Source: Desulfonatronospira thiodismutans ASO3-1
GTDB lineage: Bacteria; Desulfobacterota; Desulfovibrionia; Desulfovibrionales; Desulfonatronovibrionaceae
Assembly (NCBI RefSeq): GCF_000174435.1
Contig: NZ_ACJN02000003.1
Location: 760,263-824,262 of the forward strand
Direction of reading: 5' to 3'
DNA length: 64,000 bases
Position numbers and translations under genes: made by a program. Shown here piece by piece: positions 1-64,000 of the stretch. The notes below the pieces were generated by a model. It searched no databases, had not been told where the DNA came from, and saw nothing but the letters and a program-made list of their open reading frames with translations. Positions within the stretch are counted from its first letter, which is position 1; each line of letters starts with the position of its first letter.

Positions 1-293
1 GCATATCCCTGGCCAGGGAGCACAATATGTTCATCTCCCTTAACCTTCTTTTTTTTCCAGGGGTTACAGATACAGAGGACCAGATGGAGAGAATCGCCGG
101 TCTCGTCCAGGACCACAGAATAGATTTCATCCAGATGCGCAACATGAACCTGGATCCGGATATATATCTGGAACTGGCCGGGGACAGGGCCCTTGGACCG
201 GGGATGGGACTTAAAAACTTCATGACCAGGCTGAAAAAAGAATGCCCCTGGATTGATTTCGGTTATTTCAACCCCTGCCTGAATCAGGATTAA
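1..293 (+). CDS. Radical SAM protein, C-terminal fragment (5' truncated by window edge)
   Basis: The reading frame is open from the first bases and ends with TAA at 293; the ATG at 27 is internal, because codons before it continue the same protein. The visible 97 or so residues include the stretch FFPGVTDTEDQ, typical of the late beta-strands of a radical SAM barrel, followed by a helix and the phrase IDFIQMRNMN. The [4Fe-4S] Cys motif would lie upstream, outside the window, so the substrate cannot be named. There is no overlap with the next gene; a 165-base gap separates them. Confidence 0.6.
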   Translation, partial: ISLAREHNMFISLNLLFFPGVTDTEDQMERIAGLVQDHRIDFIQMRNMNLDPDIYLELAGDRALGPGMGLKNFMTRLKKECPWIDFGYFNPCLNQD

Positions 294-386
294 GGCACCC
301 ATCGCCACCCGGACTGGTACGCAGTCACTTTCATACTTCCTGCCTCCCTGTACCTGGGAAAGGGCTGTCTCAATTTTTCGCCATAA

Positions 387-420
387 CGTAAACTTTTCGA
401 GAAAAACATTGCAGTTTACG
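387..420. promoter_or_regulatory. Inverted repeat upstream of the DUF4143 ATPase
   Basis: CGTAAACT (387-394) and AGTTTACG (413-420) are perfect reverse complements separated by 18 bases. They end about 40 bases before the ATPase start. The size and position suit a repressor operator, but the binding protein is unknown. Confidence 0.35.
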
Positions 421-458
421 CTATGACCAGATATTGTCATTCTTACGAGGTGATGAGA

Positions 459-1682
459 ATGATTAAACGAGAAACCTACATAAACAGGGTCAGGCCCTTT
501 ATCAACAAGGACATGGTAAAGGTCTTCACCGGTATTCGCCGTTCAGGCAAGTCAACCCTGTTGAAACTTGTTCAGCAGGAATTAATCGCTGACGGAGTTT
601 CGGAAAATCAAATCATTATGATCAATTTCGAGAGCATGGCGTATGCTAATCGGGATTTCATGAGTATCTATCAGGAACTCAGGCATCTTAGCGGGAACCA
701 CGGCGAAAAGGCTTATATATTTCTCGATGAAATCCAGGAACTGGCCGGCTGGGAAAAAATGGTCAACTCTTTGAGAGTCGATCTGTATTGTGATCTCTAC
801 ATTACAGGGTCGAACTCAAAACTGCTGTCCGGAGAGCTGGCCACATATCTTGCCGGCAGATATATCGAGGTTGCAGTCTATCCCTTTTCTTTCCAGGAAA
901 TAATGAAAATAAAGAAAGAAAAACAGACGGAACTGCCTGTGGAAGAAGCATTTAATCTCTACCTGAGGTTTGGAGGCATGCCCTTTCTTTATGAAAACAA
1001 CCTTGATGCAACCGCTGCACTTGACTATCTCAAGGATATCTACAACTCCATCATGTTGAAAGATATTATCGGCAGGCATGCCATTCGTGATGTTGAGCTT
1101 TTTGAGCGAATCCTCTCCTATCTTCTCGCCAATGTTGCAAACCCGTTTTCAGGCTCAAATATCATGAAATATCTAAAAAACGAAAAAAGAGCGATCTCCC
1201 TGGAGACATTGTACAATTACATATCTTATTCCCAGGAAGCATGCCTTCTTTACCTGACACCGCGCGAAAACGTACAGGGCAAAAGGATATTGAAATTCCA
1301 GGAAAAAATCTTCCTGGCCGACCACGGTCTCCGTGAAGCCATCTACGGAAACAACCAGAGAGATATCAACCAGATTCTGGAAAACATTGTTTTTCTTGAG
1401 CTTCTAAGAAGAGGATACACCGTGCGTATCGGGAAGTCCGATGCAAAAGAGATAAACTTTATCGCGGAAAAAATGTCGCAAAGGATATATATCCAGGTTG
1501 CATACCTGATTCCTGATCAGAATGTCGCAGAACGGGAATTTTCAGCACTCCTGGGGATCAAGGACAATTACCCTAAAATGGTATTGAGTCTTGATAAGTT
1601 CGATTTAAGCCGGAAAGGTATCGTCCACAAAAACCTTATCAACTTTCTGCTGGAACAGGATTGGCGCATAAATACGTACTGA
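459..1682 (+). CDS. AAA-family ATPase with C-terminal DUF4143 domain
   Basis: A predicted cytoplasmic ATP-binding protein of the large AAA_14/DUF4143 family, often found as orphan genes and of uncertain cellular role. The Walker A motif GIRRSGKST lies near the N-terminus, Walker B is seen as YIFLDEIQE, and the sensor-like stretch YITGSNS follows. The C-terminal third (roughly residues 300-400) is the restriction-endonuclease-like DUF4143 part with EINFIAEK. An ATG at 423 is in frame, but GAGGTGAT directly precedes ATGs at 453 and 459, so 459 is preferred (407 residues). The gene stands alone between a radical SAM gene and a repeat tract. Members of this family are often horizontally acquired; nothing here proves it. 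Confidence 0.75.
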   Translation: MIKRETYINRVRPFINKDMVKVFTGIRRSGKSTLLKLVQQELIADGVSENQIIMINFESMAYANRDFMSIYQELRHLSGNHGEKAYIFLDEIQELAGWEKMVNSLRVDLYCDLYITGSNSKLLSGELATYLAGRYIEVAVYPFSFQEIMKIKKEKQTELPVEEAFNLYLRFGGMPFLYENNLDATAALDYLKDIYNSIMLKDIIGRHAIRDVELFERILSYLLANVANPFSGSNIMKYLKNEKRAISLETLYNYISYSQEACLLYLTPRENVQGKRILKFQEKIFLADHGLREAIYGNNQRDINQILENIVFLELLRRGYTVRIGKSDAKEINFIAEKMSQRIYIQVAYLIPDQNVAEREFSALLGIKDNYPKMVLSLDKFDLSRKGIVHKNLINFLLEQDWRINTY

Positions 1683-1741
1683 ATGGTTACGATATTATGG
1701 TGAGTTATTACCCAGGAAAGATCAACTCTAAGAGTTGGTAA

Positions 1742-1806
1742 CCCCCAATCCCCCAATCCCCGAATCCCCCAATTCCTCAATCCCCGAATCCCCCAATCCC
1801 CGAATT
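1742..1806. repeat. Imperfect tandem CCCCAATC repeat tract
   Basis: About eight consecutive units of the form CCCCAATC or CCCCGAATC fill the space between two convergent genes. A reverse-complement version of the same motif occurs at 39355-39410 in this window, so the motif is dispersed. Confidence 0.8.
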
Positions 1807-1807
1807 C

Positions 1808-3202
1808 TTAATAAACAACATCGCGCTGCAGATCTATGCCGTACTTGCGCATGCGGTTCAGGACCGTAACTCTATTTATCCCCAGCAGCCTGGCCGCCTG
1901 GGACTTGTTTCCGCTGCTTTGCTTCAGAGCCTCAATGAGTTCCTGTTTCTGGCGCTGTTGCAGATTTTCTGCAGGCGCAGGGGGCAGGTCTACGGCCTGG
2001 AAATCGTTGCCACCGTCCTTTAAATATTCCGGAAGATTTTCCGAGCGTATCCTGTCACCCTCTGCCAGAACATAGCTGTACTCCAGGGCGCTTTTCAGCT
2101 CCCGGACATTGCCCGGCCAGGAATACTGCATAAATATGCGCATTGCCTCAGGACTCAGCCCCTGGATATTTTTCTTGTTTTTTCTGGAAAGCCTCTTGAT
2201 GAAGAAATCCACCAGGTGCGGCACATCTTCTTTCCTTTCCCGCAAAGGAGGAAGGTGTATAGGGATGACGTTTATGCGGTAAAACAGGTCCTCCCGGAAA
2301 CCTCCCCTGGCTATGAGGTCCGGCAGGTTTTTGTTGGTGGCGGTTATAAAGCGCAGGTCCACGGAAATGGTCCGGTTGTCCCCCACCCGCTCAAAGGTCT
2401 TGGTTTCCAGTACGCGCAGCAGCTTGACCTGCATGGCCATGGGCAGATCTCCTATTTCGTCCAGGAAGATATCACCTTTGTGAGCTGCTTCGAAACGCCC
2501 CTTGCGGTGCTGCAGGGCACCGGTGAAGGCCCCCTTGACATGCCCGAAAAGCTCGCTTTCCAGCAGGGACTCGTTGAGAGCGGCGCAGTTGACCTGAATA
2601 TATGGCTGCTCCGCCCTGGGGCTAAGATTGTGTATGGCCTGGGCCACCAGTTCCTTGCCGGTACCCGACTCACCGCAGATAAAAACAGGAAAATCGCTCT
2701 GGGCCGCCTTTTCCACAAGCTCGAACAGGTTTTTCATTTGCCTGGAATGCCCTACAATACCCTGAAAGCTGGACTCCTCATCCAGGGTCCTGGTAAGCTG
2801 GCGCAATTGCCGGTCCAGCCTGTCCATTTCCGAAATATCAGTCACGATTTCCACTGCTCCCATGGTCTGTCCCTGGTCGTCGGAAAGAACAGCTGCAGTC
2901 TTGAGAACCGTGATATAAGAGCCGTCTTTGCGCATGAGGTGACATTTTCGCTTGACCTGCTCCTTGCGCTCGAAAAGCCTGCACCAGGCACCGCTGGAGG
3001 CCTGTCTGAGCAGTTTGCAGGCATCGCACTTGAAAATGGAACAGGGCTGGCCCAGAAGCTCCTCCTTGGAGTATCCGGTAATGTTCTCCAGGGCATGGTT
3101 GACCATCTGGATGGTGCCGTCCTCAGCCACCACCAGAAGCCCTTCCTGCATTATTTCCACTATATCCTTGCAATAAATATTGACACGTTGATTCTTCAGC
3201 AT
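1808..3202 (-). CDS. PAS-domain sigma-54-dependent activator of the sulfur genes
   Basis: A 464-residue transcription activator. Domains in order: PAS (about 8-125), a linker, an AAA+ sigma-54 activation domain (about 150-385) and a Fis-type helix-turn-helix (about 415-460). Walker A is GESGTGKE, the sigma-54 contact loop is GAFTGA and Walker B is DIFLDEIGD. The PAS domain carries a Cys cluster, Cys54-x4-Cys59-x2-Cys62-x11-Cys74, which could bind a metal or Fe-S cluster or respond to sulfur species; this is inference. AAGGAG precedes the ATG. It is transcribed away from the cytochrome/Phs operon, whose upstream region holds a sigma-54 promoter and palindromic repeats, so it is the obvious regulator of that operon and probably of the promoters at 9824 and 11313. 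No receiver domain is present. Confidence 0.92.
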   Translation of the reverse strand: MLKNQRVNIYCKDIVEIMQEGLLVVAEDGTIQMVNHALENITGYSKEELLGQPCSIFKCDACKLLRQASSGAWCRLFERKEQVKRKCHLMRKDGSYITVLKTAAVLSDDQGQTMGAVEIVTDISEMDRLDRQLRQLTRTLDEESSFQGIVGHSRQMKNLFELVEKAAQSDFPVFICGESGTGKELVAQAIHNLSPRAEQPYIQVNCAALNESLLESELFGHVKGAFTGALQHRKGRFEAAHKGDIFLDEIGDLPMAMQVKLLRVLETKTFERVGDNRTISVDLRFITATNKNLPDLIARGGFREDLFYRINVIPIHLPPLRERKEDVPHLVDFFIKRLSRKNKKNIQGLSPEAMRIFMQYSWPGNVRELKSALEYSYVLAEGDRIRSENLPEYLKDGGNDFQAVDLPPAPAENLQQRQKQELIEALKQSSGNKSQAARLLGINRVTVLNRMRKYGIDLQRDVVY

Positions 3203-3334
3203 ATTATAACTCCTTCCCCGGCAAAAAGATCATACTGGTTATCAATCAACTGTACAGACAGGGCGGCAAAGAATCGGCACCCGAACCGCTCAGATCCTGT
3301 CAGGGGGCTTCGGTGGTCCATGAAGGCGTCCACG

Positions 3335-3346
3335 TCAGACGTCTGA
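3335..3346. promoter_or_regulatory. 12-bp palindrome TCAGACGTCTGA
   Basis: A perfect dyad lying between the divergent activator gene and the cytochrome operon, 28 bases before the paired GTGATTAATCAC sites. It may be an additional binding site; no protein can be assigned. Confidence 0.35.
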
Positions 3347-3373
3347 TAATGGCGATACTGCCGTCACTGGTCC

Positions 3374-3403
3374 GTGATTAATCACCGGTCCGTGATTAAT
3401 CAC
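3374..3403. promoter_or_regulatory. Paired palindromic activator-binding sites (UAS)
   Basis: The perfect palindrome GTGATTAATCAC occurs twice, at 3374-3385 and 3392-3403, with identical flanks and an 18-bp centre-to-centre spacing. It lies about 110 bases upstream of the -24 element of the sigma-54 promoter at 3510. This is the normal arrangement of enhancer sites for a Fis-type sigma-54 activator, here most likely the divergent gene at 1808-3202. Confidence 0.75.
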
Positions 3404-3509
3404 TTGTTTAAATATATATTTTTTTTCATCAACACAACCCTTGACTCTTTATTTTAATAAGCATGCAAAAACAACTTGTTAACTGAGCCAAATTGGTTTA
3501 AATGCCGGA

Positions 3510-3525
3510 TGGCACACTTAGTGCT
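3510..3525 (+). promoter_or_regulatory. Sigma-54 promoter of the cytochrome/Phs operon
   Basis: TGGCACACTTAGTGCT has GG at 3511-3512 and GC at 3523-3524, exactly ten bases apart, as required for the -24/-12 elements. The expected start point is near 3535, about 75 bases before the first gene. Confidence 0.85.
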
Positions 3526-3611
3526 AGTCTGAGAGTGTAGAGTTCCTGTAAATACGTTTTTTCAAGTAAAACCATGCAACCCAAAAGATCCAAAATTATA
3601 AGGAGGCAGTT

Positions 3612-3950
3612 ATGAGAAAGTTGATTATTCTGGCTATGGCAGGGGCAATCTTTGCAACCCAGGTTGGAATCGGCCTGGCCATGTTCGATGGCAATCCGCG
3701 TCAGGGACGTTTCCTGTTCCGTGAACAGTGCCGCCCATGTCATATGGAAGATGCCACCAAGGAAGGTGCAGCCGGGGAATACCTGGGCCCTGATGCCAAA
3801 CGCCAGGCTGAATGGGAAGAGGTCTTTGGAGACATTGAGGCTCTGCCCTGCTACGATGAATGGGATCTCAGCGAAGACGAACTCAACCACATCGGAACCT
3901 ACCTGCATCAGGGTGCAGCAGATTCTCCCACTCCTGAAAGGTGCGGTTAA
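3612..3950 (+). CDS. Periplasmic monohaem c-type cytochrome
   Basis: A 112-residue protein with an N-terminal signal peptide (hydrophobic residues 4-22) and one haem-binding site CRPCH at residues 40-44. A second pair of Cys (LPCYDEW and the C-terminal ERCG) is not in a haem motif. AAGGAGG precedes the ATG. It is first in the sigma-54-driven operon, 108 bases before the molybdoenzyme, so a role as electron donor or acceptor of the Phs-like complex is likely. No close named family is recognised. Confidence 0.8.
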   Translation: MRKLIILAMAGAIFATQVGIGLAMFDGNPRQGRFLFREQCRPCHMEDATKEGAAGEYLGPDAKRQAEWEEVFGDIEALPCYDEWDLSEDELNHIGTYLHQGAADSPTPERCG

Positions 3951-4058
3951 CAGTCTACTTCATTCACCCGGAAGAACATGTTGCTTCCGGGTGAATGCTG
4001 CACAGAAAATTTAAGTGCTTACAATAATTCAAGCGACAACTTCAATGAAGGAGCAAAT

Positions 4059-6245
4059 ATGAAAGACGGCAAGAGTCCCATCAGCAGGAGGAGGTTTTTG
4101 CAGACTTCCATGGCTGCTGCCGCTGTGGGAGCCGGGATACAGAGCCCGCTGGTAAAGGGGCTGGTGCCCGGGGCAAATGCCGCAGGCTCTCGTCCGGACA
4201 AAGATATCACCTCTCATTATACGGCCTGCGACATGTGCTTCAACCGTTGCGGAATGATCGCCCGAAAAAAGAACGGAGTCATAAAAAAACTGGACCCCAA
4301 TCCCAATTGCCGCAAATCCAGGGGGATGATCTGTGCCAAAGGCAACGCCGGAATTCAGCACGTATACAACCCGGACCGCCTGAAGCACCCGCTGAAGCGC
4401 AAAGGCAAGCGCGGAGAAGGCAAGTGGGAGAGAATCAGCTGGGAAGAGGCTCTGGACCATACAGCGGAACAGATGCAGAAAATCGCCGACGAGTATTCCC
4501 GGTGCGGCATCATGTTTACCCCTGGAGTGGATGCCCAGTCCAGGTTTGTGGAGATGTTCGCTGAGGTGTTCGGCTCCTACAACTTCACCAATCACGAGTC
4601 CCTGTGCCTGCTAAGCCGCAACAGGGCCTACCTGGATACTTTCGGCGAGGTGCCCACAGCGGACGTACTGCACAGCAGATATATAATCATTGCCGGCTCC
4701 AATCCCCTGGAGGCCATAATGACCCCGGACACCCCGGATCTCGTCGAAGCCAGGAAGAACGGCTGCAAAGTAGTTGTCTTAGACCCCAGGTTCACCAAGA
4801 CCGCTGCCCTGGCCGATGAGTGGCACCAGATCAAACCGGGCACTGACATGGCCTTTTTCCTGGCCATGTGCCACGAGATAGTCAAGGGCGAACGCTTTTG
4901 CTGCCCGGATAATACTCATGGGTATGACAAGTTCGTGGAGCATATCAAGGACTACACTCCTGAATGGGCGGAAAAGGAATGCGGCATCCCGGCCGAGGAT
5001 ATAAAACGCATATCCAAGGAAATCACTGAAGCCGCTCCCAGAGCCATGGTCTACCCTGGACGGCGCAGTTCGGATTACAAGCAGTCCACCCAGATAAGAA
5101 GGGCCATGGCCATAGCCAACGTTCTCCTGGACAACTGGGACCGCCCTGGAGGGCTTATGGCCACCAGGGAAGTAGGGGTCCGAGGCTGGGATTACTCTCC
5201 GCCTTTCTACCCGGAAAATCCGCCTGACCGGGCGGATGCCGATCAGGTTCCCGGGTTGTTCAGCGACATAGGTTCTTTTCAGCTTCTGCGCGAGGCCATT
5301 ATCAAGCAGGAACCCTATCCCATCAGGGGCTGGTTTTCTTTCAAGACCAACTTTCTGCAGACCGGGGCCAATCGCCAGAAAACTATTAAAATGCTTGAAA
5401 ACATTGACTTTTTCGTAAATATTGACATCATGATGAGCGATACCGCCTGGTATGCTGACATTGTTCTGCCTGGCAACAGCTTCCTGGAACGAGAAGACCC
5501 GGTGACGGCACTGCAGGGTTCCTCTGCCTGCGCCTGCGCTTTCCTGCGCGACCCGGTAATAGACAACATGTTCGAATCCAGGCCTCCCCTCTGGATTCTC
5601 CAGGAACTGGCCAAACGCATGGACCTGGAAGAGCATTTTGATTTCACCATGGACGAATACCGCGAAGCTCAGCTTAGAGACCTGGAAGGAGCCCTGGAAA
5701 TCATGCGCCAGGACGGGATCTACTTCAATCCCAGCCAGGCTTACGGCATCTATGCCGGAGATCCCCTGAAGACCTTGAGCGGGGTCAAGGAAATCTACAA
5801 CCAGCGCTACGAACAATGGGGAATCGAGCCCATGCCTGTCTACAATCCACCGCAGATGCCGGACAAGGACGAGTTCCGGCTCATAGTGGGACGGCCGGCT
5901 TACTTTACCCAGAGCAGGACCAACAACGAACTGCTCACCGAGTTCATGGAGGAGAACACTTTGCACATGAACCCTGATGCTGCACAACGCCTGGGTCTTG
6001 AAGACGGCGACCTGGTGGAAGTAGAGAGCAGTTCGGGCAAGGGCAGGCTCCGCCTGGAAATTGATGGAGGAATTGAGAAGCAGACCGTGTACATGGTCAC
6101 CGGATTTGGCTCGCTGTCTCCACAGATGAGCCAGATTTACCAGAAAGGGGCCAGTATCGCAGAGATACAGGAGGATGCCTATGATGAAATCTGCGCCAAC
6201 ATGGCCATGCATGAGACCTTTGTAAACGTAAGGAAGGTGAGCTGA
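4059..6245 (+). CDS. Molybdopterin oxidoreductase catalytic subunit (thiosulfate/polysulfide reductase type)
   Basis: A 728-residue periplasmic catalytic subunit of the PhsA/PsrA/TtrA branch of the DMSO reductase family. The TAT motif SRRRFLQ lies near residues 9-15 and is followed by an Ala-rich hydrophobic segment. The [4Fe-4S] ligands are Cys57, Cys60, Cys64 and Cys92. The probable molybdenum ligand is Cys183 in the motif SLCLLSRN, as in Phs/Psr rather than the Sec or Ser of other branches. An in-frame ATG at 3978 would put 27 non-signal residues before the TAT motif; AAGGAG at 4048 selects 4059. The stop overlaps the Fe-S subunit start by one base. Together with the b-type cytochrome it suggests quinol-linked thiosulfate reduction or, in a disproportionator, the first thiosulfate-splitting step. 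The substrate is inferred. Confidence 0.88.
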   Translation: MKDGKSPISRRRFLQTSMAAAAVGAGIQSPLVKGLVPGANAAGSRPDKDITSHYTACDMCFNRCGMIARKKNGVIKKLDPNPNCRKSRGMICAKGNAGIQHVYNPDRLKHPLKRKGKRGEGKWERISWEEALDHTAEQMQKIADEYSRCGIMFTPGVDAQSRFVEMFAEVFGSYNFTNHESLCLLSRNRAYLDTFGEVPTADVLHSRYIIIAGSNPLEAIMTPDTPDLVEARKNGCKVVVLDPRFTKTAALADEWHQIKPGTDMAFFLAMCHEIVKGERFCCPDNTHGYDKFVEHIKDYTPEWAEKECGIPAEDIKRISKEITEAAPRAMVYPGRRSSDYKQSTQIRRAMAIANVLLDNWDRPGGLMATREVGVRGWDYSPPFYPENPPDRADADQVPGLFSDIGSFQLLREAIIKQEPYPIRGWFSFKTNFLQTGANRQKTIKMLENIDFFVNIDIMMSDTAWYADIVLPGNSFLEREDPVTALQGSSACACAFLRDPVIDNMFESRPPLWILQELAKRMDLEEHFDFTMDEYREAQLRDLEGALEIMRQDGIYFNPSQAYGIYAGDPLKTLSGVKEIYNQRYEQWGIEPMPVYNPPQMPDKDEFRLIVGRPAYFTQSRTNNELLTEFMEENTLHMNPDAAQRLGLEDGDLVEVESSSGKGRLRLEIDGGIEKQTVYMVTGFGSLSPQMSQIYQKGASIAEIQEDAYDEICANMAMHETFVNVRKVS

Positions 6246-6988
6246 TGAAAAAGAAATTCGCCATGGTCGTCGACTCATCGGTGTGCATCGACTGCAAGGC
6301 CTGTATGGCCTCCTGCAAGGTGGAGCACGGCCTTCCACGGGGCTACTGGCGTAACTGGATCAAGGAGAAGTCTCCTGACTTTTCCATGGGCAAGAACACC
6401 TATGCCCATTATCAACCGGGGGGGTGCATGCACTGCGACAACCCCACCTGCGTGCACGCCTGCCCCAGTGGGGCCACGTACAAAGAAGAGGAAACAGGCA
6501 TTGTCCAGATCAACAAGGATATGTGCATAGGTTGCGGCAACTGCGTGGTGGCCTGCCCTTATTCAGCCCGGTACCGCCATCCCACCTTAAGGGTCCCGGA
6601 CAAGTGCGATTACTGCCAGGACCGCCTGGCCATGGGACTGCAGCCGGCCTGCGTGGATACCTGTCCCACCAAGGCCAGGGTCTTCGGGGATATCAACGAT
6701 TCCGAGAGTGAAGCAGCTACCCTGCTAAAAGACAGAGAGTGGGTCCAGATAAACACCGAACCCGAGGACACCGATCCCAATATGTACTACCTGGCCGACA
6801 CCGAGCCCATGGACTGGCCCGGGGAAGTTGAATACCCCGCAGCCCATGCCACCATGACCCGTCTGGTGAACCCCCTGTTCAAGGTGGCTGTAGGGCTGTC
6901 AGCACTGGGCGCTGCAGTCATGTTTATAAAGCAGATCACTTCGGGCTCCGAGACCTCCGGGCACGATGAAAAAAAGGAGGAGGCATAA
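6245..6988 (+). CDS. Four-cluster Fe-S electron-transfer subunit with C-terminal membrane anchor
   Basis: A 247-residue PhsB/PsrB/FdhB-like subunit. Four Cys groups are visible: CIDCKACMASC, CMHCDNPTCVHAC, CIGCGNCVVAC and the pair CDYC...CVDTC, enough for four [4Fe-4S] clusters. Near residues 215-235 there is a hydrophobic segment (KVAVGLSALGAAVMF), so the protein is anchored to the membrane, as in formate dehydrogenase beta subunits. Translation is coupled to the upstream gene by a one-base overlap. It should pass electrons between the molybdopterin subunit and the b-type cytochrome. Confidence 0.9.
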   Translation: MKKKFAMVVDSSVCIDCKACMASCKVEHGLPRGYWRNWIKEKSPDFSMGKNTYAHYQPGGCMHCDNPTCVHACPSGATYKEEETGIVQINKDMCIGCGNCVVACPYSARYRHPTLRVPDKCDYCQDRLAMGLQPACVDTCPTKARVFGDINDSESEAATLLKDREWVQINTEPEDTDPNMYYLADTEPMDWPGEVEYPAAHATMTRLVNPLFKVAVGLSALGAAVMFIKQITSGSETSGHDEKKEEA

Positions 6989-6992
6989 TACC

Positions 6993-7700
6993 ATGCAGGA
7001 AAAAATGATTCCGCGCCACGATAAAGGCGGCATTTTCATTCACTGGTTCAATGCCGTTTGCTGGATCACCCTGACCCTCACCGGGCTGGGGCTCATAAAC
7101 GAGCACTGGAACCCCCTGGGAGGCTGGTACCCGGCCATGATGCGCACCATCTTCGGCAGTCCGGAAATGCTTTTGAATGTGCATATGTACCTGGGCCTTT
7201 TCTGGGCCATAGTCATGATAATCTACGTCCTGGGGCGCATTACCGAGAGCCTGGCTTTTGCAAAGGAAGCCTTCACTCTCAACCCTTCCCGGGATATGAC
7301 CTGGATGGTCAAGAAAAATATCCAGCTGACCATGGGTGACAAGATGCTCAAAAAACTGGGCATGACTACGGACATTCCGCCCCAGGGCTTTTACAATGCC
7401 GGGCAGAAGCTCTTTGCCCAGATATCCATCATTGCCGGGGCCATACTTATTGTCACCGGGGTTATCATGTTTCTTTCCACCATGGTCCTGGACAACCCGA
7501 CACCCGTAGCCTGGTCCAGGACCATCCACTATCTCTTTGCCACCCTGGCCCTGGCCGGACTTATCGTGCACATCTATATGGCAGCCATCTCCAGGGAGGA
7601 AAGACCGGCATTCAAATCCATGTTCACCGGCAAGGTCCCTGAAAGCTATGCCAAACATCACCATGAACTCTGGTACAACCAGATAAAAGACAAGATATAG
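6993..7700 (+). CDS. Cytochrome b561-type membrane subunit of the molybdoenzyme
   Basis: A 235-residue integral membrane protein with about four or five hydrophobic segments and His residues placed for two b haems (HWFNAV, NVHMYLG, TIHYLFA, VHIYMAA). It resembles the gamma subunits of formate dehydrogenase and PhsC. An ATG at 6966 is in frame but overlaps the previous gene; AAGGAGGAG at 6974 supports the ATG at 6993. It completes a three-subunit membrane complex that exchanges electrons with the quinone pool. Confidence 0.88.
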   Translation: MQEKMIPRHDKGGIFIHWFNAVCWITLTLTGLGLINEHWNPLGGWYPAMMRTIFGSPEMLLNVHMYLGLFWAIVMIIYVLGRITESLAFAKEAFTLNPSRDMTWMVKKNIQLTMGDKMLKKLGMTTDIPPQGFYNAGQKLFAQISIIAGAILIVTGVIMFLSTMVLDNPTPVAWSRTIHYLFATLALAGLIVHIYMAAISREERPAFKSMFTGKVPESYAKHHHELWYNQIKDKI

Positions 7701-7712
7701 CAGCAGAATCCT

Positions 7713-7814
7713 CCACAGCTGCCGCAAATCTTCCGGCGGCTGTGGCTCATAAAACACCTCCTTGCCGACGACATCCGGCAACCCTGCAGGAAAGGCGACT
7801 GCCTTTCCTGCAGG
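7713..7814 (+). other. Two strong RNA hairpins between the Phs operon body and the rhodanese gene
   Basis: The first hairpin (7713-7745) pairs two 12-base arms around a short loop, with one G-U pair. The second (7783-7814) is a perfect 14-bp stem starting CCTGCAGG with the four-base loop GACT. Neither is followed by a U run, so they look like mRNA processing or stabilising structures rather than terminators; partial attenuation is possible. Confidence 0.6.
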
Positions 7815-7852
7815 TACAACCCCCTGAGGGCTGCCAGAAAAAGGGCTTAGCC

Positions 7853-8344
7853 ATGAAATTTTCCAGAATCACTTCATTTGTAATATCAGTCCTGGCCTTG
7901 ATGGCTTTTTCAAACCCCCTTCATGCCGCAGAAGAAAAAGTCTGGTGGGAAGACGCCGAAAAAAAGGCTGAAGAACAAGGCTACAGGCTCATAGACACAT
8001 CAGAACTGCACAGGCTCTACAAAGAAGAAGCGGAGATGACAGTTATCGACAACCGCTATGAATACGAATTCAAGCATTCAACCATCCTTCCAGGTGCAGT
8101 AAACGTCCCTTTCCGGCCCGCTGAACGCAGCAGCCTGGATTCAGGTAAAAAAGAACAGCTCATAAGCGCCACGGGCGAAGACAAGGAGCGCAGAATCATA
8201 TTTTACTGCCGCAGCTTCAGGTGAGTGCAGAGCGGCATTGCGGCCAGGTGGGCCGTTCGTCTTGGATATGAAAACATATACCGCTACAAGGCAGGCATCA
8301 TGGCCTGGGAGGAAAAGTATCCGGAGATGGTGGAGACCCCATGA
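7853..8344 (+). CDS. Selenocysteine-containing periplasmic rhodanese (in-frame TGA at 8222)
   Basis: A 163-residue single-domain sulfurtransferase if the TGA at 8222-8224 is read as Sec. A signal peptide (residues 1-26, ending HAA) precedes a rhodanese fold: IDNRYEYEF, then the active-site loop FYCRSFR-U-VQSG, with catalytic Cys119 and Sec124. After the TGA the typical ending resumes (AARWAVRLGYENIYRYKAG, then W) and stops at 8344, overlapping the next ATG. Stopping at 8224 would delete the last helix and strand of the fold. In Cys homologues of this exported family the loop is FYC-x4-C-x2-S, so Sec stands at the second Cys. A SECIS-like hairpin follows at 8240. It presumably moves sulfane sulfur released by the adjacent molybdoenzyme. 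The start at 7853 is chosen for its signal peptide; the ribosome site is weak. Confidence 0.92.
8240..8256 (+). promoter_or_regulatory. Bacterial SECIS hairpin of the first Sec-rhodanese
   Basis: GCGGCC pairs with GGCCGT (five Watson-Crick pairs plus one G-U) around the five-base loop AGGUG. The stem begins 16 bases and the loop 22 bases after the UGA. A GG in the second and third loop positions is shared with the SECIS-like elements at 10320 and 32564 and resembles the E. coli fdhF loop. Confidence 0.85.
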
Positions 8345-9003
8345 GCAATGACAACATCCTGCCAGGCAGTATTACCGGTCTGGACTCCGCCGGCCGGCAG
8401 CAGATCCTGCAGGCCGTAGAGCATCTGATTCAGGTGTTCTGGAGCCGTGACGGTCGCAAAAACTGGGAAGAACTCTGGGAAAACTCCATTTCTGTATGGA
8501 ACGGTCTGCAGGGCGTTGTCTTCAAAGGCACTCCTCGCATTGCCGCATACTTAGATGAAATCCAGTCCCGGGGACAGAAGCCTGAGACTTTACAGGAGCT
8601 GGAAAGCGTCTTTGTAGAAACATTTATAAATACTCACGGCGGAGTCAGCGCCCCTTTGTACCATTCCTGCTACCATGGAGAAGAACAGCTGCTGATGCAG
8701 CAGCCGGCCCTGGAAATGCAAAAAAGGCTCAGCGAGGCCGGTCTGGAACCCCAAAACCCTGGTGAGCCTGTGGATCATCTCTGCCTGGAACTGGAATATC
8801 TTTACTTTTTGATGAGCCTGTACCTGCAGGATCCTGACCCTGAAACAGCCGCGGAGATTGCTGACTTCTCAGGCAATTTCATGCTGCCATGGATCCAGGA
8901 ATTCATGCAGCGCATACCTGCGGATGCACCGGGTGCTGCTTTTTTTGCAAATACCGCCGAGGCAATGCAGGATCTACTGCAGCTGCTTGGAAGGACTTCC
9001 TGA
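8341..9003 (+). CDS. TorD/DmsD-family molybdoenzyme maturation chaperone
   Basis: A 220-residue all-helical cytoplasmic protein of the TorD/NarJ family. These proteins bind the TAT signal of a molybdopterin subunit and hold it until the cofactor is inserted. The family-like stretch is LESVFVETFINTHGG, followed by PVDHLCLELEYLYFLMSLY, which matches the E-P-x-D-H-x-x-x-E-L/M pattern. The ATG overlaps the rhodanese stop (ATGA), which shows translational coupling across the recoded gene. The client is most likely the TAT-exported subunit at 4059. Confidence 0.85.
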   Translation: MSNDNILPGSITGLDSAGRQQILQAVEHLIQVFWSRDGRKNWEELWENSISVWNGLQGVVFKGTPRIAAYLDEIQSRGQKPETLQELESVFVETFINTHGGVSAPLYHSCYHGEEQLLMQQPALEMQKRLSEAGLEPQNPGEPVDHLCLELEYLYFLMSLYLQDPDPETAAEIADFSGNFMLPWIQEFMQRIPADAPGAAFFANTAEAMQDLLQLLGRTS

Positions 9004-9063
9004 TTTTTCCGGGCTTATTAAAATCAACTGTTCGGTTTAACCGGTTCAAACTGGAGACTGCTC

Positions 9064-9312
9064 ATGAAACTCCCCCCCCGGATAATCGCCGACAAAGTTG
9101 TGGATGCCAGAGGCTTGAGTTGTCCCCTGCCCTTGCTGAAAACCAAAAAAGCCCTGGACTCTCTGAAATCCGGTCAGACAGTTAAAATCATATGTACTGA
9201 TCCGGGTTCAAAAGACCATATCCCTGACCTGGGTCTGCGCAACGGCAGCAGTTTTCTTGGTATGGAGCATTCAGACGAGGATACCCTTAGCTATTTTATC
9301 CAGAAAGACTGA
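9064..9312 (+). CDS. tusA: TusA-family sulfur carrier protein
   Basis: An 82-residue TusA/SirA-like protein with the CPxP motif (LSCPLPLLKTKKAL); the Cys carries a persulfide. It ends in FIQKD and contains the CTDPGSKDHIPD strand-turn typical of the family. It is the last gene of the first sulfur operon and is closely similar to the second TusA at 12643 (shared DKVVD, LSCP, PLLKTKKA). It likely accepts sulfur from a rhodanese or DsrE-type donor in the cytoplasm. Confidence 0.92.
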   Translation: MKLPPRIIADKVVDARGLSCPLPLLKTKKALDSLKSGQTVKIICTDPGSKDHIPDLGLRNGSSFLGMEHSDEDTLSYFIQKD

Positions 9313-9393
9313 GCACAAGTCCTGACAAAACCAGGCCCGGTATTTTCAATACGCAAAAGCATAAAAAGGCCTGACGACTCCGGGACGGACTCA

Positions 9394-9417
9394 GGGCAGG
9401 CTCAAACCATCCTGCCC
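9394..9417 (+). other. Small hairpin downstream of tusA
   Basis: GGGCAGG and CCTGCCC pair around a ten-base loop about 80 bases after the tusA stop. There is no U run, so it is at most a weak end-of-operon structure. Confidence 0.3.
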
Positions 9418-9464
9418 GCTCTTGAAAAAGCTGCCCGGATGGCTGTCAACAATTATTTATACAG

Positions 9465-9476
9465 GTGTTTAATCAC
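9465..9476. promoter_or_regulatory. Near-match to the activator palindrome
   Basis: GTGTTTAATCAC differs at one base from the GTGATTAATCAC pair at 3374/3392. It lies about 360 bases upstream of the sigma-54 promoter at 9824, within the range of looping enhancers. Confidence 0.45.
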
Positions 9477-9496
9477 CCTTGAGTAGACATTTACAT

Positions 9497-9598
9497 CATA
9501 TTACTCTCACACAGATCTGTCTACTTTATACGCTCAGCACGGATTGCTCCCCTCCTTGGTTAAGGAGGGGGCGGGGGTGGTTCGCTCTAAATGACCAC
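9497..9598. repeat. About 100-bp direct repeat, copy A
   Basis: Begins CATATTACTCTCACACAGAT and ends CTCTAAATGACCAC; copy B is at 9680-9780 with a few differences. It contains the palindrome ACAGATCTGT and a perfect hairpin of CCCCTCCTT (9549-9557) with AAGGAGGGG (9562-9570), followed by a G-rich tail GCGGGGGTGGTT. The same hairpin and tail recur at 47536. This is a dispersed REP-like element; no gene is seen in 9313-9902. Confidence 0.85.
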
Positions 9599-9679
9599 TT
9601 CCTATTCTAGTCACTCTAATGTTTATCTGTACCCTAATGAGTGCTTACAAATAACTGCAATTCCAAGAAATTATTTCAG

Positions 9680-9780
9680 CATATTACTCTCACACAGATC
9701 TGTAACTTTATGCGTGCAGCACGATCTGCTCCCCTCCTTGGTTAAGGAGGGGTCGGGGGTGGTTCGCTCTAAATGACCAC
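9680..9780. repeat. About 100-bp direct repeat, copy B
   Basis: Second copy of the element at 9497, in the same orientation, with the CCCCTCCTT / AAGGAGGGG hairpin at 9731-9752. It ends 44 bases before the sigma-54 promoter at 9824, so its hairpin lies in the upstream control region of the tandem rhodanese gene. Confidence 0.85.
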
Positions 9781-9823
9781 CTCCATAGTCATATCCCGAC
9801 AAAAAAAGTCAGGTACGCAAAAA

Positions 9824-9839
9824 TGGCACATGTATTGCT
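9824..9839 (+). promoter_or_regulatory. Sigma-54 promoter of the tandem rhodanese gene
   Basis: TGGCACATGTATTGCT has GG at 9825-9826 and GC at 9837-9838 with the required ten-base spacing, and a close match to the consensus TTGC at -12. The start codon is 64 bases downstream. Confidence 0.88.
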
Positions 9840-9902
9840 TAATCATATGTAAACAGAATCATCTGCTCAACCGGCTAACCTTTAAACCCATGGAGGTGCT
9901 TC

Positions 9903-10817
9903 ATGTACCAAAGGCTCCAAAAACTGGCCCTGCCCGGGCTTATCCTTGCGCTGGCTCTTTTTCTTGCAGCCGGCTGCGTCAAGGATGAACCCAGGCATGT
10001 CGCCGGGTATGAACCCGGAGAACCCATCCCCACTGTTGAAGTGGAAACAGATGTCCCCAATCCCTTTCACACCTTCGTAGGCATTGATTTTGTCAAACCC
10101 ATTGTAGCAGACAATGTGCTCAGGGAAGAACCCCGGGATGACGTCATGCTCATTGATGCCCGGCCCAAGCGCCCCCGTTTTGACCGTGGTCACATTCCTA
10201 CCGCCGTGAGTCTGCCTGACGGTGAATTTGAAGAAAAAGCTGAAGATGTCCTTCCCGAGGACAAGTCAACCCTTCTCATTTTCTACTGCATGAACCCTGC
10301 CTGACGTCTCAGCCACGACTCCGCCTGGAAGGCGGAAGAAATGGGATACGAAAATGTAGTAGTTTTCCCGGAAGGTGATGAGCACTGGGCTGACCAGGGT
10401 TACAAGCTGTGGACCATCGAAGACATTACAGAGCCTGATGAAGCCGAAGTGGCTGAAGCTGAAGAAGCGGCCGAGCCTTCGGACATTAAAGAAGGGGAAT
10501 TCCCCGGATCCATAGATGAAGACTTCTTTGTGGAACTTATGGAGACTGATCCCGGCAGCATCCGCCTTATTGATGTAAGAGACGAGGACGAATTCAGCCG
10601 CGGCCATCTGCCCCAGGCCGAGCGCATGAATGTGGATGAAATCCGGGCCAATATGGATGAGTTCGACGACGAAAAACCCATTGTCCTCATCTGCGCCACC
10701 GGCGCACGCAGCGGTGAAGCCTACTTCACCTTTCAGGATCAGCGCCCTGAGCTGGATGTCTACTACCTGGATGCCAACGTATCCTATGGTGAAGACGGCA
10801 GTTTTGAAATCGAATAA
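9903..10817 (+). CDS. Tandem-rhodanese lipoprotein with selenocysteine (in-frame TGA at 10302)
   Basis: A 304-residue exported protein when the TGA at 10302-10304 is read as Sec134. The lipobox LAAGC places the lipid at Cys25. Domain 1 (about 50-165) has LIDARPKRPRFDRGH and the loop FYCMNPA-U-RLSHDSA, with catalytic Cys129 five residues before Sec. The fold then continues AEEMGYENVVVF. An acidic Glu/Ala-rich linker (about 177-198) joins domain 2, with LIDVRDEDEFSRGH and the conventional loop CATGARSG (Cys264). Both halves share one frame, so conventional annotation would split this gene in two and lose the active-site junction. GGAGG at 9892 supports the start. It has its own sigma-54 promoter and lies between the Phs and YTD units, suggesting periplasmic handling of polysulfide or sulfane sulfur. 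Confidence 0.93.
10320..10336 (+). promoter_or_regulatory. Bacterial SECIS hairpin of the tandem Sec-rhodanese
   Basis: A perfect six-bp stem, UCCGCC with GGCGGA, closes a five-base loop UGGAA. Stem and loop begin 16 and 22 bases after the UGA, identical to the spacing in the first Sec-rhodanese, although the stem bases differ; this is covariation expected of a functional element. Confidence 0.87.
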
Positions 10818-10845
10818 CACCGACCTCCTCCTTATAACCTGATTC

Positions 10846-10893
10846 CCGGGAGCAAGGCTCATGGCTTAAAAAAGCTGAAAAGCCTGCTCCCGG
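10846..10893 (+). terminator. Hairpin after the tandem rhodanese gene
   Basis: CCGGGAGCAAGGCT (10846-10859) pairs with AGCCTGCTCCCGG (10881-10893) with a one-base bulge, 30 bases after the stop. No U run follows, so terminator function is uncertain. Confidence 0.35.
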
Positions 10894-10961
10894 AAATCCA
10901 CCATACACCCGCAAAGACCTCATCCCTGACCTGCCCGGTCTTCACCTGCATGGCAAATTCT

Positions 10962-11231
10962 CTATTCAACACTACAACGAAAGTTTAACTTCATGCTCTT
11001 CATGCCCTTAATGGTTATTTTCTTCGTGAAAAGTGATCTCCTGGGCTGCACGCAAAGTTTCTCTGCAGTGCTCAGCTTAAGCAGGATAAATTTCTCCTTT
11101 TCCCCGTCCAGAGCAGTTGATTGTGACAGCCTCCACTGCATAACAACCAGTAGCCATGCAAGGGTATTTACCCCAAAAACTGCAAGCTGCTGCCTCCTTG
11201 CATATACACGCTTATACAACTGTTTAATCAT
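10962..11231 (-). CDS. Possible small membrane protein (doubtful)
   Basis: An 89-codon reading frame with AAGGTG seven bases before its ATG and a single possible membrane helix (VFGVNTLAWLLVVM). No family is recognised, composition is unremarkable, and its start codon lies inside the palindrome at 11222, so it may be a chance frame in the 607-base region between the rhodanese and yedE genes. Confidence 0.25.
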   Translation of the reverse strand: MIKQLYKRVYARRQQLAVFGVNTLAWLLVVMQWRLSQSTALDGEKEKFILLKLSTAEKLCVQPRRSLFTKKITIKGMKSMKLNFRCSVE

Positions 11232-11236
11232 TAAAC
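11222..11236. promoter_or_regulatory. Palindrome upstream of the YedE promoter
   Basis: GTTTAATCATTAAAC is a perfect dyad about a single central base, 77 bases before the sigma-54 promoter at 11313. It shares TTTAATCA with the site at 9465 and could be an enhancer site for the same activator. Confidence 0.4.
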
Positions 11237-11312
11237 ATCACCTTAAACACTTTTTATAACTTTTTTGACAAAAAATCACGGTTTATAGCCATAAACTCAC
11301 CCTCAAAACCCA

Positions 11313-11328
11313 TGGCATGATCGTTGCT
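11313..11328 (+). promoter_or_regulatory. Sigma-54 promoter of the YedE-TusA-DsrE operon
   Basis: TGGCATGATCGTTGCT has GG at 11314-11315 and GC at 11326-11327, ten bases apart. It lies about 97 bases before the GTG start of yedE. The leader also shares the 14-mer AACCTTTAAACCCA (11397-11410) with the leader of the tandem rhodanese gene (9877-9890). Confidence 0.85.
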
Positions 11329-11424
11329 AATTAGCAGACTAAATTTGTAGGTAAATTATCCGGCTTCAGGAAAAGGCCCTTCCAGGCTGCTTGACAAACC
11401 TTTAAACCCAAAAGGAGGCCCGTT

Positions 11425-12621
11425 GTGGCAACCACTTTTTGGAGCAGCTTCCGCGAGGAAGCAAGGAAAGTGTACATCAAGGTTTTCCAGAACAGCTGGC
11501 CCATATGGCTGGCGGCTGTCTTTCTGGCAATCCTGGCTCTCATGATTTTTCTCTGGGACAGCATGTGGGGAATCACCGGTGGATTCAGAAACTGGGGCGA
11601 CAATTTTTTCTATCTCATCGGCCTTTATTCCGAACGACCCACTGAACCCTGGATGAGCAACATGTCCATGTCCAATATCGGCCTGGTACTGGGAGCGCTG
11701 GCCGCAGCCTTGATGGCCGGGCAGTTCAAGCTCAGGAACTCCTCCTGGTATGAGTACCTTAAAGGTATCGCCGGCGGGGGGCTCATGGGAATCGGGGCGG
11801 CCATAGCCTCGGGCTGCAACATAGGCGGATTTTACAATGCCATCGGCATGTTCTCCATGGGCGGCTATGCCATGATGATCGGGCTGGGCATTGGGGCCTA
11901 CATCGGCCTTCGCATTTTAATCTGGGAAATGATGAACGTGCCCCAACAGTTTACTGCAGCTCCCCCTTCCAGGGAAATGCCGGGAAAGGCGTTCATAAAC
12001 TGGGGGAAAATATCGCCTTTTGCCGGTGGACTGGTCCTGGTGCTTATTCTAACAGCATTCTACCTGTATTCCGTGCAGGGAGAAACAGTACTTGGAGGCC
12101 TTTTGTTCTTCGGTGCACTTATCGGCATCACCATGCAGCGTGCCCGTCTGTGCTTCGCCAGGGCCTTCAGAGAACCTTTTATGACCGGGGATGCTGAAAT
12201 GGTCAGGGCCATAGCGCTGAGCCTTCTCATCTACGGTATGGGTTCGGCAGTAATCAAGTACAACTGGATCCAGCCCGAAACCATGGGTGTATTTCATCCC
12301 TTCTGGCTGGGCAGTCTTCTGGGGGGCATCATTTTTGGAATAGGCATGCTTCTGGCAGGAGGCTGCGGTTCAGGATCACTATGGAGAGCTGGTGAGGGGC
12401 ATATAAAGCTTATCATTGCTGTTGTATCCTTTGCCCTGTTCAATTCCCTGGGATTTGCCTTTCTGGAACGCTTCCAGGTCCAGGACTGGCTGGGATCGGG
12501 AGTATTCATGCCTGACGTGTTCGGCTGGCCCCTGGCCCTCGCAGTATTCGTACTCATCCCCGTTGCCTGGGCTCTTTGGGCCATCTGGAATGAAAAAAGC
12601 GAAAAATTTGTAATATTCTAA
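11425..12621 (+). CDS. YeeE/YedE-family sulfur-compound permease
   Basis: A 398-residue polytopic inner-membrane protein with two related halves. Conserved Cys motifs lie in SGCNIGGFYN (first half), RARLCFARAF (middle) and GGCGSGSLW (second half); in the characterised YeeE thiosulfate transporter such Cys relay thiosulfate through the pore. The start is GTG with AGGAGG six bases upstream; an extended N-terminal part (SFREEARKVYIKVFQ) precedes the first helix. It heads an operon with TusA and DsrE, the gene set reported as the YTD cluster of sulfur-disproportionating bacteria. It probably brings thiosulfate or reactive sulfur into the cytoplasm for transfer to TusA. Confidence 0.9.
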   Translation: MATTFWSSFREEARKVYIKVFQNSWPIWLAAVFLAILALMIFLWDSMWGITGGFRNWGDNFFYLIGLYSERPTEPWMSNMSMSNIGLVLGALAAALMAGQFKLRNSSWYEYLKGIAGGGLMGIGAAIASGCNIGGFYNAIGMFSMGGYAMMIGLGIGAYIGLRILIWEMMNVPQQFTAAPPSREMPGKAFINWGKISPFAGGLVLVLILTAFYLYSVQGETVLGGLLFFGALIGITMQRARLCFARAFREPFMTGDAEMVRAIALSLLIYGMGSAVIKYNWIQPETMGVFHPFWLGSLLGGIIFGIGMLLAGGCGSGSLWRAGEGHIKLIIAVVSFALFNSLGFAFLERFQVQDWLGSGVFMPDVFGWPLALAVFVLIPVAWALWAIWNEKSEKFVIF

Positions 12622-12642
12622 AAACATCTAAAGGAGGACATT

Positions 12643-12888
12643 ATGGACACTTCCACTATCAATGCAGACAAGGTTGTCGACACCAGCGGGCTGAGCTGCC
12701 CCATGCCCCTGCTTAAAACCAAAAAGGCCATGAAAGAGCTGTCAAGTGGCCAGGTTCTGCAGGTAATCGGAACTGACCCGGGATCCAAAAACGATATCCC
12801 CGAGTTCGGAAACAAGGACGGCAATGAATTCCTGGGCATGCAGGACACAGACGAGGGCAAAACCAACTACTACATCAAAAAGGGGTAA
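12643..12888 (+). CDS. tusA: TusA-family sulfur carrier protein (YTD operon copy)
   Basis: An 81-residue TusA-like protein with the persulfide Cys in LSCPMPLLKTKKAM and the turn GTDPGSKNDIPEF. AAGGAGG precedes the ATG. It sits 21 bases after yedE and two bases before a DsrE-like gene, so it is the probable carrier that takes sulfur from the permease. It differs from the copy at 9064 mainly at the C-terminus (YYIKKG). Confidence 0.92.
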   Translation: MDTSTINADKVVDTSGLSCPMPLLKTKKAMKELSSGQVLQVIGTDPGSKNDIPEFGNKDGNEFLGMQDTDEGKTNYYIKKG

Positions 12889-12890
12889 CC

Positions 12891-13178
12891 ATGAAGGAAG
12901 TAACCGTGCTTATCCGGGATCCGGAACAGCAGTACGAGGGATTGCGCACCAGCCTTGGACTTCTTCTGCATGCCACCGGGGTGAACATGGTCATGCTGGA
13001 CCATGAAATAGCCCAGCTGGATGAGGCTTTTGAGGACAACATGGGCTTTCTGGATGAAATGGAAGGAGAACGCTATTCCAACAACCAGGCCAATGTGGAC
13101 AAGTACGAATTCAAGCCCATTGACAAAGAAGGGATCTACGAACTGGTCAAAAAATCAGACATAGTTATTCCCTTTTAA
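12891..13178 (+). CDS. DsrE-like protein
   Basis: A 95-residue small cytoplasmic protein with the DsrE/F-like opening VTVLIRDPEQQYEGLRTSLGLLL and the ending VKKSDIVIPF. It contains no Cys, unlike true DsrE, which uses a Cys to accept a persulfide from TusA. It may therefore be a structural partner in a hetero-oligomer rather than the transferase itself. It directly follows tusA. Confidence 0.75.
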   Translation: MKEVTVLIRDPEQQYEGLRTSLGLLLHATGVNMVMLDHEIAQLDEAFEDNMGFLDEMEGERYSNNQANVDKYEFKPIDKEGIYELVKKSDIVIPF

Positions 13179-13197
13179 AAGCTGCAGGGATGCTTTG

Positions 13198-13232
13198 CTG
13201 CGGATCCGGACAGGCTTAAACAGGATCCGCAG
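13198..13232 (+). other. Intercistronic hairpin in the YTD operon
   Basis: CTGCGGATCC (13198-13207) and GGATCCGCAG (13223-13232) form a perfect ten-bp stem with a 15-base loop, 20 bases after the dsrE-like stop. No U run follows. It may set the relative mRNA stability of the two halves of the operon. Confidence 0.5.
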
Positions 13233-13303
13233 CCCGGCCCTGACATTAGAAGGCAGTGCTTGATATTAAAGGACCCGGAATCGAAAACCTCGTGGAGAAG
13301 AAC

Positions 13304-13477
13304 ATGAATACTTTGCACATTTTAAAATCTGAACCGGATGAGCTTACCAGATACATCGTAGATGCCGACTGCAGGGACAACAACTGCCAGACGGTGGAAA
13401 CATTCAAGCCCGGCACGGACTGGGAAAAAATCGTGGAGCAGATCTTTGAGGCCGACAAGGTCATCTGCTGGTGGTAA
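13304..13477 (+). CDS. Small DsrH/TusB-like protein of the YTD operon
   Basis: A 57-residue protein starting NTLHILKSEPDELT and ending DKVICWW. DsrH/TusB proteins have a similar short form and opening strand (LHIL/LHTV). Cys are present in DADCRDNNCQT and near the end. GGAGAAG precedes the ATG at 13304; the in-frame ATG at 13256 lacks a ribosome site. It may correspond to one of the 'hypothetical' members of described YTD clusters. Confidence 0.65.
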   Translation: MNTLHILKSEPDELTRYIVDADCRDNNCQTVETFKPGTDWEKIVEQIFEADKVICWW

Positions 13478-13556
13478 AAGAATCTGAAACTGAATTTATA
13501 CCCTCTGTTCTCGGCATCGGCGGCAATCTGCTCCGCCAAAGCCCAAGGAGTTGAAA

Positions 13557-14036
13557 ATGGATATGGACAAAGATCTGGCTTCGGCCATGGTTTCTCAGCG
13601 CTGCAACTGCTATGACAGTGCCCTGGAATCCGCCAAAAAGGTCGTGGCAAAGGAAAATCTCCCCCCGGATCAGATCGAGGCCACCAGGAACATAGTCAAA
13701 TCCCTGGGGGCCTGGTACTTCCGACAGCACTGCATGGAAAAAATAATGGAGTGCTACGACCTTCTGCAGCGGCTTCCCAGGGTGGATTCAGAAAAGACTT
13801 CTGATAAAAGCGATTCCCTCCGGGGCCATGAAGGATCATCCAGGCAGATCTGCACAGCTTTGAGCCCTGATGTTCAGGAGATATTCGAAGCCCTGGGACA
13901 GCTGGAAGAAAACAGAAACAAGGACGAGGCCGAACTTTTAAGAGAAGCAGTGAACCTGCTGATTCTCAAGTATTCCATGGAAGAAAGCATCCGCGACAAG
14001 GTGCTTAGCAAGGCTGAAAAACTTTTTTCAGAATAG
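13557..14036 (+). CDS. Conserved-type hypothetical protein of the YTD operon
   Basis: A 159-residue mostly helical cytoplasmic protein. The N-terminal half has Cys-containing helices (SQRCNCYDSALE, RQHCMEKIMECYD). A polar linker of about 25 residues follows, and then a second helical part. AAGGAG precedes the ATG at 13557; a TTG at 13551 is in frame but too close to that site. No family is recognised. Its place between the DsrH-like and DsrE-like genes suggests a role in the sulfur relay or its regulation. Confidence 0.75.
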   Translation: MDMDKDLASAMVSQRCNCYDSALESAKKVVAKENLPPDQIEATRNIVKSLGAWYFRQHCMEKIMECYDLLQRLPRVDSEKTSDKSDSLRGHEGSSRQICTALSPDVQEIFEALGQLEENRNKDEAELLREAVNLLILKYSMEESIRDKVLSKAEKLFSE

Positions 14037-14051
14037 GGAGGATTATCTGTT

Positions 14052-14390
14052 ATGAGCAATGATACACAGCAGGGTGCATCCGGTGAAAAAAAGCTTGGCA
14101 TCCTGGTGCGCAAGGACCAGTACCTGGACCAGGTAATAAACCTGGTGGAGGCCGCATATAAAAAAGGCTTGGAAACCCAGCTTTTTTTTACCGGAAAAAG
14201 CGTTATGCTGACACAGGACCCGGATTTTGCAAAACTGGTGGGCAAGGCCAACCGCATATCCGTCTGCGATGTAAGCTTTCGGGCCAATGAGCTTTCCGGG
14301 GAAGTTCCCGGAGTAAGCTTCAGGGACTTCGCCACCCAGGCCCGCAACGCTGAAATGGTCGGCGAGTGCGACCGGTATGTAGTTTTTTAA
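14052..14390 (+). CDS. DsrE/F-family sulfur-relay protein
   Basis: A 112-residue protein with the DsrE-like fold pattern: GILVRKDQYLDQVINLVEAAYKKG, then TQLFFTGKSVML, then the strand ISVCDVSFRANE with a Cys at about the position of the DsrE active site, and the ending GECDRYVVF with a second Cys. Unlike the protein at 12891 it has Cys available for persulfide transfer. AGGGAGG precedes the ATG. Last gene of the YTD operon; two hairpins follow. Confidence 0.78.
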   Translation: MSNDTQQGASGEKKLGILVRKDQYLDQVINLVEAAYKKGLETQLFFTGKSVMLTQDPDFAKLVGKANRISVCDVSFRANELSGEVPGVSFRDFATQARNAEMVGECDRYVVF

Positions 14391-14407
14391 ATTCCCGATT
14401 TTCCCTT

Positions 14408-14485
14408 GAAGGCAACCATCTCCTTGTTGCCTTCGACCTCCTCCAACCTCCTGCCTGCCGGCCCCTGAAAGCACAAGGGGCCGGC
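14408..14485 (+). terminator. Two hairpins ending the YTD operon
   Basis: GAAGGCAAC (14408-14416) pairs with GTTGCCTTC (14426-14434), and GCCGGCCCCT (14457-14466) pairs perfectly with AGGGGCCGGC (14476-14485). Neither has a U run, but their position 17-95 bases after the last stop suggests the end of the transcript. The rest of 14486-14738 shows nothing recognisable. Confidence 0.45.
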
Positions 14486-14738
14486 AACCAAAACCAGCAG
14501 GACTGCCTGAAACATAAGCCTATTGACTTTGAAAAAATAATTTTTAATCATTTCCAGCAAGGATGCTTATTTCCTTCCAGCGAAAAATGGTTGCTGAATC
14601 GCTCCCTTTTTTACATAACCGTACTGAAAACATGAACTTGCATCCGGGACCAGTTAATGTAAGACTTGAGTGTGATTTAACTGCCACTTGACAAGTCATA
14701 ACAACCTGGACCCAAGCAGTCTTCCCCGGAGGCCATTA

Positions 14739-15278
14739 ATGAATGAAACTCTCGCATCCTCCATGAGCCCGGCCTTTCTGGTGACAACATTAAGTGTTAC
14801 TGTTGCCCTGCTGGCAACTATTGTCCTGTTCATAACCATAAACGAATATACCAGGCTGCGCAGGTTAAGACGCGAGTTTCAGGATTTCGAGGAAAACTGG
14901 AAGCAGGAGATGCAAAAGACCCAGAAAGCCATGCAACGGGTTGTTGCCAGTTATCAAATAAATGATCCGGATCAACGGATCAAAATACTGGAGTCCGCAG
15001 TAGCCATCGACCCCGGGGTCTATAACGGTTACAACGCCCTGGGCTATGCCCATCTGGATAAAGGCGACACGGCCGGTGCCGTGGATGCCTTTAAAGAAGC
15101 AATCCACCAGCACCCTGAGCAGATTGAAGGATATTGTGATCTGGCCAGGGCTTACCTTAAACAGGGCCAAGAGAGTCTGGCCAGGAAATACCTGGCCCGG
15201 GCCGAGCACATTGACGCTTCAGCAGTGCGCCAGGGCCTTCAGGGCGATGATTTTCTGGAACACCTGCTGGATAAATAA
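14739..15278 (+). CDS. Membrane-anchored TPR protein
   Basis: A 179-residue protein with one N-terminal membrane helix (about 12-32), a charged coiled stretch (RLRRLRREFQDFEENW) and two or three tetratricopeptide units (NGYNALGYAHLDKGDTAGA, EGYCDLARAYLKQGQESLA). A TTG start at 14688 would add 17 residues, but GGAGG at 14728 supports the ATG at 14739. It is probably a scaffold for protein assembly; nothing ties it to a pathway. Confidence 0.75.
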   Translation: MNETLASSMSPAFLVTTLSVTVALLATIVLFITINEYTRLRRLRREFQDFEENWKQEMQKTQKAMQRVVASYQINDPDQRIKILESAVAIDPGVYNGYNALGYAHLDKGDTAGAVDAFKEAIHQHPEQIEGYCDLARAYLKQGQESLARKYLARAEHIDASAVRQGLQGDDFLEHLLDK

Positions 15279-15455
15279 TTACAACCTCCTGTAAACTTTT
15301 TTCAAGCCTTCCCAGCGCCTGAGCTGCAGGATGACTGGATCTGATTCTACTTCCCCTGCATTTACAAATCCACAATACTTCAAGTATCATGCCTTGCATG
15401 TAACTGTTCAGCACACTCTTCGCCTGCTCTCATTCTGATACCCGGGTGAAAAATC

Positions 15456-17888
15456 ATGAAACAAAGAATCCCATACCACCTCATATCCGTACTTATGCTG
15501 GGGGTCATCTCCCAGATCGGCCAGGTTCTTCTTCTGCGGGAACTCTTGATGGTCTTTCACGGCAACGAGCTGTCCATCGGAATTATCCTGTCCGCCTGGC
15601 TGGCCTGGGTAGGCCTGGGCAGCCGCCTGGGAGCCCGGGTGGTGGACCGCTGGGGCCGTCCGGTGTTTCTTTTGAAAACCACTGCAGCAGCAGTACTTCT
15701 TCTGCTGCCCCTGACCATCCTGACCATCAGAACCCTGCGCGGTTTCTTTGATGTCCTCCCCGGTGCATACCTGACCCTGCCCGAGATGCTGGTCTCCTGC
15801 TTTATTGTCACAGCGCCCGTCTGCCTTTTGACCGGCTCGCAGTTTGTGCTGCTGTCCAGGGTATGGCGGGAAAGGGACAAAAGCTTGGACACCACAGGCG
15901 CAGGTAAGACTTACGTGGGCGAGGCCACAGGCAATATGCTCGGAGGCATATTATTTTCCTTTGTCCTGGTTCACCTTTTAAATCCCTTTCAGACATCCAT
16001 GCTGGTTGCCGCACTTATGCTGGCTGCGGTAATGCTCATAGTACCTGCGCGCCCCAGCTTAAGGCCCCGTGCCCTGGCAGCAGTTCCTATAGTCCTGGCA
16101 GCCGCGGTTTTGCTCTTTTTCTCCCTGGATCACCTGGACCGCTTTGCCCATCAGATTCAATGGAAACAGACCGCACCACAGCACCAGCTGGTGGACACCC
16201 ACGAATCTAAGCACGGCAATATCGCGGTTTTAAAACGCCAGGACCAGTACAGTTTTTTCCAGAGCGGGCACCTGATTTTCAGCACAGCCGGACCTGAAAC
16301 CCTTGTTCCCGGCCTGGAGGGGCAGGAAGCGGTTAGCTTCGCCCACCTGGCCATGGTCCAGCATCAGGATCCGGAACGTGTACTGCTTATAGGCGGAGGG
16401 CTGCGGGGCACTCTGGCCGAGATACTCAAGCACCCGGTGGGTAAAATTGATTACATCGAGCTGGATGAAAAACTTGTCCAGACCGCTGCTGCTCACGTCC
16501 ATCCCGGGTCTCTGGAGGTGCTGGACGACCCCAGGGTGAATCTCATGCACACCGATGCCCGCCTTTTCGTCAAAAGAGCCGGCCAGGAATACGACATGAT
16601 CATTGTGGACAGCCCTGATCCAAGCACTGCGGCCATGAACCGGTTCTATACCCGGGAGTTCTTTGAGGAAGCCAGAAAATCCCTCAACCCCCAGGGGGTC
16701 CTGGTAGCCGGCACGGCCTCCACGCCGGACCTGCGGGGCACAGCCATAGCCAACCGCAACACGGCTGTTTTCCATACCCTGGACCGGGTCTTTTCCCATA
16801 CCCTGGTGGCCGGAGACAGGTTCATGTTTTACTTTGCCTCAGATGATTCGGACCAGATTTCAGTGGACCCGGCCCGGCTGCAGGAGCGCTACACCCAGCG
16901 CGGCATTGAAGCCCAGGGATTCTCCCCGGTCCATTACCAGGTCCTGCTGGAAGAGTCCCAGCTAAGAAGGGTAAACTGGGTGGTGCGCCACCACGGCAGG
17001 AGTCCGGAATCACACCTGGAAGGACCGCCGTCGGTACCTGTTTCTCCCGGGCCGGTGAAGCAGCAGGCCAGGGCCCAGAAAGACCTGGATCCGGTACAGG
17101 ACCGGTACTTCCTTAATACCGACTTTCGGCCCATCACTTACTTTTACACTCTCATGCACATAAGCGATCTCACCAGGAGAGACGGTGCAGACATACTCAA
17201 GCACCTGCTCCACGTGCAGCCATGGTGGATCCTTCCCTTTGCGGGAGCGACACTGTTGGCGGCCTGTGTTCTCAGATTCCTGGGGGCAAAGACCGGCACC
17301 AGACCGGACACCACTTTTGCCGTGACCGGATCAGCCTTCAGCACGGGTCTTTCCACCATGGTCCTGCAGGTGGGCCTGCTTTTTTCATTTCAGAATATAT
17401 ACGGCTTCATCTACGAACTGGTGGGACTGATAGTGGCCATGTTCATGCTGGGGCTGGCCCTGGGAGCCTTTATTTCCCATGGCCTTGGTCCGCGCAGGAC
17501 CACCCTGGGCACCCTGCTTATGGTCCAGGGAATCATGGCCCTTCTGGCCGGACTCATGGGCGCAGCCCTGCCCCTTGCTGCTGCAGTGCAGCCGCCATGG
17601 CTCATCTTTGCCCTGTTCTCAGCCCTGACCTTTTCCGCCGGGCTCATAAACGGGGTCAATTTCCCACTGGCCGCCGGATGCTTCATGAAGCTCTGCCGCA
17701 GGCCGGAACATTCCGCCGGCAGGATTTACGGGGCCGAGCTTTTCGGGGCCTGCCTGGGAGCTGTCCTGGCCAGCGCACTCATCGCCCCGGTACTGGGCAT
17801 CGTGGCCTGCTGCCTGCTCGCCGCCACAGCCAACGCCACAGCTTTCGCCGTACTCTGGATATCAAGAAGGGAAGAACCTTCAGGTTGA
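15456..17888 (+). CDS. Fused polytopic membrane / spermidine-synthase-like protein
   Basis: An 810-residue protein with an N-terminal block of about six helices (1-230), a Rossmann methyltransferase-like spermidine synthase domain (about 240-510) and a C-terminal block of about six helices (595-805). The nucleotide-binding loop is LIGGGLRGTL, with the acidic IELDEKL and IIVDSPDPS following, as in aminopropyltransferases. Fused proteins of this kind are widespread and mostly uncharacterised; true spermidine synthesis is not shown. A degraded fragment of a second copy lies at 34768. Transcribed alone. Confidence 0.85.
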   Translation: MKQRIPYHLISVLMLGVISQIGQVLLLRELLMVFHGNELSIGIILSAWLAWVGLGSRLGARVVDRWGRPVFLLKTTAAAVLLLLPLTILTIRTLRGFFDVLPGAYLTLPEMLVSCFIVTAPVCLLTGSQFVLLSRVWRERDKSLDTTGAGKTYVGEATGNMLGGILFSFVLVHLLNPFQTSMLVAALMLAAVMLIVPARPSLRPRALAAVPIVLAAAVLLFFSLDHLDRFAHQIQWKQTAPQHQLVDTHESKHGNIAVLKRQDQYSFFQSGHLIFSTAGPETLVPGLEGQEAVSFAHLAMVQHQDPERVLLIGGGLRGTLAEILKHPVGKIDYIELDEKLVQTAAAHVHPGSLEVLDDPRVNLMHTDARLFVKRAGQEYDMIIVDSPDPSTAAMNRFYTREFFEEARKSLNPQGVLVAGTASTPDLRGTAIANRNTAVFHTLDRVFSHTLVAGDRFMFYFASDDSDQISVDPARLQERYTQRGIEAQGFSPVHYQVLLEESQLRRVNWVVRHHGRSPESHLEGPPSVPVSPGPVKQQARAQKDLDPVQDRYFLNTDFRPITYFYTLMHISDLTRRDGADILKHLLHVQPWWILPFAGATLLAACVLRFLGAKTGTRPDTTFAVTGSAFSTGLSTMVLQVGLLFSFQNIYGFIYELVGLIVAMFMLGLALGAFISHGLGPRRTTLGTLLMVQGIMALLAGLMGAALPLAAAVQPPWLIFALFSALTFSAGLINGVNFPLAAGCFMKLCRRPEHSAGRIYGAELFGACLGAVLASALIAPVLGIVACCLLAATANATAFAVLWISRREEPSG

Positions 17889-17958
17889 CTTCTTGCAGGT
17901 ACATCTTCCACAGGAGGTACTCAATTGTAGTTCCTGGCACCCCCTGACTGGTTACCAT

Positions 17959-18570
17959 TTAATTATCCCCGGATTCAAACCCGGGCTCAAACTCCCGGGC
18001 CAGCTTCCGGGCTTTGTCCAGGTCCTCCTGTGAAAGCCTGGAAGCAGTCCAGCGCTTGTTTTCCTGGGCCTGGTCAAAACCTTTTTGTGCTGAAAGATAA
18101 AACCACTTGTAAGCCAGGACGTAATCCTTTTCCAAATTTCTGCCGTGCAGGTAAAAAAGCCCCAGGGCGTTCTGGGCCACAAAGTTGTCCTGTCTTGCTC
18201 CCTTTTCAAACCACTTATGAGCCCGGGCGAAATTCTGCCTGACACCCAGACCCTGGGAATAATGCAGACCCAGGTTGGTCTGGGCGTAAGCATTACCCTG
18301 CTCTGCAGCCAGGTAGAAAAACTCCATGGCCCGGTCATAATCTTGTTTTACACCTGATCCCCTGGAGTAGAGCTCTCCCAGGTTGTTCTGAGCCTCGTCA
18401 CAGCCCTGCTCAGCCAGAGGCCTGTAAAGCTCTGCAGCCTCATGCCAGTTCCCGCTTCTGTAGGCTTCGTGGGCCTCCTCCAGGTCTGAGCACCAGGCAT
18501 GCGGAACCCAGGCCAGCAGCAAGAAAAAAAAGACAGCTGAATACATGCAGGAACTGCGTGCATATTTCAT
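17959..18570 (-). CDS. Secreted Sel1-like repeat protein
   Basis: A 203-residue protein with a signal peptide (ending HAWCS) followed by Sel1-type repeats of about 36 residues, seen as AAELYRPLAEQGCDEAQNNL, AMEFFYLAAEQGNAYAQTNL, AHKWFEKGARQDNFVAQNAL and AYKWFYLSAQKG. Such repeats act as protein-interaction scaffolds in the periplasm. GAGGTGAT precedes the ATG at 18570; a GTG at 18579 is in frame but would use the same site poorly. Confidence 0.85.
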   Translation of the reverse strand: MKYARSSCMYSAVFFFLLLAWVPHAWCSDLEEAHEAYRSGNWHEAAELYRPLAEQGCDEAQNNLGELYSRGSGVKQDYDRAMEFFYLAAEQGNAYAQTNLGLHYSQGLGVRQNFARAHKWFEKGARQDNFVAQNALGLFYLHGRNLEKDYVLAYKWFYLSAQKGFDQAQENKRWTASRLSQEDLDKARKLAREFEPGFESGDN

Positions 18571-18682
18571 TTTTATCACCTCATATTTTACTTGATGAAC
18601 CTGTAAAAAATCTGGAAATGAATAATTCAGGAATCAACCTCGCGCATCGCGTGGTCAGCGTGACCTAACTCTTTTTTTTACT

Positions 18683-18742
18683 GACATCTGATTTCTGAAA
18701 TCTGACCTCTGCTTTCTGACCCCTGACCTCTGAATTCTGCCC
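18683..18742. repeat. Imperfect CTGACCTCTG-type repeat tract
   Basis: About six irregular units such as TCTGATTTCTGA, TCTGACCTCTG and CCCCTGACCTCTGA lie directly before the 3' end of the SBF-like gene. The style is the same as the other short low-complexity tracts at gene borders in this window. Confidence 0.65.
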
Positions 18743-18744
18743 CC

Positions 18745-19716
18745 TTACTTTCCGGCGGCGTTTATCTTAGTCACCAGCATCCCTCCCACCAGCAGCTGCA
18801 GGAGGTGATAAAACATAAGGGGCAGAAGAATCACCCCCAGACCGGAATGGCCTTCAAAGATAAGATTGGCCATGGGTACTCCCGCGGCCATGGTTTTCTG
18901 AGGAGCGCAGAAAAGGGCGGCCATGGCATTCTGGTGATCGAAACGGACAATTCTTATCCCCAGCACAACCAGACCCAGGACCAGGGCCAGGAAGACAACC
19001 GAACCTGCACCCGCTGTCAGTGCTGCTTTTGTGCCTTCCTCCTCCCAGATGCCGTCCTTCCATGAGTTACAGAATGCCGCGTAGACAATAAAAATAATGA
19101 TCAGGCTGCTTGTCGTGGAAAAGGTTTTTTTCAGGGCGTCCGCCACCCGGTATACAAAGGGCCTTAACAACTGTCCCGCCACAAAAGGCGCAAGAAGGAG
19201 CAGGGAAATATCCAGCAGTAACTGCCCCAGGGGCAGGGCCACCCCTCCGGCCTGAAGCCAGACGCTGACCCACAAAGGCGTGATGAGTATTCCGGCCACG
19301 TTGGCCAGGCTGGAATTAAACACCGCCCCGGCGACATTGCCTTTGGTCATGAAGGTATAGGCTACCGAGGTTGCTATGGTGGTGGGCAGCACTGCCAGAA
19401 AAAAGAATCCTGTGCGCATATCCTGAGAAAGCACTGGATAAGTCACCAGTATCATCCCCAGTGCAGCCAGGGGAATAAGCACATATATAAAAGCCTGAAC
19501 GAATATATGCAGCCTCCACTGCATCAGTCCGTCCCTGATGGCGGCCATGGACAGAGTCAGGCCCTGGAAGAAAAATATAAGGACAACTCCCAGCCTGGTA
19601 GTGTTTTCGCTTTGAAGCACCCCTCCCCTGGCTCCGGGCTCAGGAAACAGCCAGGCCAGAAACACTGCCGTCACAAGGCCGACCATAAACCAGTTTTTTT
19701 TCAGCCAGTTCGCCAC
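18745..19716 (-). CDS. SBF-like (bile acid:sodium symporter family, SLC10A7-type) transporter
   Basis: A 323-residue inner-membrane protein with nine or ten hydrophobic segments, matching the SBF_like family: LAWLFPEPGARGGVL, FFFQGLTLS, LPTTIATSVAYTFMTKGN and the crossover-like segment APQKTMAAGVPMANLIF. The substrate is unknown; ion-coupled uptake of an organic anion is the family default. It lies 18 bases after the NfeD-like gene, so the two are probably co-transcribed. Confidence 0.82.
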   Translation of the reverse strand: MANWLKKNWFMVGLVTAVFLAWLFPEPGARGGVLQSENTTRLGVVLIFFFQGLTLSMAAIRDGLMQWRLHIFVQAFIYVLIPLAALGMILVTYPVLSQDMRTGFFFLAVLPTTIATSVAYTFMTKGNVAGAVFNSSLANVAGILITPLWVSVWLQAGGVALPLGQLLLDISLLLLAPFVAGQLLRPFVYRVADALKKTFSTTSSLIIIFIVYAAFCNSWKDGIWEEEGTKAALTAGAGSVVFLALVLGLVVLGIRIVRFDHQNAMAALFCAPQKTMAAGVPMANLIFEGHSGLGVILLPLMFYHLLQLLVGGMLVTKINAAGK

Positions 19717-19734
19717 TGCTTGCCCCCTGCTTTA

Positions 19735-20121
19735 TCAGTCATATTCATGGCACCTTTGTACGTGAAGCTTAAGCCCCCTGTGACCGGATACCCTGACCCA
19801 GGACCCGGCCTCTACAGGCTCGCCGTGGATACTTTTTGCGTTCCAGATCTCGCCTTTCAGTTTGACCTGACCCTCGGGGTCCAGGGTATTGACAACCCTG
19901 GCCCGCTCCCCGTGCAGCCTGGCCACCATGTCCGTGTGCCCGGGCTGCATGGCTCTCCTGAAAAAAGGGTAGAGTATCACGTCTTTGAACACCAGGATCG
20001 CCAGTACCAGCACCACGGTACTTACACTGATCCATTCCTGATCCCTTGCATGCATGAGAAGAATCAGGGCGATGAGAAATCCGGGCACCTGAAGTGCCAC
20101 GTATCTGATTAAAGGTGTCAA
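19735..20121 (-). CDS. NfeD-like membrane protein
   Basis: A 128-residue protein with two N-terminal membrane helices (3-22, 31-50) and a C-terminal OB-fold-like domain (ARVVNTLDPEGQVKLKGEIWNAKSI, then GSWVRVSGHRGLKLHVQ), the NfeD C-terminal pattern. NfeD proteins partner stomatin-like proteins or membrane proteases; no partner is adjacent here. The only upstream start is TTG at 20121 with a poor ribosome site; a GTG at residue 8 is an alternative. Confidence 0.75.
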   Translation of the reverse strand: MTPLIRYVALQVPGFLIALILLMHARDQEWISVSTVVLVLAILVFKDVILYPFFRRAMQPGHTDMVARLHGERARVVNTLDPEGQVKLKGEIWNAKSIHGEPVEAGSWVRVSGHRGLKLHVQRCHEYD

Positions 20122-20489
20122 CAGAAAATGCTCTCTTTTGTATTTTTGTAATTATCAGTACCCTTCAATAAAAAACAGTTTCCACCAAAATCCCCCATTG
20201 TCAACAGCTGCTTGACCAAAGGCCGCTGACTCGGCATAAAGAATGCATTTTTGTCCTCCTGTCAATCGCCTCGCATAAAAAAAGACTTTCTACAGTCACA
20301 TCTGGACAGCACCTGGAAAAATTTTATACCTTTTATTTCCAAACAACCACAACCTGCTCTTGGCTGACACCCAAACCTGCGACACCAGAACAAGATGTTT
20401 TTTTCTTCATCAACTAAGGTTGTCCTGCCGGGAAAAACAGGATACAAGTTGACACATGTGCAATTTTAGTCACGCAAGGTTAAGATAAT
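20122..20489. other. Intergenic region between divergent genes, no gene seen
   Basis: This 368-base region separates the minus-strand NfeD-like gene and the plus-strand histidine kinase. It must hold both promoters. No convincing sigma-54 element, hairpin or coding frame with a ribosome site was found. Confidence 0.5.
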
Positions 20490-21953
20490 ATGTTTAAAAA
20501 AATAGCTTCCTTTTCCAGACTTTTCAGCCTGCGCCTGGCCCTGGTGGTCTACGTCGTTCTGCCCCTGGCATGCATTCTGGCCGTTACCGGCTACCTGGTC
20601 TTAAACGCTCTGGAAAGGCAGGTGGAACAGCAGATGCAAAACGACTTAGAACTGGTGGCCCGTTCCATCCAGCTGCCCTTAAGCCATGCTTTGGAACGCG
20701 ACCGTGAGGGCAGCATGATCCAGGCCCTGGAGTCGGCCTTTGCCATCGGCAGGGTATACAGCGCAAACGTCTATGACAAGGACGGCCAGGAGATTGCTTC
20801 AGCCGGCAGAACAGACCCGGACCCGGAAAAGGACAAGCTGACGGAACTGGCCGCAGAAGGGGAAAGGCGCGGTGAATATGGCCACGTAGCGGGACGGGAG
20901 GTTTACTCCTATTTTGTTCCCCTTACAGACTCCGGCGGGCGTATAAGCGGACTGCTGCAGCTCACCCGGCGGGAAAGCGACTTCAAAGAGGACATAAGCG
21001 CCATCAGGACCAAGGGGGTTATGGGACTGGGAGTGGCTGTCTTTTTCATGAGCGCGCTGGTTTTATACGGCCACCACAAAGCCCTGGGAAAATACTTTAC
21101 CCGTTTGACCCAGAGCATGTCCAGGGTCGCCGGGGGAGAGAGGAGGCATAGGTTCAAGCCCCAGGGCCCAAGGGAAATAGTGACCATTGGAGAACGTTTT
21201 AATTTTATGCTGGACAGCATAGAAAAAGCTGAAACCGAAATCAGGGAGCGCCGGCAGGCCCAGGAAGAGCTTCAGGCCAGGCTCAGGCAGGCTGAAAAAC
21301 TGGCTGCACTGGGACAGCTTGCCGCCGGTGTGGCCCACGAACTGGGAACCCCTCTAAGCGTGGTCAGCGGAAAAGCCCAGAGAGCCCAGAGAAAAAAGGG
21401 GCTTCCCCCCGAGCTCAATGCAACCATGCAGGAAATCCGCCAGGAAGTGGAGCGCATGGAGAATATCATCAGGCAGCTTCTGGACTTCAGCCGGCGAAAC
21501 GAACAGCAGAAAAGAAATGTCTCCATGAAACAGCTTGCCCGTTCCGCCCATGCTTCAGCGGAAGAAGAGGCCAGGAACACCGGTCATGAGCTATCCATCC
21601 AGGAGCCGGACAGGGAAATACACATCAAGGCCGACCCCACCCGCATAGAGCAGGCTCTGGTCAACCTTTTGAAAAACGCCCTGCAATCAAGTTCAAACGC
21701 CCTTGCCCGGATCTCCTGGGGAGAGGACAGCGGATGGGCCTGGTTTCAGGTGGACGACAACGGCCCCGGAATTTCGGAGGACATAAAGTCCAAACTGTTT
21801 GAGCCCTTTTTTACAACAAAAAGCGTGGGCATGGGGACAGGGCTCGGCCTTGCCGTGGTCCACGGCATCGCTGAAGAGCACAGCGGATATGTAGAGGTTG
21901 GGCAAAGCGATATGGGCGGAGCCATGTTTCGCATCTGGCTCCCTCTTTCTTAA
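20490..21953 (+). CDS. Membrane sensor histidine kinase
   Basis: A 487-residue kinase: one N-terminal membrane helix (about 15-35), a periplasmic sensing region (about 36-175), a second helix (about 176-196), a HAMP-like linker, a HisKA domain with His283 in GVAHELGTPLS and an HATPase domain with the N box NLLKNALQSS, the G1 box DNGPGIS and the G2 box GMGTGLGLAVV. The adjacent response regulator (36-base gap) is its partner. The pair resembles ZraS/ZraR-type envelope-stress systems, and a sigma-54 promoter for two secreted proteins lies directly downstream. The ribosome site is weak. Confidence 0.92.
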   Translation: MFKKIASFSRLFSLRLALVVYVVLPLACILAVTGYLVLNALERQVEQQMQNDLELVARSIQLPLSHALERDREGSMIQALESAFAIGRVYSANVYDKDGQEIASAGRTDPDPEKDKLTELAAEGERRGEYGHVAGREVYSYFVPLTDSGGRISGLLQLTRRESDFKEDISAIRTKGVMGLGVAVFFMSALVLYGHHKALGKYFTRLTQSMSRVAGGERRHRFKPQGPREIVTIGERFNFMLDSIEKAETEIRERRQAQEELQARLRQAEKLAALGQLAAGVAHELGTPLSVVSGKAQRAQRKKGLPPELNATMQEIRQEVERMENIIRQLLDFSRRNEQQKRNVSMKQLARSAHASAEEEARNTGHELSIQEPDREIHIKADPTRIEQALVNLLKNALQSSSNALARISWGEDSGWAWFQVDDNGPGISEDIKSKLFEPFFTTKSVGMGTGLGLAVVHGIAEEHSGYVEVGQSDMGGAMFRIWLPLS

Positions 21954-21989
21954 TCAAAAAACCGGGGAAGCCGGCCCAGGGAAAAGACC

Positions 21990-23387
21990 ATGAACCAGGT
22001 TCAGATAAAGAACAGCAAATTGCTTATTGTTGAAGATGATAAGGGACTGGGGCAGCTTCTCACCGAAGAGGTCCAGGACAACGGCCTTGAAGCATTCTGG
22101 TGTTCCAGTGCTGAAGAGGCTCTTTCCATGATGAACTCCTGGAACCCGGACCTTGTGGTAAGCGACTTGAGGCTGCCCGGTATGGACGGACTTGAATTTC
22201 TCCAGAAAGTCCGGGACAACTTCCCGGATAATCAGCCCGATTTTCTTGTTATCACCGCATTCGGGACCATATCCAGAGCCGTGGAAACTCTCAAGGCAGG
22301 AGCCGAGGATTTTCTGACCAAACCCCTGGATCTGGATCACTTCATTCTTACTGTGGAGAGAGTGCTTCGAAACCGCGCCCTGCGCCTGGAAGTCAAGCAG
22401 ATCAAAAGCCTGCTCAACTCCGACAGCTTTCATGACATGTATGGCCAGAGCAGGTGCATGCGCTTTCTTTTCGACCAGATAACCAGGGTGGCCCAGGCCG
22501 ACGGTCCGGTGCTCATCCTGGGAGAGTCGGGTACAGGCAAGGAGCTTGTGGCCAGGGCCATCCACGGCGAAAGCAAAAGGGCTCAGAACCCGTTTCTGGC
22601 GGTCAACTGCGCCGGCATTCCCGAGCATCTCCTGGAAAGCGAATTCTTCGGACACAAGGCCGGCGCATTCACCGGGGCCAGCAAAACCAGGCAGGGACTC
22701 TTTGCCGAGGCCCACGGGGGCACCCTGCTTCTGGACGAGATCTCGGAAATGCCCCTCTTCATGCAGGCCAAACTGCTGCGCCTGCTGCAGGACGGCAAAG
22801 TGCGTCCCGTGGGGGGAAACCAGGAAGAGCAGGTGGATGTGCGTATCCTGGCCGCCACCCACAGGGACCTGGAAGAAGAGGTCCGCCATGGCCACTTCCG
22901 GGAAGACCTTTTCTACCGCCTGGAGACATTCACCCTGAGGATTCCTCCTTTAAGAGAGCGGGAAACAGACCTGGAACTCCTGGCTGAAAGACTCCTGCGC
23001 CGATTCTGCGTCCAGACGGGCAAAAAAATACAGGGGTTTTCACAACAGGCCCTGAACATCCTGGAAAAATATCATTTCCCGGGCAATGTACGCGAACTGC
23101 AGAATGCCGTGGAAAGAGCAGTAACGTTCTGCGACGGCAACGAAATTCTGCCCAGGCACCTGCCGGCGCGCATCCGGGACAACCAGTCCTCTTCCCAGGA
23201 AAGTCAGGCACATGTCTCTCAGCAGCTGTTCCAGGACCAGAACCTTCCCCCGTTATCCGAGGTGGAACAGCGCTACATCCAGCACGTGCTGGACAAAGTG
23301 GGGGGCAACAAGCGCAGGGCAGCATCAATTCTGGGCATAGGCAGGCGTACTCTCTACCGCAGGCTGGGAGAAGAGGTGAGCGGATAA
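21990..23387 (+). CDS. Sigma-54-dependent NtrC-family response regulator
   Basis: A 465-residue regulator with a receiver domain (about 10-125; phosphoacceptor Asp59 in VVSDLRLPG, Lys in FLTKPLDLD), an AAA+ domain (about 150-385; Walker A GESGTGKE, contact loop GAFTGA, Walker B LLLDEISEM) and a Fis-type helix-turn-helix at the C-terminus (KRRAASILGIGRRTLYRRL). It is phosphorylated by the kinase at 20490. Its likely local target is the sigma-54 promoter at 23531. Confidence 0.94.
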   Translation: MNQVQIKNSKLLIVEDDKGLGQLLTEEVQDNGLEAFWCSSAEEALSMMNSWNPDLVVSDLRLPGMDGLEFLQKVRDNFPDNQPDFLVITAFGTISRAVETLKAGAEDFLTKPLDLDHFILTVERVLRNRALRLEVKQIKSLLNSDSFHDMYGQSRCMRFLFDQITRVAQADGPVLILGESGTGKELVARAIHGESKRAQNPFLAVNCAGIPEHLLESEFFGHKAGAFTGASKTRQGLFAEAHGGTLLLDEISEMPLFMQAKLLRLLQDGKVRPVGGNQEEQVDVRILAATHRDLEEEVRHGHFREDLFYRLETFTLRIPPLRERETDLELLAERLLRRFCVQTGKKIQGFSQQALNILEKYHFPGNVRELQNAVERAVTFCDGNEILPRHLPARIRDNQSSSQESQAHVSQQLFQDQNLPPLSEVEQRYIQHVLDKVGGNKRRAASILGIGRRTLYRRLGEEVSG

Positions 23388-23414
23388 CGCCTGCACCCTG
23401 CACAAAACCGTCTC

Positions 23415-23433
23415 ATGTGTCATATATACACAT
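23415..23433. promoter_or_regulatory. Possible response-regulator binding palindrome
   Basis: ATGTGT and ACACAT flank a seven-base centre (CATATAT), about 100 bases before the sigma-54 promoter at 23531. The position suits an upstream activator site for the adjacent regulator. Confidence 0.4.
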
Positions 23434-23530
23434 AAATTACCTGCATCCCTGGCACACTCAGCCCGGCCACGATCTGCAAAAAATCCTCTCAGCCATTGCC
23501 TGCAGCCTGCCTGCAAGCTCAATGCAAGAC

Positions 23531-23546
23531 TGGCACACCACTTGCT
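23531..23546 (+). promoter_or_regulatory. Sigma-54 promoter of the secreted-protein pair
   Basis: TGGCACACCACTTGCT has GG at 23532-23533 and GC at 23544-23545, ten bases apart, with a consensus TTGC at -12. The first start codon is 75 bases downstream. Confidence 0.9.
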
Positions 23547-23620
23547 TTAAATATTTTATGTGTTTCTTTGCTGCACAGGTAGTGCGGCACAACAATTAAT
23601 TTATTTATTTGGAGGGTTGA

Positions 23621-24046
23621 ATGTTTAGCACGAAAAGTTCAATTGTTCTCAGTCTGGCAGCAGCGGTAATGCTGATCCTCGGCTTCGGCCTGAACGTACA
23701 GGCCCAGCAGGAATACCAGCAGGAAGGCCAACAGCAGCAGTATCAGCAGGAAATGATGCAGCAGCAGCAGGCTCCTGACATTGATGTCAGCGATGCCGAA
23801 CTGGACCAGGTTGCTGATGCCTACCAGGCAGTGACGGATGTGCGTGAGAAATTCCAGCAGGAACTGGGGGAAGTCTCTGATCCTGAAAGGGCCCAGGAAC
23901 TGCAGCAGCAGGCTGGTGAAGAAATGGTAGAAGCTGTTGAAGCCCAGGGGCTGGATGTACAGACCTACAACCAGGTCATGGAAGCAGCCCAGGTGGATGA
24001 AGAACTCAGGAACCAGCTCCTGGAACGCCTTGAAGGAATGCAGTAA
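23621..24046 (+). CDS. Secreted Gln-rich DUF4168-like protein
   Basis: A 141-residue exported protein: signal peptide (cleavage near VQAQQ), a Gln-rich segment (about 27-52) and a helical domain with SDAELDQVADAYQAVTDVREKF, like DUF4168, a family of periplasmic helical proteins of unknown role. GGAGG precedes the ATG. It is the first gene behind the sigma-54 promoter at 23531, so it is probably the main output of the adjacent two-component system and may be an envelope-stress chaperone, by analogy with ZraP. Confidence 0.75.
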   Translation: MFSTKSSIVLSLAAAVMLILGFGLNVQAQQEYQQEGQQQQYQQEMMQQQQAPDIDVSDAELDQVADAYQAVTDVREKFQQELGEVSDPERAQELQQQAGEEMVEAVEAQGLDVQTYNQVMEAAQVDEELRNQLLERLEGMQ

Positions 24047-24070
24047 TCGATTTTCAGGAGGTAACGGCAA

Positions 24071-24328
24071 ATGTGGATTAAAGGAACGTTATTGACACTG
24101 GCTGCAGTACTGGTACTTGGTTTTTCCATGGGCTGCGAGCCAGAACAGGAAATGGACGCACCAGAAGGCTTTGAAGAACAGGCACCGCCTGAAGGCTACG
24201 ATCAGCCTGCTCCCGAGGGCTACGGAGAACCAGCACCCGATGCCTACGAGCAGCCTGCACCCGAAGGGTATGAACAGCCCGAAGGCGAAGATCCCTACGG
24301 TGACCCGGGAGAAGAGCCCGGATTCTAA
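24071..24328 (+). CDS. Small lipoprotein with PEGYEQPA repeats
   Basis: An 85-residue protein with a lipoprotein signal (FSMGC, Cys22) followed by four or five degenerate octapeptide units of the form PAPEGYEQ. The mature part is short, acidic, Pro-rich and presumably disordered. AGGAGG precedes the ATG, 24 bases after the DUF4168-like gene. A strong terminator follows, so the two genes form one unit. Function unknown. Confidence 0.75.
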   Translation: MWIKGTLLTLAAVLVLGFSMGCEPEQEMDAPEGFEEQAPPEGYDQPAPEGYGEPAPDAYEQPAPEGYEQPEGEDPYGDPGEEPGF

Positions 24329-24372
24329 ACAGTAACGAACAAAGATCGCTGACTTTTTTCAAAAGCGACATC

Positions 24373-24405
24373 AAGGCCCTCCAGCCAGCTGGAGGGCCTT
24401 TTTTT
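24373..24405 (+). terminator. Rho-independent terminator
   Basis: AAGGCCCTCCAG (24373-24384) pairs perfectly with CTGGAGGGCCTT (24389-24400) around the loop CCAG and is followed by a run of T. It ends the DUF4168/lipoprotein unit. Confidence 0.93.
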
Positions 24406-24585
24406 GCTGCAAAGCATATAAACGGACTATTTGCCGGTTTGCATCAGCGGCTGAAGCTTGACAACACACTGGAAATAATGATTGTGATTTGATTAGCAAA
24501 GTTGTTACAAAAAACATTTCAGTTTAAGAAAAAAATTTTATTAAGCAAGTCCACACCTGTTTTTTAGTTATTCATTTTTTACGGC

Positions 24586-27500
24586 ATGCAAAAAGAGATA
24601 CAAGATATAACATCCCGGGACACATCCACACACAGTTGCCCCGACCAGGAAAACGTATCACCCCTTTTTTTTGATAAAAGCGACTACGATCTCCTGCGCA
24701 TGGTCAATGATGTCTACACCCGCAAGACTTACCCCGAGCAGAAAAGACTGCTGACCCCACATCTGCACCCTCACGGCATCAAGGAAATGGCCGCCCCAAG
24801 GGCGCAGCGCATAGCCTATTCCGTGATTCAGCTCCTGGAATCCCTGGAAAGCGGGGAACGACAGGACAGGATAAGCGCCCTGGGCTCTTTGCGCGACGAG
24901 GTCCTTTATACTTCCCACGGACACATGCGCATAAACACCGCCAGGGTTCTGGTGGAAATAATGAAAAACCTGGTCCGCAGCCACGGCGACTGCAGACGAC
25001 AGCTGGAGCTGGCCAGGGACTTTGCCATGGTCTCTCTGGGCAAACCCCGCAAGGTCCGCTCGGAACTGAAGAGATACCATCTCCTGGAGATGCCGGAAGA
25101 GTGGAACCAGGTGGCTTTTGACGAGCATGTCCACGATGTAAACACCACCGGCAGAAAATCACCCACACATCTTATTATGGACGCCTGGATCAAAGGCATC
25201 CGCAGGCTCACAGTTATCTATTACAACCATGTTCCCCGGGAAGCCGCCGAAGAACTGCTGCAAGCGGCTTCCATCATGGACATCAAGGTCATGGTGGGCA
25301 TAGAATTCACCGTGAAGCTAAGAGACAAGCCCGTGCGCATGGTCTGGGTGCCCCGGGGCTTCAGCGACTCCGGAGGATTTATAGATTTTCTGCGCTCCCC
25401 GCGCATCCGCCAGTTCATGGATCAGGGCCGCGAAATATCCAGCCTGACCAGGTCCTATGTCCTGCGCCTGCTGCATTCCTTCAACCGCAATCATCTTCCG
25501 GCAATCAACCAGGAGATGGGGCTGAACCTGGCCCCTCTGGACGAAAACAGCTTTCTAAAATCCGTGGGGCAGGGGCAGGTTTCAGTACACCACCTGGGCA
25601 AATACATCCACGAACTTATCTCTGCAGAACTGGCGGCAAAAAATTGTTACAGCCGTCCCGGGCAAAGTCCGGATCCTTCCGGAGAAGCCGATGACATGGT
25701 CCAGGAACCGGACATCTACGATATCATCGAAAACTACCTGCGCACTTCCCAGAACCCTGACGTTCCGGACATATTCGAGACTGAAGATCCCCCCGAGCTT
25801 TTGACCCTGACCCCGGAAGAACTGGCGGAAAAACTAAAGAGCCTGCATGCCAATTCCAACATCACCCTCAACCTGTGCGACCTCAAGGTAGAGGACGTCA
25901 TTGAAATCCTTTTCGACTGCAAGGGCATGATCACTCACCTGGAGATCCTGAACCTGAAAAACCAGGTCCTGGGCCGGGAACACGACAAGGAAAGGATCAT
26001 AAACCTGCAGAATGCCATCAACGCCGGTAACGTCATCAAACTGAAAAAATACCTGGGGCAGCTGGTGCGCGAAGCTGAAGAGCGCCAGAGCCTTGATTCC
26101 TCCAGGCGGGACAAGCTGGTGGAAATACTTTGCGATATATCCACTCTGCAGTCCTTTTATCAGAACCGTCCCCTCTACGGGTGCATCGGATCCGATTCCA
26201 CCGGCCGTTCCGGTCGTGTTTACGGCATGGGCCTGATACTCTCGGAATCGCTTCCACGAAGCGCCCGCAGGCAGCTTGCGGGCGGGAGCAGGAATGACCA
26301 CCAGAGACTGGACGTGGGCATAAAATCCCTGACTCAGGATACTTATATCCCCAAGACCCGCTACAATTTTCTCTCAGCCGGGGTCTCCAGGGTTCTGAAG
26401 AAAATCCCGGCCCTGAACAGGCTGGAATACCAGAGAGTGCGCGAATGGATCGTGCAGGACTACTACAGCCTGTCCCCGGAAAAGAGTAATATTTTCACCC
26501 TGGGGGGGATACACTCCCCCGGGGAGGACGGTCCCGGCGGAAGGCACAATGAAACTAAAAGAACCAGAGGCCTGGCCTCTCTTAAGTATCTAAATACCCG
26601 CATCAAGATCGCCTCCAAGATAGGCATTGGATTTATCCCGGCTTTTCTCACTTTTCTGCTCACCCACGAGTGGTGGATTCTCATGTATTTCGGGGCCGTC
26701 ATCTGGTTCGGCATCACCGGGGTTCGAAACGTAATCCAGTCTGTTCTGGGCTGCGGGGGAATCAACAGGCCTTCCTTAGCCAAGTGGAGCACTTTTGTCA
26801 GCTGGGACCGTTTTGCCGATTCCCTGATGTATACGGGTTTTTCGGTCCCGCTTCTGGATTTCATCCTCAAGACCCTCATCCTGGACCAGGGATTCGGGGC
26901 CACCGTGGCCACCCACCCGGTAATAGTCTATGCCACCATTTCCCTGGTAAACGGCATGTACCTTTCCACACACAACTATTTCCGGGGGCTGCCCCGGGCC
27001 GCTGTCATCGGCAATTTTTTCAGGAGCCTGCTGGCCATTCCCCTGGCCCTGGTCTTCAACTGGTTAGCCGGGGGCATCCTGGCCTTTATGGGTGTGGCCG
27101 CCGTGGACCGCATCCTGCAGCAATGGGCCACCATCATATCCAAACTGGCCTCAGACACAGTGGCCGGCATCATCGAGGGATTTGCGGACAGGGCCCTGTA
27201 TATCCGCCGCAGGATCATGGACTATCGGCGCAAACTGCAGCACCTTTTTGACACCTACGCCCAGCTGGAAATGCTTTTTCCCATGGACGACGTCCTGGAC
27301 CTGCTGGAATCCACCCGGGAACTTATGCTTACCATTGAGTACGAAAAGCGGGACATGGTAAATATTATTATAGTCAACGCACTGGATTTGATGTACTTCT
27401 GGATGTATCAGCCCCGGGCCAAGGGGGTGCTCAAGCTGCTTCTAAGACAGATGACCCGTGAAGAGCGCAAGGTCTTCCTGCTGTCTCAGCATGTTCTTTT

Positions 27501-27726
27501 CAGGCAGAAAAGAATAAGCAGACTGCTGGTGGACGGACTGGTTGGAAAAAACTTTGCCCGGGCCCTGTCTTTTTACCTGGACCACTGGAGGGAATACTTA
27601 GAGGAGATAGAATACCAGGCCAACAAGTACCCCCCGGTTCAGGAAGACATGCACAAATATTCCATGCTGGAAAGCCTGTATCACCCTGCAGCAGGCAATA
27701 TAAACCGTCCCCCGGATTACCATTGA
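24586..27726 (+). CDS. Large membrane protein of unknown function (1046 residues)
   Basis: No family is recognised. The first 250 or so residues are helical with repeated short Leu-rich helices. About 200-290 contains a barrel-like strand pattern (LTVIYYNHVPREAAEELLQAAS, then KVMVGIEFTVKL) that hints at a PHP/TIM-barrel-like domain, but no metal-binding His set was confirmed. A central region is soluble. About 665-860 contains four or five hydrophobic segments (FIPAFLTFLLTHEWWILMYF, IPLALVFNWLAGGILAFMGV). The C-terminal 180 residues are helical and charged. The ATG at 24586 lacks a clear ribosome site. It stands alone between a terminator and an asmA-like gene. Confidence 0.7.
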   Translation: MQKEIQDITSRDTSTHSCPDQENVSPLFFDKSDYDLLRMVNDVYTRKTYPEQKRLLTPHLHPHGIKEMAAPRAQRIAYSVIQLLESLESGERQDRISALGSLRDEVLYTSHGHMRINTARVLVEIMKNLVRSHGDCRRQLELARDFAMVSLGKPRKVRSELKRYHLLEMPEEWNQVAFDEHVHDVNTTGRKSPTHLIMDAWIKGIRRLTVIYYNHVPREAAEELLQAASIMDIKVMVGIEFTVKLRDKPVRMVWVPRGFSDSGGFIDFLRSPRIRQFMDQGREISSLTRSYVLRLLHSFNRNHLPAINQEMGLNLAPLDENSFLKSVGQGQVSVHHLGKYIHELISAELAAKNCYSRPGQSPDPSGEADDMVQEPDIYDIIENYLRTSQNPDVPDIFETEDPPELLTLTPEELAEKLKSLHANSNITLNLCDLKVEDVIEILFDCKGMITHLEILNLKNQVLGREHDKERIINLQNAINAGNVIKLKKYLGQLVREAEERQSLDSSRRDKLVEILCDISTLQSFYQNRPLYGCIGSDSTGRSGRVYGMGLILSESLPRSARRQLAGGSRNDHQRLDVGIKSLTQDTYIPKTRYNFLSAGVSRVLKKIPALNRLEYQRVREWIVQDYYSLSPEKSNIFTLGGIHSPGEDGPGGRHNETKRTRGLASLKYLNTRIKIASKIGIGFIPAFLTFLLTHEWWILMYFGAVIWFGITGVRNVIQSVLGCGGINRPSLAKWSTFVSWDRFADSLMYTGFSVPLLDFILKTLILDQGFGATVATHPVIVYATISLVNGMYLSTHNYFRGLPRAAVIGNFFRSLLAIPLALVFNWLAGGILAFMGVAAVDRILQQWATIISKLASDTVAGIIEGFADRALYIRRRIMDYRRKLQHLFDTYAQLEMLFPMDDVLDLLESTRELMLTIEYEKRDMVNIIIVNALDLMYFWMYQPRAKGVLKLLLRQMTREERKVFLLSQHVLFRQKRISRLLVDGLVGKNFARALSFYLDHWREYLEEIEYQANKYPPVQEDMHKYSMLESLYHPAAGNINRPPDYH

Positions 27727-27901
27727 AAAAAGCTCTGACCCGGGGAAAATACAGTGCTGCGGGCCACGTTGGGATTGCCAATTCAAGCAGTGTATTTTAA
27801 TACTGTATTCAGGCTGTATGTAACTGTCCGCCCAGGCGGTATTTTTTGCGGCCCAAAATTTCCTGAAAGGCTCAAAAGCCCGGTCCGGCGGTTAATTTTT
27901 T

Positions 27902-27963
27902 GTAACCATTCAGGGGGTCCTCGGTGTTGATTACTGGCACAAGGCCTGGGTACTGTCCCCTGA
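27902..27963. repeat. Dispersed repeat beginning GTAACCATTCAGGGGG
   Basis: The unit runs GTAACCATTCAGGGGG, then CCTCGGTG, then CTACTGG-like bases and ends in ACTGTCCCC. A closely matching copy is at 37468-37541, and partial copies occur near 3299, 17937, 30024 and 37893. It fills most of the 302-base gap between the large membrane protein and asmA; no gene is seen there. Confidence 0.75.
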
Positions 27964-28028
27964 TTTCCTTAAAAAGCTGAACAGATACTCCTGACACCGA
28001 CAAGTCATTAAAAGAGAGGTAATCAACC

Positions 28029-29966
28029 ATGGCAAGAACAATCAAACTTACCCTGGCCATTGTGGGCATTCTTCTTTTCCTGATTATCCTGGCCATTATC
28101 ATCCTGCCGCACATAGTTGATTTCAACAAGCACAAGCCCGAGGTAGAGGCAGGCATTTACAATGCCACAGGCTACGAGGTCTCCCTGGAGGGAGATATTG
28201 AGCTTTCTTTTCTCCCCTGGCTGGGCATAGATGTAGGAAAGGCCAGCGTGGCCAATCCACCGGATTTTGAAGACGAAAACCTGGGTTCGGTTGAAGCCCT
28301 GCAGATACGGCTCAAAGTATGGCCTCTGCTTCTGGGCCAGGTTCAGATGGACCGTGTGGTCCTCAAGGGTCTTAACCTGGACCTGGTAAAAGACGCCCAG
28401 GGCCGGCCCAACTGGATCGCTTCCAGGCCGGAGGAATCCAGAGAAGGCGTTATGCTTGGCTCTTCTCTTGCTTACGCAGGGGAAAACGAGCCTGCACAGC
28501 AGGATTCCGGAGACATTTTCATCCCGGCCCTGGACATCGCCGGGCTTGAAATCACCGACTCCAACATATCCTACAAAGATATGGGTACAGATGTTCACTT
28601 CCGTATTGAAGACCTCGACCTCCTTACAGAACGTATCAGGCAGGACGAGCCTTTTGATCTGCAGTCGGACATGAAATTCAAAAATTTCAGCCCGGAGCTG
28701 GATGGCAGAATCAGCCTCACCACACAGGCCCTGCTGCAGGGAGAAGAAAAATCCATCCGGCTTTCAGAGCTGGACATGGATCTGGATCTTTCCGGGGAAC
28801 CTCTACATGAACCGGTAAAAGACGCCCGGATACGCGGGGACATTGTTTATGCCTTCGGTGCGAACAGCATGGAATTTTCAGAACTATCCATCCAGGCACT
28901 GGACGCCGATCTTAGCGGAAAAATAAGTGCCCGTGAACTGGACGCCGTCCCACAGATCAGAATCGACCTGGAGGGAGACAATCTGGACCTGGACCGCATC
29001 ATGCCTCCACCGGAGGAAAACTCTGAGACGGGCAACAACCCCGGCAACAGCCCTAATTCAAATCCGGAAAATGACGATAAAAATAATATGGACCTGGGTT
29101 TTCTGCACGATCTCGCCCTGGAAGGGGAAATAAAGCTGACCAGTCTCAAGGCTTACCAGGCGGTAATCGACGAACTGAGCGCACAGATAACTTCGGGAAA
29201 CGGGGAGATGGTCATATCTCCGCTCACGGCAAAACTTTACCAGGGCACTTTTGAGGGACTTCTTTCCCTGAAAGACGTGCAGGATGAAGCCCATATCGAG
29301 ATGGACAGCTCCTTGAGGGATGTGCAGGTAAAACCTCTTCTGCAGGACGTGGCGGAAAAGGACTTTTTGTCCGGCACTGCCGAACTGGACAGTGAACTCA
29401 AGACCTTCGGAAAAAACACCGACCTGTTCCTGGAAAACCTTTTCGGCGAGGCACGGATTGAAGTACGCGACGGGACCATCCGGGGCATGGACCTGGACCA
29501 CATGATCCGGGACGGCTTTGCTGCGGCCTTTGGCGAAGAAAGACCCAGCAGGGACGATGAAGAAACAACCAGGTTTTCCAGTTTCAAGGGCAGCTTTGAT
29601 ATAGCATCCGGCATCGCCTCCTCCCAGGATCTGGAGCTTGACTCTCCTGCCCTGGGCATGACCGGAGACATGCGCTTAGACCTTCCGGAGTCCTACCTGG
29701 AATCCCGGGCCAGAGTGACCCTTGCCGGTGCACTGAAAGAAGAAATCGAAGAAAGATATGCCCTTCCCCAGGCAGGAATACCCCTGCGCATCCGCGGCCC
29801 CTTTGACGACGTAAGTGTCGGCCTGGATATTGAGGATATAGTACGCGACCTCTTGCGGGAAAAGGGCGAAGGCCTGCTGCAGCAGTTGATGGACCAGATG
29901 GACCCTGAAAATGAGGAACAGGAAAACGGAGCAAGGGATATGCTGCAGCGTTTTCTGCCCAGATAA
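28029..29966 (+). CDS. AsmA-family envelope protein
   Basis: A 645-residue protein with one N-terminal membrane helix (about 8-30) and a long beta-rich periplasmic body. The AsmA N-terminal pattern is clear: DFNKHKPEVEAGIYNATGYEV and then LEGDIELSFLPWLGI. The C-terminal AsmA_2 region contains GEARIEVRDGTIRGMDL. The family includes lipid-transport bridge proteins of the outer membrane. A low-complexity Asn/Pro-rich linker interrupts the middle (about 330-352). AGAGGT precedes the ATG. Confidence 0.87.
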   Translation: MARTIKLTLAIVGILLFLIILAIIILPHIVDFNKHKPEVEAGIYNATGYEVSLEGDIELSFLPWLGIDVGKASVANPPDFEDENLGSVEALQIRLKVWPLLLGQVQMDRVVLKGLNLDLVKDAQGRPNWIASRPEESREGVMLGSSLAYAGENEPAQQDSGDIFIPALDIAGLEITDSNISYKDMGTDVHFRIEDLDLLTERIRQDEPFDLQSDMKFKNFSPELDGRISLTTQALLQGEEKSIRLSELDMDLDLSGEPLHEPVKDARIRGDIVYAFGANSMEFSELSIQALDADLSGKISARELDAVPQIRIDLEGDNLDLDRIMPPPEENSETGNNPGNSPNSNPENDDKNNMDLGFLHDLALEGEIKLTSLKAYQAVIDELSAQITSGNGEMVISPLTAKLYQGTFEGLLSLKDVQDEAHIEMDSSLRDVQVKPLLQDVAEKDFLSGTAELDSELKTFGKNTDLFLENLFGEARIEVRDGTIRGMDLDHMIRDGFAAAFGEERPSRDDEETTRFSSFKGSFDIASGIASSQDLELDSPALGMTGDMRLDLPESYLESRARVTLAGALKEEIEERYALPQAGIPLRIRGPFDDVSVGLDIEDIVRDLLREKGEGLLQQLMDQMDPENEEQENGARDMLQRFLPR

Positions 29967-30023
29967 GATGCGTCTACAGAAAGTCTGCGGGAATGTATCC
30001 GGTCAACGCTTTACATGTGGCAC

Positions 30024-30036
30024 GGGGACTGTCCCC
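30024..30036. repeat. GGGGACTGTCCCC dispersed palindrome
   Basis: A perfect 13-base dyad in the gap before the FapA gene, followed by TGCTTTCCTTA. It matches the end of the repeat at 27902 and the sites at 37529-37541 and 37893-37905. Confidence 0.65.
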
Positions 30037-30104
30037 TGCTTTCCTTAAAAGCGCTGTCTAAATAGATTCGAATATCTGCCACCTGCATCAGGGAGTGGTG
30101 AAGC

Positions 30105-31991
30105 ATGACGGACAACAGGGACGGATCAGCCGGTTCTTCTGGCCTGGAACTTGTGGTTTCAGAAGACCGCATGAGTGTCAAAGTCAAAAACTATTCCCCA
30201 CCTCCGGGAACCCAGTCAAATCTAAGCCTGGAGGACATCTATGCCGAACTGGCAAGACTCGACGTCCTGCTCAAACCCGATGAAGGCCTGCTGAACAATA
30301 TACTGCTCAGGTCATGGTCCGGCTCGCCCATAAAAGACATGACCATCATGACCGGCATCATGCCCCGCAAAAAAGGGGCCAGCTTTTTCGAGCCCAGGGG
30401 CAATCTCTCACTGCCGGTGTTCAAGGGCACCCTGATAGGGGTCTATGCCAGGGCTGAACAGGACCAGTCGGGAAAAAACGTCTTTGGACGCCCTGTTCCT
30501 CCCCATAAGCTGGATCAGGAGTATTACCAGGAAATGGTTCTGGGTTCTGGCTGCAAGCTGGACTCCAAGTCCGGCGGAGTTCTGGCCAAGGGTTACGGCC
30601 TGGTGCAGATGGATCCCGGAAAAATAGATGTAAAGCCCCTTTTTCGCATTGTCGGCGAGAAAAGCCGGATAGTCAGCATTATCTTCCCCAGGGACTATTA
30701 TGAGCTGGAAATCCAGATTGAGCAGCTCCTCAAAGCCCTGACTGACATGAAAGTTGCGGAAAGCATGGTGGAACAAAACGCCATTGAGACAGCCCTGGAA
30801 AACGCTCACAAAACCCAGTCCCCCCAGATAGCCGTGGTTGCCAGGGGAACTCCGGCAAAGTACGGCCGCAACGGTTACTTTGAGCTGGCCTCTTCACTGC
30901 AGCAGGAAGAAGTTGACGATTCCGACGTCACCCGCAGGGTTGATTACCGGGAGCGAAGCGTCTACCGCTCTGTTGCAGAAGGAACCGTCCTGGGCAGGAT
31001 CCACCAGGCAACCCCGGGGCGCGATGGACAGGACGTGTTCGGCAACGTGATACCCGGCAGAGACGGCAAGGAATGCCCTCTGGGGCCGGGAGAAAATGTC
31101 CGCCTGGACCCCTCCACCGGAGAACTCGTGGCCGAATCGGCAGGCCTGGTCCTTTTTCAGGAAAAGCAGGTCTCTGTTCTGGACTTTTTGCAGGTCAACG
31201 GTGATGTGGCTCTGTCCACCGGCAACATCAAGCTGAACAAGGGCTCTCTGGAAGTCATGGGCACCGTCAGGGACACCTTCTCTGTGCGCTGTCCGGAACA
31301 CCTGATTGTGCATAAAAACATTGAGGACGCCCAGGTCCTTGCCGGGGGCAACATCGAGGTCCAGGGCGGAGTGGTCATGAAAGGCTCCGGATACATCAAG
31401 GTCAAGGGCAGCCTTCGCTGCAAGTTTGCCGAAAACGCCAATATCATGGCCGTGGGCCAGGTCTCCTTTGCCAACAACCTTACCAACTGTACAGTTGTCT
31501 GCAAGGACAGGGTGGTTTCCCAGGGAAAAGGCAAGGTCATGGGCGGTAAGATCACTGCTGAAAAGGGCATGGAGGTCCGGGAACTGGGTTCCAGCTACGG
31601 TGTCAGGACAGAGGTGAACATAGGCCTGGTTCCGGAAGAGCTGCAGAGCCTTCTTGACCAGAAAAAAGAGCTGAAAAAACACAAGGACGAGATAAACAAA
31701 AAAATCTCTTCCTTTGACCTGAAAAAGTCCACCCCGGAACAGAAAAAAGTCATCAAGGAAATCATGAACGTCTATTCCACCATCCAGGAAAGGCTTCTGG
31801 AAACAGAAAGGCAGCTGGAGGAAAAAAGGGAGGAATTCAAAAAAAGCACCAGCCTGGTGCTCAAGGTCACGGACACAGTTTACCCGGGCACGGTTATCAC
31901 CATATCCGGCAAGACAGTGCAGGTACAAAAAGAGCAAAAGGCCTGCAAATTCTATTACGACCCTGTTGAAGACCGGGTCGCCTGGAGTTGA
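30105..31991 (+). CDS. FapA/DUF342-family protein
   Basis: A 628-residue cytoplasmic protein with the DUF342 beta-helix core. Diagnostic stretches are GTVLGRIHQATPGRDGQDVFGN, a repeated LNKGSLEVMGTVRDTF and IEVQGGVVMKGSGYIKVKG. A coiled coil follows (about 505-590). DUF342 proteins are linked to polar scaffolding and to flagella or type IV pili in other bacteria. The downstream FlaG gene, 69 bases away, supports a motility link. The GGAGTGGTGA stretch serves as ribosome site. Confidence 0.85.
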   Translation: MTDNRDGSAGSSGLELVVSEDRMSVKVKNYSPPPGTQSNLSLEDIYAELARLDVLLKPDEGLLNNILLRSWSGSPIKDMTIMTGIMPRKKGASFFEPRGNLSLPVFKGTLIGVYARAEQDQSGKNVFGRPVPPHKLDQEYYQEMVLGSGCKLDSKSGGVLAKGYGLVQMDPGKIDVKPLFRIVGEKSRIVSIIFPRDYYELEIQIEQLLKALTDMKVAESMVEQNAIETALENAHKTQSPQIAVVARGTPAKYGRNGYFELASSLQQEEVDDSDVTRRVDYRERSVYRSVAEGTVLGRIHQATPGRDGQDVFGNVIPGRDGKECPLGPGENVRLDPSTGELVAESAGLVLFQEKQVSVLDFLQVNGDVALSTGNIKLNKGSLEVMGTVRDTFSVRCPEHLIVHKNIEDAQVLAGGNIEVQGGVVMKGSGYIKVKGSLRCKFAENANIMAVGQVSFANNLTNCTVVCKDRVVSQGKGKVMGGKITAEKGMEVRELGSSYGVRTEVNIGLVPEELQSLLDQKKELKKHKDEINKKISSFDLKKSTPEQKKVIKEIMNVYSTIQERLLETERQLEEKREEFKKSTSLVLKVTDTVYPGTVITISGKTVQVQKEQKACKFYYDPVEDRVAWS

Positions 31992-32060
31992 CCGGATTTT
32001 CCCGGCTAAAGTTTTCGGCCTTCTGTCCGATATATAAAATAAGCATAAAGGAGGCCGGCA

Positions 32061-32411
32061 ATGAAGATAACCAATTTTGACATAAATCCCCTGGCAGCCC
32101 CAACTCTCAAGACCGGAGGGGCCCAACCCAAAAGCGCCGAAGAAACAAAAACCATTGTTCACCCTCAGACTTCGGCCCAGGATCTGGACGAGGACAAGAT
32201 CCTGGGAGCAGCCAACTCCATCAAGGAATACATGAGTTCCATGGGGGTCAAGCTGAATTTCCAGTTTCAGGGTGAAGGCGAGAGCATCCAGGTGGAGGTG
32301 CTGGATCCGACAAGCGACAAAATCATCCGCAAGATACCTTCTGATGAGATCCTGAGCCTGGCCGAATCCATAGAGGATATGCTCGGAGTACTGGTAAACA
32401 AGGAGGCTTAA
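32061..32411 (+). CDS. flaG: FlaG-family flagellar protein
   Basis: A 116-residue protein with the FlaG C-terminal pattern VKLNFQFQGEGESIQVEVLDPTSDKIIRKIPSDEIL. FlaG influences flagellar filament length and is normally near flagellin and fliD genes, none of which is present here. AAGGAGG precedes the ATG, and a terminator follows the stop. Confidence 0.87.
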   Translation: MKITNFDINPLAAPTLKTGGAQPKSAEETKTIVHPQTSAQDLDEDKILGAANSIKEYMSSMGVKLNFQFQGEGESIQVEVLDPTSDKIIRKIPSDEILSLAESIEDMLGVLVNKEA

Positions 32412-32464
32412 GACCGGCCAGAAAGTCCTGTTAAAGCAGGCCCCAGCTTCACCCCCTGCCAGGG

Positions 32465-32485
32465 ACCGGGCCTGCCGGTTTTTTT
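32465..32485 (+). terminator. Rho-independent terminator after flaG
   Basis: ACCGG (32465-32469) pairs with CCGGT (32475-32479) around GCCTG and is followed directly by a run of T, 54 bases after the flaG stop. Confidence 0.7.
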
Positions 32486-32527
32486 AGCGCTGACACCTTT
32501 TTCGCAAAACCTGCAAAACCCTCAAGG

Positions 32528-32689
32528 CTATAACAGCCTGGAAAAAACAAAAAAAGCCAGAACTCCCGCTCCCAGCGGGATATACAGGTACAGTCACGGG
32601 GTGCAGCTCTCCCCGCCCTTCCAGGCCAGAAGCCCAAGCACAGCCCCGCCCACCAGAACAGCCAGCAACACGCTAACAGTCACAGACAT
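32528..32689 (-). CDS. Small two-helix membrane selenoprotein with C-x-x-U motif (in-frame TGA at 32596-32594)
   Basis: A 53-residue protein not visible to standard ORF calling. AAGGAGG lies nine bases before the ATG (32689). Residues 4-22 form a hydrophobic helix, then the loop WKGGESCTP-U with Cys29 and Sec32, then a second helix (LYIPLGAGVLAFFVF) and TAG at 32530-32528. Read as a stop, the TGA would leave a 31-residue single-helix peptide. Reading through adds a complete second helix and creates a redox-type CTPU motif at the membrane face. A SECIS-like hairpin follows at the right distance. The layout recalls small two-helix proteins of the DUF6132 kind with a Cys loop, but that relation is tentative. 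It is transcribed alone, bounded upstream by the terminator at 32771. Function unknown; thiol or sulfur redox at the membrane is the natural guess. Confidence 0.82.
32564..32580 (-). promoter_or_regulatory. Bacterial SECIS hairpin of the small membrane selenoprotein
   Basis: On the minus strand UCCCGC (32580-32575) pairs perfectly with GCGGGA (32569-32564) around the loop UGGGA. The stem starts 14 and the loop 20 bases after the UGA. The five-base loop with GG at positions two and three matches the two rhodanese SECIS elements. Confidence 0.82.
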
Positions 32690-32770
32690 ATATGCTCACC
32701 TCCTTGTGTTTTCAATGCATGTTCACATGCACCCTACACCCAGCCATCCAGAACATCAAACTTCGCAAAA

Positions 32771-32801
32771 AGAGGCGTGGTCCGTGGAGGACCACGCCTC
32801 T
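32771..32801. terminator. Bidirectional terminator
   Basis: AGAGGCGTGGTCC (32771-32783) pairs perfectly with GGACCACGCCTCT (32789-32801) around GTGGA, with an A run on the left and a T-rich run on the right. On the minus strand it separates the small selenoprotein from the gene at 32899. Confidence 0.88.
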
Positions 32802-32898
32802 TTCTCTCTTGTTCTGTAGCCATTCAGCCTGTCTGACTAAAAAGGAACCTGTGAATCAGGAACCCGGCAGTACGGTGCCGGCCAGGGACGCGGGATGT

Positions 32899-33159
32899 TC
32901 AGGAAACAAGGGAAAATATAAGAAACCCTGCCACCAGGACTGCCCCGATGATCCCACAGACCATAAGCAGCTTGCCCAGTTCGGGGGATTCCTCTGTCCT
33001 TGAAACTTCTACGGTTTCGCCGGTATTTTTATCCTTGAGTTGCACAGTCTGATTGTCTTCATACATCTGACGCTCGCTGTCAGACAAGTCATCAGGGATA
33101 TTCATCTGCTTGTAGTCTACCACCCTTGCATCACCATTTTCTGTTTTGTTTGAAGCCAT
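32899..33159 (-). CDS. Small protein with C-terminal membrane helix
   Basis: An 86-residue protein with an acidic polar N-terminal part (IPDDLSDSERQMYEDNQTVQL) and one C-terminal helix (LLMVCGIIGAVLVAGFLIFSL). GGAGGTTTT precedes the ATG at 33159. No family is recognised. It is followed by the terminator at 32801. Confidence 0.65.
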   Translation of the reverse strand: MASNKTENGDARVVDYKQMNIPDDLSDSERQMYEDNQTVQLKDKNTGETVEVSRTEESPELGKLLMVCGIIGAVLVAGFLIFSLVS

Positions 33160-33730
33160 AAAACCTCCAGGTTATAATGTTGGACAAAAACATAGATGCC
33201 TCAATCGGGCTTTCGCCCGAAAATCATATCTTCAAGAACAACCTGGGCTGTCCATACTTTTATTAAGCAAATCCTTTTTGCAACCAATTTTTTGCCATGT
33301 ATATCAAACAAAAAATTCGAATGTGTTCTGCATATTAAATTTAATAATTAACAACCATAAAAAATCGTGTCAACCAATAAACATAAAAATATTGTTCACA
33401 ATTTCACATGCTTTAAATAACAATACTCTTTTAAAAATGTAACAGTTCAGCCCTTTTTTTGTATCTGTTTACGCAGTGGACATATAAACTGCTACTTTAT
33501 AATTATCATATACAGTATAAATATCCGTGGACTGTATAATAAACAACAAAGCATACCCCTTAAGGTGTTAAATAAAATTTATTTTACACTACTTTCAACA
33601 GTCTTGAAAAAATACCACCAGAACCCTCCAGAACCAGGTTCTGGATGCACCTGCAAAAAAAGCACTGGTCCGAAATTTCCAATGGATCGGCAAGACCATG
33701 AAGGTAAACAGAACTTCCAGGCTCCCGACT
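33160..33730. other. AT-rich intergenic region
   Basis: This 571-base region is much richer in A and T than its surroundings, especially 33260-33600, and contains short ATACAGTATAAAT and ACTGTATAAT segments in partial dyad symmetry near 33511-33540. No coding frame has a ribosome site. It may be a promoter, nucleoid-protein target or foreign DNA remnant. Confidence 0.5.
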
Positions 33731-34633
33731 TCAGGCCCTCAAAAGCCACAGAGCTGCAACGGCCAGGGCCAGGCCCAGGAAGCGGTAAGCATCCAGGCGC
33801 TCCCTGAAAAATATCGCCGCCAGCAGCACCGGAACAAGAAAGTTCATGCCGTTGACTACAGCCACAACGGATAAAGGACCAAGAGCCAGGGCACGCAGGA
33901 AAAGATAGAAGCCGGCCAGGTTGAGAAGACCCATCAACAGCCCGATACCCAGGGCCAGCCTTCCCGGACCGGGATCCTGGGAAGCGGCGAACATCCTTGG
34001 TGCCAGGGCCAAGGTGAACAGGGTGGAAAATATGTAGGACAGGGCCATAAAAGCCCATATATCGGTATAATCAGCTGCAAACTTGCAGGTAATGGCGGAC
34101 AGACCTCCGGCCAGCATGGCCAGAAAGACCAGCAAGAGACCCCTGGCCCTGCCTGAAACCTGAAAGTCTGAATTTTTGTCCCTTCCCAGAATCCATACAG
34201 TGGCCAGGGAGAATAAAAGGCCAAGCACCTGCTGCAGAGCCAGGCTCTCCTGCAGGAAAAAAACCGCAAAAAGGACAACCAGGACGATGTTCATGCGGAT
34301 CAGAGGATAGGCCACTGCCACTGGCACATACTTCAGGGCCTGGATGTGGCAAAGTGTGGCGCTTGCAAAGGTCAGGCTGTTGGCCAGGGATATGAAAACC
34401 AGAAATCCCGGGTCAGCTATCTCCGGACGCCGAATCAGGGTGACAGCACCCGCCAGCACACCCACAGTGGCCATAAAGACAAAGGTGGTCCTGAAAGTGC
34501 TGCAGTTTTTAGAAGCCGCCACTTTATACAGGAAGCGCTGAAGGCCCATGAGCACAAGCGCTGAAAGGGAATAAACATACCAGGTTTCCATAACAGGATG
34601 CCTTTGCACTGCAGAAAGGGTAAAACCTCTCAT
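33731..34633 (-). CDS. EamA/DMT-family membrane transporter
   Basis: A protein of about 300 residues with ten hydrophobic segments in two EamA repeats; the second ends NFLVPVLLAAIFFRERLDAYRFLGLALA, typical of drug/metabolite transporters. GGGGGAGGG precedes an ATG at 34633. The next ATG, at 34591 (start METWYVYSL), matches homologue starts well but has a weaker site, and the longest frame begins at 34720. Substrate unknown. Confidence 0.8.
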   Translation of the reverse strand: MRGFTLSAVQRHPVMETWYVYSLSALVLMGLQRFLYKVAASKNCSTFRTTFVFMATVGVLAGAVTLIRRPEIADPGFLVFISLANSLTFASATLCHIQALKYVPVAVAYPLIRMNIVLVVLFAVFFLQESLALQQVLGLLFSLATVWILGRDKNSDFQVSGRARGLLLVFLAMLAGGLSAITCKFAADYTDIWAFMALSYIFSTLFTLALAPRMFAASQDPGPGRLALGIGLLMGLLNLAGFYLFLRALALGPLSVVAVVNGMNFLVPVLLAAIFFRERLDAYRFLGLALAVAALWLLRA

Positions 34634-34767
34634 GCAATGCCCTCCCCCTTTCCAAAAGTCAACCAGGGTGTTAAGAGACGTCAAGAACTGTCTTTCCAGG
34701 CTGAATCCGCATATTAACATGCGGCTACCCCGGCGGAGGGGACAGGCACCGGCACTTTTTCGCCCCC

Positions 34768-34842
34768 TGGGATGACATATTTTCCCGGAAACTTGTTGCC
34801 GGGAACGTGTTCATGTATTATTTTGCATCGGATGATCCGGAC
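34768..34842 (+). pseudogene. Fragment of a second spermidine-synthase-like gene
   Basis: In one frame this stretch encodes DDIFSRKLVAGNVFMYYFAS and then DDPDH, which closely matches DRVFSHTLVAGDRFMFYFAS and DDSDQ within the fused gene at 15456 (DNA near 16788-16854). The match stops abruptly on both sides. It is a remnant of a paralogue, interrupted before the radical SAM gene that follows 75 bases later. Confidence 0.75.
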
Positions 34843-34917
34843 CATTTACAACTTATTGCCTGCGTTCAAATTTTCGCAGGCGTATCTTTGCAGTCTTTCC
34901 GACTGCAGGGAGGTCTT

Positions 34918-36099
34918 ATGAAAAATACACAAAGCAAGTTAAAAATCAGCCGTAATAAATTCATCAAAAGCGCCATGGGGGCATGTTCGCTCTGCGCTGC
35001 TGGCATTGCCGTGGCTTCTTCCAAAGTCATGGCCCAGACAGCCCCACCCGAGGCTGAGCAGCCCCAGACAGCCCGGATGGGCTTTACCAGCCCCAGGGAG
35101 GCTGCCTGGTTCAGCAGTGTGGAAGACTCCAAAATAGAGTGCGCACTTTGCCCCAATGGATGCCGGCTCAAACCCGGGGAAAGATCTCTTTGCCGGGTAA
35201 GAGAGAACCGCGATGGCAAGGGCTATACCCTGGCCCACTCCAACCCGGCCCTTATCCAGGAGGACCCTGTGGAGCGCAAACCATTTTTTCACGTCCTGCC
35301 CGGGACCAGGGCCCTGTCCATCTCCACCGCCGGGTGCAACCTCTCCTGCAAGTTCTGCGAGGTCTGGGACATGGCCCTGGTGGATCCCGAAGAGGTACAC
35401 GCCTACGACATGCCCCCTGAAGCAGTGGTAAAACATGCCATGGACGCTGGCCTTAAGTCACTGAGCTACGCCTTTGGAGAGCCGGTAATATTTTATGAAT
35501 ACATGAAAAAAACAGCTGAAAAAGCACGGGAGCAGGGGCTTTTAAACCTGATGCACACGGCGGCCTACATCAATTCTGAACCCCTGCAGGAGATCTGCAA
35601 CTCCGTGGATGCAGTCAACGTGGACCTGAAAAGCTTTGATCAAGAGTTTTACAGGGAGGTTGTCGGGGGAGAACTGCAGCCGGTCTTAGATTCCCTTAAA
35701 ACCATCCGGGAAAAAGGCCTGCACTTAGAAATAACCACCATAGTTATCCCCACCCTGAACGACGACATGGAGATGATAAATGAAATGTGCAGATGGATAA
35801 AAAATGAACTGGGTCCAGACGTACCCCTGCACCTGGCCCGGTTTTACCCCCTGTACCAGCTATCGGGGCTGCCCAGGACCCCGGTGTCCACCCTGGACCA
35901 GGCCCGGGAAACAGCAATGCAGGCCGGGCTGAACCATGTCTACGTTTCCCGGGTGACCGGCCACGAGGGAGAAAACACTTTCTGCCCCGGATGTGGCGAA
36001 AAGATAATCAACCGGGTGGGCTTCGTCATCGACAGCATGGACATACAGGAAGGCAAATGCAGCCATTGCAGCCGGGAGATTTCCGGCATCTGGGCTTAA
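34918..36099 (+). CDS. Radical SAM protein with N-terminal export signal (AmrS-like)
   Basis: A 393-residue protein related to AmmeMemoRadiSam-type/PflA-like enzymes. A signal-like N-terminus (SRNKFIKSAMGACSLC, ending VMAQT) resembles a TAT signal with RN in place of RR. A Cys motif CALCPNGCRL precedes the radical SAM motif C-x3-C-x2-C in CNLSCKFCE. The C-terminus carries two CxxC pairs, a probable zinc ribbon (FCPGCGE, KCSHCSRE). AGGGAGGT at 34907 selects the ATG at 34918; the longer frame from 34807 runs into the pseudogene fragment. The neighbouring minus-strand gene is a second exported radical SAM protein. Confidence 0.85.
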   Translation: MKNTQSKLKISRNKFIKSAMGACSLCAAGIAVASSKVMAQTAPPEAEQPQTARMGFTSPREAAWFSSVEDSKIECALCPNGCRLKPGERSLCRVRENRDGKGYTLAHSNPALIQEDPVERKPFFHVLPGTRALSISTAGCNLSCKFCEVWDMALVDPEEVHAYDMPPEAVVKHAMDAGLKSLSYAFGEPVIFYEYMKKTAEKAREQGLLNLMHTAAYINSEPLQEICNSVDAVNVDLKSFDQEFYREVVGGELQPVLDSLKTIREKGLHLEITTIVIPTLNDDMEMINEMCRWIKNELGPDVPLHLARFYPLYQLSGLPRTPVSTLDQARETAMQAGLNHVYVSRVTGHEGENTFCPGCGEKIINRVGFVIDSMDIQEGKCSHCSREISGIWA

Positions 36100-36116
36100 G
36101 GCCAATGAGCTCATTT

Positions 36117-36295
36117 AAAACAAGGAGAAAACCAGCTCACGCAACGGCGCTACGGCGCTAAGCTGGAAAGCCATAAGTGTTTTTTCTTTGCGCCTTGGCG
36201 TCTTTGCGTGAGATAACTCTTAAGCACTTAGCGCGCTGACGTCCTGGCGTGAGCAAACTCTTAACTATTTTTTACACCTTGGCGTGTGACAACTG
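36117..36295. repeat. Dispersed CTTTGCGTCTTTGCGTGAG-type repeat tract
   Basis: Repeated short segments such as GCGCCTTGGCGTCTTTGCGTG, GCTGACGTCCTGGCGTGAG and ACACCTTGGCGTGTGAC fill the gap between the two convergent radical SAM genes. Such repeats are common intergenic sequences in environmental bacteria. Confidence 0.6.
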
Positions 36296-36301
36296 AGAAA
36301 A

Positions 36302-37357
36302 TCAGGACATCCTGCGCCTGTGCAGCCTGTACTGGGACATGGACCTTTCGTCCAAGTTTGTCAGGCCTGCTTCTTTGGCCCAGTCCATGGCCTCCACAAA
36401 CTCCCGTGAGTTTATGGATCTGGCAATCTTGTCGTATTCAAAGGCCATATGTTCCACCCGGTACTGGGACATGATATTGACATAAGTATCTCTGGGCAGG
36501 TTCTCTGCCACCCAGTCTACAAACTCCCTGGTCCCGGCCACCCGGTTGGGCATGACTAAGTGGCGGACCATGACGCCTCTTCTGGCAACACCCCTTTCGT
36601 CTTTCTCCAACACCCCGACCTGGCGGTTCATCTCAATTATTGAATCCTGAGCCATTTCCGGATAGTCCCCGCGTCCTTCGAGAACGTACTTTGCAGACTC
36701 ATCACTGCCCATGAATTTGAGATCCGGCAGATAGATATCCACTATTCCGTCCAGAAGCTCGATATTCTCCACGAGTTCATAGCCCCCGGTATTGTAGCAC
36801 AGCGGAAGATTCAGGCCATTTTTCATGGCTATTCTTGTGGCGCTTAGAATATTGGGCATGACATGGGTGGGAGTAACAAGGTTTATGTTGTGGCAACCGC
36901 GCCGCTGCAGATCCAGCATCATTTCCGCCAGCTCTTCATCCTCCACTTCCCTGCCCCGCCCTTCATGGGCTATGGGCCAGTTCTGGCAGAACACGCAGCG
37001 CAGGTTGCAGTTGGAGAAAAAGATTGTCCCGGATCCGTTATCCCCCACCAGGGGCAGCTCTTCCCCGAAATGCGGTGACCTGCTGTGCACCACGGCCCGG
37101 CCCGGGGCCCGGCAAAAGCCTTCTTCGCCGTCAAGCCGGTTCACACCACACTTGTGGGGGCAAAGGGTACACTTCTCCAGTCGGGCATAGGCCTCATCCA
37201 CCCTGTCCTTGAGCCTGCCCTCTTCTTCCAGCCGGGCATAAGCTGGAGTCCATTCGCTGTTGCCCACCCCGGGGTTTCCAGCCTCGGAGCACCCGGCAAA
37301 AAAGAATGTGCCTGCAGTTGCAAACACGCCTTTGACAAAATTTCTGCGGGTAATCAT
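36302..37357 (-). CDS. Radical SAM protein with TAT and lipoprotein signal
   Basis: A 351-residue PflA-like radical SAM protein. The N-terminus reads ITRRNFVKG (twin-arginine), a hydrophobic stretch and the lipobox FFAGC (Cys near residue 22), so it is predicted to be exported folded and lipidated. CTLCPHKCGV precedes the radical SAM motif CNLRCVFC. The conserved barrel includes INLVTPTHVMPN and YNTGGYE. The longest frame begins at 37408, but the ATG at 37357 starts the TAT signal. It is convergent with the related gene at 34918. Confidence 0.85.
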   Translation of the reverse strand: MITRRNFVKGVFATAGTFFFAGCSEAGNPGVGNSEWTPAYARLEEEGRLKDRVDEAYARLEKCTLCPHKCGVNRLDGEEGFCRAPGRAVVHSRSPHFGEELPLVGDNGSGTIFFSNCNLRCVFCQNWPIAHEGRGREVEDEELAEMMLDLQRRGCHNINLVTPTHVMPNILSATRIAMKNGLNLPLCYNTGGYELVENIELLDGIVDIYLPDLKFMGSDESAKYVLEGRGDYPEMAQDSIIEMNRQVGVLEKDERGVARRGVMVRHLVMPNRVAGTREFVDWVAENLPRDTYVNIMSQYRVEHMAFEYDKIARSINSREFVEAMDWAKEAGLTNLDERSMSQYRLHRRRMS

Positions 37358-37467
37358 AACCTGCTGCCTCCTTGAATCAAAAAAGGCCCCGGACAGCACA
37401 AGCACCATTAATCATGCTGCCCTGGTTTGCACCTTTAATCATTTGTCACTCTTCTGTCAGCCATCAC

Positions 37468-37541
37468 GTAACCATTCAGGGGGGCCTCGGTGGTGGCTAC
37501 TGGGACTCACGCCTCTGGCGTGACTGGGGACTGTCCCCGCT
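37468..37541. repeat. Dispersed repeat beginning GTAACCATTCAGGGGG, second copy
   Basis: Starts GTAACCATTCAGGGGGGCCT and ends GGGGACTGTCCCC; compare 27902-27963. A further GGGGACTGTCCCC at 37893-37905 is followed by GAATGGTTAC, the inverted start motif, near 37929. Confidence 0.75.
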
Positions 37542-37590
37542 AAGTACTAAGGCGGGCATTGCCCACAACCCAATAAAGAAAAGAGCTTTT

Positions 37591-37790
37591 TTGACAGGAT
37601 TAACAGGATTAAGAGATTGATTAAGAGAAAAACATTTTTGTCCTGGCCGGAAGCCAGGCCAAAAGGTAATCACTCCAGCACTCACTTTTTTCCGGCACTC
37701 ATGAAGAAGAAAGTGAGTGCTGGATGGTTAATGCAATCAGCGGCTTCCGGCCGCTGATTGCTTATCCTGTCAATCCTGTTAATCCTGTCT
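37591..37790. repeat. About 200-bp inverted-repeat element
   Basis: The ends are inverted copies: TGACAGGATTAACAGGATTA on the left and TAATCCTGTT/AATCCTGTC units on the right. Inside is a perfect 14-bp hairpin CCAGCACTCACTTT (37675-37688) with AAAGTGAGTGCTGG (37710-37723) and a second hairpin CAGCGGC/GCCGCTG. No protein is encoded. The rest of 37358-38188 holds only dispersed repeats. Confidence 0.65.
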
Positions 37791-38188
37791 AAGTTTCTTG
37801 TTTTTTGTGACATGGTCTCAAGAGTAAATCACTAGCTGTGCAGGTTCACAAACTTAGTGTCTACAATTTTTGTATTGCGAAAAAGGTGTCGCGGGGACTG
37901 TCCCCGGGCCGTTTCCTGCGCTTTTTGAATGGTTACCCCATCACCATGTCTCGGCAGGATTCCAGACAGATTCTCATTGTCAGATAAATAATACACTCAT
38001 CCGGGATGTAAATAAAGCGCAAACATCATTACTCAGCACATCTTATGTCTGACCTTTTTTACCCATTTCAGGTTTGACGCAAAATGGGTAAAAAGAGAGC
38101 TCAGTATTTTTGTGCAAATTATCCAAAAAAACTTGTCCGGAGCTGTTTTAATGGCTATTATGTTTTTCCCCGCAGGAGATATGAAAAA

Positions 38189-39352
38189 ATGAAAAAATTT
38201 GTGACTCTGGCCATTATCCTCTCATTTCTGGGACTGATGGGATACAAGGTCTACCAGGACATCCTTTTTCCTGAACCCGCCTCCAATGGCCCGGGCCAGA
38301 GAGCTCAGGCCGTAAGCGTCGAGCCGGTACGCACCGAGACTTTGCTCCACCGTGCAGAGATTACCGGCACCCTGGTGGCTGAAACATCATTTCAGGTCGC
38401 CCCCAGGGTGTCCGGCAGACTTGAAAAACTGCACGTGGATATCGGAGACCGGGTGGCCAGAGGGGACATCATAGCAGAGCTGGACAGCGAAGAATTCGCC
38501 CAGGAGGTCCATATGGCCACGGCTGAACTGGAGCTCGCCCGGGCTGCACTGGTGGAAAGCTCCAGTGAGCTGGAGGTGGCCCGAAAAGACCTGGACCGTT
38601 CCCAAAGGCTTTTTGAAAGGGGCAATCTCTCCCAGTCCGAGCTGGACCAGGCCCAGTCTGTATTTGATGTCCGCCAGTCCAGACATGATGTGGCCCAGGC
38701 TCAGGTCAGGCAGAGACAGGCCGCCTTAGAGGCTGCCAGGGTCAGGCTGGAATATACCACCATCCGGGCCAGATGGTCCGGGGATGACCCCACCCGCCGG
38801 GCGGCCCGCCGCTTTGTGGACGAAGGCGACATGCTGCAGGCCAACGAGCCCATAGTCACCATCATTTGCACCAGAAATCTCAAGGCGGTCATAAATGTAA
38901 TCGAACGGGACTATCCCTTCATATCCACCGGCCAGAGTGCTGTAATCAAGCCGGACGCCTTTTCAGACCTGCAGCTTGAGGGAACCATCATCCGCCTGGC
39001 CCCTCTGCTGGAGGATGCCACCCGTCAGGCCAGGGCGGAGGTGCTTGTGCCCAACCCGGACGGTCGTCTGGCCCCGGGAATGTTTGTCCGGGTGCAGATT
39101 GAACTGGGTCAAAGGCCGCAGGCCACAGCTGTCCCCTCGGCGGCCCTGGCCCGCCGCAACGGCTCCCATGGGGTTTTTGTGGCCCACAGGGACACCATGC
39201 AGGCACATTTCGTCCCGGTGCGCACAGGGCTTCAGGACGGCCGGCTGGTGGAAATAATTGAGCCTGAGCTGGAGGGCTACGTGGTCACCTCGGGCAGGCA
39301 CCTGCTGGTGGACGGGGCTGACATTGTCGTACCTGAAGGATTTGAAGAGTGA
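38189..39352 (+). CDS. RND efflux periplasmic adaptor (HlyD/MFP family)
   Basis: A 387-residue membrane-fusion protein: N-terminal membrane helix, a lipoyl-like half motif (VAPRVSGRLEKLHVDIGDRV), an alpha-helical hairpin (about 110-190, ELARAALVESSSELEVARKD), then beta-barrel and membrane-proximal parts. It links the RND pump at 39537 to an outer-membrane channel not present here. AGGAG precedes the ATG at 38189. A three-codon frame, ATG AAA AAA TGA (38181-38192), overlaps the start and could affect initiation; the longer upstream frame from 38084 has no signal sequence. Confidence 0.9.
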   Translation: MKKFVTLAIILSFLGLMGYKVYQDILFPEPASNGPGQRAQAVSVEPVRTETLLHRAEITGTLVAETSFQVAPRVSGRLEKLHVDIGDRVARGDIIAELDSEEFAQEVHMATAELELARAALVESSSELEVARKDLDRSQRLFERGNLSQSELDQAQSVFDVRQSRHDVAQAQVRQRQAALEAARVRLEYTTIRARWSGDDPTRRAARRFVDEGDMLQANEPIVTIICTRNLKAVINVIERDYPFISTGQSAVIKPDAFSDLQLEGTIIRLAPLLEDATRQARAEVLVPNPDGRLAPGMFVRVQIELGQRPQATAVPSAALARRNGSHGVFVAHRDTMQAHFVPVRTGLQDGRLVEIIEPELEGYVVTSGRHLLVDGADIVVPEGFEE

Positions 39353-39354
39353 TA

Positions 39355-39410
39355 ATTGGGGGATTTAGGGATTGGGGAATTGGGGGATTCAGGGACTTGG
39401 GGAATGGATG
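39355..39410. repeat. Imperfect GATTGGGGAATTGGGGG repeat tract
   Basis: Reverse-complement version of the CCCCAATC tract at 1742-1806, with about five units such as AATTGGGGGATT and GGGATTGGGG, directly after the adaptor stop. Confidence 0.7.
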
Positions 39411-39536
39411 CGGGTAGAGGCAGCCTTGTTGGAAGCTTTGCATTTTTATAGGCTTAAATAGTCAGCCTTGCCTGTGGACCGCCATCGGATATCCGACAAC
39501 AAATAACAGATAATAGATTTACCAACAAAGCCAGAA

Positions 39537-42500
39537 ATGAACAAGCTCTCCTCTTTCGCAGTCTCCCGCCCGGTCCTGGTGACCATGGCCTCCTTGATAG
39601 TGTTGCTGCTGGGCCTGGTCTCCCTGTCCAGAGTAGCCATAGACCTCATGCCGGACATCACCTACCCCACCATCAGCGTGCGCACTAATTATGAACATGC
39701 CGGACCGCAGGAGGTCGAAAACCTAATTACCAGGCCTTTGGAACGGGCCTTCAGCGCCGTACCCGGGGTAGATGAAATATATTCCAGGTCGGTGGAGGGC
39801 TTAAGCGATATCCGGGTCAGCTTTGCCTGGGGAACGGACCTGGATGCAGCCGCCAATGACCTGCGCGACCGCCTGGACCGGGTCGCCCCGAACCTGCCCA
39901 CTGATGCCGACCGGCCCTTTCTGCGCAAATTCGACCTGGCCAGTTTTCCCATACTTATCCTGGGGGCCTCCAGCCGCCTGGACCCCATAGAGGCCCGCCG
40001 ACTCATCGAGGACGAGGTGCGCCACAGGGTGGAACGTGTCCCCGGGGTGGCCGCCCTGGAAATCCGCGGAGGCCTGGAACGCGAAATCCATGTAGACCTG
40101 CTGCCGGGCAAGATCCAGGCCCTGGACCTTTCCTTAGAGGAAATAAACCGGCGTATCCGTGAGGCCAACCTGAACTTCCCGGCAGGAGTGCGCGAAGAGG
40201 ACCAGCATGAGACCACCGTGCGCATCCTGGGAGAATTCACCGACCTGCAGGAACTCTCAGGAACAGTCATTGCCCAGAGAGACGGGTCCACCATCAGGCT
40301 GGGGGACATCGCCGATGTCCAGGACTCCTGGGAGCGCATAACCCGCCTGGTCAGGGTCAATGGAGAACCGGGCATCAGGCTTACCATCAACAAGCAGTCC
40401 GGGGCCAATACCGTGGAAGTGGCCGGCCAGGTCCTGCAGGAAGTGGAGCGCATCAACCGTGAGTTCCCCCAGCTGGGCATATCCCCCATTATCGACACTT
40501 CCAGCTACATCCAGAGGTCCATCACCAACGTGGCCGGAACCCTGCTCTACGGCAGCTTTTTTGCCGTGCTGGTGCTGCTCTTTTTCCTGCGCAGCCTGCG
40601 GGGCACGGCCATCGTGGCCGCAGCCATTCCCATCTCCATCGTGGCCACCTTTATCATTATATATTTCGGAGGGTTCACCATAAACCTCATGACCCTGGGG
40701 GGACTGGCCCTGGGGGCGGGACTGCTGGTGGACAACTCCATAGTGGTCCTGGAAAACATCCACCGTAAGCGCGAAGGCGGCTCCCCACCGCCCCAGGCCT
40801 CGGTCTCCGGGGCCGGAGAGGTGGCAGCAGCCATCACCGCCAGCACTTTGACCACCATGGCCGTATTTCTGCCCATAATATTTATCCGGGGCATGGCCGG
40901 GGTCATGTTTACCCAGCTGGCCTATGTGGTGGGTTTTTCCCTGCTTTGCTCCCTGGCTGTGGCCCTGCTTCTGGTGCCCATGCTCTACTCCAGATGTCTT
41001 GGCCCCATGAGCTGCGCCGGGGGCAAAACAGGCACAGTCGGCGGCATAAATGCAGTATCTAAACGCTTTTTCGGCAGCCTTGAATCCAGCTATCAGTCCC
41101 TGCTGGACACCTGCCTCAGGCACAGGGCCCTGACCATCCTCACCGCCCTGCTGCTTCTAATCTCCAGCATGGCCTTGGTGCCCTACATCGGAACTGAGAT
41201 GATGCCTGAGACCGATGAGGGGGAGGTGCGCATAAATATAGAAATGGACGTGGGCTCCAGGCTGGAAGTCCTGGACAGGGCCGCTTTGCAGGTGGAGGAA
41301 ATCGTCAAGCGCCAGGTCCCTGAGGCCGAAAACGTCATTTCCTTTCTGGGCGGTGTGGGCTGGCGCTTTTCCGGCTCCCACCTGGGGGAAGTCCGCATAA
41401 GCTTGGTGGAGGAAAGTAAAAGAGACCGCTCCAGCCAGGAGATTGCAAATGACCTGCGCCGCGAGCTGAACCGGATTCCCGGGGCGCAGATAAGGACCAG
41501 GGCCGGCGGCGGGCTGTTTATCCTGCGCCTGGGCGCATCCGATGGCGACCGGGTGGAGGTGGAAATCCGGGGACACGACTTAGATACCTCTGCGGCCCTG
41601 TCCCAGAGAGTCCAGGAACTGGTGGAAGCTGTGCCCGGCATAAGCGATGCCAGTATCAGCCGCGAAACCGAGGCCCCGGAAGAAATCATAACCGTTGACC
41701 GCGCCCGGGCTGAAAGCATGGGAGTAAGCGTCTCCCAGGCTGGCGAAGCCCTGCGCACCGTGCTTTCAGGTTCCACTGCAGGCTACTTCCGGGACCGGGG
41801 AGAGGAGTATTCCATCCGGGTCAAGCTCAAGGACGCGGAATTCATGCCCCTTGATGAAATCTTAGACACCACCGTGGCCGGACTGGGAGACACCGGCATT
41901 GCCCTGCGCAACCTGGTGGACGTACGCCCGGGCACCGGACCCATGAATATCGAGAGAAAGGACCAGGAAAGGATTGTTACTGTCTCGGCTGACTTTGCAG
42001 ACACCAGCCTGGGAGAGGTTGTGCGCGATATTCGAAGCCAGCTGGAGCTCATGCCCATTCCCCAGGGCTTCAGCATCGGTTTCGGCGGGGACTACGAAGA
42101 ACAGCAGGAGGCCTTTGGAGAACTGGGACTGGGGCTTATCCTGGCCCTGGTGCTGGTGTACATGGTCCTGGCCTGCCTCTACGAGTCCCTGCGCGACCCT
42201 TTGATAGTCATGTTCGCCGTGCCCATGGCCATCATCGGCGTCTGCCTGATGCTTTTTCTCACCAACACCACCTTCAATATCCAGTCCTACATAGGGTGCA
42301 TCATGCTGGTGGGCATCCTGGTGAACAACGCCATCCTGCTGGTGGCCCAGACCAACCTGCTGCGCCGCAGGGACGGCATGCTCATGCAGTCCGCCATCCG
42401 GGAGGCCGGACGCAGGAGACTCAGGCCCATTCTCATGACCGCCCTGACCACCATCTTCGCCCTGACCCCCCTGGCCATCGGGGCCGGAGAAGGCGGCGAG

Positions 42501-42614
42501 GCCCAGGCCCCCATGGCCCGGGCCATCATAGGCGGGCTGGCCAGCTCCACTCTGGTCACCCTGGTCCTGGTCCCGGTAATGTATTCCTTCATCGCCCGTA
42601 AAGACGATAAATAA
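39537..42614 (+). CDS. RND-family efflux pump (AcrB/MdtB-like)
   Basis: A 1025-residue inner-membrane proton-driven transporter of normal family length. It has the N-terminal helix, two large periplasmic loops and twelve membrane helices. Family stretches include MPDITYPTISVRTNYEHAGP, SFFAVLVLLFFLRSLRGT, the proton-relay region GLALGAGLLVDNSIVVLENI and the C-terminal GILVNNAILLV. Substrate unknown. Its adaptor lies 185 bases upstream. No clear ribosome site is seen before the ATG. Confidence 0.95.
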   Translation: MNKLSSFAVSRPVLVTMASLIVLLLGLVSLSRVAIDLMPDITYPTISVRTNYEHAGPQEVENLITRPLERAFSAVPGVDEIYSRSVEGLSDIRVSFAWGTDLDAAANDLRDRLDRVAPNLPTDADRPFLRKFDLASFPILILGASSRLDPIEARRLIEDEVRHRVERVPGVAALEIRGGLEREIHVDLLPGKIQALDLSLEEINRRIREANLNFPAGVREEDQHETTVRILGEFTDLQELSGTVIAQRDGSTIRLGDIADVQDSWERITRLVRVNGEPGIRLTINKQSGANTVEVAGQVLQEVERINREFPQLGISPIIDTSSYIQRSITNVAGTLLYGSFFAVLVLLFFLRSLRGTAIVAAAIPISIVATFIIIYFGGFTINLMTLGGLALGAGLLVDNSIVVLENIHRKREGGSPPPQASVSGAGEVAAAITASTLTTMAVFLPIIFIRGMAGVMFTQLAYVVGFSLLCSLAVALLLVPMLYSRCLGPMSCAGGKTGTVGGINAVSKRFFGSLESSYQSLLDTCLRHRALTILTALLLLISSMALVPYIGTEMMPETDEGEVRINIEMDVGSRLEVLDRAALQVEEIVKRQVPEAENVISFLGGVGWRFSGSHLGEVRISLVEESKRDRSSQEIANDLRRELNRIPGAQIRTRAGGGLFILRLGASDGDRVEVEIRGHDLDTSAALSQRVQELVEAVPGISDASISRETEAPEEIITVDRARAESMGVSVSQAGEALRTVLSGSTAGYFRDRGEEYSIRVKLKDAEFMPLDEILDTTVAGLGDTGIALRNLVDVRPGTGPMNIERKDQERIVTVSADFADTSLGEVVRDIRSQLELMPIPQGFSIGFGGDYEEQQEAFGELGLGLILALVLVYMVLACLYESLRDPLIVMFAVPMAIIGVCLMLFLTNTTFNIQSYIGCIMLVGILVNNAILLVAQTNLLRRRDGMLMQSAIREAGRRRLRPILMTALTTIFALTPLAIGAGEGGEAQAPMARAIIGGLASSTLVTLVLVPVMYSFIARKDDK

Positions 42615-42626
42615 AAAGGAAATCCA

Positions 42627-43073
42627 ATGTACTCATTTATCATATTCTTAGCCCTGGTACTCATCACCTCTTCATTCGGAGCCATCTTCAGGCCAGGCCC
42701 CTGGTATAATGAGCTTATCAAACCTGCGCTTACCCCTCCGGGCTGGATATTCACTCCTGTCTGGATGACCCTGTACCTCATGATAGCCATCGCCGGCTGG
42801 CTGGTCTGGCAAAAAACCCGTTCCATCAAACATCCGGCCATTGTCTGCTGGGGGTGCCAGATTGTATTAAACGCCCTGTGGTCCTGGCTCTTCTTCGGGC
42901 TGCAAAGCCCTGCCCTGGCCTTAGTGAATATATTCCTGCTCCTGATCCTGATCCTGGCCTTTATCAGGTTCTCCTGGCCGATAAGCAGGCCAGCCTCCAT
43001 CCTGTTCATGCCTTATGCCCTGTGGGTAGCCTTCGCCACCTACCTCAACCTGGGCATAGTGCTTTTGAATTGA
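42627..43073 (+). CDS. TspO/MBR family protein
   Basis: A 148-residue five-helix membrane protein with the Trp-rich TspO pattern: WYNELIKPALTPPGWIFTPVW, LNALWSWLFFGLQSPALA and FATYLNLGIVLLN. TspO proteins bind porphyrins and respond to oxygen or redox stress. AAGGAAAT precedes the ATG, 13 bases after the pump. Its last 83 bases are repeated exactly at 43902-43984. Confidence 0.92.
   Translation: MYSFIIFLALVLITSSFGAIFRPGPWYNELIKPALTPPGWIFTPVWMTLYLMIAIAGWLVWQKTRSIKHPAIVCWGCQIVLNALWSWLFFGLQSPALALVNIFLLLILILAFIRFSWPISRPASILFMPYALWVAFATYLNLGIVLLN
42991..43073. repeat. 83-bp exact direct repeat, copy 1 (tspO 3' end)
   Basis: The last 83 bases of tspO, from CAGCCTCCATCCTG to GAATTGA including the stop codon. 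Identical to 43902-43984, exactly 911 bases away. Confidence 0.97.
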
Positions 43074-43233
43074 GAAATATCAGGCATTCTTTTTTATTAT
43101 CATATTGACATGATGAGCTACCGTGACTTAATTGTAATTTTATATCTGCGAAAAAGTAAAGAGGTATCATGTTCTGCTCTTAACACCAGTTGATATCCGC
43201 TTGCCAGCTTAATGAATGGAGTAAATCTTTGAC

Positions 43234-43683
43234 ATGCAACTAATTTACCTTGACATGTGTTGCTTCAATCGTCCTTACGACGACCAAAACCAGTCACGTA
43301 TCCGACTGGAGACAGAAGCAAAGTTAATTATTCAGAAAAAAGTCAAGCAAAGAGAGTGTGGTTTACTCTGGTCATCAACTCTCGACTTTGAGTGCCAAAA
43401 AAACCCTTTCGCAGAACATCGCTTAGCTATTACCAGATGGCGGTATCTAGCTGAACGTATAATTTTCGCCACACCCGAGGTGGTTGCCACGGCACATAGA
43501 TTTGCCAGTTTTGGACTTTCGAATTATGATGCACTTCATGTTGCCTCCGCAATAGAGGGGAAGGCGGATTTTTTTATCACCACCGATGACCGCATACACA
43601 AAAAAATAAGCGGAAATAGAGAAATACAGGTAGCCTTTCCAAACAACGCCCTCGCAGCACTGGAGAATTGGTATGAAGACTGA
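43234..43683 (+). CDS. PIN-domain protein (probable toxin RNase)
   Basis: A 149-residue PIN-domain protein. The first acidic residue is in LIYLDMCCFNRPYDD, a middle Glu is in STLDFECQKN and the terminal cluster is NYDALHVASAIEGKADFFITTDD. This is the VapC-like metal-dependent RNase pattern with the variant 'CCFNRP' opening. It overlaps the next small gene by 11 bases. The pair lies inside the region bracketed by the 83-bp tspO duplication, so it arrived as an insertion. Confidence 0.82.
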   Translation: MQLIYLDMCCFNRPYDDQNQSRIRLETEAKLIIQKKVKQRECGLLWSSTLDFECQKNPFAEHRLAITRWRYLAERIIFATPEVVATAHRFASFGLSNYDALHVASAIEGKADFFITTDDRIHKKISGNREIQVAFPNNALAALENWYED

Positions 43684-43888
43684 AATGGAAATTCGCATGC
43701 AGGGCATGCAGGCTTTAATCAACAAGCTTGGGCTGGTGGAAACAGAACGCTTTCTTGCAGCGGTCTCCAGGGATAGATTCAACTACACACAATGGCGGCG
43801 CACAGAATTACCCGAATTGACCATTGAAGCCATTGCAGAACAAGGAAATGAACTGGCGGACAAACTGAATGAAACAAAGAACACTTGA
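43673..43888 (+). CDS. Small partner protein of the PIN module
   Basis: A 71-residue protein, MEIRMQGMQALINKLGLVETERF and then SRDRFNYTQWRRTELPELT. It overlaps the end of the PIN gene by 11 bases. Comparable small proteins are found next to this PIN subgroup and may be the antitoxin, although the order (toxin first) is the reverse of the usual vapBC order. No DNA-binding motif is obvious. Confidence 0.65.
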   Translation: MKTEMEIRMQGMQALINKLGLVETERFLAAVSRDRFNYTQWRRTELPELTIEAIAEQGNELADKLNETKNT

Positions 43889-43901
43889 GGCTGACAAATT
43901 T

Positions 43902-43984
43902 CAGCCTCCATCCTGTTCATGCCTTATGCCCTGTGGGTAGCCTTCGCCACCTACCTCAACCTGGGCATAGTGCTTTTGAATTGA
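43902..43984. repeat. 83-bp exact direct repeat, copy 2
   Basis: Exact copy of the tspO 3' end, without the rest of tspO. It marks the right border of the inserted PIN module; the sequence before it (GAGGCTGACAAATTT) is not tspO-like. Confidence 0.97.
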
Positions 43985-44094
43985 ATCCTGCCACCACCAT
44001 GACAGCTAATTTTAAGTTGCAATCAAGATGATTTCTCCAGACAGTATAGATATCATTCTAAGTTCGGAAAACCGCCCCACAGAAAAAGAATTTT

Positions 44095-44169
44095 ACCACA
44101 GAGGGCACAGAAGGCACAGAGTTAAGATAAAGAGGGCTTTTCTCTGTGAACCTCTGTGATCTCTGTGGT
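44095..44169. repeat. Inverted-repeat element ACCACAGAGG...CTCTGTGGT
   Basis: Inverted ends of ACCACAGAGG with internal repeats CACAGA on the left and CTCTGTGA on the right. It is a common intergenic repeat type and lies in the gene-free region 43985-44414. Confidence 0.65.
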
Positions 44170-44232
44170 GTCAAATATTTGATGACAACGGGCATAAAGA
44201 TCATCTTGAATGCAAGTCGGAATAAACTCTTC

Positions 44233-44345
44233 CCCATGCCTCATACGCCATGCCCTATGCTCCATGCCCTATGCCCCATGCCCTCTGTCCTCTGCATATT
44301 CTCTTCATCGCCAAGTCGCCCTCTCGCCCCCTCGCCCCCTCGCCC
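44233..44345. repeat. Low-complexity CCATGCCCTATGC and TCGCCCCC tracts
   Basis: Four or five imperfect units of CCATGCCCTATGC are followed by three or four of TCGCCCCC, ending about 70 bases before the sulfurylase gene. The first motif recurs in reverse complement at 47358-47409. Confidence 0.75.
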
Positions 44346-44414
44346 AACTATACCCTTGCCTTTAAAGCCCATAAAGTATAGTTATCCCAGATAAACTGCA
44401 CGCGCAGGGAAACC

Positions 44415-46127
44415 ATGAGCACTGAAAACACAGCCAACTTCTATTCTGAAAACCTTCTGGTTCATTTCCGCCGCATTGACCGCCTCAAGCAGGAGGCCGG
44501 CGTTTATCTGTCCATGGATTTAAATCAGAGACAGCTCTGCGACCTGGAGCTTCTGCTCAACCGGGCCTTTTACCCCCTGGTGGGCTTTATGAACCGGGCC
44601 GATTATGAATCCGTCCTGGACAATATGCGTCTAACTGACGGCACTGTCTGGCCCATGCCCGTATGCCTGGACGTACCCGAAGCAGTGGCTCAAAAGTTGC
44701 ATCCAGGCGAGCCTCTGGCCCTGAGGGATGAAGAAGGCTTCATGCTGGCAGTGCTTACCGTCCAGGAAGTCTGGATGCCGGATTTAAAGCGGCATGCCCG
44801 GGCCGTTTTCGGGACTTCCAGGCCGGACGAACATCCCGGCGTGGGCAAACTTTTTCAAGAGGTTCATCCGTGGTTCGTGGGCGGCACCCTGGAAGGACTG
44901 CATCTGCCCCTTCATTACGACTTTGCTGATCTGCGCACCTCGCCGGCACAAACCCACCGCATCTTCACCCAGAGGGGCTGGCGCAACGTGGCCGGGTTTC
45001 AGACCGAGCGGCACCTGCACTGCGCCCACCGGGAAATGATTCTTCGCGGGGCCCGGGAGGCCGGAGCCAACCTCTTTATTCATCCCGTGGTGGGCCGGGC
45101 CGGACCCAATGACCTGGACCACTTCACCCTGGTGCGTTGCTACCAGGAATTTATCACCAATTTCCCCAGAAACATGGTTCAGCTGGGACTCATCCCCTTA
45201 GAAAGACGTCTGGCCGGTCCCAGGCAGGCACTTTTCGAGGCCATCATCCGGCGCAACTACGGCTGCACGCATTTCATGATCAGTCAGGACCACGGCGACC
45301 CATTTGCCGGGGATTCCCGGGAACGCTTTTACCCCCAGGGTGCCGCCCAGGAACTGACAAAGTCCCTTGAAGATGAAATTGATATAAAGATGATTCCCCT
45401 GCAGCAGATGGTCTATGTGGAGGACAAGGCCCAGTATTTCCCTGTAAGCCAGGTGGAGCCGGATATGAAGACTAAGGAAATCTCCTCTGCCGAACTCAAG
45501 CGCCGCCTGGAATTCGACCTGGAAATCCCGGAATGGTTTTCCTTCCCCGGCGTGGTCCAGGAACTCAAAAAAGCCTATCCACCGCGGCACCGGCAGGGCT
45601 TTACCGTATTTATCACCGGTCTGTCCGGGGCCGGCAAGTCCACCCTGGCCAAGGTCCTTTACGTGCGCTTCATGGAAATGCGCGAGCGTCCGGTGACCCT
45701 GTTAGATGGAGACATCGTGCGCAAAAACCTGTCCAGCGAACTGGACTTTACCCGGGCCCACCGCAATCTCAATGTTCAGCGCATAGGCTTTGTGGCCTCG
45801 GAAATCACCAAGAACCGGGGCATCGCCATCTGCGCCCCCATTGCCCCTTATGAAGAATCCCGCAGCCTGGCCCGGGACATGATTACCCCTTACGGAGGCT
45901 TTGTGGAAATTTTCATGTCCACCCCCTTAGATATCTGCGAGCAAAGAGACCGCAAGGGCATCTATGCCAAGGCCAGGTCCGGGGCCATGAAAGGGGTGAC
46001 CGGTATTGACGACCCTTATGAGCCCCCCAGGAACCCGGAAATAAACATTGACACCACCAACCTGACCCCCACTGAAGCCGCCCAGGAAGTCTTTCTCTTT
46101 CTGGAGGAGCAGGGATACATCAGGTAG
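44415..46127 (+). CDS. Bifunctional ATP sulfurylase / APS kinase, with altered sulfurylase motif
   Basis: A 570-residue fusion: PUA-like and sulfate adenylyltransferase domains (about 1-380) followed by adenylylsulfate kinase (about 390-570). The kinase P-loop is GLSGAGKST, followed by LLDGDIVRKNLSSELDF, all intact. In the sulfurylase part the usual QTRNPxHRAH is here QTERHLHCAH: the two His are kept, but the Arg-Asn-Pro that contact nucleotide are replaced. The later GRDHAGPG-type motif reads SQDHGDPF. The kinase would make PAPS from APS; the sulfurylase half may be weak or changed. It precedes cbiET by six bases, so the two may be co-transcribed. Confidence 0.9.
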   Translation: MSTENTANFYSENLLVHFRRIDRLKQEAGVYLSMDLNQRQLCDLELLLNRAFYPLVGFMNRADYESVLDNMRLTDGTVWPMPVCLDVPEAVAQKLHPGEPLALRDEEGFMLAVLTVQEVWMPDLKRHARAVFGTSRPDEHPGVGKLFQEVHPWFVGGTLEGLHLPLHYDFADLRTSPAQTHRIFTQRGWRNVAGFQTERHLHCAHREMILRGAREAGANLFIHPVVGRAGPNDLDHFTLVRCYQEFITNFPRNMVQLGLIPLERRLAGPRQALFEAIIRRNYGCTHFMISQDHGDPFAGDSRERFYPQGAAQELTKSLEDEIDIKMIPLQQMVYVEDKAQYFPVSQVEPDMKTKEISSAELKRRLEFDLEIPEWFSFPGVVQELKKAYPPRHRQGFTVFITGLSGAGKSTLAKVLYVRFMEMRERPVTLLDGDIVRKNLSSELDFTRAHRNLNVQRIGFVASEITKNRGIAICAPIAPYEESRSLARDMITPYGGFVEIFMSTPLDICEQRDRKGIYAKARSGAMKGVTGIDDPYEPPRNPEINIDTTNLTPTEAAQEVFLFLEEQGYIR

Positions 46128-46133
46128 CCTGCC

Positions 46134-47363
46134 ATGCCGGGGGTACAGGTAATCGGCACAGGTCTGGGGTACGAAGACCTCACCGCCAGGCATTTAGAGA
46201 TTATCCAGGATTCCCATGTCCTGGTGGGCGGACAGGAACAGCTGGACTGGTTCCCCGGGCACCCGGGCATCAAGCGCCGGATCACCTCCCCCCTGGACGA
46301 CCTGATCCAGGACATCCGCAACTGGATGCTGGACAGGCAGGTAGCGGTCCTGGCCAGCGGCGATCCCTTATTTTACGGCATAGGCCGCCGGCTCATCCTG
46401 GACCTGGGAGCTGACCACCTGGAGGTCCATCCCAATATTTCAGTCATGGCCGGGGCCTTCGCCCGCATCAGGACGCCCTGGGATCAGGCCGCCTGGGTCA
46501 GCCTGCACGGCCGCAGCCACAGCCATCTGCTTGCAGCCTTAGACTCCGGCCGGCCTCTTTTTGTCTTTACTGATCCCAGAAACTCTCCAGCCAGGGCGGC
46601 CCAAATACTGGAGCAAAACAAAAGCGCAGGCTGGAGCATGTGCGTACTGGAAAGACTGGGCAGGCCGGACGAGCGCGTGCGCTGGTTTTCACCGGCGGAG
46701 GCTGCAGACGAAGAATTCATGGAGCCCAACGCCCTGATCCTTTTTCCAGCCCCTGAAAAACCTCAAGAGCCCCGGGTATTGACCCTGGGGACCCCTGATC
46801 ATTTCTACCTGCACCAGCGGGGCATGATCACCAAGTCCGAAGTGCGGGCGGTATCCCTGGCCAAGCTGGGGCTTGAGCCGGGACACGTATTCTGGGATCT
46901 GGGCTCAGCCAGCGGTTCCATGGCCATTGAAGCAGCAATGTTCACCACCGGGGGGCGCATAGTAGCCGTGGAAAAAGACCCGGAGCGCATCAGCCATATC
47001 CGGGAAAACATCAGACGTTTTCAGACCCCTGGAGTAGAGGTCCTGCAGATGGATCTGCCGGAGGGCATCCAGGACCTGCCCCCGCCGGACCGGGTGTTCA
47101 TCGGCGGAGGCGGAGAAGACCTTCCGGAAATAATCCGGCAGACAGCCCGTATCCTTAAGCCCGGCGGACGCATAGTACTCAACCTGGTGGTCTTTGAAAC
47201 CCTGCACAAAGCAGTGGAGATATTAAACAGCCTGGATTTCAGCACCGAAGTCATCCAGGTTCAGATAAGCCGGGGCAGGCAAATGCCCGGAGGTGTCAGG
47301 CTCCAGGCCCAGAACCCGGTGTTTGTACTTTCAGCATTGCCCCGAAATGTTGAAGAGGCATAG
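46134..47363 (+). CDS. Precorrin/cobalt-precorrin C5,C15-methyltransferase, fused CbiE-CbiT
   Basis: A 409-residue fusion (CobL type). The N-terminal CbiE half (about 1-200) has VIGTGLGYEDLT and LASGDPLFYGIGRRL. The C-terminal CbiT half (about 205-400) has the SAM-binding loop VFWDLGSASGSMAIEAA and the conserved PPDRVFIGGGGED. It methylates C5 and C15 and decarboxylates the acetate side chain in the corrin ring path. It follows the sulfurylase closely; the ribosome site is poor, so translation may be coupled. Confidence 0.93.
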   Translation: MPGVQVIGTGLGYEDLTARHLEIIQDSHVLVGGQEQLDWFPGHPGIKRRITSPLDDLIQDIRNWMLDRQVAVLASGDPLFYGIGRRLILDLGADHLEVHPNISVMAGAFARIRTPWDQAAWVSLHGRSHSHLLAALDSGRPLFVFTDPRNSPARAAQILEQNKSAGWSMCVLERLGRPDERVRWFSPAEAADEEFMEPNALILFPAPEKPQEPRVLTLGTPDHFYLHQRGMITKSEVRAVSLAKLGLEPGHVFWDLGSASGSMAIEAAMFTTGGRIVAVEKDPERISHIRENIRRFQTPGVEVLQMDLPEGIQDLPPPDRVFIGGGGEDLPEIIRQTARILKPGGRIVLNLVVFETLHKAVEILNSLDFSTEVIQVQISRGRQMPGGVRLQAQNPVFVLSALPRNVEEA

Positions 47364-47409
47364 GGCATGGAGCATAGGGCATGGAGCATGGGGCATAGGG
47401 CATGGGGCA
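47358..47409. repeat. GCATAGGGCATGGA repeat tract
   Basis: Four units of GCATAGGGCATGGA/G span the cbiET stop codon and the following bases. It is the reverse complement of the first tract at 44233-44290, so the sulfurylase-cbiET pair is bracketed by inverted copies of this motif. Confidence 0.75.
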
Positions 47410-47535
47410 GGTGGAGAAACACTGAGGAACAACGATAAAGCATCGGCTTAGCATCTTTAAACTCCAAGACAAAAGTTTAATCAAGACATAAAAACTGCCT
47501 CCTGCCCTCATTTTCAACCAGGGCACGGTACAGCT

Positions 47536-47572
47536 CCCCTCCTTGGCCAAGGAGGGGCCGGGGGTGGTTTTA
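47536..47572. repeat. Third copy of the CCCCTCCTT hairpin element
   Basis: CCCCTCCTT and AAGGAGGGG pair around GGCC, followed by CCGGGGGTGGTT, as in the 9497 and 9680 repeats but without their 5' part. It lies 43 bases before the cbiF/cobM start. Confidence 0.75.
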
Positions 47573-47614
47573 CAAAAAGCAACATTTTTTTAAACTGGAA
47601 CACATAATACGTAC

Positions 47615-48391
47615 ATGACAAATTATCCGATAAAATTCGTAGGCGCCGGACCCGGCGACCCGGAACTCATCACCGTCAAGGGCTCCAGGGCCCTGCAGCA
47701 GGCCGACCTGATCATTTACGCAGGCTCCCTTGTGCCTGACGCAGTCCTGCACTGGGCTGGCCATGACGCCCGCAGGATCAGCAGCGCAGACATGCACTTA
47801 GAGGACATTGTTGACTCAATGACCCAGGCTCACTTTAATGGTCTTCAGGTAGTACGCCTGCATTCCGGAGACCCCAGCCTGTACGGGGCCATTTTCGAAC
47901 AGATAAGCGCCTTAGAAAAAGCCCGGGTACCCTTTGAGATCATCCCGGGCGTCACTGCGGCCTTTGCCGCGGCAGCCTCCCTGCAGATAGAGTATACCCT
48001 GCCCGAAATCTGCCAGACCCTGATCCTGACCCGGGCCCAGGGCCGCACCCCGGTACCGGATTCCGAGCACCTGCAATCCCTGGCATCTCACAAGGCGGCC
48101 ATGGCCATATATCTCTCCTCCGGCCTGGCTGAGCAGGTACAGCCCATCCTGCAGGAAGCCTACGGCCCCCGGGCCCGGGCAGCCATAGTCCACCGGGCCT
48201 CGCATCCGGACGAGAAGATAATCCGCACCACCGTATCTGACCTGGCCTGGCAGATGCAGGAACACGGCATAAAAGGCCAGGCACTTATCATCATCGGGGC
48301 GGCACTGGAAGACAGCCCGCAGCGTCCCGCCTCCAGGCTTTATGACCCGCAGTTCACCCACGGATTTCGTAAAGGCCGGCAAGAAGATTAA
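47615..48391 (+). CDS. cbiF: Cobalt-precorrin-4 / precorrin-4 C11-methyltransferase
   Basis: A 258-residue SAM-dependent methyltransferase of the corrin path. Family motifs are VGAGPGDPELITVKG, the LIIYAGSLV strand, LHSGDPSLYGAI and IPGVTAAFAAAA. It adds the C11 methyl group. The gene runs two bases short of cbiG. No strong ribosome site is visible. Confidence 0.94.
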   Translation: MTNYPIKFVGAGPGDPELITVKGSRALQQADLIIYAGSLVPDAVLHWAGHDARRISSADMHLEDIVDSMTQAHFNGLQVVRLHSGDPSLYGAIFEQISALEKARVPFEIIPGVTAAFAAAASLQIEYTLPEICQTLILTRAQGRTPVPDSEHLQSLASHKAAMAIYLSSGLAEQVQPILQEAYGPRARAAIVHRASHPDEKIIRTTVSDLAWQMQEHGIKGQALIIIGAALEDSPQRPASRLYDPQFTHGFRKGRQED

Positions 48392-48392
48392 C

Positions 48393-49427
48393 ATGCAGCC
48401 CCGAAATTTTATGGCCATCTGGGCGGTTACCAGCCAGGGCGCAAATATATGCCGCAAAATCGCCAGGCAGTTCCCCGGTGCGCATATATACCTGGGCGAC
48501 AAAGTAAAAGACCCTCCACCAGAGGCTGCACTTTTTCAGAGCCTGCAGCAGGCGGTAGAAGAAAAATTCGGCCGTTACCGCTCCCATGTATTTGTCATGG
48601 CTGCAGGCATTGCCGTCAGGATCATCGCCCCCCATGTAACTTCCAAACTTTCAGACCCGGCCGTACTGGTGGCTGACGACTCAGGAAATTTTGTCATAAG
48701 CCTTTTATCCGGCCACATGGGCGGAGCCAACACTCTGGCCCATCAGCTGTCCCGGGTACTGGGGGCGACCCCGGTAATCACCACAGCCACGGACAATGCC
48801 CGGGTGCCGGCCATTGACCAGACCGCCCGGCACCGGAATCTCTTCATGGAAAACCCCCAGGCTGTAAAGCAGGTGAGCATGGCCTTTCTGGCCAAAAAAC
48901 AAGTTGACCGCTTTGACCCCGGAGGCTGGCTGGACAAGGAAGCTGGAGCCTGGACAAACACTCTTGCAGAGCCCCTCTTTACCCGGCATCCGGGGATAAT
49001 GGTGCATCACGACATGACCCCGGTCCCGGAGCACATCCTGGTCCTTCGACCCAGAAACCTTTATGTGGGAATCGGCTGCAACAGCGCCACATCCTTTGAG
49101 GAAATCCTGGAAGTTCTGCACACGGCATTTGATAAAAACCGCTTGAGTATTCAAAGCATAAACCTTCTGGCCACCATCCGGGAAAAGACCGGCGAACCAG
49201 GATTACTGCAGCTGTCAAAGCACCTGCAAAGGCCCTTGATCGGCATCACCAGGCACATCCTGGACCTGGTCCCGGACGTACCCAATCCTTCCCTGATGGT
49301 GCAAAGACACATGGGAGTAAAAAGCGTATGCGAAGCAGCAGCCATAATGGCAGCGGACAAAGGGACCCTGATGGTGCCCAAGATCAAGTCCGGCAACGTG
49401 ACCGTGGCCGTGGCGTCCTGTACATAG
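48393..49427 (+). CDS. cbiG: Cobalt-precorrin-5A hydrolase CbiG
   Basis: A 344-residue protein that opens the delta-lactone ring and releases acetaldehyde in anaerobic cobalamin synthesis. Domains: N-terminal (FVMAAGIAVRIIAPHVTSKLSDPAVLVADD), central and C-terminal (LYVGIGCNSATSFEEI, then GVKSVCEAAAI). The longest frame starts at 48342, but that overlaps cbiF; the ATG at 48393 follows its stop directly. Together with cbiF, cbiH, cbiD and cbiC it shows the oxygen-independent pathway. Confidence 0.93.
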   Translation: MQPRNFMAIWAVTSQGANICRKIARQFPGAHIYLGDKVKDPPPEAALFQSLQQAVEEKFGRYRSHVFVMAAGIAVRIIAPHVTSKLSDPAVLVADDSGNFVISLLSGHMGGANTLAHQLSRVLGATPVITTATDNARVPAIDQTARHRNLFMENPQAVKQVSMAFLAKKQVDRFDPGGWLDKEAGAWTNTLAEPLFTRHPGIMVHHDMTPVPEHILVLRPRNLYVGIGCNSATSFEEILEVLHTAFDKNRLSIQSINLLATIREKTGEPGLLQLSKHLQRPLIGITRHILDLVPDVPNPSLMVQRHMGVKSVCEAAAIMAADKGTLMVPKIKSGNVTVAVASCT

Positions 49428-50188
49428 TAGGCATCGGCCCCGGCCATGTCTCCCATATGACCCCGGCGGCTCAGCAGGCCCTGCAGGAGGCTCAGGCCGT
49501 CTTCGGATATACTACATACATAGACCTGGTGCGTCCCCTGGTGGAGGACAAAAAAATCGTTTCCACCGGCATGCGCCAGGAGGTGGACCGGGTGCGCAGG
49601 GCCCTGCAGGCTGCGCGTCAAGGCTCGGTATGCGCCCTGGTCTGCAGCGGCGATCCGGGTATTTACGCCCTGGCCGGGCTGGTATTTGAAATGTGCCGGG
49701 AAAACAGCATCCCCATAGGCGACAGCAAAGACAGCCTGAAGCTGGAAGTCATTCCCGGAGTCCCGGCCCTGGGGGCCGGCAGCGCTTTGCTGGGCTCGCC
49801 CCTGATGACCGATTTCGCCTGCATCAGCTTAAGCGATCTTCTGACTCCCTGGGAAGCCATTGAAAAACGTATCCAGGCTGCAGCCTGGGGGGATTTCGTC
49901 ATTGTTTTCTACAATCCCAGGAGCAAAAAAAGAAACTGGCAGCTGGAAACCGCCAGGAAACTTATCCTGGAGCACCGCTCCCCCGGAACACCGGTGGGCC
50001 TGGTCACTTCCGCCACCCGCCAAGAAGAGTCCGTAAGCCTTTGCACCCTGGATTCCTTAGACTGCAACCATGTGGGCATGCAGACCACGGTCTTCATCGG
50101 CAATTCCAGGACCTTTATCTACGGCAGCCGTATGATCACCCCCAGGGGTTACCATGAAAAATACCAGCTGGAAATGAGGGAAGCATAA
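49328..50188 (+). CDS. cbiH: Precorrin-3B / cobalt-factor III C17-methyltransferase
   Basis: A SAM-dependent ring-contraction methyltransferase of up to 286 residues. Motifs: LYIVGIGPGHVSHMTP, VCSGDPGIYALAGL, IPGVPALGAGSALLG and FYNPRSKKRNWQLETA. Homologues begin at LYIVGIGPG, but no ATG, GTG or TTG lies at that point; the only ordinary start is the ATG at 49328, 100 bases inside cbiG, which would add about 30 hydrophilic residues. A CTG at 49418 is the alternative. The gene is last in this cbi run. Confidence 0.9.
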   Translation: MRSSSHNGSGQRDPDGAQDQVRQRDRGRGVLYIVGIGPGHVSHMTPAAQQALQEAQAVFGYTTYIDLVRPLVEDKKIVSTGMRQEVDRVRRALQAARQGSVCALVCSGDPGIYALAGLVFEMCRENSIPIGDSKDSLKLEVIPGVPALGAGSALLGSPLMTDFACISLSDLLTPWEAIEKRIQAAAWGDFVIVFYNPRSKKRNWQLETARKLILEHRSPGTPVGLVTSATRQEESVSLCTLDSLDCNHVGMQTTVFIGNSRTFIYGSRMITPRGYHEKYQLEMREA

Positions 50189-50378
50189 CTGCTCTTCTTC
50201 CTGGCCAGGGGGCAAGTTGTCTGTTCTCCCTGCTTTTTTCGGGGTAAGAGCGGGAACAATCCATGCTGAATATTTACTTAATGCTTTTCATTTGCTGGGA
50301 TATAAGATAAACAAGCCCCCAAGCAGCTTCAATTTATCAAAAAAATACGTAACTATTCAGCACCTGCGGACCAGAAGC

Positions 50379-50576
50379 CAGGGTCCGGAGGTTCGGCAAA
50401 CTGGGCGTAAACTGTTTGAGCGACGTAGGAAGCGTTAATCAAAACCGTAAAACACCGAACCTGATTCAAAGCATGTTATAGGAAATATCCTGGTTATCAA
50501 ACCCGTGTATAGGTTTTGATTTACGCTTCCTTGGAGCGAGTTTTTACGTCCTGTTTGCCGAATTTCCGGACCACTG
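50379..50576. mobile_element. 198-bp MITE-like element, copy 1
   Basis: Terminal inverted repeats of about 65 bases: left 50379-50446 (CAGGGTCCGG...AATCAAAACC), right 50512-50576 (GGTTTTGATT...CCGGACCACTG). No coding capacity. A second copy of the same length and orientation is at 53521-53718. It fills most of the 448-base gap between cbiH and ettA. Confidence 0.88.
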
Positions 50577-50636
50577 GAGCTTATATCATTAAAGTGAACA
50601 GATACAAAAATACATCCACATCCAGAGGAAACAAAA

Positions 50637-52322
50637 ATGAGCGATGAACCCAACAAAATAATCTATTCCATGGTCAAGGTAAGCAAACACTTTGACCGCA
50701 AACCAGTGCTCAAGGACATTTCACTGTCCTATTTCTACGGGGCCAAGATAGGTGTCCTGGGCATGAACGGCTCGGGCAAAAGCTCCCTCATGCGTATCCT
50801 GGCCGGAGTGGACCAGGACTTTGAAGGCGAAACCATTCTGTCCCCGGGATATACTGTCGGTTACCTGGAGCAGGAGCCCCTGGCCAACGAGACCAGGACC
50901 GTGCGTGAAATCGTAGAGGAAGGAGCTGCAGAGGCAGTGGGACTGCTCAAGGAATTCGAGGAAATAAACGCCAGGTTCGCAGAACCTATGAGCGACGACG
51001 AAATGAATGACCTCATCGAGCGCCAGGGACAGGTCCAGGAAAAGCTGGATGCCCTGGACGCCTGGGACCTGGAATCCAGGCTGGACATGGCCATGGACGC
51101 CCTGCGCTGCCCGCCCCCGGAAATGACCCTGGACAAGGTCTCCGGAGGGGAGAAAAGACGTGTGGCCCTGTGCCGCCTGCTGCTCCAGCGCCCGGACATC
51201 CTGCTTCTGGACGAGCCCACCAACCACCTGGACGCGGAAACAGTAGCCTGGCTGGAGCATCACCTGCAACAGTATCCGGGAACCATCATCGCTGTAACCC
51301 ACGACCGCTATTTCCTGGACAACGTGGCCGGCTGGATCCTGGAACTGGACCGGGGCCGGGGCATCCCCTGGAAGGGCAACTACTCCTCCTGGCTGGACCA
51401 GAAAAAGGAACGCCTGCGCAAGGAAGAAAAAGCCGAGAGCCAGCGCCAGAAAACCCTGGAGAGGGAACTGGAATGGATTAAAATGTCCCCCCGGGGCAGA
51501 CAAAGCAAGAGCAAGGCCCGCATCGGGGCCTACGAGCAGATGCTTTCCCAGGACTACCAGAAACAGCACAAGGACCTGGAAATATTTATCCCTCCGGGCC
51601 CGCGCCTGGGACAAAAGGTCATCGAAGCCAACGGGCTGACCAAGGCCTATGATGACCGCCTGCTTATAAACAATCTGGACTTTCTCATCCCCCCCGGGGG
51701 CATTGTAGGCATTATCGGCCCCAACGGAGCGGGCAAGACAACCCTGTTCAGGCTGATCACCGGAGCCGAACATCCGGACAGCGGAAGCATCGAGCTTGGT
51801 CAGTCAGTGCGCCTGGCCCACGTGGACCAGCACCGCGACGACCTTGTACCGGACAAGACAGTGTTCGAGGTCATAAGCGACGGACACGACACTATCAAGA
51901 TGGGCGGGCGGGAGATAAACGCCAGGGCCTATCTGGGAAGGTTCAACATCACCGGTTCTGATCAGCAGAAAAAAGTAGGTTTACTCTCCGGAGGTGAGAG
52001 AAACCGGGTGCAGCTGGCCCGGATGCTCAAGCAGGAGGCCAATGTGCTTCTTCTGGACGAACCCACCAATGATCTGGACGTGAACACCATGCGCGCCCTG
52101 GAGGAAGGACTTCTGAACTTTGCCGGGTGCGTGCTGGTCATAAGCCACGACCGCTGGTTCCTGGACCGCATAGCCACCCATATCATGGCCTTTGAGGGTG
52201 ACAGCCGGGTGGTTTTCTTCGACGGCAACTTCACCGAGTACGAAGCCGACCGCAGAAAAAGGCTGGGCAAAGAATCCGACATCCCCCGCCGTATAAGATA
52301 CAGAAAGCTCACCAGGGATTAA
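50637..52322 (+). CDS. ettA: ABC-F translational throttle ATPase EttA
   Basis: A 561-residue soluble protein with two ABC domains. Walker A motifs are GMNGSGKSS and GPNGAGKTT, signatures SGGEKRR and SGGERNR, and Walker B strands LLLDEPTNHLD and LLLDEPTNDLD. It has no membrane part. The arm insertion and charged linker (KKERLRKEEKAESQRQKTLE) fit EttA, which binds the ribosomal E site and gates elongation at low ATP. AGAGGAAAC precedes the ATG. Confidence 0.94.
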   Translation: MSDEPNKIIYSMVKVSKHFDRKPVLKDISLSYFYGAKIGVLGMNGSGKSSLMRILAGVDQDFEGETILSPGYTVGYLEQEPLANETRTVREIVEEGAAEAVGLLKEFEEINARFAEPMSDDEMNDLIERQGQVQEKLDALDAWDLESRLDMAMDALRCPPPEMTLDKVSGGEKRRVALCRLLLQRPDILLLDEPTNHLDAETVAWLEHHLQQYPGTIIAVTHDRYFLDNVAGWILELDRGRGIPWKGNYSSWLDQKKERLRKEEKAESQRQKTLERELEWIKMSPRGRQSKSKARIGAYEQMLSQDYQKQHKDLEIFIPPGPRLGQKVIEANGLTKAYDDRLLINNLDFLIPPGGIVGIIGPNGAGKTTLFRLITGAEHPDSGSIELGQSVRLAHVDQHRDDLVPDKTVFEVISDGHDTIKMGGREINARAYLGRFNITGSDQQKKVGLLSGGERNRVQLARMLKQEANVLLLDEPTNDLDVNTMRALEEGLLNFAGCVLVISHDRWFLDRIATHIMAFEGDSRVVFFDGNFTEYEADRRKRLGKESDIPRRIRYRKLTRD

Positions 52323-52363
52323 GCCGGACATCACAAAAGACAACTCAAGACCACCAGTATTCA

Positions 52364-53503
52364 ATGCACCAGACTGCATCAGTCGACAACCGGTCCCTGG
52401 ACTACACCCTGAAGGCAGACGCCGAGGGGATACTGCACGCAGTGGTCCGGGGACGCATGGAAGCCGGCAGCATCGGCCCCCTGTGGAAGGAACTGGCCTC
52501 GAAGCTCAAAAAGAACCGGGCCGGACTTGTCCTGGACGTAGAAAAAGTGGACTACATGGACATGTCCGGACAGGCCCTGCTTCTGCATTTCTCCCGCCAG
52601 ATGCAGGACAGAAACCTTTCTGTGGAGGTCAGGGGGCTGCGTCCCGAACTCAGGGAGATCCAGGAAGAGATTGACTGTTTCGATTGCCGTCCCAGGCCCA
52701 TGCAGCGCAAATTATCGGCTCTGGAGGAACTGGGCCGGGCAGCGGTCAACCTGGGTCGGGATACCAGGCAGTTTTTCTCCTTTGTGGGCGAATTCGTGTC
52801 TTCCTTTGCCTACAGCCTGACCCATCCGGGGACCGTGCGCTGGAAGGATGTCCTCTCGCACATGGAAGCAGTGGGCGGCCGGGCGGTTTTTATCATTGCT
52901 CTAATGGGATTTTTAATAGGAGTGATCATCGCCTTTCAAACCGCCATTACCCTGAGGGCATTCGGGGCGGAGATCTTCGTAGCCAAGCTTCTGGGCCTGT
53001 CCATTGTCCGGGAACTGGGCCCCCTGGTCACAAGCATAATCCTGGCCGGGCGGTCCGGATCGGCCTTTGCCGCTGAAATAGGGACCATGAAGACCAACGA
53101 GGAGATAAATGCCCTGCAGACCATGGGTTTAAGCCCAGTGCGTTTCCTGGTGGTACCCAGAATGCTGGCGGCCATGCTGGTCACTCCGCTTCTATGTATT
53201 TTCTTCCTGCTCTTCAGCTTCATCGGCGGGGCCCTGGTCATGCTTTCCATGGATTTCACCCTGACTACTTACATACACCAGCTGAAAACTTCCGTGGGCA
53301 TGACTGATTTTTTGGGCAGCATGGTCAAAGTTTTTGTCTTCAGTATCCTTGTAGCCTGGATAGGCTGCGTGCGGGGACTGCAGACCGGCTCCGGGGCCAG
53401 TGCGGTGGGTCGTTCCACCACCAGCGCCGTGGTCAGCGCCATAGTCCTGATAATCCTGGCCGACGGCATCTTTGCGGTTGTCTATTACATGCTGGGGATA
53501 TAA
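52364..53503 (+). CDS. mlaE: MlaE-family lipid ABC transporter permease with N-terminal STAS domain
   Basis: A 379-residue fusion: a STAS-like domain (about 1-100; LVLDVEKVDYMDMSGQALLL), normally the separate MlaB protein, followed by the five-helix MlaE permease (about 130-378; AFQTAITLRAFGAEIFVAKL, LAGRSGSAFAAEIGTMK). It moves phospholipids across or from the inner membrane with MlaF and MlaD. A MITE copy now separates it from mlaF. Confidence 0.92.
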   Translation: MHQTASVDNRSLDYTLKADAEGILHAVVRGRMEAGSIGPLWKELASKLKKNRAGLVLDVEKVDYMDMSGQALLLHFSRQMQDRNLSVEVRGLRPELREIQEEIDCFDCRPRPMQRKLSALEELGRAAVNLGRDTRQFFSFVGEFVSSFAYSLTHPGTVRWKDVLSHMEAVGGRAVFIIALMGFLIGVIIAFQTAITLRAFGAEIFVAKLLGLSIVRELGPLVTSIILAGRSGSAFAAEIGTMKTNEEINALQTMGLSPVRFLVVPRMLAAMLVTPLLCIFFLLFSFIGGALVMLSMDFTLTTYIHQLKTSVGMTDFLGSMVKVFVFSILVAWIGCVRGLQTGSGASAVGRSTTSAVVSAIVLIILADGIFAVVYYMLGI

Positions 53504-53520
53504 AATAATCGGCAAAAAGA

Positions 53521-53718
53521 CAGGGTCCGGGGGTTCGGCAAACTGGGCGTAAACTGTCTGAGCGACGTAGGCAGCGTTAATCAAAACCGTTAAACAACGA
53601 AATTAATTCAAAGTATGTAATAGAAAATTTTCCAGTTGATAAAAACTTGTAGAGGTTTTGATTTACGCTGCCTTGGAGCGAGTTTTTACGTCCTGTTTGC
53701 CGAATCCCCGGACCACTG
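53521..53718. mobile_element. 198-bp MITE-like element, copy 2
   Basis: Same length and orientation as copy 1 at 50379, with clear but imperfect identity. It lies inside the mla operon, 17 bases after mlaE and ending 17 bases before the mlaF start codon, so its RNA hairpin directly precedes mlaF. Confidence 0.88.
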
Positions 53719-53735
53719 GAGCATATACAAATATT

Positions 53736-54518
53736 ATGGTGAACAGTTATAATGTGCCATCACCCACTGAGCACCCGGTATGCGTGCGCAACCTGTATAT
53801 GGGTTTTCCGGGAGAGACCCTCCTGGAGAATGTTTCCTTTGATGTATACACCGGGGAAATTTTTGTCATCCTGGGTGGCTCAGGCAGCGGCAAGAGCACC
53901 CTGCTAAAACACCTGATAGGACTTTATTCTCCCCTGGACGGGGAAATCTTTGTCCACGGCCGCAACCTCACCCGGGCCACGCCCACTGAAAAAACGCAGA
54001 TCATGAACAGCATAGGCATCAGCTACCAGAGCGGGGCACTGTTCGGCTCCATGACCCTGCTGGAAAACGTGCGCCTGCCCCTGGAGGAATTCACGGACAT
54101 GCCCCTGGAGGCCATGAATCTCGTCTGTCGCCTGAAGCTCTTCCAGGTTGGCCTGGAAGGATACGAAAAACACATGCCCTCGGAAATAAGCGGCGGAATG
54201 CAGAAAAGAGCAGCCATAGCCCGGGCCATGGCCCTGGACCCGTCCATACTTTTCCTGGACGAACCATCAGCCGGACTGGACCCTCTGACCTCGCTGGATC
54301 TGGATGAGCTTATCCTGAGTATAGCCCGGACCCTGAAAATTACCTTTGTCATCGTCACTCACGAACTGGACAGCATCTTCAAGATCGCCGACCGCATGAT
54401 CATCCTGGATAAGCGCAATAAAAACCTTGCAGCCCAGGGCAGCCCCCTGGAGCTGAGCCGCACCCATACGGACCCCTGGGTGCGCTCATTTCTTAAACGG
54501 GAGAAAATCGCCCAATGA
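53736..54518 (+). CDS. mlaF: MlaF-family lipid ABC transporter ATPase
   Basis: A 260-residue ABC ATPase with Walker A GGSGSGKST, signature ISGGMQKRAA and Walker B ILFLDEPSAGLDP, of the Mla type. An in-frame ATG at 53658 lies in the MITE and adds non-homologous residues; the ATG at 53736 is preferred although no ribosome site is visible after the MITE. The stop overlaps mlaD (ATGA). Confidence 0.92.
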   Translation: MVNSYNVPSPTEHPVCVRNLYMGFPGETLLENVSFDVYTGEIFVILGGSGSGKSTLLKHLIGLYSPLDGEIFVHGRNLTRATPTEKTQIMNSIGISYQSGALFGSMTLLENVRLPLEEFTDMPLEAMNLVCRLKLFQVGLEGYEKHMPSEISGGMQKRAAIARAMALDPSILFLDEPSAGLDPLTSLDLDELILSIARTLKITFVIVTHELDSIFKIADRMIILDKRNKNLAAQGSPLELSRTHTDPWVRSFLKREKIAQ

Positions 54519-55639
54519 GTACCCAGCCCAACTATTACACCATAGGCATCTTCGTAAGCATAGGCCTGGCCCTTTTTCTGGGGGCCCTGACCGTGCTGGG
54601 AACCGGTGCCCTGTGGAGAGAAACAGTAACCGTTGAGACTTACCTGGATGAATCCGTCCAGGGCATTGACAGAGGCTCCCAGGTCAAAATGCGCGGAGTT
54701 ACCGTGGGCCGGGTGGACGAGATAACCTTTGCCGGACTCAAGTATCCCGGGTCCGTGGATCCCGGAGACCGCTACGTCCTCCTGAAAATCAGCCTGGAGC
54801 TGGACGAATTCGGGGTGCCGGACCAGGAAGCCTTTGAGAGGTTTCTGGAGCAGGAAATTCAGAAGGGGCTCAGGATCAGGCTGTTGCCCATGGGCATAAC
54901 CGGTGCAGCCTATCTGGAGATGGACTACGTGGACCCTGCGCGCCATCCCCCTCTGCCCGTAAGCTGGGAACCCAGGAATCCTTATGTGCCCTCTGCTCCC
55001 GGCACATTCGCCCGCCTGGAGGAGACCTTTGAGTCCCTGGGCAACACCATGGCCAAGATAGAAGAAATGGATATTCAAAAGACTCTGAACCACCTGGACC
55101 ATCTTATCCAGAGCCTGGACAAGAGCGTGCAGTCCTTTGACCTGGCCGGCATATCCGCCAGGGCGGAGGTCTTTATTGAGGAGTTAAGGGAAACCAACCG
55201 TAAAATATCCGGGCTCATCGGACCACTGGAGGACCCGGAGGAAAAGCGGACCGATCTGCATGCAGTGCTCAAGGATTCCAGACAAATCCTGCAGAAGGTG
55301 GATAAAGGCCTGGACCGGTTGCAGATAGACAAGGAAGGGGGGGCTGCGGATCAGATAGCCCGGACCCTGGACAACCTGCACCAGGCCTCAAAGACTCTGC
55401 CCGAAACCATGGACAGCATAGACGTCACCGCTGCCAGCCTCAAGGAGAGCAGCAAGAGCGTGGAGCGCCTGAGCAGCAGAAGCTACACCATGCTCAGGTC
55501 CCAGAACGAGGAACTGCGAAGACTTCTGCAGAACATGCAGATCATCAGCGAAAACCTCCTGGATTTAAGCCAGGATGCCAGAAAATATCCCTCATATATC
55601 TTTTTTGGAGATAAACCCCTGGAGAGCGAGATAAAATGA
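54515..55639 (+). CDS. mlaD: MlaD-family periplasmic lipid-binding protein (MCE domain)
   Basis: A 374-residue protein with one N-terminal helix (about 8-28) and an MCE domain (about 37-140; YLDESVQGIDRGSQVKMRGVTVGRVDEI). A long helical C-terminal part (about 170-350) is larger than in E. coli MlaD and resembles PqiB/YebT-like or 'long MCE' forms that span the periplasm. It overlaps genes on both sides. Confidence 0.9.
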   Translation: MSTQPNYYTIGIFVSIGLALFLGALTVLGTGALWRETVTVETYLDESVQGIDRGSQVKMRGVTVGRVDEITFAGLKYPGSVDPGDRYVLLKISLELDEFGVPDQEAFERFLEQEIQKGLRIRLLPMGITGAAYLEMDYVDPARHPPLPVSWEPRNPYVPSAPGTFARLEETFESLGNTMAKIEEMDIQKTLNHLDHLIQSLDKSVQSFDLAGISARAEVFIEELRETNRKISGLIGPLEDPEEKRTDLHAVLKDSRQILQKVDKGLDRLQIDKEGGAADQIARTLDNLHQASKTLPETMDSIDVTAASLKESSKSVERLSSRSYTMLRSQNEELRRLLQNMQIISENLLDLSQDARKYPSYIFFGDKPLESEIK

Positions 55640-56391
55640 TGACCAACAGCCAGAAACTCCTGCTCTGCCTGCTGTGCCTGCTTCTGCTGGCCATAGCGGC
55701 CTGCGCCCCCAAAAAGAAGCCGCCGGAAAGAAACTTTTTTGTCCTGGAAACAAAAAGACAGGCAGGCGAAACCTGGGATGAGCCCAGAGGAATACTCAGC
55801 GTTCGCGGCTTCGATGTCTCCCCGGGCTTTAGGGGCAAGGAGATTGTCTACAGAACAGAGCGCGGCCGGAGCCAGTCCGACTTCTACAACCAGTACTTCA
55901 TTTCCCCGGGGCCCATGCTCACAGACGTGAGCAGGCAGTGGCTGGATGACTCGGGCATGTTCGAAGCAGTCATATCCATGGGCAGCCACAAGGAAGCGGA
56001 CTATATCCTGGAAGGATCAGTGACCTCGCTTTACGGGGATTTCCAGGAAGGGGATGAGCCGGCATCCGTTCTGCGCATGCAGTTTCTGCTCCTTGAGGAT
56101 GACCGGCTGGATTACCACATGCTCATGCACCGCACATATAAAGAACGGGTCACCCTGACCGGTTCGGGAGCAGAGCACGTGGTCCAGGGTCTAAACAAGG
56201 CCTTGACCAGGATACTCACCAGGCTGGAAAAGGATATGGCCGCGGCCATGGAAAACAGACGGCAATCCCGGCATCCAGGGGGCTTTTTTCTCAAAAATGC
56301 CCCGGTTGGTTTGCCTCTCCTGGATATCGGTGATGAAGAGCTGTCTTTCTATAGCTGGATGATTAAAACGAGCAGTACGATACAGAACTGA
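55636..56391 (+). CDS. ABC-type transport auxiliary lipoprotein
   Basis: A 251-residue lipoprotein (lipobox IAAC, near residue 16) of the PF03886-type family (PqiC/LptE-like 'membrane integrity' lipoproteins) that accompanies MCE operons. Stretches: YFISPGPMLTDVSRQWLDDSGMF and YILEGSVTSLYGDF. It is probably the outer-membrane end of the MlaEFD lipid path. It overlaps the mlaD stop by four bases. Confidence 0.85.
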   Translation: MMTNSQKLLLCLLCLLLLAIAACAPKKKPPERNFFVLETKRQAGETWDEPRGILSVRGFDVSPGFRGKEIVYRTERGRSQSDFYNQYFISPGPMLTDVSRQWLDDSGMFEAVISMGSHKEADYILEGSVTSLYGDFQEGDEPASVLRMQFLLLEDDRLDYHMLMHRTYKERVTLTGSGAEHVVQGLNKALTRILTRLEKDMAAAMENRRQSRHPGGFFLKNAPVGLPLLDIGDEELSFYSWMIKTSSTIQN

Positions 56392-56396
56392 AGGCT

Positions 56397-56708
56397 CTAA
56401 TGCTGTGCTTCTTCAGGATGCAGGTCTACCAGGGAGATGTCCAGTCTTTTTCCCAGGACAAGCGCAGCCTTGTTGATGGTATGCAGGGTAATGTTGGAGG
56501 ATTCATCGCTTAGCAAGCGTTCCAGGCTGGATCTGCTGGTACCCATTTTCCGGGCCAGCTCCGCTTTTTTAATGTTTTCTTTGTCCATGAGTACTCTGAT
56601 CTGGTGCGAAATTGTCTTTTTCAGAGCCATGAGCTGAACTTCTTCGTAGATGCCTTCTTCCTGCAGGAATTGATCGAATGGTTGGCCCATATGTTTTGAG
56701 GCAGTCAT
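56397..56708 (-). CDS. XRE-family antitoxin (HigA-like)
   Basis: A 103-residue protein with a helix-turn-helix (NIKKAELARKMGTSRSSLERLL) and the ending NKAALVLGKRLDISLVDL. It directly follows the toxin gene, so it would autoregulate the pair through the dyad at 57071. It converges on the lipoprotein gene, five bases away. Confidence 0.85.
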   Translation of the reverse strand: MTASKHMGQPFDQFLQEEGIYEEVQLMALKKTISHQIRVLMDKENIKKAELARKMGTSRSSLERLLSDESSNITLHTINKAALVLGKRLDISLVDLHPEEAQH

Positions 56709-57059
56709 TTATATTTCCTCCATCTCTTTTTTTCGTTTTTTAGCCAGGTCAAGTTCCTGTCTGGGAGTCTTGCGGGTTTTTTTGATAAATCCGTGCAAAA
56801 GCACCATCTGTTCCTCTTTGATAAAGAAAAGAACTCTGGCGGTTCTGCCGCCGGTCATGCGGCTGCGCACTTCAAATATGCCGTCTTCCAGGGATTTGCA
56901 CTGTGAAGGGCCTGCTGGCCAGTTAAATTCCAGGTTGGCTATGTCTGACCCGATCTCTATCTTGTCCTGCTTGTTCAGGGACAGCAACCACTCTCTTACC
57001 GGCATTGAGCCGGAGGTTGTGGCATAGAACCTGGCAACAAGAACCTTTTGTCTTGGCAT
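56709..57059 (-). CDS. RelE/HigB-type toxin (phage-derived Gp49-like)
   Basis: A 116-residue protein with the Gp49-like pattern ATTSGSMPVREWL, IFEVRSRMTGGRTARVLFFI and LLHGFIKKTRKTPRQELDLAKKR. Such proteins are ribosome-dependent mRNA endonucleases paired with a HigA antitoxin, here at 56397 immediately downstream. GAGGTAG precedes the ATG. Confidence 0.87.
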   Translation of the reverse strand: MPRQKVLVARFYATTSGSMPVREWLLSLNKQDKIEIGSDIANLEFNWPAGPSQCKSLEDGIFEVRSRMTGGRTARVLFFIKEEQMVLLHGFIKKTRKTPRQELDLAKKRKKEMEEI

Positions 57060-57070
57060 ACCTACCTCAT

Positions 57071-57086
57071 GTACCGTTTAAGGTAC
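57071..57086. promoter_or_regulatory. Probable operator of the HigBA-like pair
   Basis: GTACC and GGTAC flank GTTTAA, 11 bases upstream of the toxin start. This is a typical position for antitoxin autorepression. Confidence 0.55.
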
Positions 57087-57170
57087 TTCAGGTCAACATA
57101 AGGTTTTTGCATTTTTTGCTAGATTCCCGGCATCCATACATGTACTGATCTGCCATCAAGGCTCTATGCC

Positions 57171-57758
57171 TTAGCTGTTCATCATCCTTTTGACTATATT
57201 TCTGCCTACCAGCCAGAATACGAAGAGGATGACCGCACCTAAGCATATGGCCGCGTATAGTCCGAGCAGTTTGTTTATAGCCTCAGCATGCATCCAGAAG
57301 AAATAAAAGGCATACCCTACAAATACATTCCAGACAAACGTACCCATGAAAGTGTAGATCAGAAAACGCCTGAAAGGCATGCGAATGATTCCAGGCGGGA
57401 CTGACACCAGGCTCCTGATGGTGGGGGCCATGCGACCGAAAAAAACCACCCAGTGCCCCTTTCTTTCAAAAAAATCAAATACCTGTTCCAGATCGTCAAC
57501 TTTAACCAGGTAATACCGCTGCGCTCTCCCAGCCAGATAAAAAAGTCTCTCCCGGCCCAGGAGCATGGACAGAAAATATATGCATACAGAACCGATGCTT
57601 CCCCCGATACTCACCAGCACTATGATCAAAAATACTGTCAGCAGGGGCTGATCCGCCATGGCCGCGGTAACAAAGAGCACGGCTTCCGGGGCCAGAAACA
57701 GGCTGGATATGAAGATTAGCCAGTAGTTCTGGCCAAAGGCGGCTATGGCTTCTTCCAT
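57171..57758 (-). CDS. DedA-family membrane protein
   Basis: A 195-residue protein with four or five hydrophobic segments and the DedA pattern: APEAVLFVTAA, GGSIGSVCIYFL, FFERKGHWVVFFGRMAPTIRSLVSVPPGIIRMP. DedA proteins act as lipid scramblases or undecaprenyl-phosphate translocases. It lies 12 bases after uppP, which fits a shared role in recycling the undecaprenyl carrier. Confidence 0.9.
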   Translation of the reverse strand: MEEAIAAFGQNYWLIFISSLFLAPEAVLFVTAAMADQPLLTVFLIIVLVSIGGSIGSVCIYFLSMLLGRERLFYLAGRAQRYYLVKVDDLEQVFDFFERKGHWVVFFGRMAPTIRSLVSVPPGIIRMPFRRFLIYTFMGTFVWNVFVGYAFYFFWMHAEAINKLLGLYAAICLGAVILFVFWLVGRNIVKRMMNS

Positions 57759-57770
57759 ATTTGCAAAACC

Positions 57771-58634
57771 CTAAATGGACAGATCCAGCAGACCGGAGAG
57801 GATGGCTGCAGCCAGAAGCCAGACATAAAAAGAAAACACCTTGAGCCTGGCCTTGTACAGGAAATAGACCACCAGCTTCAGGGAAACTATCCCCACCAGA
57901 GCGGCCACCACAAACCCCATAATCAGAGCAGCCGGGCTCACTTCTCCCAGCCCGCCCAGTCTGAACACTTCCACCCCCTGCAGAAGAGTTGCCGCACATA
58001 TGGTGGGAATGGCCAGGAAAAAGCTGTACTCTGCTGCCCAGCGCCTCTTGAGCCCGGTGAAGAGGGCAAAGACAATGGTCATGGCGCTGCGGGAAAGACC
58101 GGGCATCAGGGCCATACCCTGGGCCAGGCCGATGACCCCGGCCACTCCAGCGTTGATCTTTTTAAGGCCCCTTCGCCTGGGCTTCAGACGGTCAGTCCAC
58201 CACAGCAGAGCCCCGGTGAGAATCAGGGTCACCCCGACCATATACGGGGTTGCGAATATATGCTCAAAGGCGGCCTTGAAGGAAAGACCCAGCACTCCGG
58301 TGCACAGAACGGAAAACATGCCCAGAAGAAAAAGGCGGGGATAAAGAATGGAATTCTCCCGGCCCCCTTTTTTGGCCCAGGCAAATGACTGCTGCACGCA
58401 TCTGACGCAGAATACCTTCAGGCTGGACCAGAAAACCACAACAATGGAAACCAGGGTGCCCACATGCACCACCAGGTCAAAGAGAATCATCTCTGGTGAG
58501 TCCGGCGGGGGCAGCGGATGGTCGTGGCGGATGAGCCAGTGCTGGGCAAGTACCAGGTGGGCCGTGGAACTAACCGGCAAAAACATGAATATGCCCTGTA
58601 TGACTCCAAGCAGTGCGGCAACAAAAAGGGTCAT
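57771..58634 (-). CDS. uppP: Undecaprenyl-diphosphatase UppP (BacA)
   Basis: A 287-residue membrane phosphatase that makes undecaprenyl phosphate for cell-wall synthesis. The motif near the N-terminus is FLPVSSTAHLVL (usual form FLPISSTGHL) and the active-site loop is MPGLSRSAMTIVFAL, with Ala in place of the usual second Gly. Its start overlaps the cbiD stop (ATGA), so it is in one operon with cbiD and DedA. Confidence 0.92.
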   Translation of the reverse strand: MTLFVAALLGVIQGIFMFLPVSSTAHLVLAQHWLIRHDHPLPPPDSPEMILFDLVVHVGTLVSIVVVFWSSLKVFCVRCVQQSFAWAKKGGRENSILYPRLFLLGMFSVLCTGVLGLSFKAAFEHIFATPYMVGVTLILTGALLWWTDRLKPRRRGLKKINAGVAGVIGLAQGMALMPGLSRSAMTIVFALFTGLKRRWAAEYSFFLAIPTICAATLLQGVEVFRLGGLGEVSPAALIMGFVVAALVGIVSLKLVVYFLYKARLKVFSFYVWLLAAAILSGLLDLSI

Positions 58635-59809
58635 GCCATCTCCCGGGTACTTATCTGCTTCAGTGCGCCGCTGCTGTCTGCTGTCACCCGGCCTTCAAAA
58701 TCCAGAAGCACCGCCCGCACATTTATCCCCCCGCCGGCAAAGGCCCGGGCCTGCTCTGCCATTAACTGCACAACCCTTTCAAAAATTTCCGGGCATTCAT
58801 CCTGGAGCATAAAAAAAGCCTCTCTCGCTGTATTGGCACCGGCCACCCTTTGGGACAATTCTGCAGCACTGCATATCTCCAGCACCATCCGGCCAAGATC
58901 TTCCAGGGCCAGGCGCGATCTGGCCGCATGGGTATGGGGCGCGCCCTGGGCCATCTTCACCGCCTTGCCGAAAAATACCACCAGGATGGCTTCTTTGTGT
59001 CCTTTACGTGCGGCCCGCTTCATGCTTTCTGCAAAATAATCCCCGATCTGGACAAAGCCTTCCTCTGCCAGTTCCGGAAAAATTTCCTGGGCAAAGCGCT
59101 CCGACCTTCGGCCCGTGGTGCACACCACCCTGTCCAGACCGCAGGCCCGGGCCACCGAAAGAGCTGAATCAATGGTGGCTATGTAGGCTGCATGAGACAT
59201 GGGCCGGACCACACCGGTGGTGCCCAGGATGGAAATGCCGCCTGTTATGCCCAGCCTGTGATTAAGGGTCCTTCTGGCAATTTCTTCACCCCGGGGTACA
59301 AACACCTCCACCTGCAGGCCATGTTGAACACCCGTCTCTTGAAGCACTTTCTCCAGGTTCTCCCGGATCATGTGCCTGGGGCCAGGATTGATGGCCGGCT
59401 CCCCCGGCGCAAGCTCCAGGCCGGGCTTGGTGATGTGCCCGACTCCCTCACCGGCGCAGATGGATATTTCATCGGTGTTTTCCAGCCTGCTTACCCTGGC
59501 CCCAATCTCGGCTTTGTTGGTCACGTCGGGGTCATCCCCTGCATCCTTTATCACCGAGCACCAGGCAAAGTCTTTGCAGTCTATCCCGCAGGCATGTACC
59601 GGGATTTCCAGATCATCCCCGGTAATAAGCCGCACCCGGACCTGCCCTGGACATGTACCCTGCAGCAGAAGACCTGCCGCAGCCATAGTCGAAGCTGCAG
59701 CAGCCGTGCCCGTGGTGAATCCGCTTCGCAGACGGCGCGCTTTCTTTCTACTCATGGTTTTCCGGCAGATGGTGAACCGCTGATACTCATAGGCCGGCAA
59801 GTCCTGCAT
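58631..59809 (-). CDS. cbiD: Cobalt-precorrin-5B C1-methyltransferase CbiD
   Basis: A protein of up to 392 residues that methylates C1 of the contracted ring in the anaerobic cobalamin path. The family opening is LRSGFTTGTAAAASTMAAA; further stretches are GEGVGHITKPGLELAPGEPAINP and GGISILGTTGVVRPMSHAAYIATI. The ATG at 59809 has no purine-rich site; the internal ATG at 59755 (start MSRKKARRLRSGF) is equally plausible. It lies 41 bases after cbiC. Confidence 0.93.
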   Translation of the reverse strand: MQDLPAYEYQRFTICRKTMSRKKARRLRSGFTTGTAAAASTMAAAGLLLQGTCPGQVRVRLITGDDLEIPVHACGIDCKDFAWCSVIKDAGDDPDVTNKAEIGARVSRLENTDEISICAGEGVGHITKPGLELAPGEPAINPGPRHMIRENLEKVLQETGVQHGLQVEVFVPRGEEIARRTLNHRLGITGGISILGTTGVVRPMSHAAYIATIDSALSVARACGLDRVVCTTGRRSERFAQEIFPELAEEGFVQIGDYFAESMKRAARKGHKEAILVVFFGKAVKMAQGAPHTHAARSRLALEDLGRMVLEICSAAELSQRVAGANTAREAFFMLQDECPEIFERVVQLMAEQARAFAGGGINVRAVLLDFEGRVTADSSGALKQISTREMA

Positions 59810-59850
59810 GAAGGAGGCAAAAAAATCCAGACCACTTCTTAAACTCGAAA

Positions 59851-60465
59851 CTATTTTGAGCCGGCCATAATGACCAGGCTGTTGACCACGGCCGCAGCCA
59901 CGTTGGAGCCACCCTTGCGGCCCAGGTTGGTAATAAAGGGAATATCCAGCCCTGCAAGCTCAGCCTTGGACTCGGCTGCATTGACAAAACCCACAGGCAG
60001 CCCCACCACCAGTCCCGGCCTTGCCTTGCCTTCACGGATCAGCAAAATCAGGCGCAAAAGCGCAGTGGGGGCGTTGCCCACCACGTAAATCCCCCCCTGC
60101 ATGTCATCCAGGGCCATGTCCACTGCAGCCTCGGCCCTGGTCGTTCCTTTTTCCCGGGCCAGGCGGGCAGCATCCGGATCATCCATGTAGCAAACGGCCC
60201 TGCACCCCATCCCGGCCAGGTCCTTTTTGCGCAGCCCGGCCAGGACCATGTTGGTGTCAGTGACAATGGTCCTGCCGGACTTGATGGCTTCCACTCCTGA
60301 CTCCACAGCCAGGGGGTGAAAGCGGATACTTTGCATATACTCAAAATCAGCGCTGGTATGAATCATCCTGGACACCACGGCCCACTGACCTGCAGAAAAG
60401 GAATGTCCTCCAGCTTCTGAGGCTATGATCTCCATGCTCTTTTGTTCAATTTCCTGAGGAAGCAT
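59851..60465 (-). CDS. cbiC: Precorrin-8X / cobalt-precorrin-8 methylmutase CbiC
   Basis: A 204-residue enzyme that moves the C11 methyl to C12 to give cobyrinate. Motifs: IIASEAGGHSFSAGQWAV, VSRMIHTSADFEYMQSIRF, TIVTDTNMVLAG and VGLPVGFVNAAESKAEL. AAGGGAAAT precedes the ATG. It heads a minus-strand operon cbiC-cbiD-uppP-dedA, about 10 kb from the plus-strand cbi genes. Confidence 0.95.
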   Translation of the reverse strand: MLPQEIEQKSMEIIASEAGGHSFSAGQWAVVSRMIHTSADFEYMQSIRFHPLAVESGVEAIKSGRTIVTDTNMVLAGLRKKDLAGMGCRAVCYMDDPDAARLAREKGTTRAEAAVDMALDDMQGGIYVVGNAPTALLRLILLIREGKARPGLVVGLPVGFVNAAESKAELAGLDIPFITNLGRKGGSNVAAAVVNSLVIMAGSK

Positions 60466-60702
60466 TTAGAATTTCCCTTGTTTTATAATAATATCATTAC
60501 TGCAGCAGTTGCTTTGAAACTTTGCCTTCTGCGGCAGTTAACCAGAGCCTGCGTCGCTATTCTGAAAACATAGGCCCTGCTCATGGCGAAATCAAGCACA
60601 AAGTGCCCTGCCGCTACCCGGCCCTGCAACAAAGAATCCTGATGCCTGCACTGGAGGGCAGGATCAGATATCATAAAGAGTGAACAGTTGCCATGACCAG
60701 GC

Positions 60703-60739
60703 AAACAAAAAAGCCCTGCATTCAAACAATACAGGGCTT
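60703..60739 (-). terminator. Rho-independent terminator after nuoN
   Basis: On the minus strand AAGCCCTG (60739-60732) pairs with CAGGGCTT (60718-60711) and is followed by a T run (60712-60705). It ends the nuo operon. The remaining bases between it and cbiC (60466-60702) show no gene. Confidence 0.85.
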
Positions 60740-60765
60740 CTTACATTTCTGTCAGTCTGTGGCTA

Positions 60766-62181
60766 TCAGGACAAAATTCCCTGACTGGCCTGGACCAGGA
60801 AGTCGAATATATTCTGAGGCATAACACCGAGATAAAGCACTCCCAGGGCCAGTATCACTGCTATGGAAGCTCCCACGGGACTGAGGGTGATCCTGGAGGG
60901 CACCACCTCGTCCAGGGTATAAGCATGGCGTACCAGGTTCAGGTAGTAAAAGATAGCAATAGCTGTATTGATGACCGCTATAATAACCAGCCAGTAAAAA
61001 CCTGCATCCCAGGCGGAGTTGAATAGAAACAGCTTGCCTATAAATCCTGCTGTGGGAGGCAGTCCCACCAGGGCAAAAGCTGAAACCGCCAGGACAAAGG
61101 CCAGTATGGGCGAGCTGGAATAAAGCCCGCGCAGATCGCTTATGTATACATTTTTGCCGTCATGGGAAATGCGGGTGATGATCCAGAACAGGGTCAGGTT
61201 CATGACCATATACACCAGGGCATAATAGGATGCCGCAGCCAGACCGTATGCCCCGCCGGCAACAAGTCCCATGATGATAAACCCTGCGTGGGCAACGCTT
61301 GAATACCCCAGAAGACGTTTGACATCCTTTTGAACAAGGGCAACCAGATTACCGAAAGTCATTGAGATAGCGGCGAAAATAGCCAGGATGGTCTTTACTT
61401 CCATACCGGGATTAAAGGCCATGAGCCGGACCATGATGACAATGGCCCCTACCTTGGGCAGAGTGGCTGCAAAAGCTGCCGTTTCGTTGCTTGCACCCTG
61501 ATATACATCCGGGGCCCAGAAATGGAAGGGGAACAGGGCCAGCTTATACAGAAAGGCCAGCAGGAACATGGTCAACCCGATGAGGGCCATGGGCTGATTG
61601 GTAAAAGACCAGTCCAGAGTCAGCAGTTCGTTGATGTAAGTGGTGTGCTGGGCTGCAAGTATATAGGATATGCCGTATAGCCCGATGGCAGTAGCCACGG
61701 CACCAAAGAGCACATACTTAATGGCCGCTTCAACTGCTCTTGGATCCTTGTTTCTGAATGGCAGCAGAATATACAGGGCAAAGGAGGCCAGTTCCAGAGA
61801 GATGTAGATTGTAAACAGCTCTACCGTGCTGGACAATAAAAGCAGGCCAAAGGCGCTTATAAACATGAAGAAAAAGTAGTCAGCCCTGTTGGCTTTGCCC
61901 AGGGATCCCACCCGCAGTGCATTGGCCGCGCAGATGGCCAGGCCCAGGAAGATTATGGTCTTGAAGAACTGGGACAAGCCGTCGATTCGGTATGATTCAT
62001 AAAACATGTACTCTACGCCCGAAGGGGAAAAGAAGGCCAGGACAGCCCCAAGCAAGGCAGCAAAGGGCACCCACTGGATTTTGTCCTTCAGACTGTCGCT
62101 TATGCTCTGGACGAATAAAACCGCCAGCAAAGCCACCATGTACAATTCTGGAATTATGAGTTGAGGATTGAAGTTAAGCAA
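60766..62181 (-). CDS. nuoN: NADH-quinone oxidoreductase subunit N
   Basis: A 471-residue proton-pumping antiporter-like subunit of complex I with about 14 hydrophobic segments. Diagnostic stretches: FMFISAFGLLLLSSTVELFTIYISLELASF, the Lys-containing helix FLYKLALFPFHFWAPDVYQGA and DVKRLLGYSSVAHAGFI. Last gene of the operon. Confidence 0.95.
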   Translation of the reverse strand: MLNFNPQLIIPELYMVALLAVLFVQSISDSLKDKIQWVPFAALLGAVLAFFSPSGVEYMFYESYRIDGLSQFFKTIIFLGLAICAANALRVGSLGKANRADYFFFMFISAFGLLLLSSTVELFTIYISLELASFALYILLPFRNKDPRAVEAAIKYVLFGAVATAIGLYGISYILAAQHTTYINELLTLDWSFTNQPMALIGLTMFLLAFLYKLALFPFHFWAPDVYQGASNETAAFAATLPKVGAIVIMVRLMAFNPGMEVKTILAIFAAISMTFGNLVALVQKDVKRLLGYSSVAHAGFIIMGLVAGGAYGLAAASYYALVYMVMNLTLFWIITRISHDGKNVYISDLRGLYSSSPILAFVLAVSAFALVGLPPTAGFIGKLFLFNSAWDAGFYWLVIIAVINTAIAIFYYLNLVRHAYTLDEVVPSRITLSPVGASIAVILALGVLYLGVMPQNIFDFLVQASQGILS

Positions 62182-62228
62182 GGCTTGTCTCCTTTTATCC
62201 TGCCTGGGCAGATTTTATCCGCTTGTAT

Positions 62229-63839
62229 CTATTTAAAATCCTGGTGATCAAACCTGTTAAAAACAGCATCTGAATGTGTAACCTGAACAAACTCTCCGCT
62301 TGATGCTTCAAGCTCCAGCACCATGCCGGATACTATTTCCGGAGCTGGCTCCGGTACCGGTTCTACCCTGATGTCCTTCTCAGCGTGAAAATTATCCAGG
62401 AGGTTTTCTATGGACGGACTGATAAAACTCAGAGCCCGTCCCGGCGCAACACCCAGGTATATGACCAGCAGGCCCAGGGGTACAAGATAGACCCACTCCC
62501 TGGTGTTCATGTCCGTCCAGCCCTTGACGCTGCTGGGACTGCCCCAGCCGACATTGAGGAGCAGGCGCAGGAGATAGACCAGTCCGAGGATGAGGCCGAT
62601 TACAAAGAGCACCCCAAGTATATAGCTGGCCTCAAAGACTCCAAGGAGTACCAGCAACTTGCTGAAAAACCCGTTGGTGCCGGGAAAACCGAAAGCAGCC
62701 AGGCCAAAGAGCAATAAAAATCCCGTATAAGCAGGAAGATACTTGCTCACCCCCATATTTTCTGAGAGTTCACGGCTGTGGCTGCGCTCATAGATAAGGC
62801 CCACAAGCAGAAACATGGCCCCCGTGATTATGCCGTGATTGACCATGTGCATGATTGCACCTTCAACGCCTCTGAAGGCGAAGACAAAGATGCCCAGGGT
62901 GACAAACCCCATATGGGCGACTGAAGAATAGGCAATGAGCTTTTTCATGTCCGACTGACCAATGGCCAGCAAAGAGCCGACAATTATGGAAATCAGGGCC
63001 AGAGCAATCATGAGCGGTGCAAAAAACTCACTGGCAGCCGGCGTAATGGGCAGACAGAAGCGCAGAAAGCCGTATGTTCCCATCTTGAGCAGAATGGAGG
63101 CCAGAAGAACACTGCCCGCTGTAGGCGCTTCTACGTGTGCTGCAGGCAGCCAGGTGTGAAACGGGTAAAGCGGGACCTTGATGGCAAAGGCCAGGGCCAT
63201 GGCCAGAAAGGTCCAGAGCTGGAACTGGAAGGCATACCTGTGCTCCATGAGTTCAGGGATGGAGAAGGTGCCTGTATTGATGAAAAAGGCCACTATGGCA
63301 GCCAGAAACAAAGTACTGCCGGCCAGGGTGTATAAAAAGAATTTAAGGGAGGCATAACGCCTCTGGGGACCTCCCCAGACGGCGATCATGAGATACATGG
63401 GTATGAGCATGGCTTCCCAGAAAATGTAGAAGAGAATGAAATCCAGGGCGCTGAAGATACCTATGCAGGCCGTGGTCATGAGCAGAAGACAGAAATGAAA
63501 CTCCTTGACCCTCTGCCCTATGTACTTCCAGGAACAAAGCACGCATATGGGCAGAAGCAGCACTGTAAGCAGCACCATGAGCACGCTGATCCCGTCAATG
63601 CCGAGGTAGTAATAAATATTCCAGGCCTCTATCCAGGCATGTTTTTCCACGAATTGAAAATTGGCGGTCGTGGTGTCGAAGCCCAGCAGTATAGGAACGA
63701 CCAGCACGCATTCAATAAGACTCACAACCAATGTAAAAAGTCTGATATTACTGTCTCCCCTGAGAAAGAAGAGCACTACCGCGGCTATGAGCGGAAAAAA
63801 TATCAAAGCGCTGAGCACGGGAAAACCTGTGTTAAGCAT
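62229..63839 (-). CDS. nuoM: NADH-quinone oxidoreductase subunit M
   Basis: A 536-residue complex I antiporter-like subunit. Stretches: YLGIDGISVLMVLLTVLLLP, IFWEAMLIPMYLMIAVWGG, FAIKVPLYPFHTWLPAAHVEAPTAGS and DMKKLIAYSSVAHMGFV. A polar tail of about 45 residues rich in Glu and Pro (RVEPVPEPAPE) extends beyond the usual end and would face the periplasm or cytoplasm. Confidence 0.96.
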   Translation of the reverse strand: MLNTGFPVLSALIFFPLIAAVVLFFLRGDSNIRLFTLVVSLIECVLVVPILLGFDTTTANFQFVEKHAWIEAWNIYYYLGIDGISVLMVLLTVLLLPICVLCSWKYIGQRVKEFHFCLLLMTTACIGIFSALDFILFYIFWEAMLIPMYLMIAVWGGPQRRYASLKFFLYTLAGSTLFLAAIVAFFINTGTFSIPELMEHRYAFQFQLWTFLAMALAFAIKVPLYPFHTWLPAAHVEAPTAGSVLLASILLKMGTYGFLRFCLPITPAASEFFAPLMIALALISIIVGSLLAIGQSDMKKLIAYSSVAHMGFVTLGIFVFAFRGVEGAIMHMVNHGIITGAMFLLVGLIYERSHSRELSENMGVSKYLPAYTGFLLLFGLAAFGFPGTNGFFSKLLVLLGVFEASYILGVLFVIGLILGLVYLLRLLLNVGWGSPSSVKGWTDMNTREWVYLVPLGLLVIYLGVAPGRALSFISPSIENLLDNFHAEKDIRVEPVPEPAPEIVSGMVLELEASSGEFVQVTHSDAVFNRFDHQDFK

Positions 63840-63907
63840 GGTCGGCTACTCCGGCAAACGGTTTATTGATTATATATGCATTCATTTTATTTTTTGCGGC
63901 TTCAGTG

Positions 63908-64000
63908 TCATGACAGCCAGATAATGCCGCATACAAGCAGGGCAATGATCACTGCCAGGGCCAGGTAATCCTGAATCCTGCCGTTCTGCAGCCTGGACAG
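63908..64000 (-). CDS. nuoL: NADH-quinone oxidoreductase subunit L, C-terminal fragment
   Basis: The open frame from the window edge encodes SRLQNGRIQDYLALAVIIA and ends in IIWLS with TGA at 63910-63908. This is the typical NuoL C-terminus (RLQTGRIQDY). The gene is 68 bases upstream of nuoM, in the usual L-M-N order; most of it lies outside the window. Confidence 0.8.
   Translation of the reverse strand: MSRLQNGRIQDYLALAVIIALLVCGIIWLS

Follow-up and report, generated by a model that had tools for sequence, protein, structure and literature searches.

A 53-residue open reading frame on the minus strand of the 64-kb window (the whole stretch of Desulfonatronospira thiodismutans DNA analysed here) almost certainly encodes a selenoprotein, judging from its sequence and that of its relatives, and we could not find its family described in the databases and literature searched. 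We consider it probable that this stand-alone gene specifies a two-helix hairpin in which a cytoplasmic C-x-P-U motif acts as a selenol/thiol redox couple at the membrane. The earlier note on this DNA had placed the gene correctly at 32528-32689 and left out its strand, which is minus; translation of that strand bears out the ribosome site, ATG, SCTP-TGA, TAG and 53 residues listed there. Translated from 32689 to 32528, with TGA taken to be Sec, the gene yields MSVTVSVLLAVLVGGAVLGLLAWKGGESCTPULYLYIPLGAGVLAFFVFSRLL. The locus comprises the following features:

32528-32689, minus strand: selenoprotein gene, 53 codons including the Sec (TGA) codon 32, stop codon TAG (from sequence and homologues)
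32594-32596, minus strand: in-frame TGA read as Sec (U32), with TGA in 62/62 aligned class homologues and 73/73 pattern-scan loci
32603-32605, minus strand: codon of Cys29, at position -3 to Sec in the C-x-P-U motif, with Cys in 111/113 distinct homologues
32618-32683, minus strand: predicted transmembrane helix 1, residues 3-24 (AlphaFold2 model and hydrophobicity)
32534-32599, minus strand: predicted transmembrane helix 2, residues 31-52, with Pro31-Sec32 first (AlphaFold2 model and conserved residues)
32563-32581, minus strand: SECIS hairpin, an 8-bp helix of nt 13-20/24-31 after the TGA (pair counts in 20 relatives)
32696-32705, minus strand: Shine-Dalgarno sequence AAGGAGGTGA (from sequence)
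32769-32803, no strand assigned: 15-bp terminator hairpin between the selenoprotein gene and the upstream minus-strand ORF 32899-33159 (from sequence)

A gap of 6 nt separates the Shine-Dalgarno sequence from the ATG. Because the terminator hairpin sets the upstream ORF apart, the selenoprotein gene forms its own transcription unit, and gene finders miss it because its internal stop codon is read as selenocysteine. The machinery for such reading is encoded in the D. thiodismutans genome, which yielded SelB (377 bits), SelA (605 bits) and tRNA-Sec (81 bits). Across the class, SelB scored above the cut-off in 284 of 348 genomes, and the TGA-bearing genomes below the cut-off are fragmented drafts.

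Read-through homologues with TGA or TGC at codon 32, which the earlier note had proposed looking for, proved plentiful in class, pattern and profile searches, all of them on the TGA side of that proposal; TGC occurs in no aligned homologue. When 348 genomes of the class were searched with a protein query carrying Cys in place of Sec, many homologues were recovered, all those above noise show TGA at the equivalent codon, and 62 Desulfovibrionales loci were aligned. A DNA pattern accepting TGA, TGC or TGT at the Sec codon, scanned once over 84,980 species genomes, returned 73 loci. These belong to the Desulfobulbales (Desulfogranum, Desulforhopalus, Desulfurivibrio, Desulfocapsa and others) and the Desulfovibrionales (Pseudodesulfovibrio, Desulfonatronum, Desulfonatronovibrio, Desulfonatronospira, Humidesulfovibrio and Salidesulfovibrio), together with a few bins labelled Desulfobacterales or Deltaproteobacteria, one Myxococcota bin and one Syntrophomonadaceae bin. 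With a profile, the gene was found in 170 of 194 Desulfobulbales genomes, including 130 of the 141 good ones (the name of this set, like the other order and genus names, being taken from the named pattern-scan loci), and each match, among the matches listed, has one TGA. A profile search of a phylum sample of 395 genomes gave the same two groups and otherwise noise only. By sequence, then, the family is large, with members in nearly all Desulfobulbales and many Desulfovibrionales.

Two loci from these searches are unusual. The member in the Syntrophomonadaceae bin (L157), which may reflect either acquisition by a Firmicute or a mistake in binning, lacks helix 1 (MDKLIQLVKNCPPUILTYVLLGAGLGVFYLIKTKIF) and has an A-type hairpin. 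At L058, around position 8300 on the plus strand (G030), a second CPPU motif follows a hydrophobic helix about 180 nt 3' of the family copy; it ends soon (ECPPUAFFFGS*) and is a tandem copy that was truncated or has decayed.

Cys29, codon 32 and the second helix, on whose conservation the earlier note had staked its reading, are retained by the relatives, both in the 62 aligned class loci (Sec 62/62, Cys(-3) 60/62, Pro(-1) 58/62 and Tyr(+4) 60/62) and in 113 distinct sequences (U 113, C(-3) 111, P(-1) 109, Y(+4) 111 and G(+10) 112), where helix 2 is marked by Y/GAG/YxLL. Two divergent extra copies in one genome (L086 and L089 in G042) keep Sec and have ISU or MSU in place of C-x-P-U, so that Cys is not strictly required everywhere; the C-terminal tail of these copies is charged (KQPDKxDETHGxKT).

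Selection on the codons provides evidence of translation on both sides of the TGA. Past the TGA and past the hairpins, codons +13 to +17 show pN/pS of 0.18-0.26; the close-pair values are 0.28 ahead of the motif, 0.16 within it and 0.18 for codons +13 to +17. Synonymous divergence in close pairs is 0.41 upstream, 0.165 in codons +5 to +12 and 0.54 downstream. Taken together, these patterns indicate that translation runs on past the TGA, and the synonymous drop in codons +5 to +12 indicates a second constraint overlapping the first part of helix 2. This constraint is the hairpin, which occurs in several architectures.

In the window, the six-base-pair hairpin with loop UGGGA that had been reported after the TGA is present as the core of the 8-bp helix: TCCCGC-TGGGA-GCGGGA begins 14 nt after the TGA, and its loop, at nt 20-24, falls within the 16-37 nt given for bacterial SECIS (PMC13188914). 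The 64-kb window was scanned for in-frame TGAs with at least 25 open codons before and at least 15 after, followed at SECIS distance by a stem of at least 6 bp with a GG loop, and the selenoprotein site was the only return, which places the hairpin above chance. Covariation of the hairpin, suggested earlier as a check, was observed as changes on both sides of pairs in four alignments. Since sequences were assigned to groups according to how they pair, the percentages paired are biased upwards and more weight falls on the double changes: 93.8% of cells are paired in the window's group (20 relatives, GGG loop), with 11 double-change cells, 0/500 shuffles as high and slid controls at 42-58%; the Pseudodesulfovibrio group (CGGCG-loop-CGCCG, nt 21-25/33-37) is 98.7% paired with 3 double-change cells; and the two registers of the Desulfobulbales are 98.0% paired with 8 and 92.2% paired with 4. 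The six sequences of the Humidesulfovibrio-type group pair fully and vary too little for covariation to be tested. Compared with synonymous recodings, hairpin MFE gave z-scores of -2 to -4 for many A-type sequences and was not significant for most others; for the window's gene z was -1.2, not unusual taken alone. The hairpin evidence comes from the family, where pair counts took the place of MFE, which counts as weak evidence. An Rfam search of the window gave no match. If the reading is right, at least four SECIS architectures laid over one conserved membrane helix offer a compact natural experiment in which an RNA signal and a protein co-evolve in shared bases.

The window also holds two rhodanese-domain genes with one in-frame TGA each, both on the plus strand. 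The first, at 8000-8314, has its TGA at 8222 (YCRSFRUVQSG), followed by a hairpin with loop AGGTG or longer, and probably encodes one of the known rhodanese forms of selenoprotein. The second, at 10134-10394, has its TGA at 10302 (FYCMNPAURLSHD) and the hairpin TCCGCC-TGGAA-GGCGGA, and a lipoprotein-like start lies in its frame, as does another rhodanese domain. The loop match that the earlier note drew between the selenoprotein hairpin and these two elements holds for the common GG and fails for the full TGGGA. Elsewhere in the same genome (G000:C1:534512-535561), a rhodanese domain with two in-frame TGAs stands beside a DsbD transmembrane domain and resembles TsoB, a listed rhodanese/DsbD fusion-like selenoprotein.

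At the locus studied here, coding conservation flanks an in-frame UGA, and a covarying hairpin with G in its loop follows at SECIS distance, in a host with SelA, SelB and tRNA-Sec, as is characteristic of bacterial selenoproteins. TGA is a stop in the standard code, and a normal stop here would give a 31-residue peptide followed by accidental conservation; given the purifying selection after the TGA, its invariance over two orders, the covarying hairpin and the Sec machinery, we regard this alternative as barely credible.

An AlphaFold2 model of moderate confidence (mean pLDDT 69, pTM 0.37) predicts that the selenoprotein folds as a hairpin of two helices, the second of which opens with Pro-Sec. 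Net charge is +2.06 in the loop, -0.24 at the N-terminus and +0.8 at the C-terminus, and this bias, under the positive-inside rule, predicts that the C-x-P-U loop lies in the cytoplasm with Sec at the inner membrane face. In thioredoxin-fold proteins the catalytic Cys occupies the first turn of a helix, and Sec in the model sits likewise.

The two candidate redox residues are conserved with CxxU spacing (111/113 and 113/113), as in thiol/selenol redox proteins, and selenoproteins are recognised to use CxxU as a redox motif (PMC13188914). The C-x-P-U motif thus suggests a membrane redox task, and we infer a cytosolic reductant and, as target, a membrane-proximal oxidant or sulfur species. In the mechanism that we propose, the hairpin just after the UGA would guide SelB to insert Sec, and the product would lie in the membrane as a hairpin of two helices, joined on the cytoplasmic side by a short loop that is positively charged and ends in C-x-P-U. 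Sec, at the N-terminal turn of helix 2 on the cytoplasmic membrane face, would be the nucleophile, kept in the selenolate form by the helix N-terminus and neighbouring K/R; the Cys three residues before it would resolve the intermediate to a selenenylsulfide, from which a thiol reductant of the cytosol, thioredoxin for example, would restore Sec. The target may be an oxidant, or a disulfide or persulfide, in or at the inner membrane of these sulfate- and sulfur-metabolising anaerobes.

The same motif could bind soft metals (Hg, Cu, Ag or a metalloid), making the protein a small metal-binding or transport hairpin like MerF/MerT or the C-P-x of P-type ATPases. Cys and Sec are ideal ligands for such metals, and mercury transport does involve small proteins of two helices that carry paired Cys. 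The listed selenoproteins include a form of MerT, the mercuric transport protein, that has Sec in a C/SxxU motif (PMC13188914). We find this reading quite unlikely: none of 64 members matched a Pfam profile of MerT, MerF or any other metal family, metal-resistance genes do not recur beside the selenoprotein gene, and the gene is near-universal in Desulfobulbales whereas resistance genes are patchy.

The absence of a Cys form argues for a step that needs the reactivity of Sec. No Cys form was found by the Cys-bearing query in 348 genomes, by the TGH pattern in 84,980 genomes or by the profile in 395 and 194 genomes. Homology-based predictors ask for a Cys-containing homologue, although having one is no part of what defines a selenoprotein, and because the family has no Cys form such predictors miss it; the authors of deep-Sep state that their method may miss selenoproteins without Cys relatives (PMC12013277). 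We lean slightly towards a broader interpretation, in which these are Sec-obligate membrane microproteins, without a Cys form in the genomes searched, that carry out a conserved redox step in which sulfur cannot replace selenium, and in one genus form a heteromer with a Sec-less paralogue. If true, they would rank with the smallest selenoproteins integral to a membrane and would clearly break the rule that a selenoprotein has relatives with Cys. The blind spot created by requiring Cys relatives, and by gene callers that drop such small ORFs, can hide a gene carried by about nine of ten good-quality Desulfobulbales genomes, and a Sec requirement fixed over two orders would permit a clean test of why sulfur cannot replace selenium at a given site.

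The genus concerned is Pseudodesulfovibrio, the only one of the class with the paralogue, where a small ORF lies 20-64 nt upstream of the selenoprotein gene in 19 loci (paralogue loci include L054, L055, L057, L059, L062 and L064). It encodes an uncharacterised two-helix membrane protein of about 62 residues that is homologous to the selenoprotein (hhalign probability 97%, E 8e-11) and differs from it in having neither Cys nor Sec and in an extra conserved C-terminal GxGRTGWP; its C-terminal end is invariant (YYILxV..GxGR.GWP; ...YYILxVxxGxGRTGWP in alignment A4). In one genome (G283) the paralogue remains and the selenoprotein gene has decayed through a further in-frame stop.

Such a homologue directly upstream fits a heteromer, and would also fit a part in some larger membrane complex (for respiration, Na+/H+ or protein-quality control), either as accessory subunit or as redox switch, with Sec as a sensor rather than an enzyme; so would the size and two-helix shape typical of accessory subunits and the glycine-rich helix faces (GxG) that suggest packing. 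We nevertheless judge such a role unlikely, since no complex adjoins the gene and Cys, which a pure sensor ought to tolerate, occurs in none of the relatives. The neighbours vary by lineage: in 35 Desulfobulbales loci the gene immediately upstream, in the same orientation, is typA, mtnA or der/dnaX recur in other lineages, mazG is convergent in Pseudodesulfovibrio, and flagellar genes stand beside the selenoprotein gene in Humidesulfovibrio and in the window. As these genes recur only inside lineages, a conserved operon partner was rejected and no functional link is drawn from them. Comparison of loci from both orders revealed no conserved neighbour besides the paralogue, so nothing in the neighbourhood points to the reductant or substrate. 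At L094 and L126 (Humidesulfovibrio type) the selenoprotein gene is immediately preceded, on its own strand, by a rubredoxin gene, in this one species only.

Searches of Pfam, NCBIfam 20.0 (June 2026) and PDB sequences agree with the earlier note, which had recognised no described family with certainty: 64 members gave no consistent match to the former two, single-member matches to COX IVB and insulin receptor TMD profiles being judged hydrophobic noise, and PDB sequences gave none. A 2026 review tabulates 119 prokaryotic selenoprotein families (PMC13188914); none is of this description, and those listed families that have a Pfam or NCBIfam model, rather than a cd or PTHR model alone, gave no consistent match to the 64 members. 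Searches of open-licence literature turned up no report of the motif or of a small membrane selenoprotein in these groups; a mention in a subscription journal is possible.

Among known systems, the CxxU selenoproteins (GrdA, SelW-like, AhpD-like, DUF1858 and the NF041239 CC/Se motif family) share the Cys-x-x-Sec motif and a SECIS after the UGA; those with NCBIfam/Pfam models do not match the present family, a membrane hairpin of 53 residues that carries C-x-P-U and for which no Cys form was found. The putative Sec form of MerT (PF02411) is likewise a small membrane selenoprotein with a C/SxxU motif, whereas the family has two helices, the motif at the start of helix 2 and no mer genes nearby. 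In the DsbD/CcdA transmembrane domain (PF02683), too, a redox residue follows a Pro where a membrane helix begins (FTPC and ATPC in L212), locally like C-T-P-U, but the protein is larger and multi-helix with two separated Cys. That the family might be a functional minimal relative of DsbD/CcdA, a shuttle moving reducing equivalents across the membrane with thioredoxin supplying both, seems very unlikely: a single redox pair on one face cannot alone pass electrons across, and homology over the catalytic Cys was not found, the weak own-genome match (tblastn E 0.14) aligning hydrophobic helices out of register and missing the motif, so that a common ancestry suggested by this match was rejected. 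Animal SelK and SelS, single-span proteins with Sec in a C-terminal tail, are unrelated to the family and resemble it in being small and membrane-bound, with Sec outside a thioredoxin fold.
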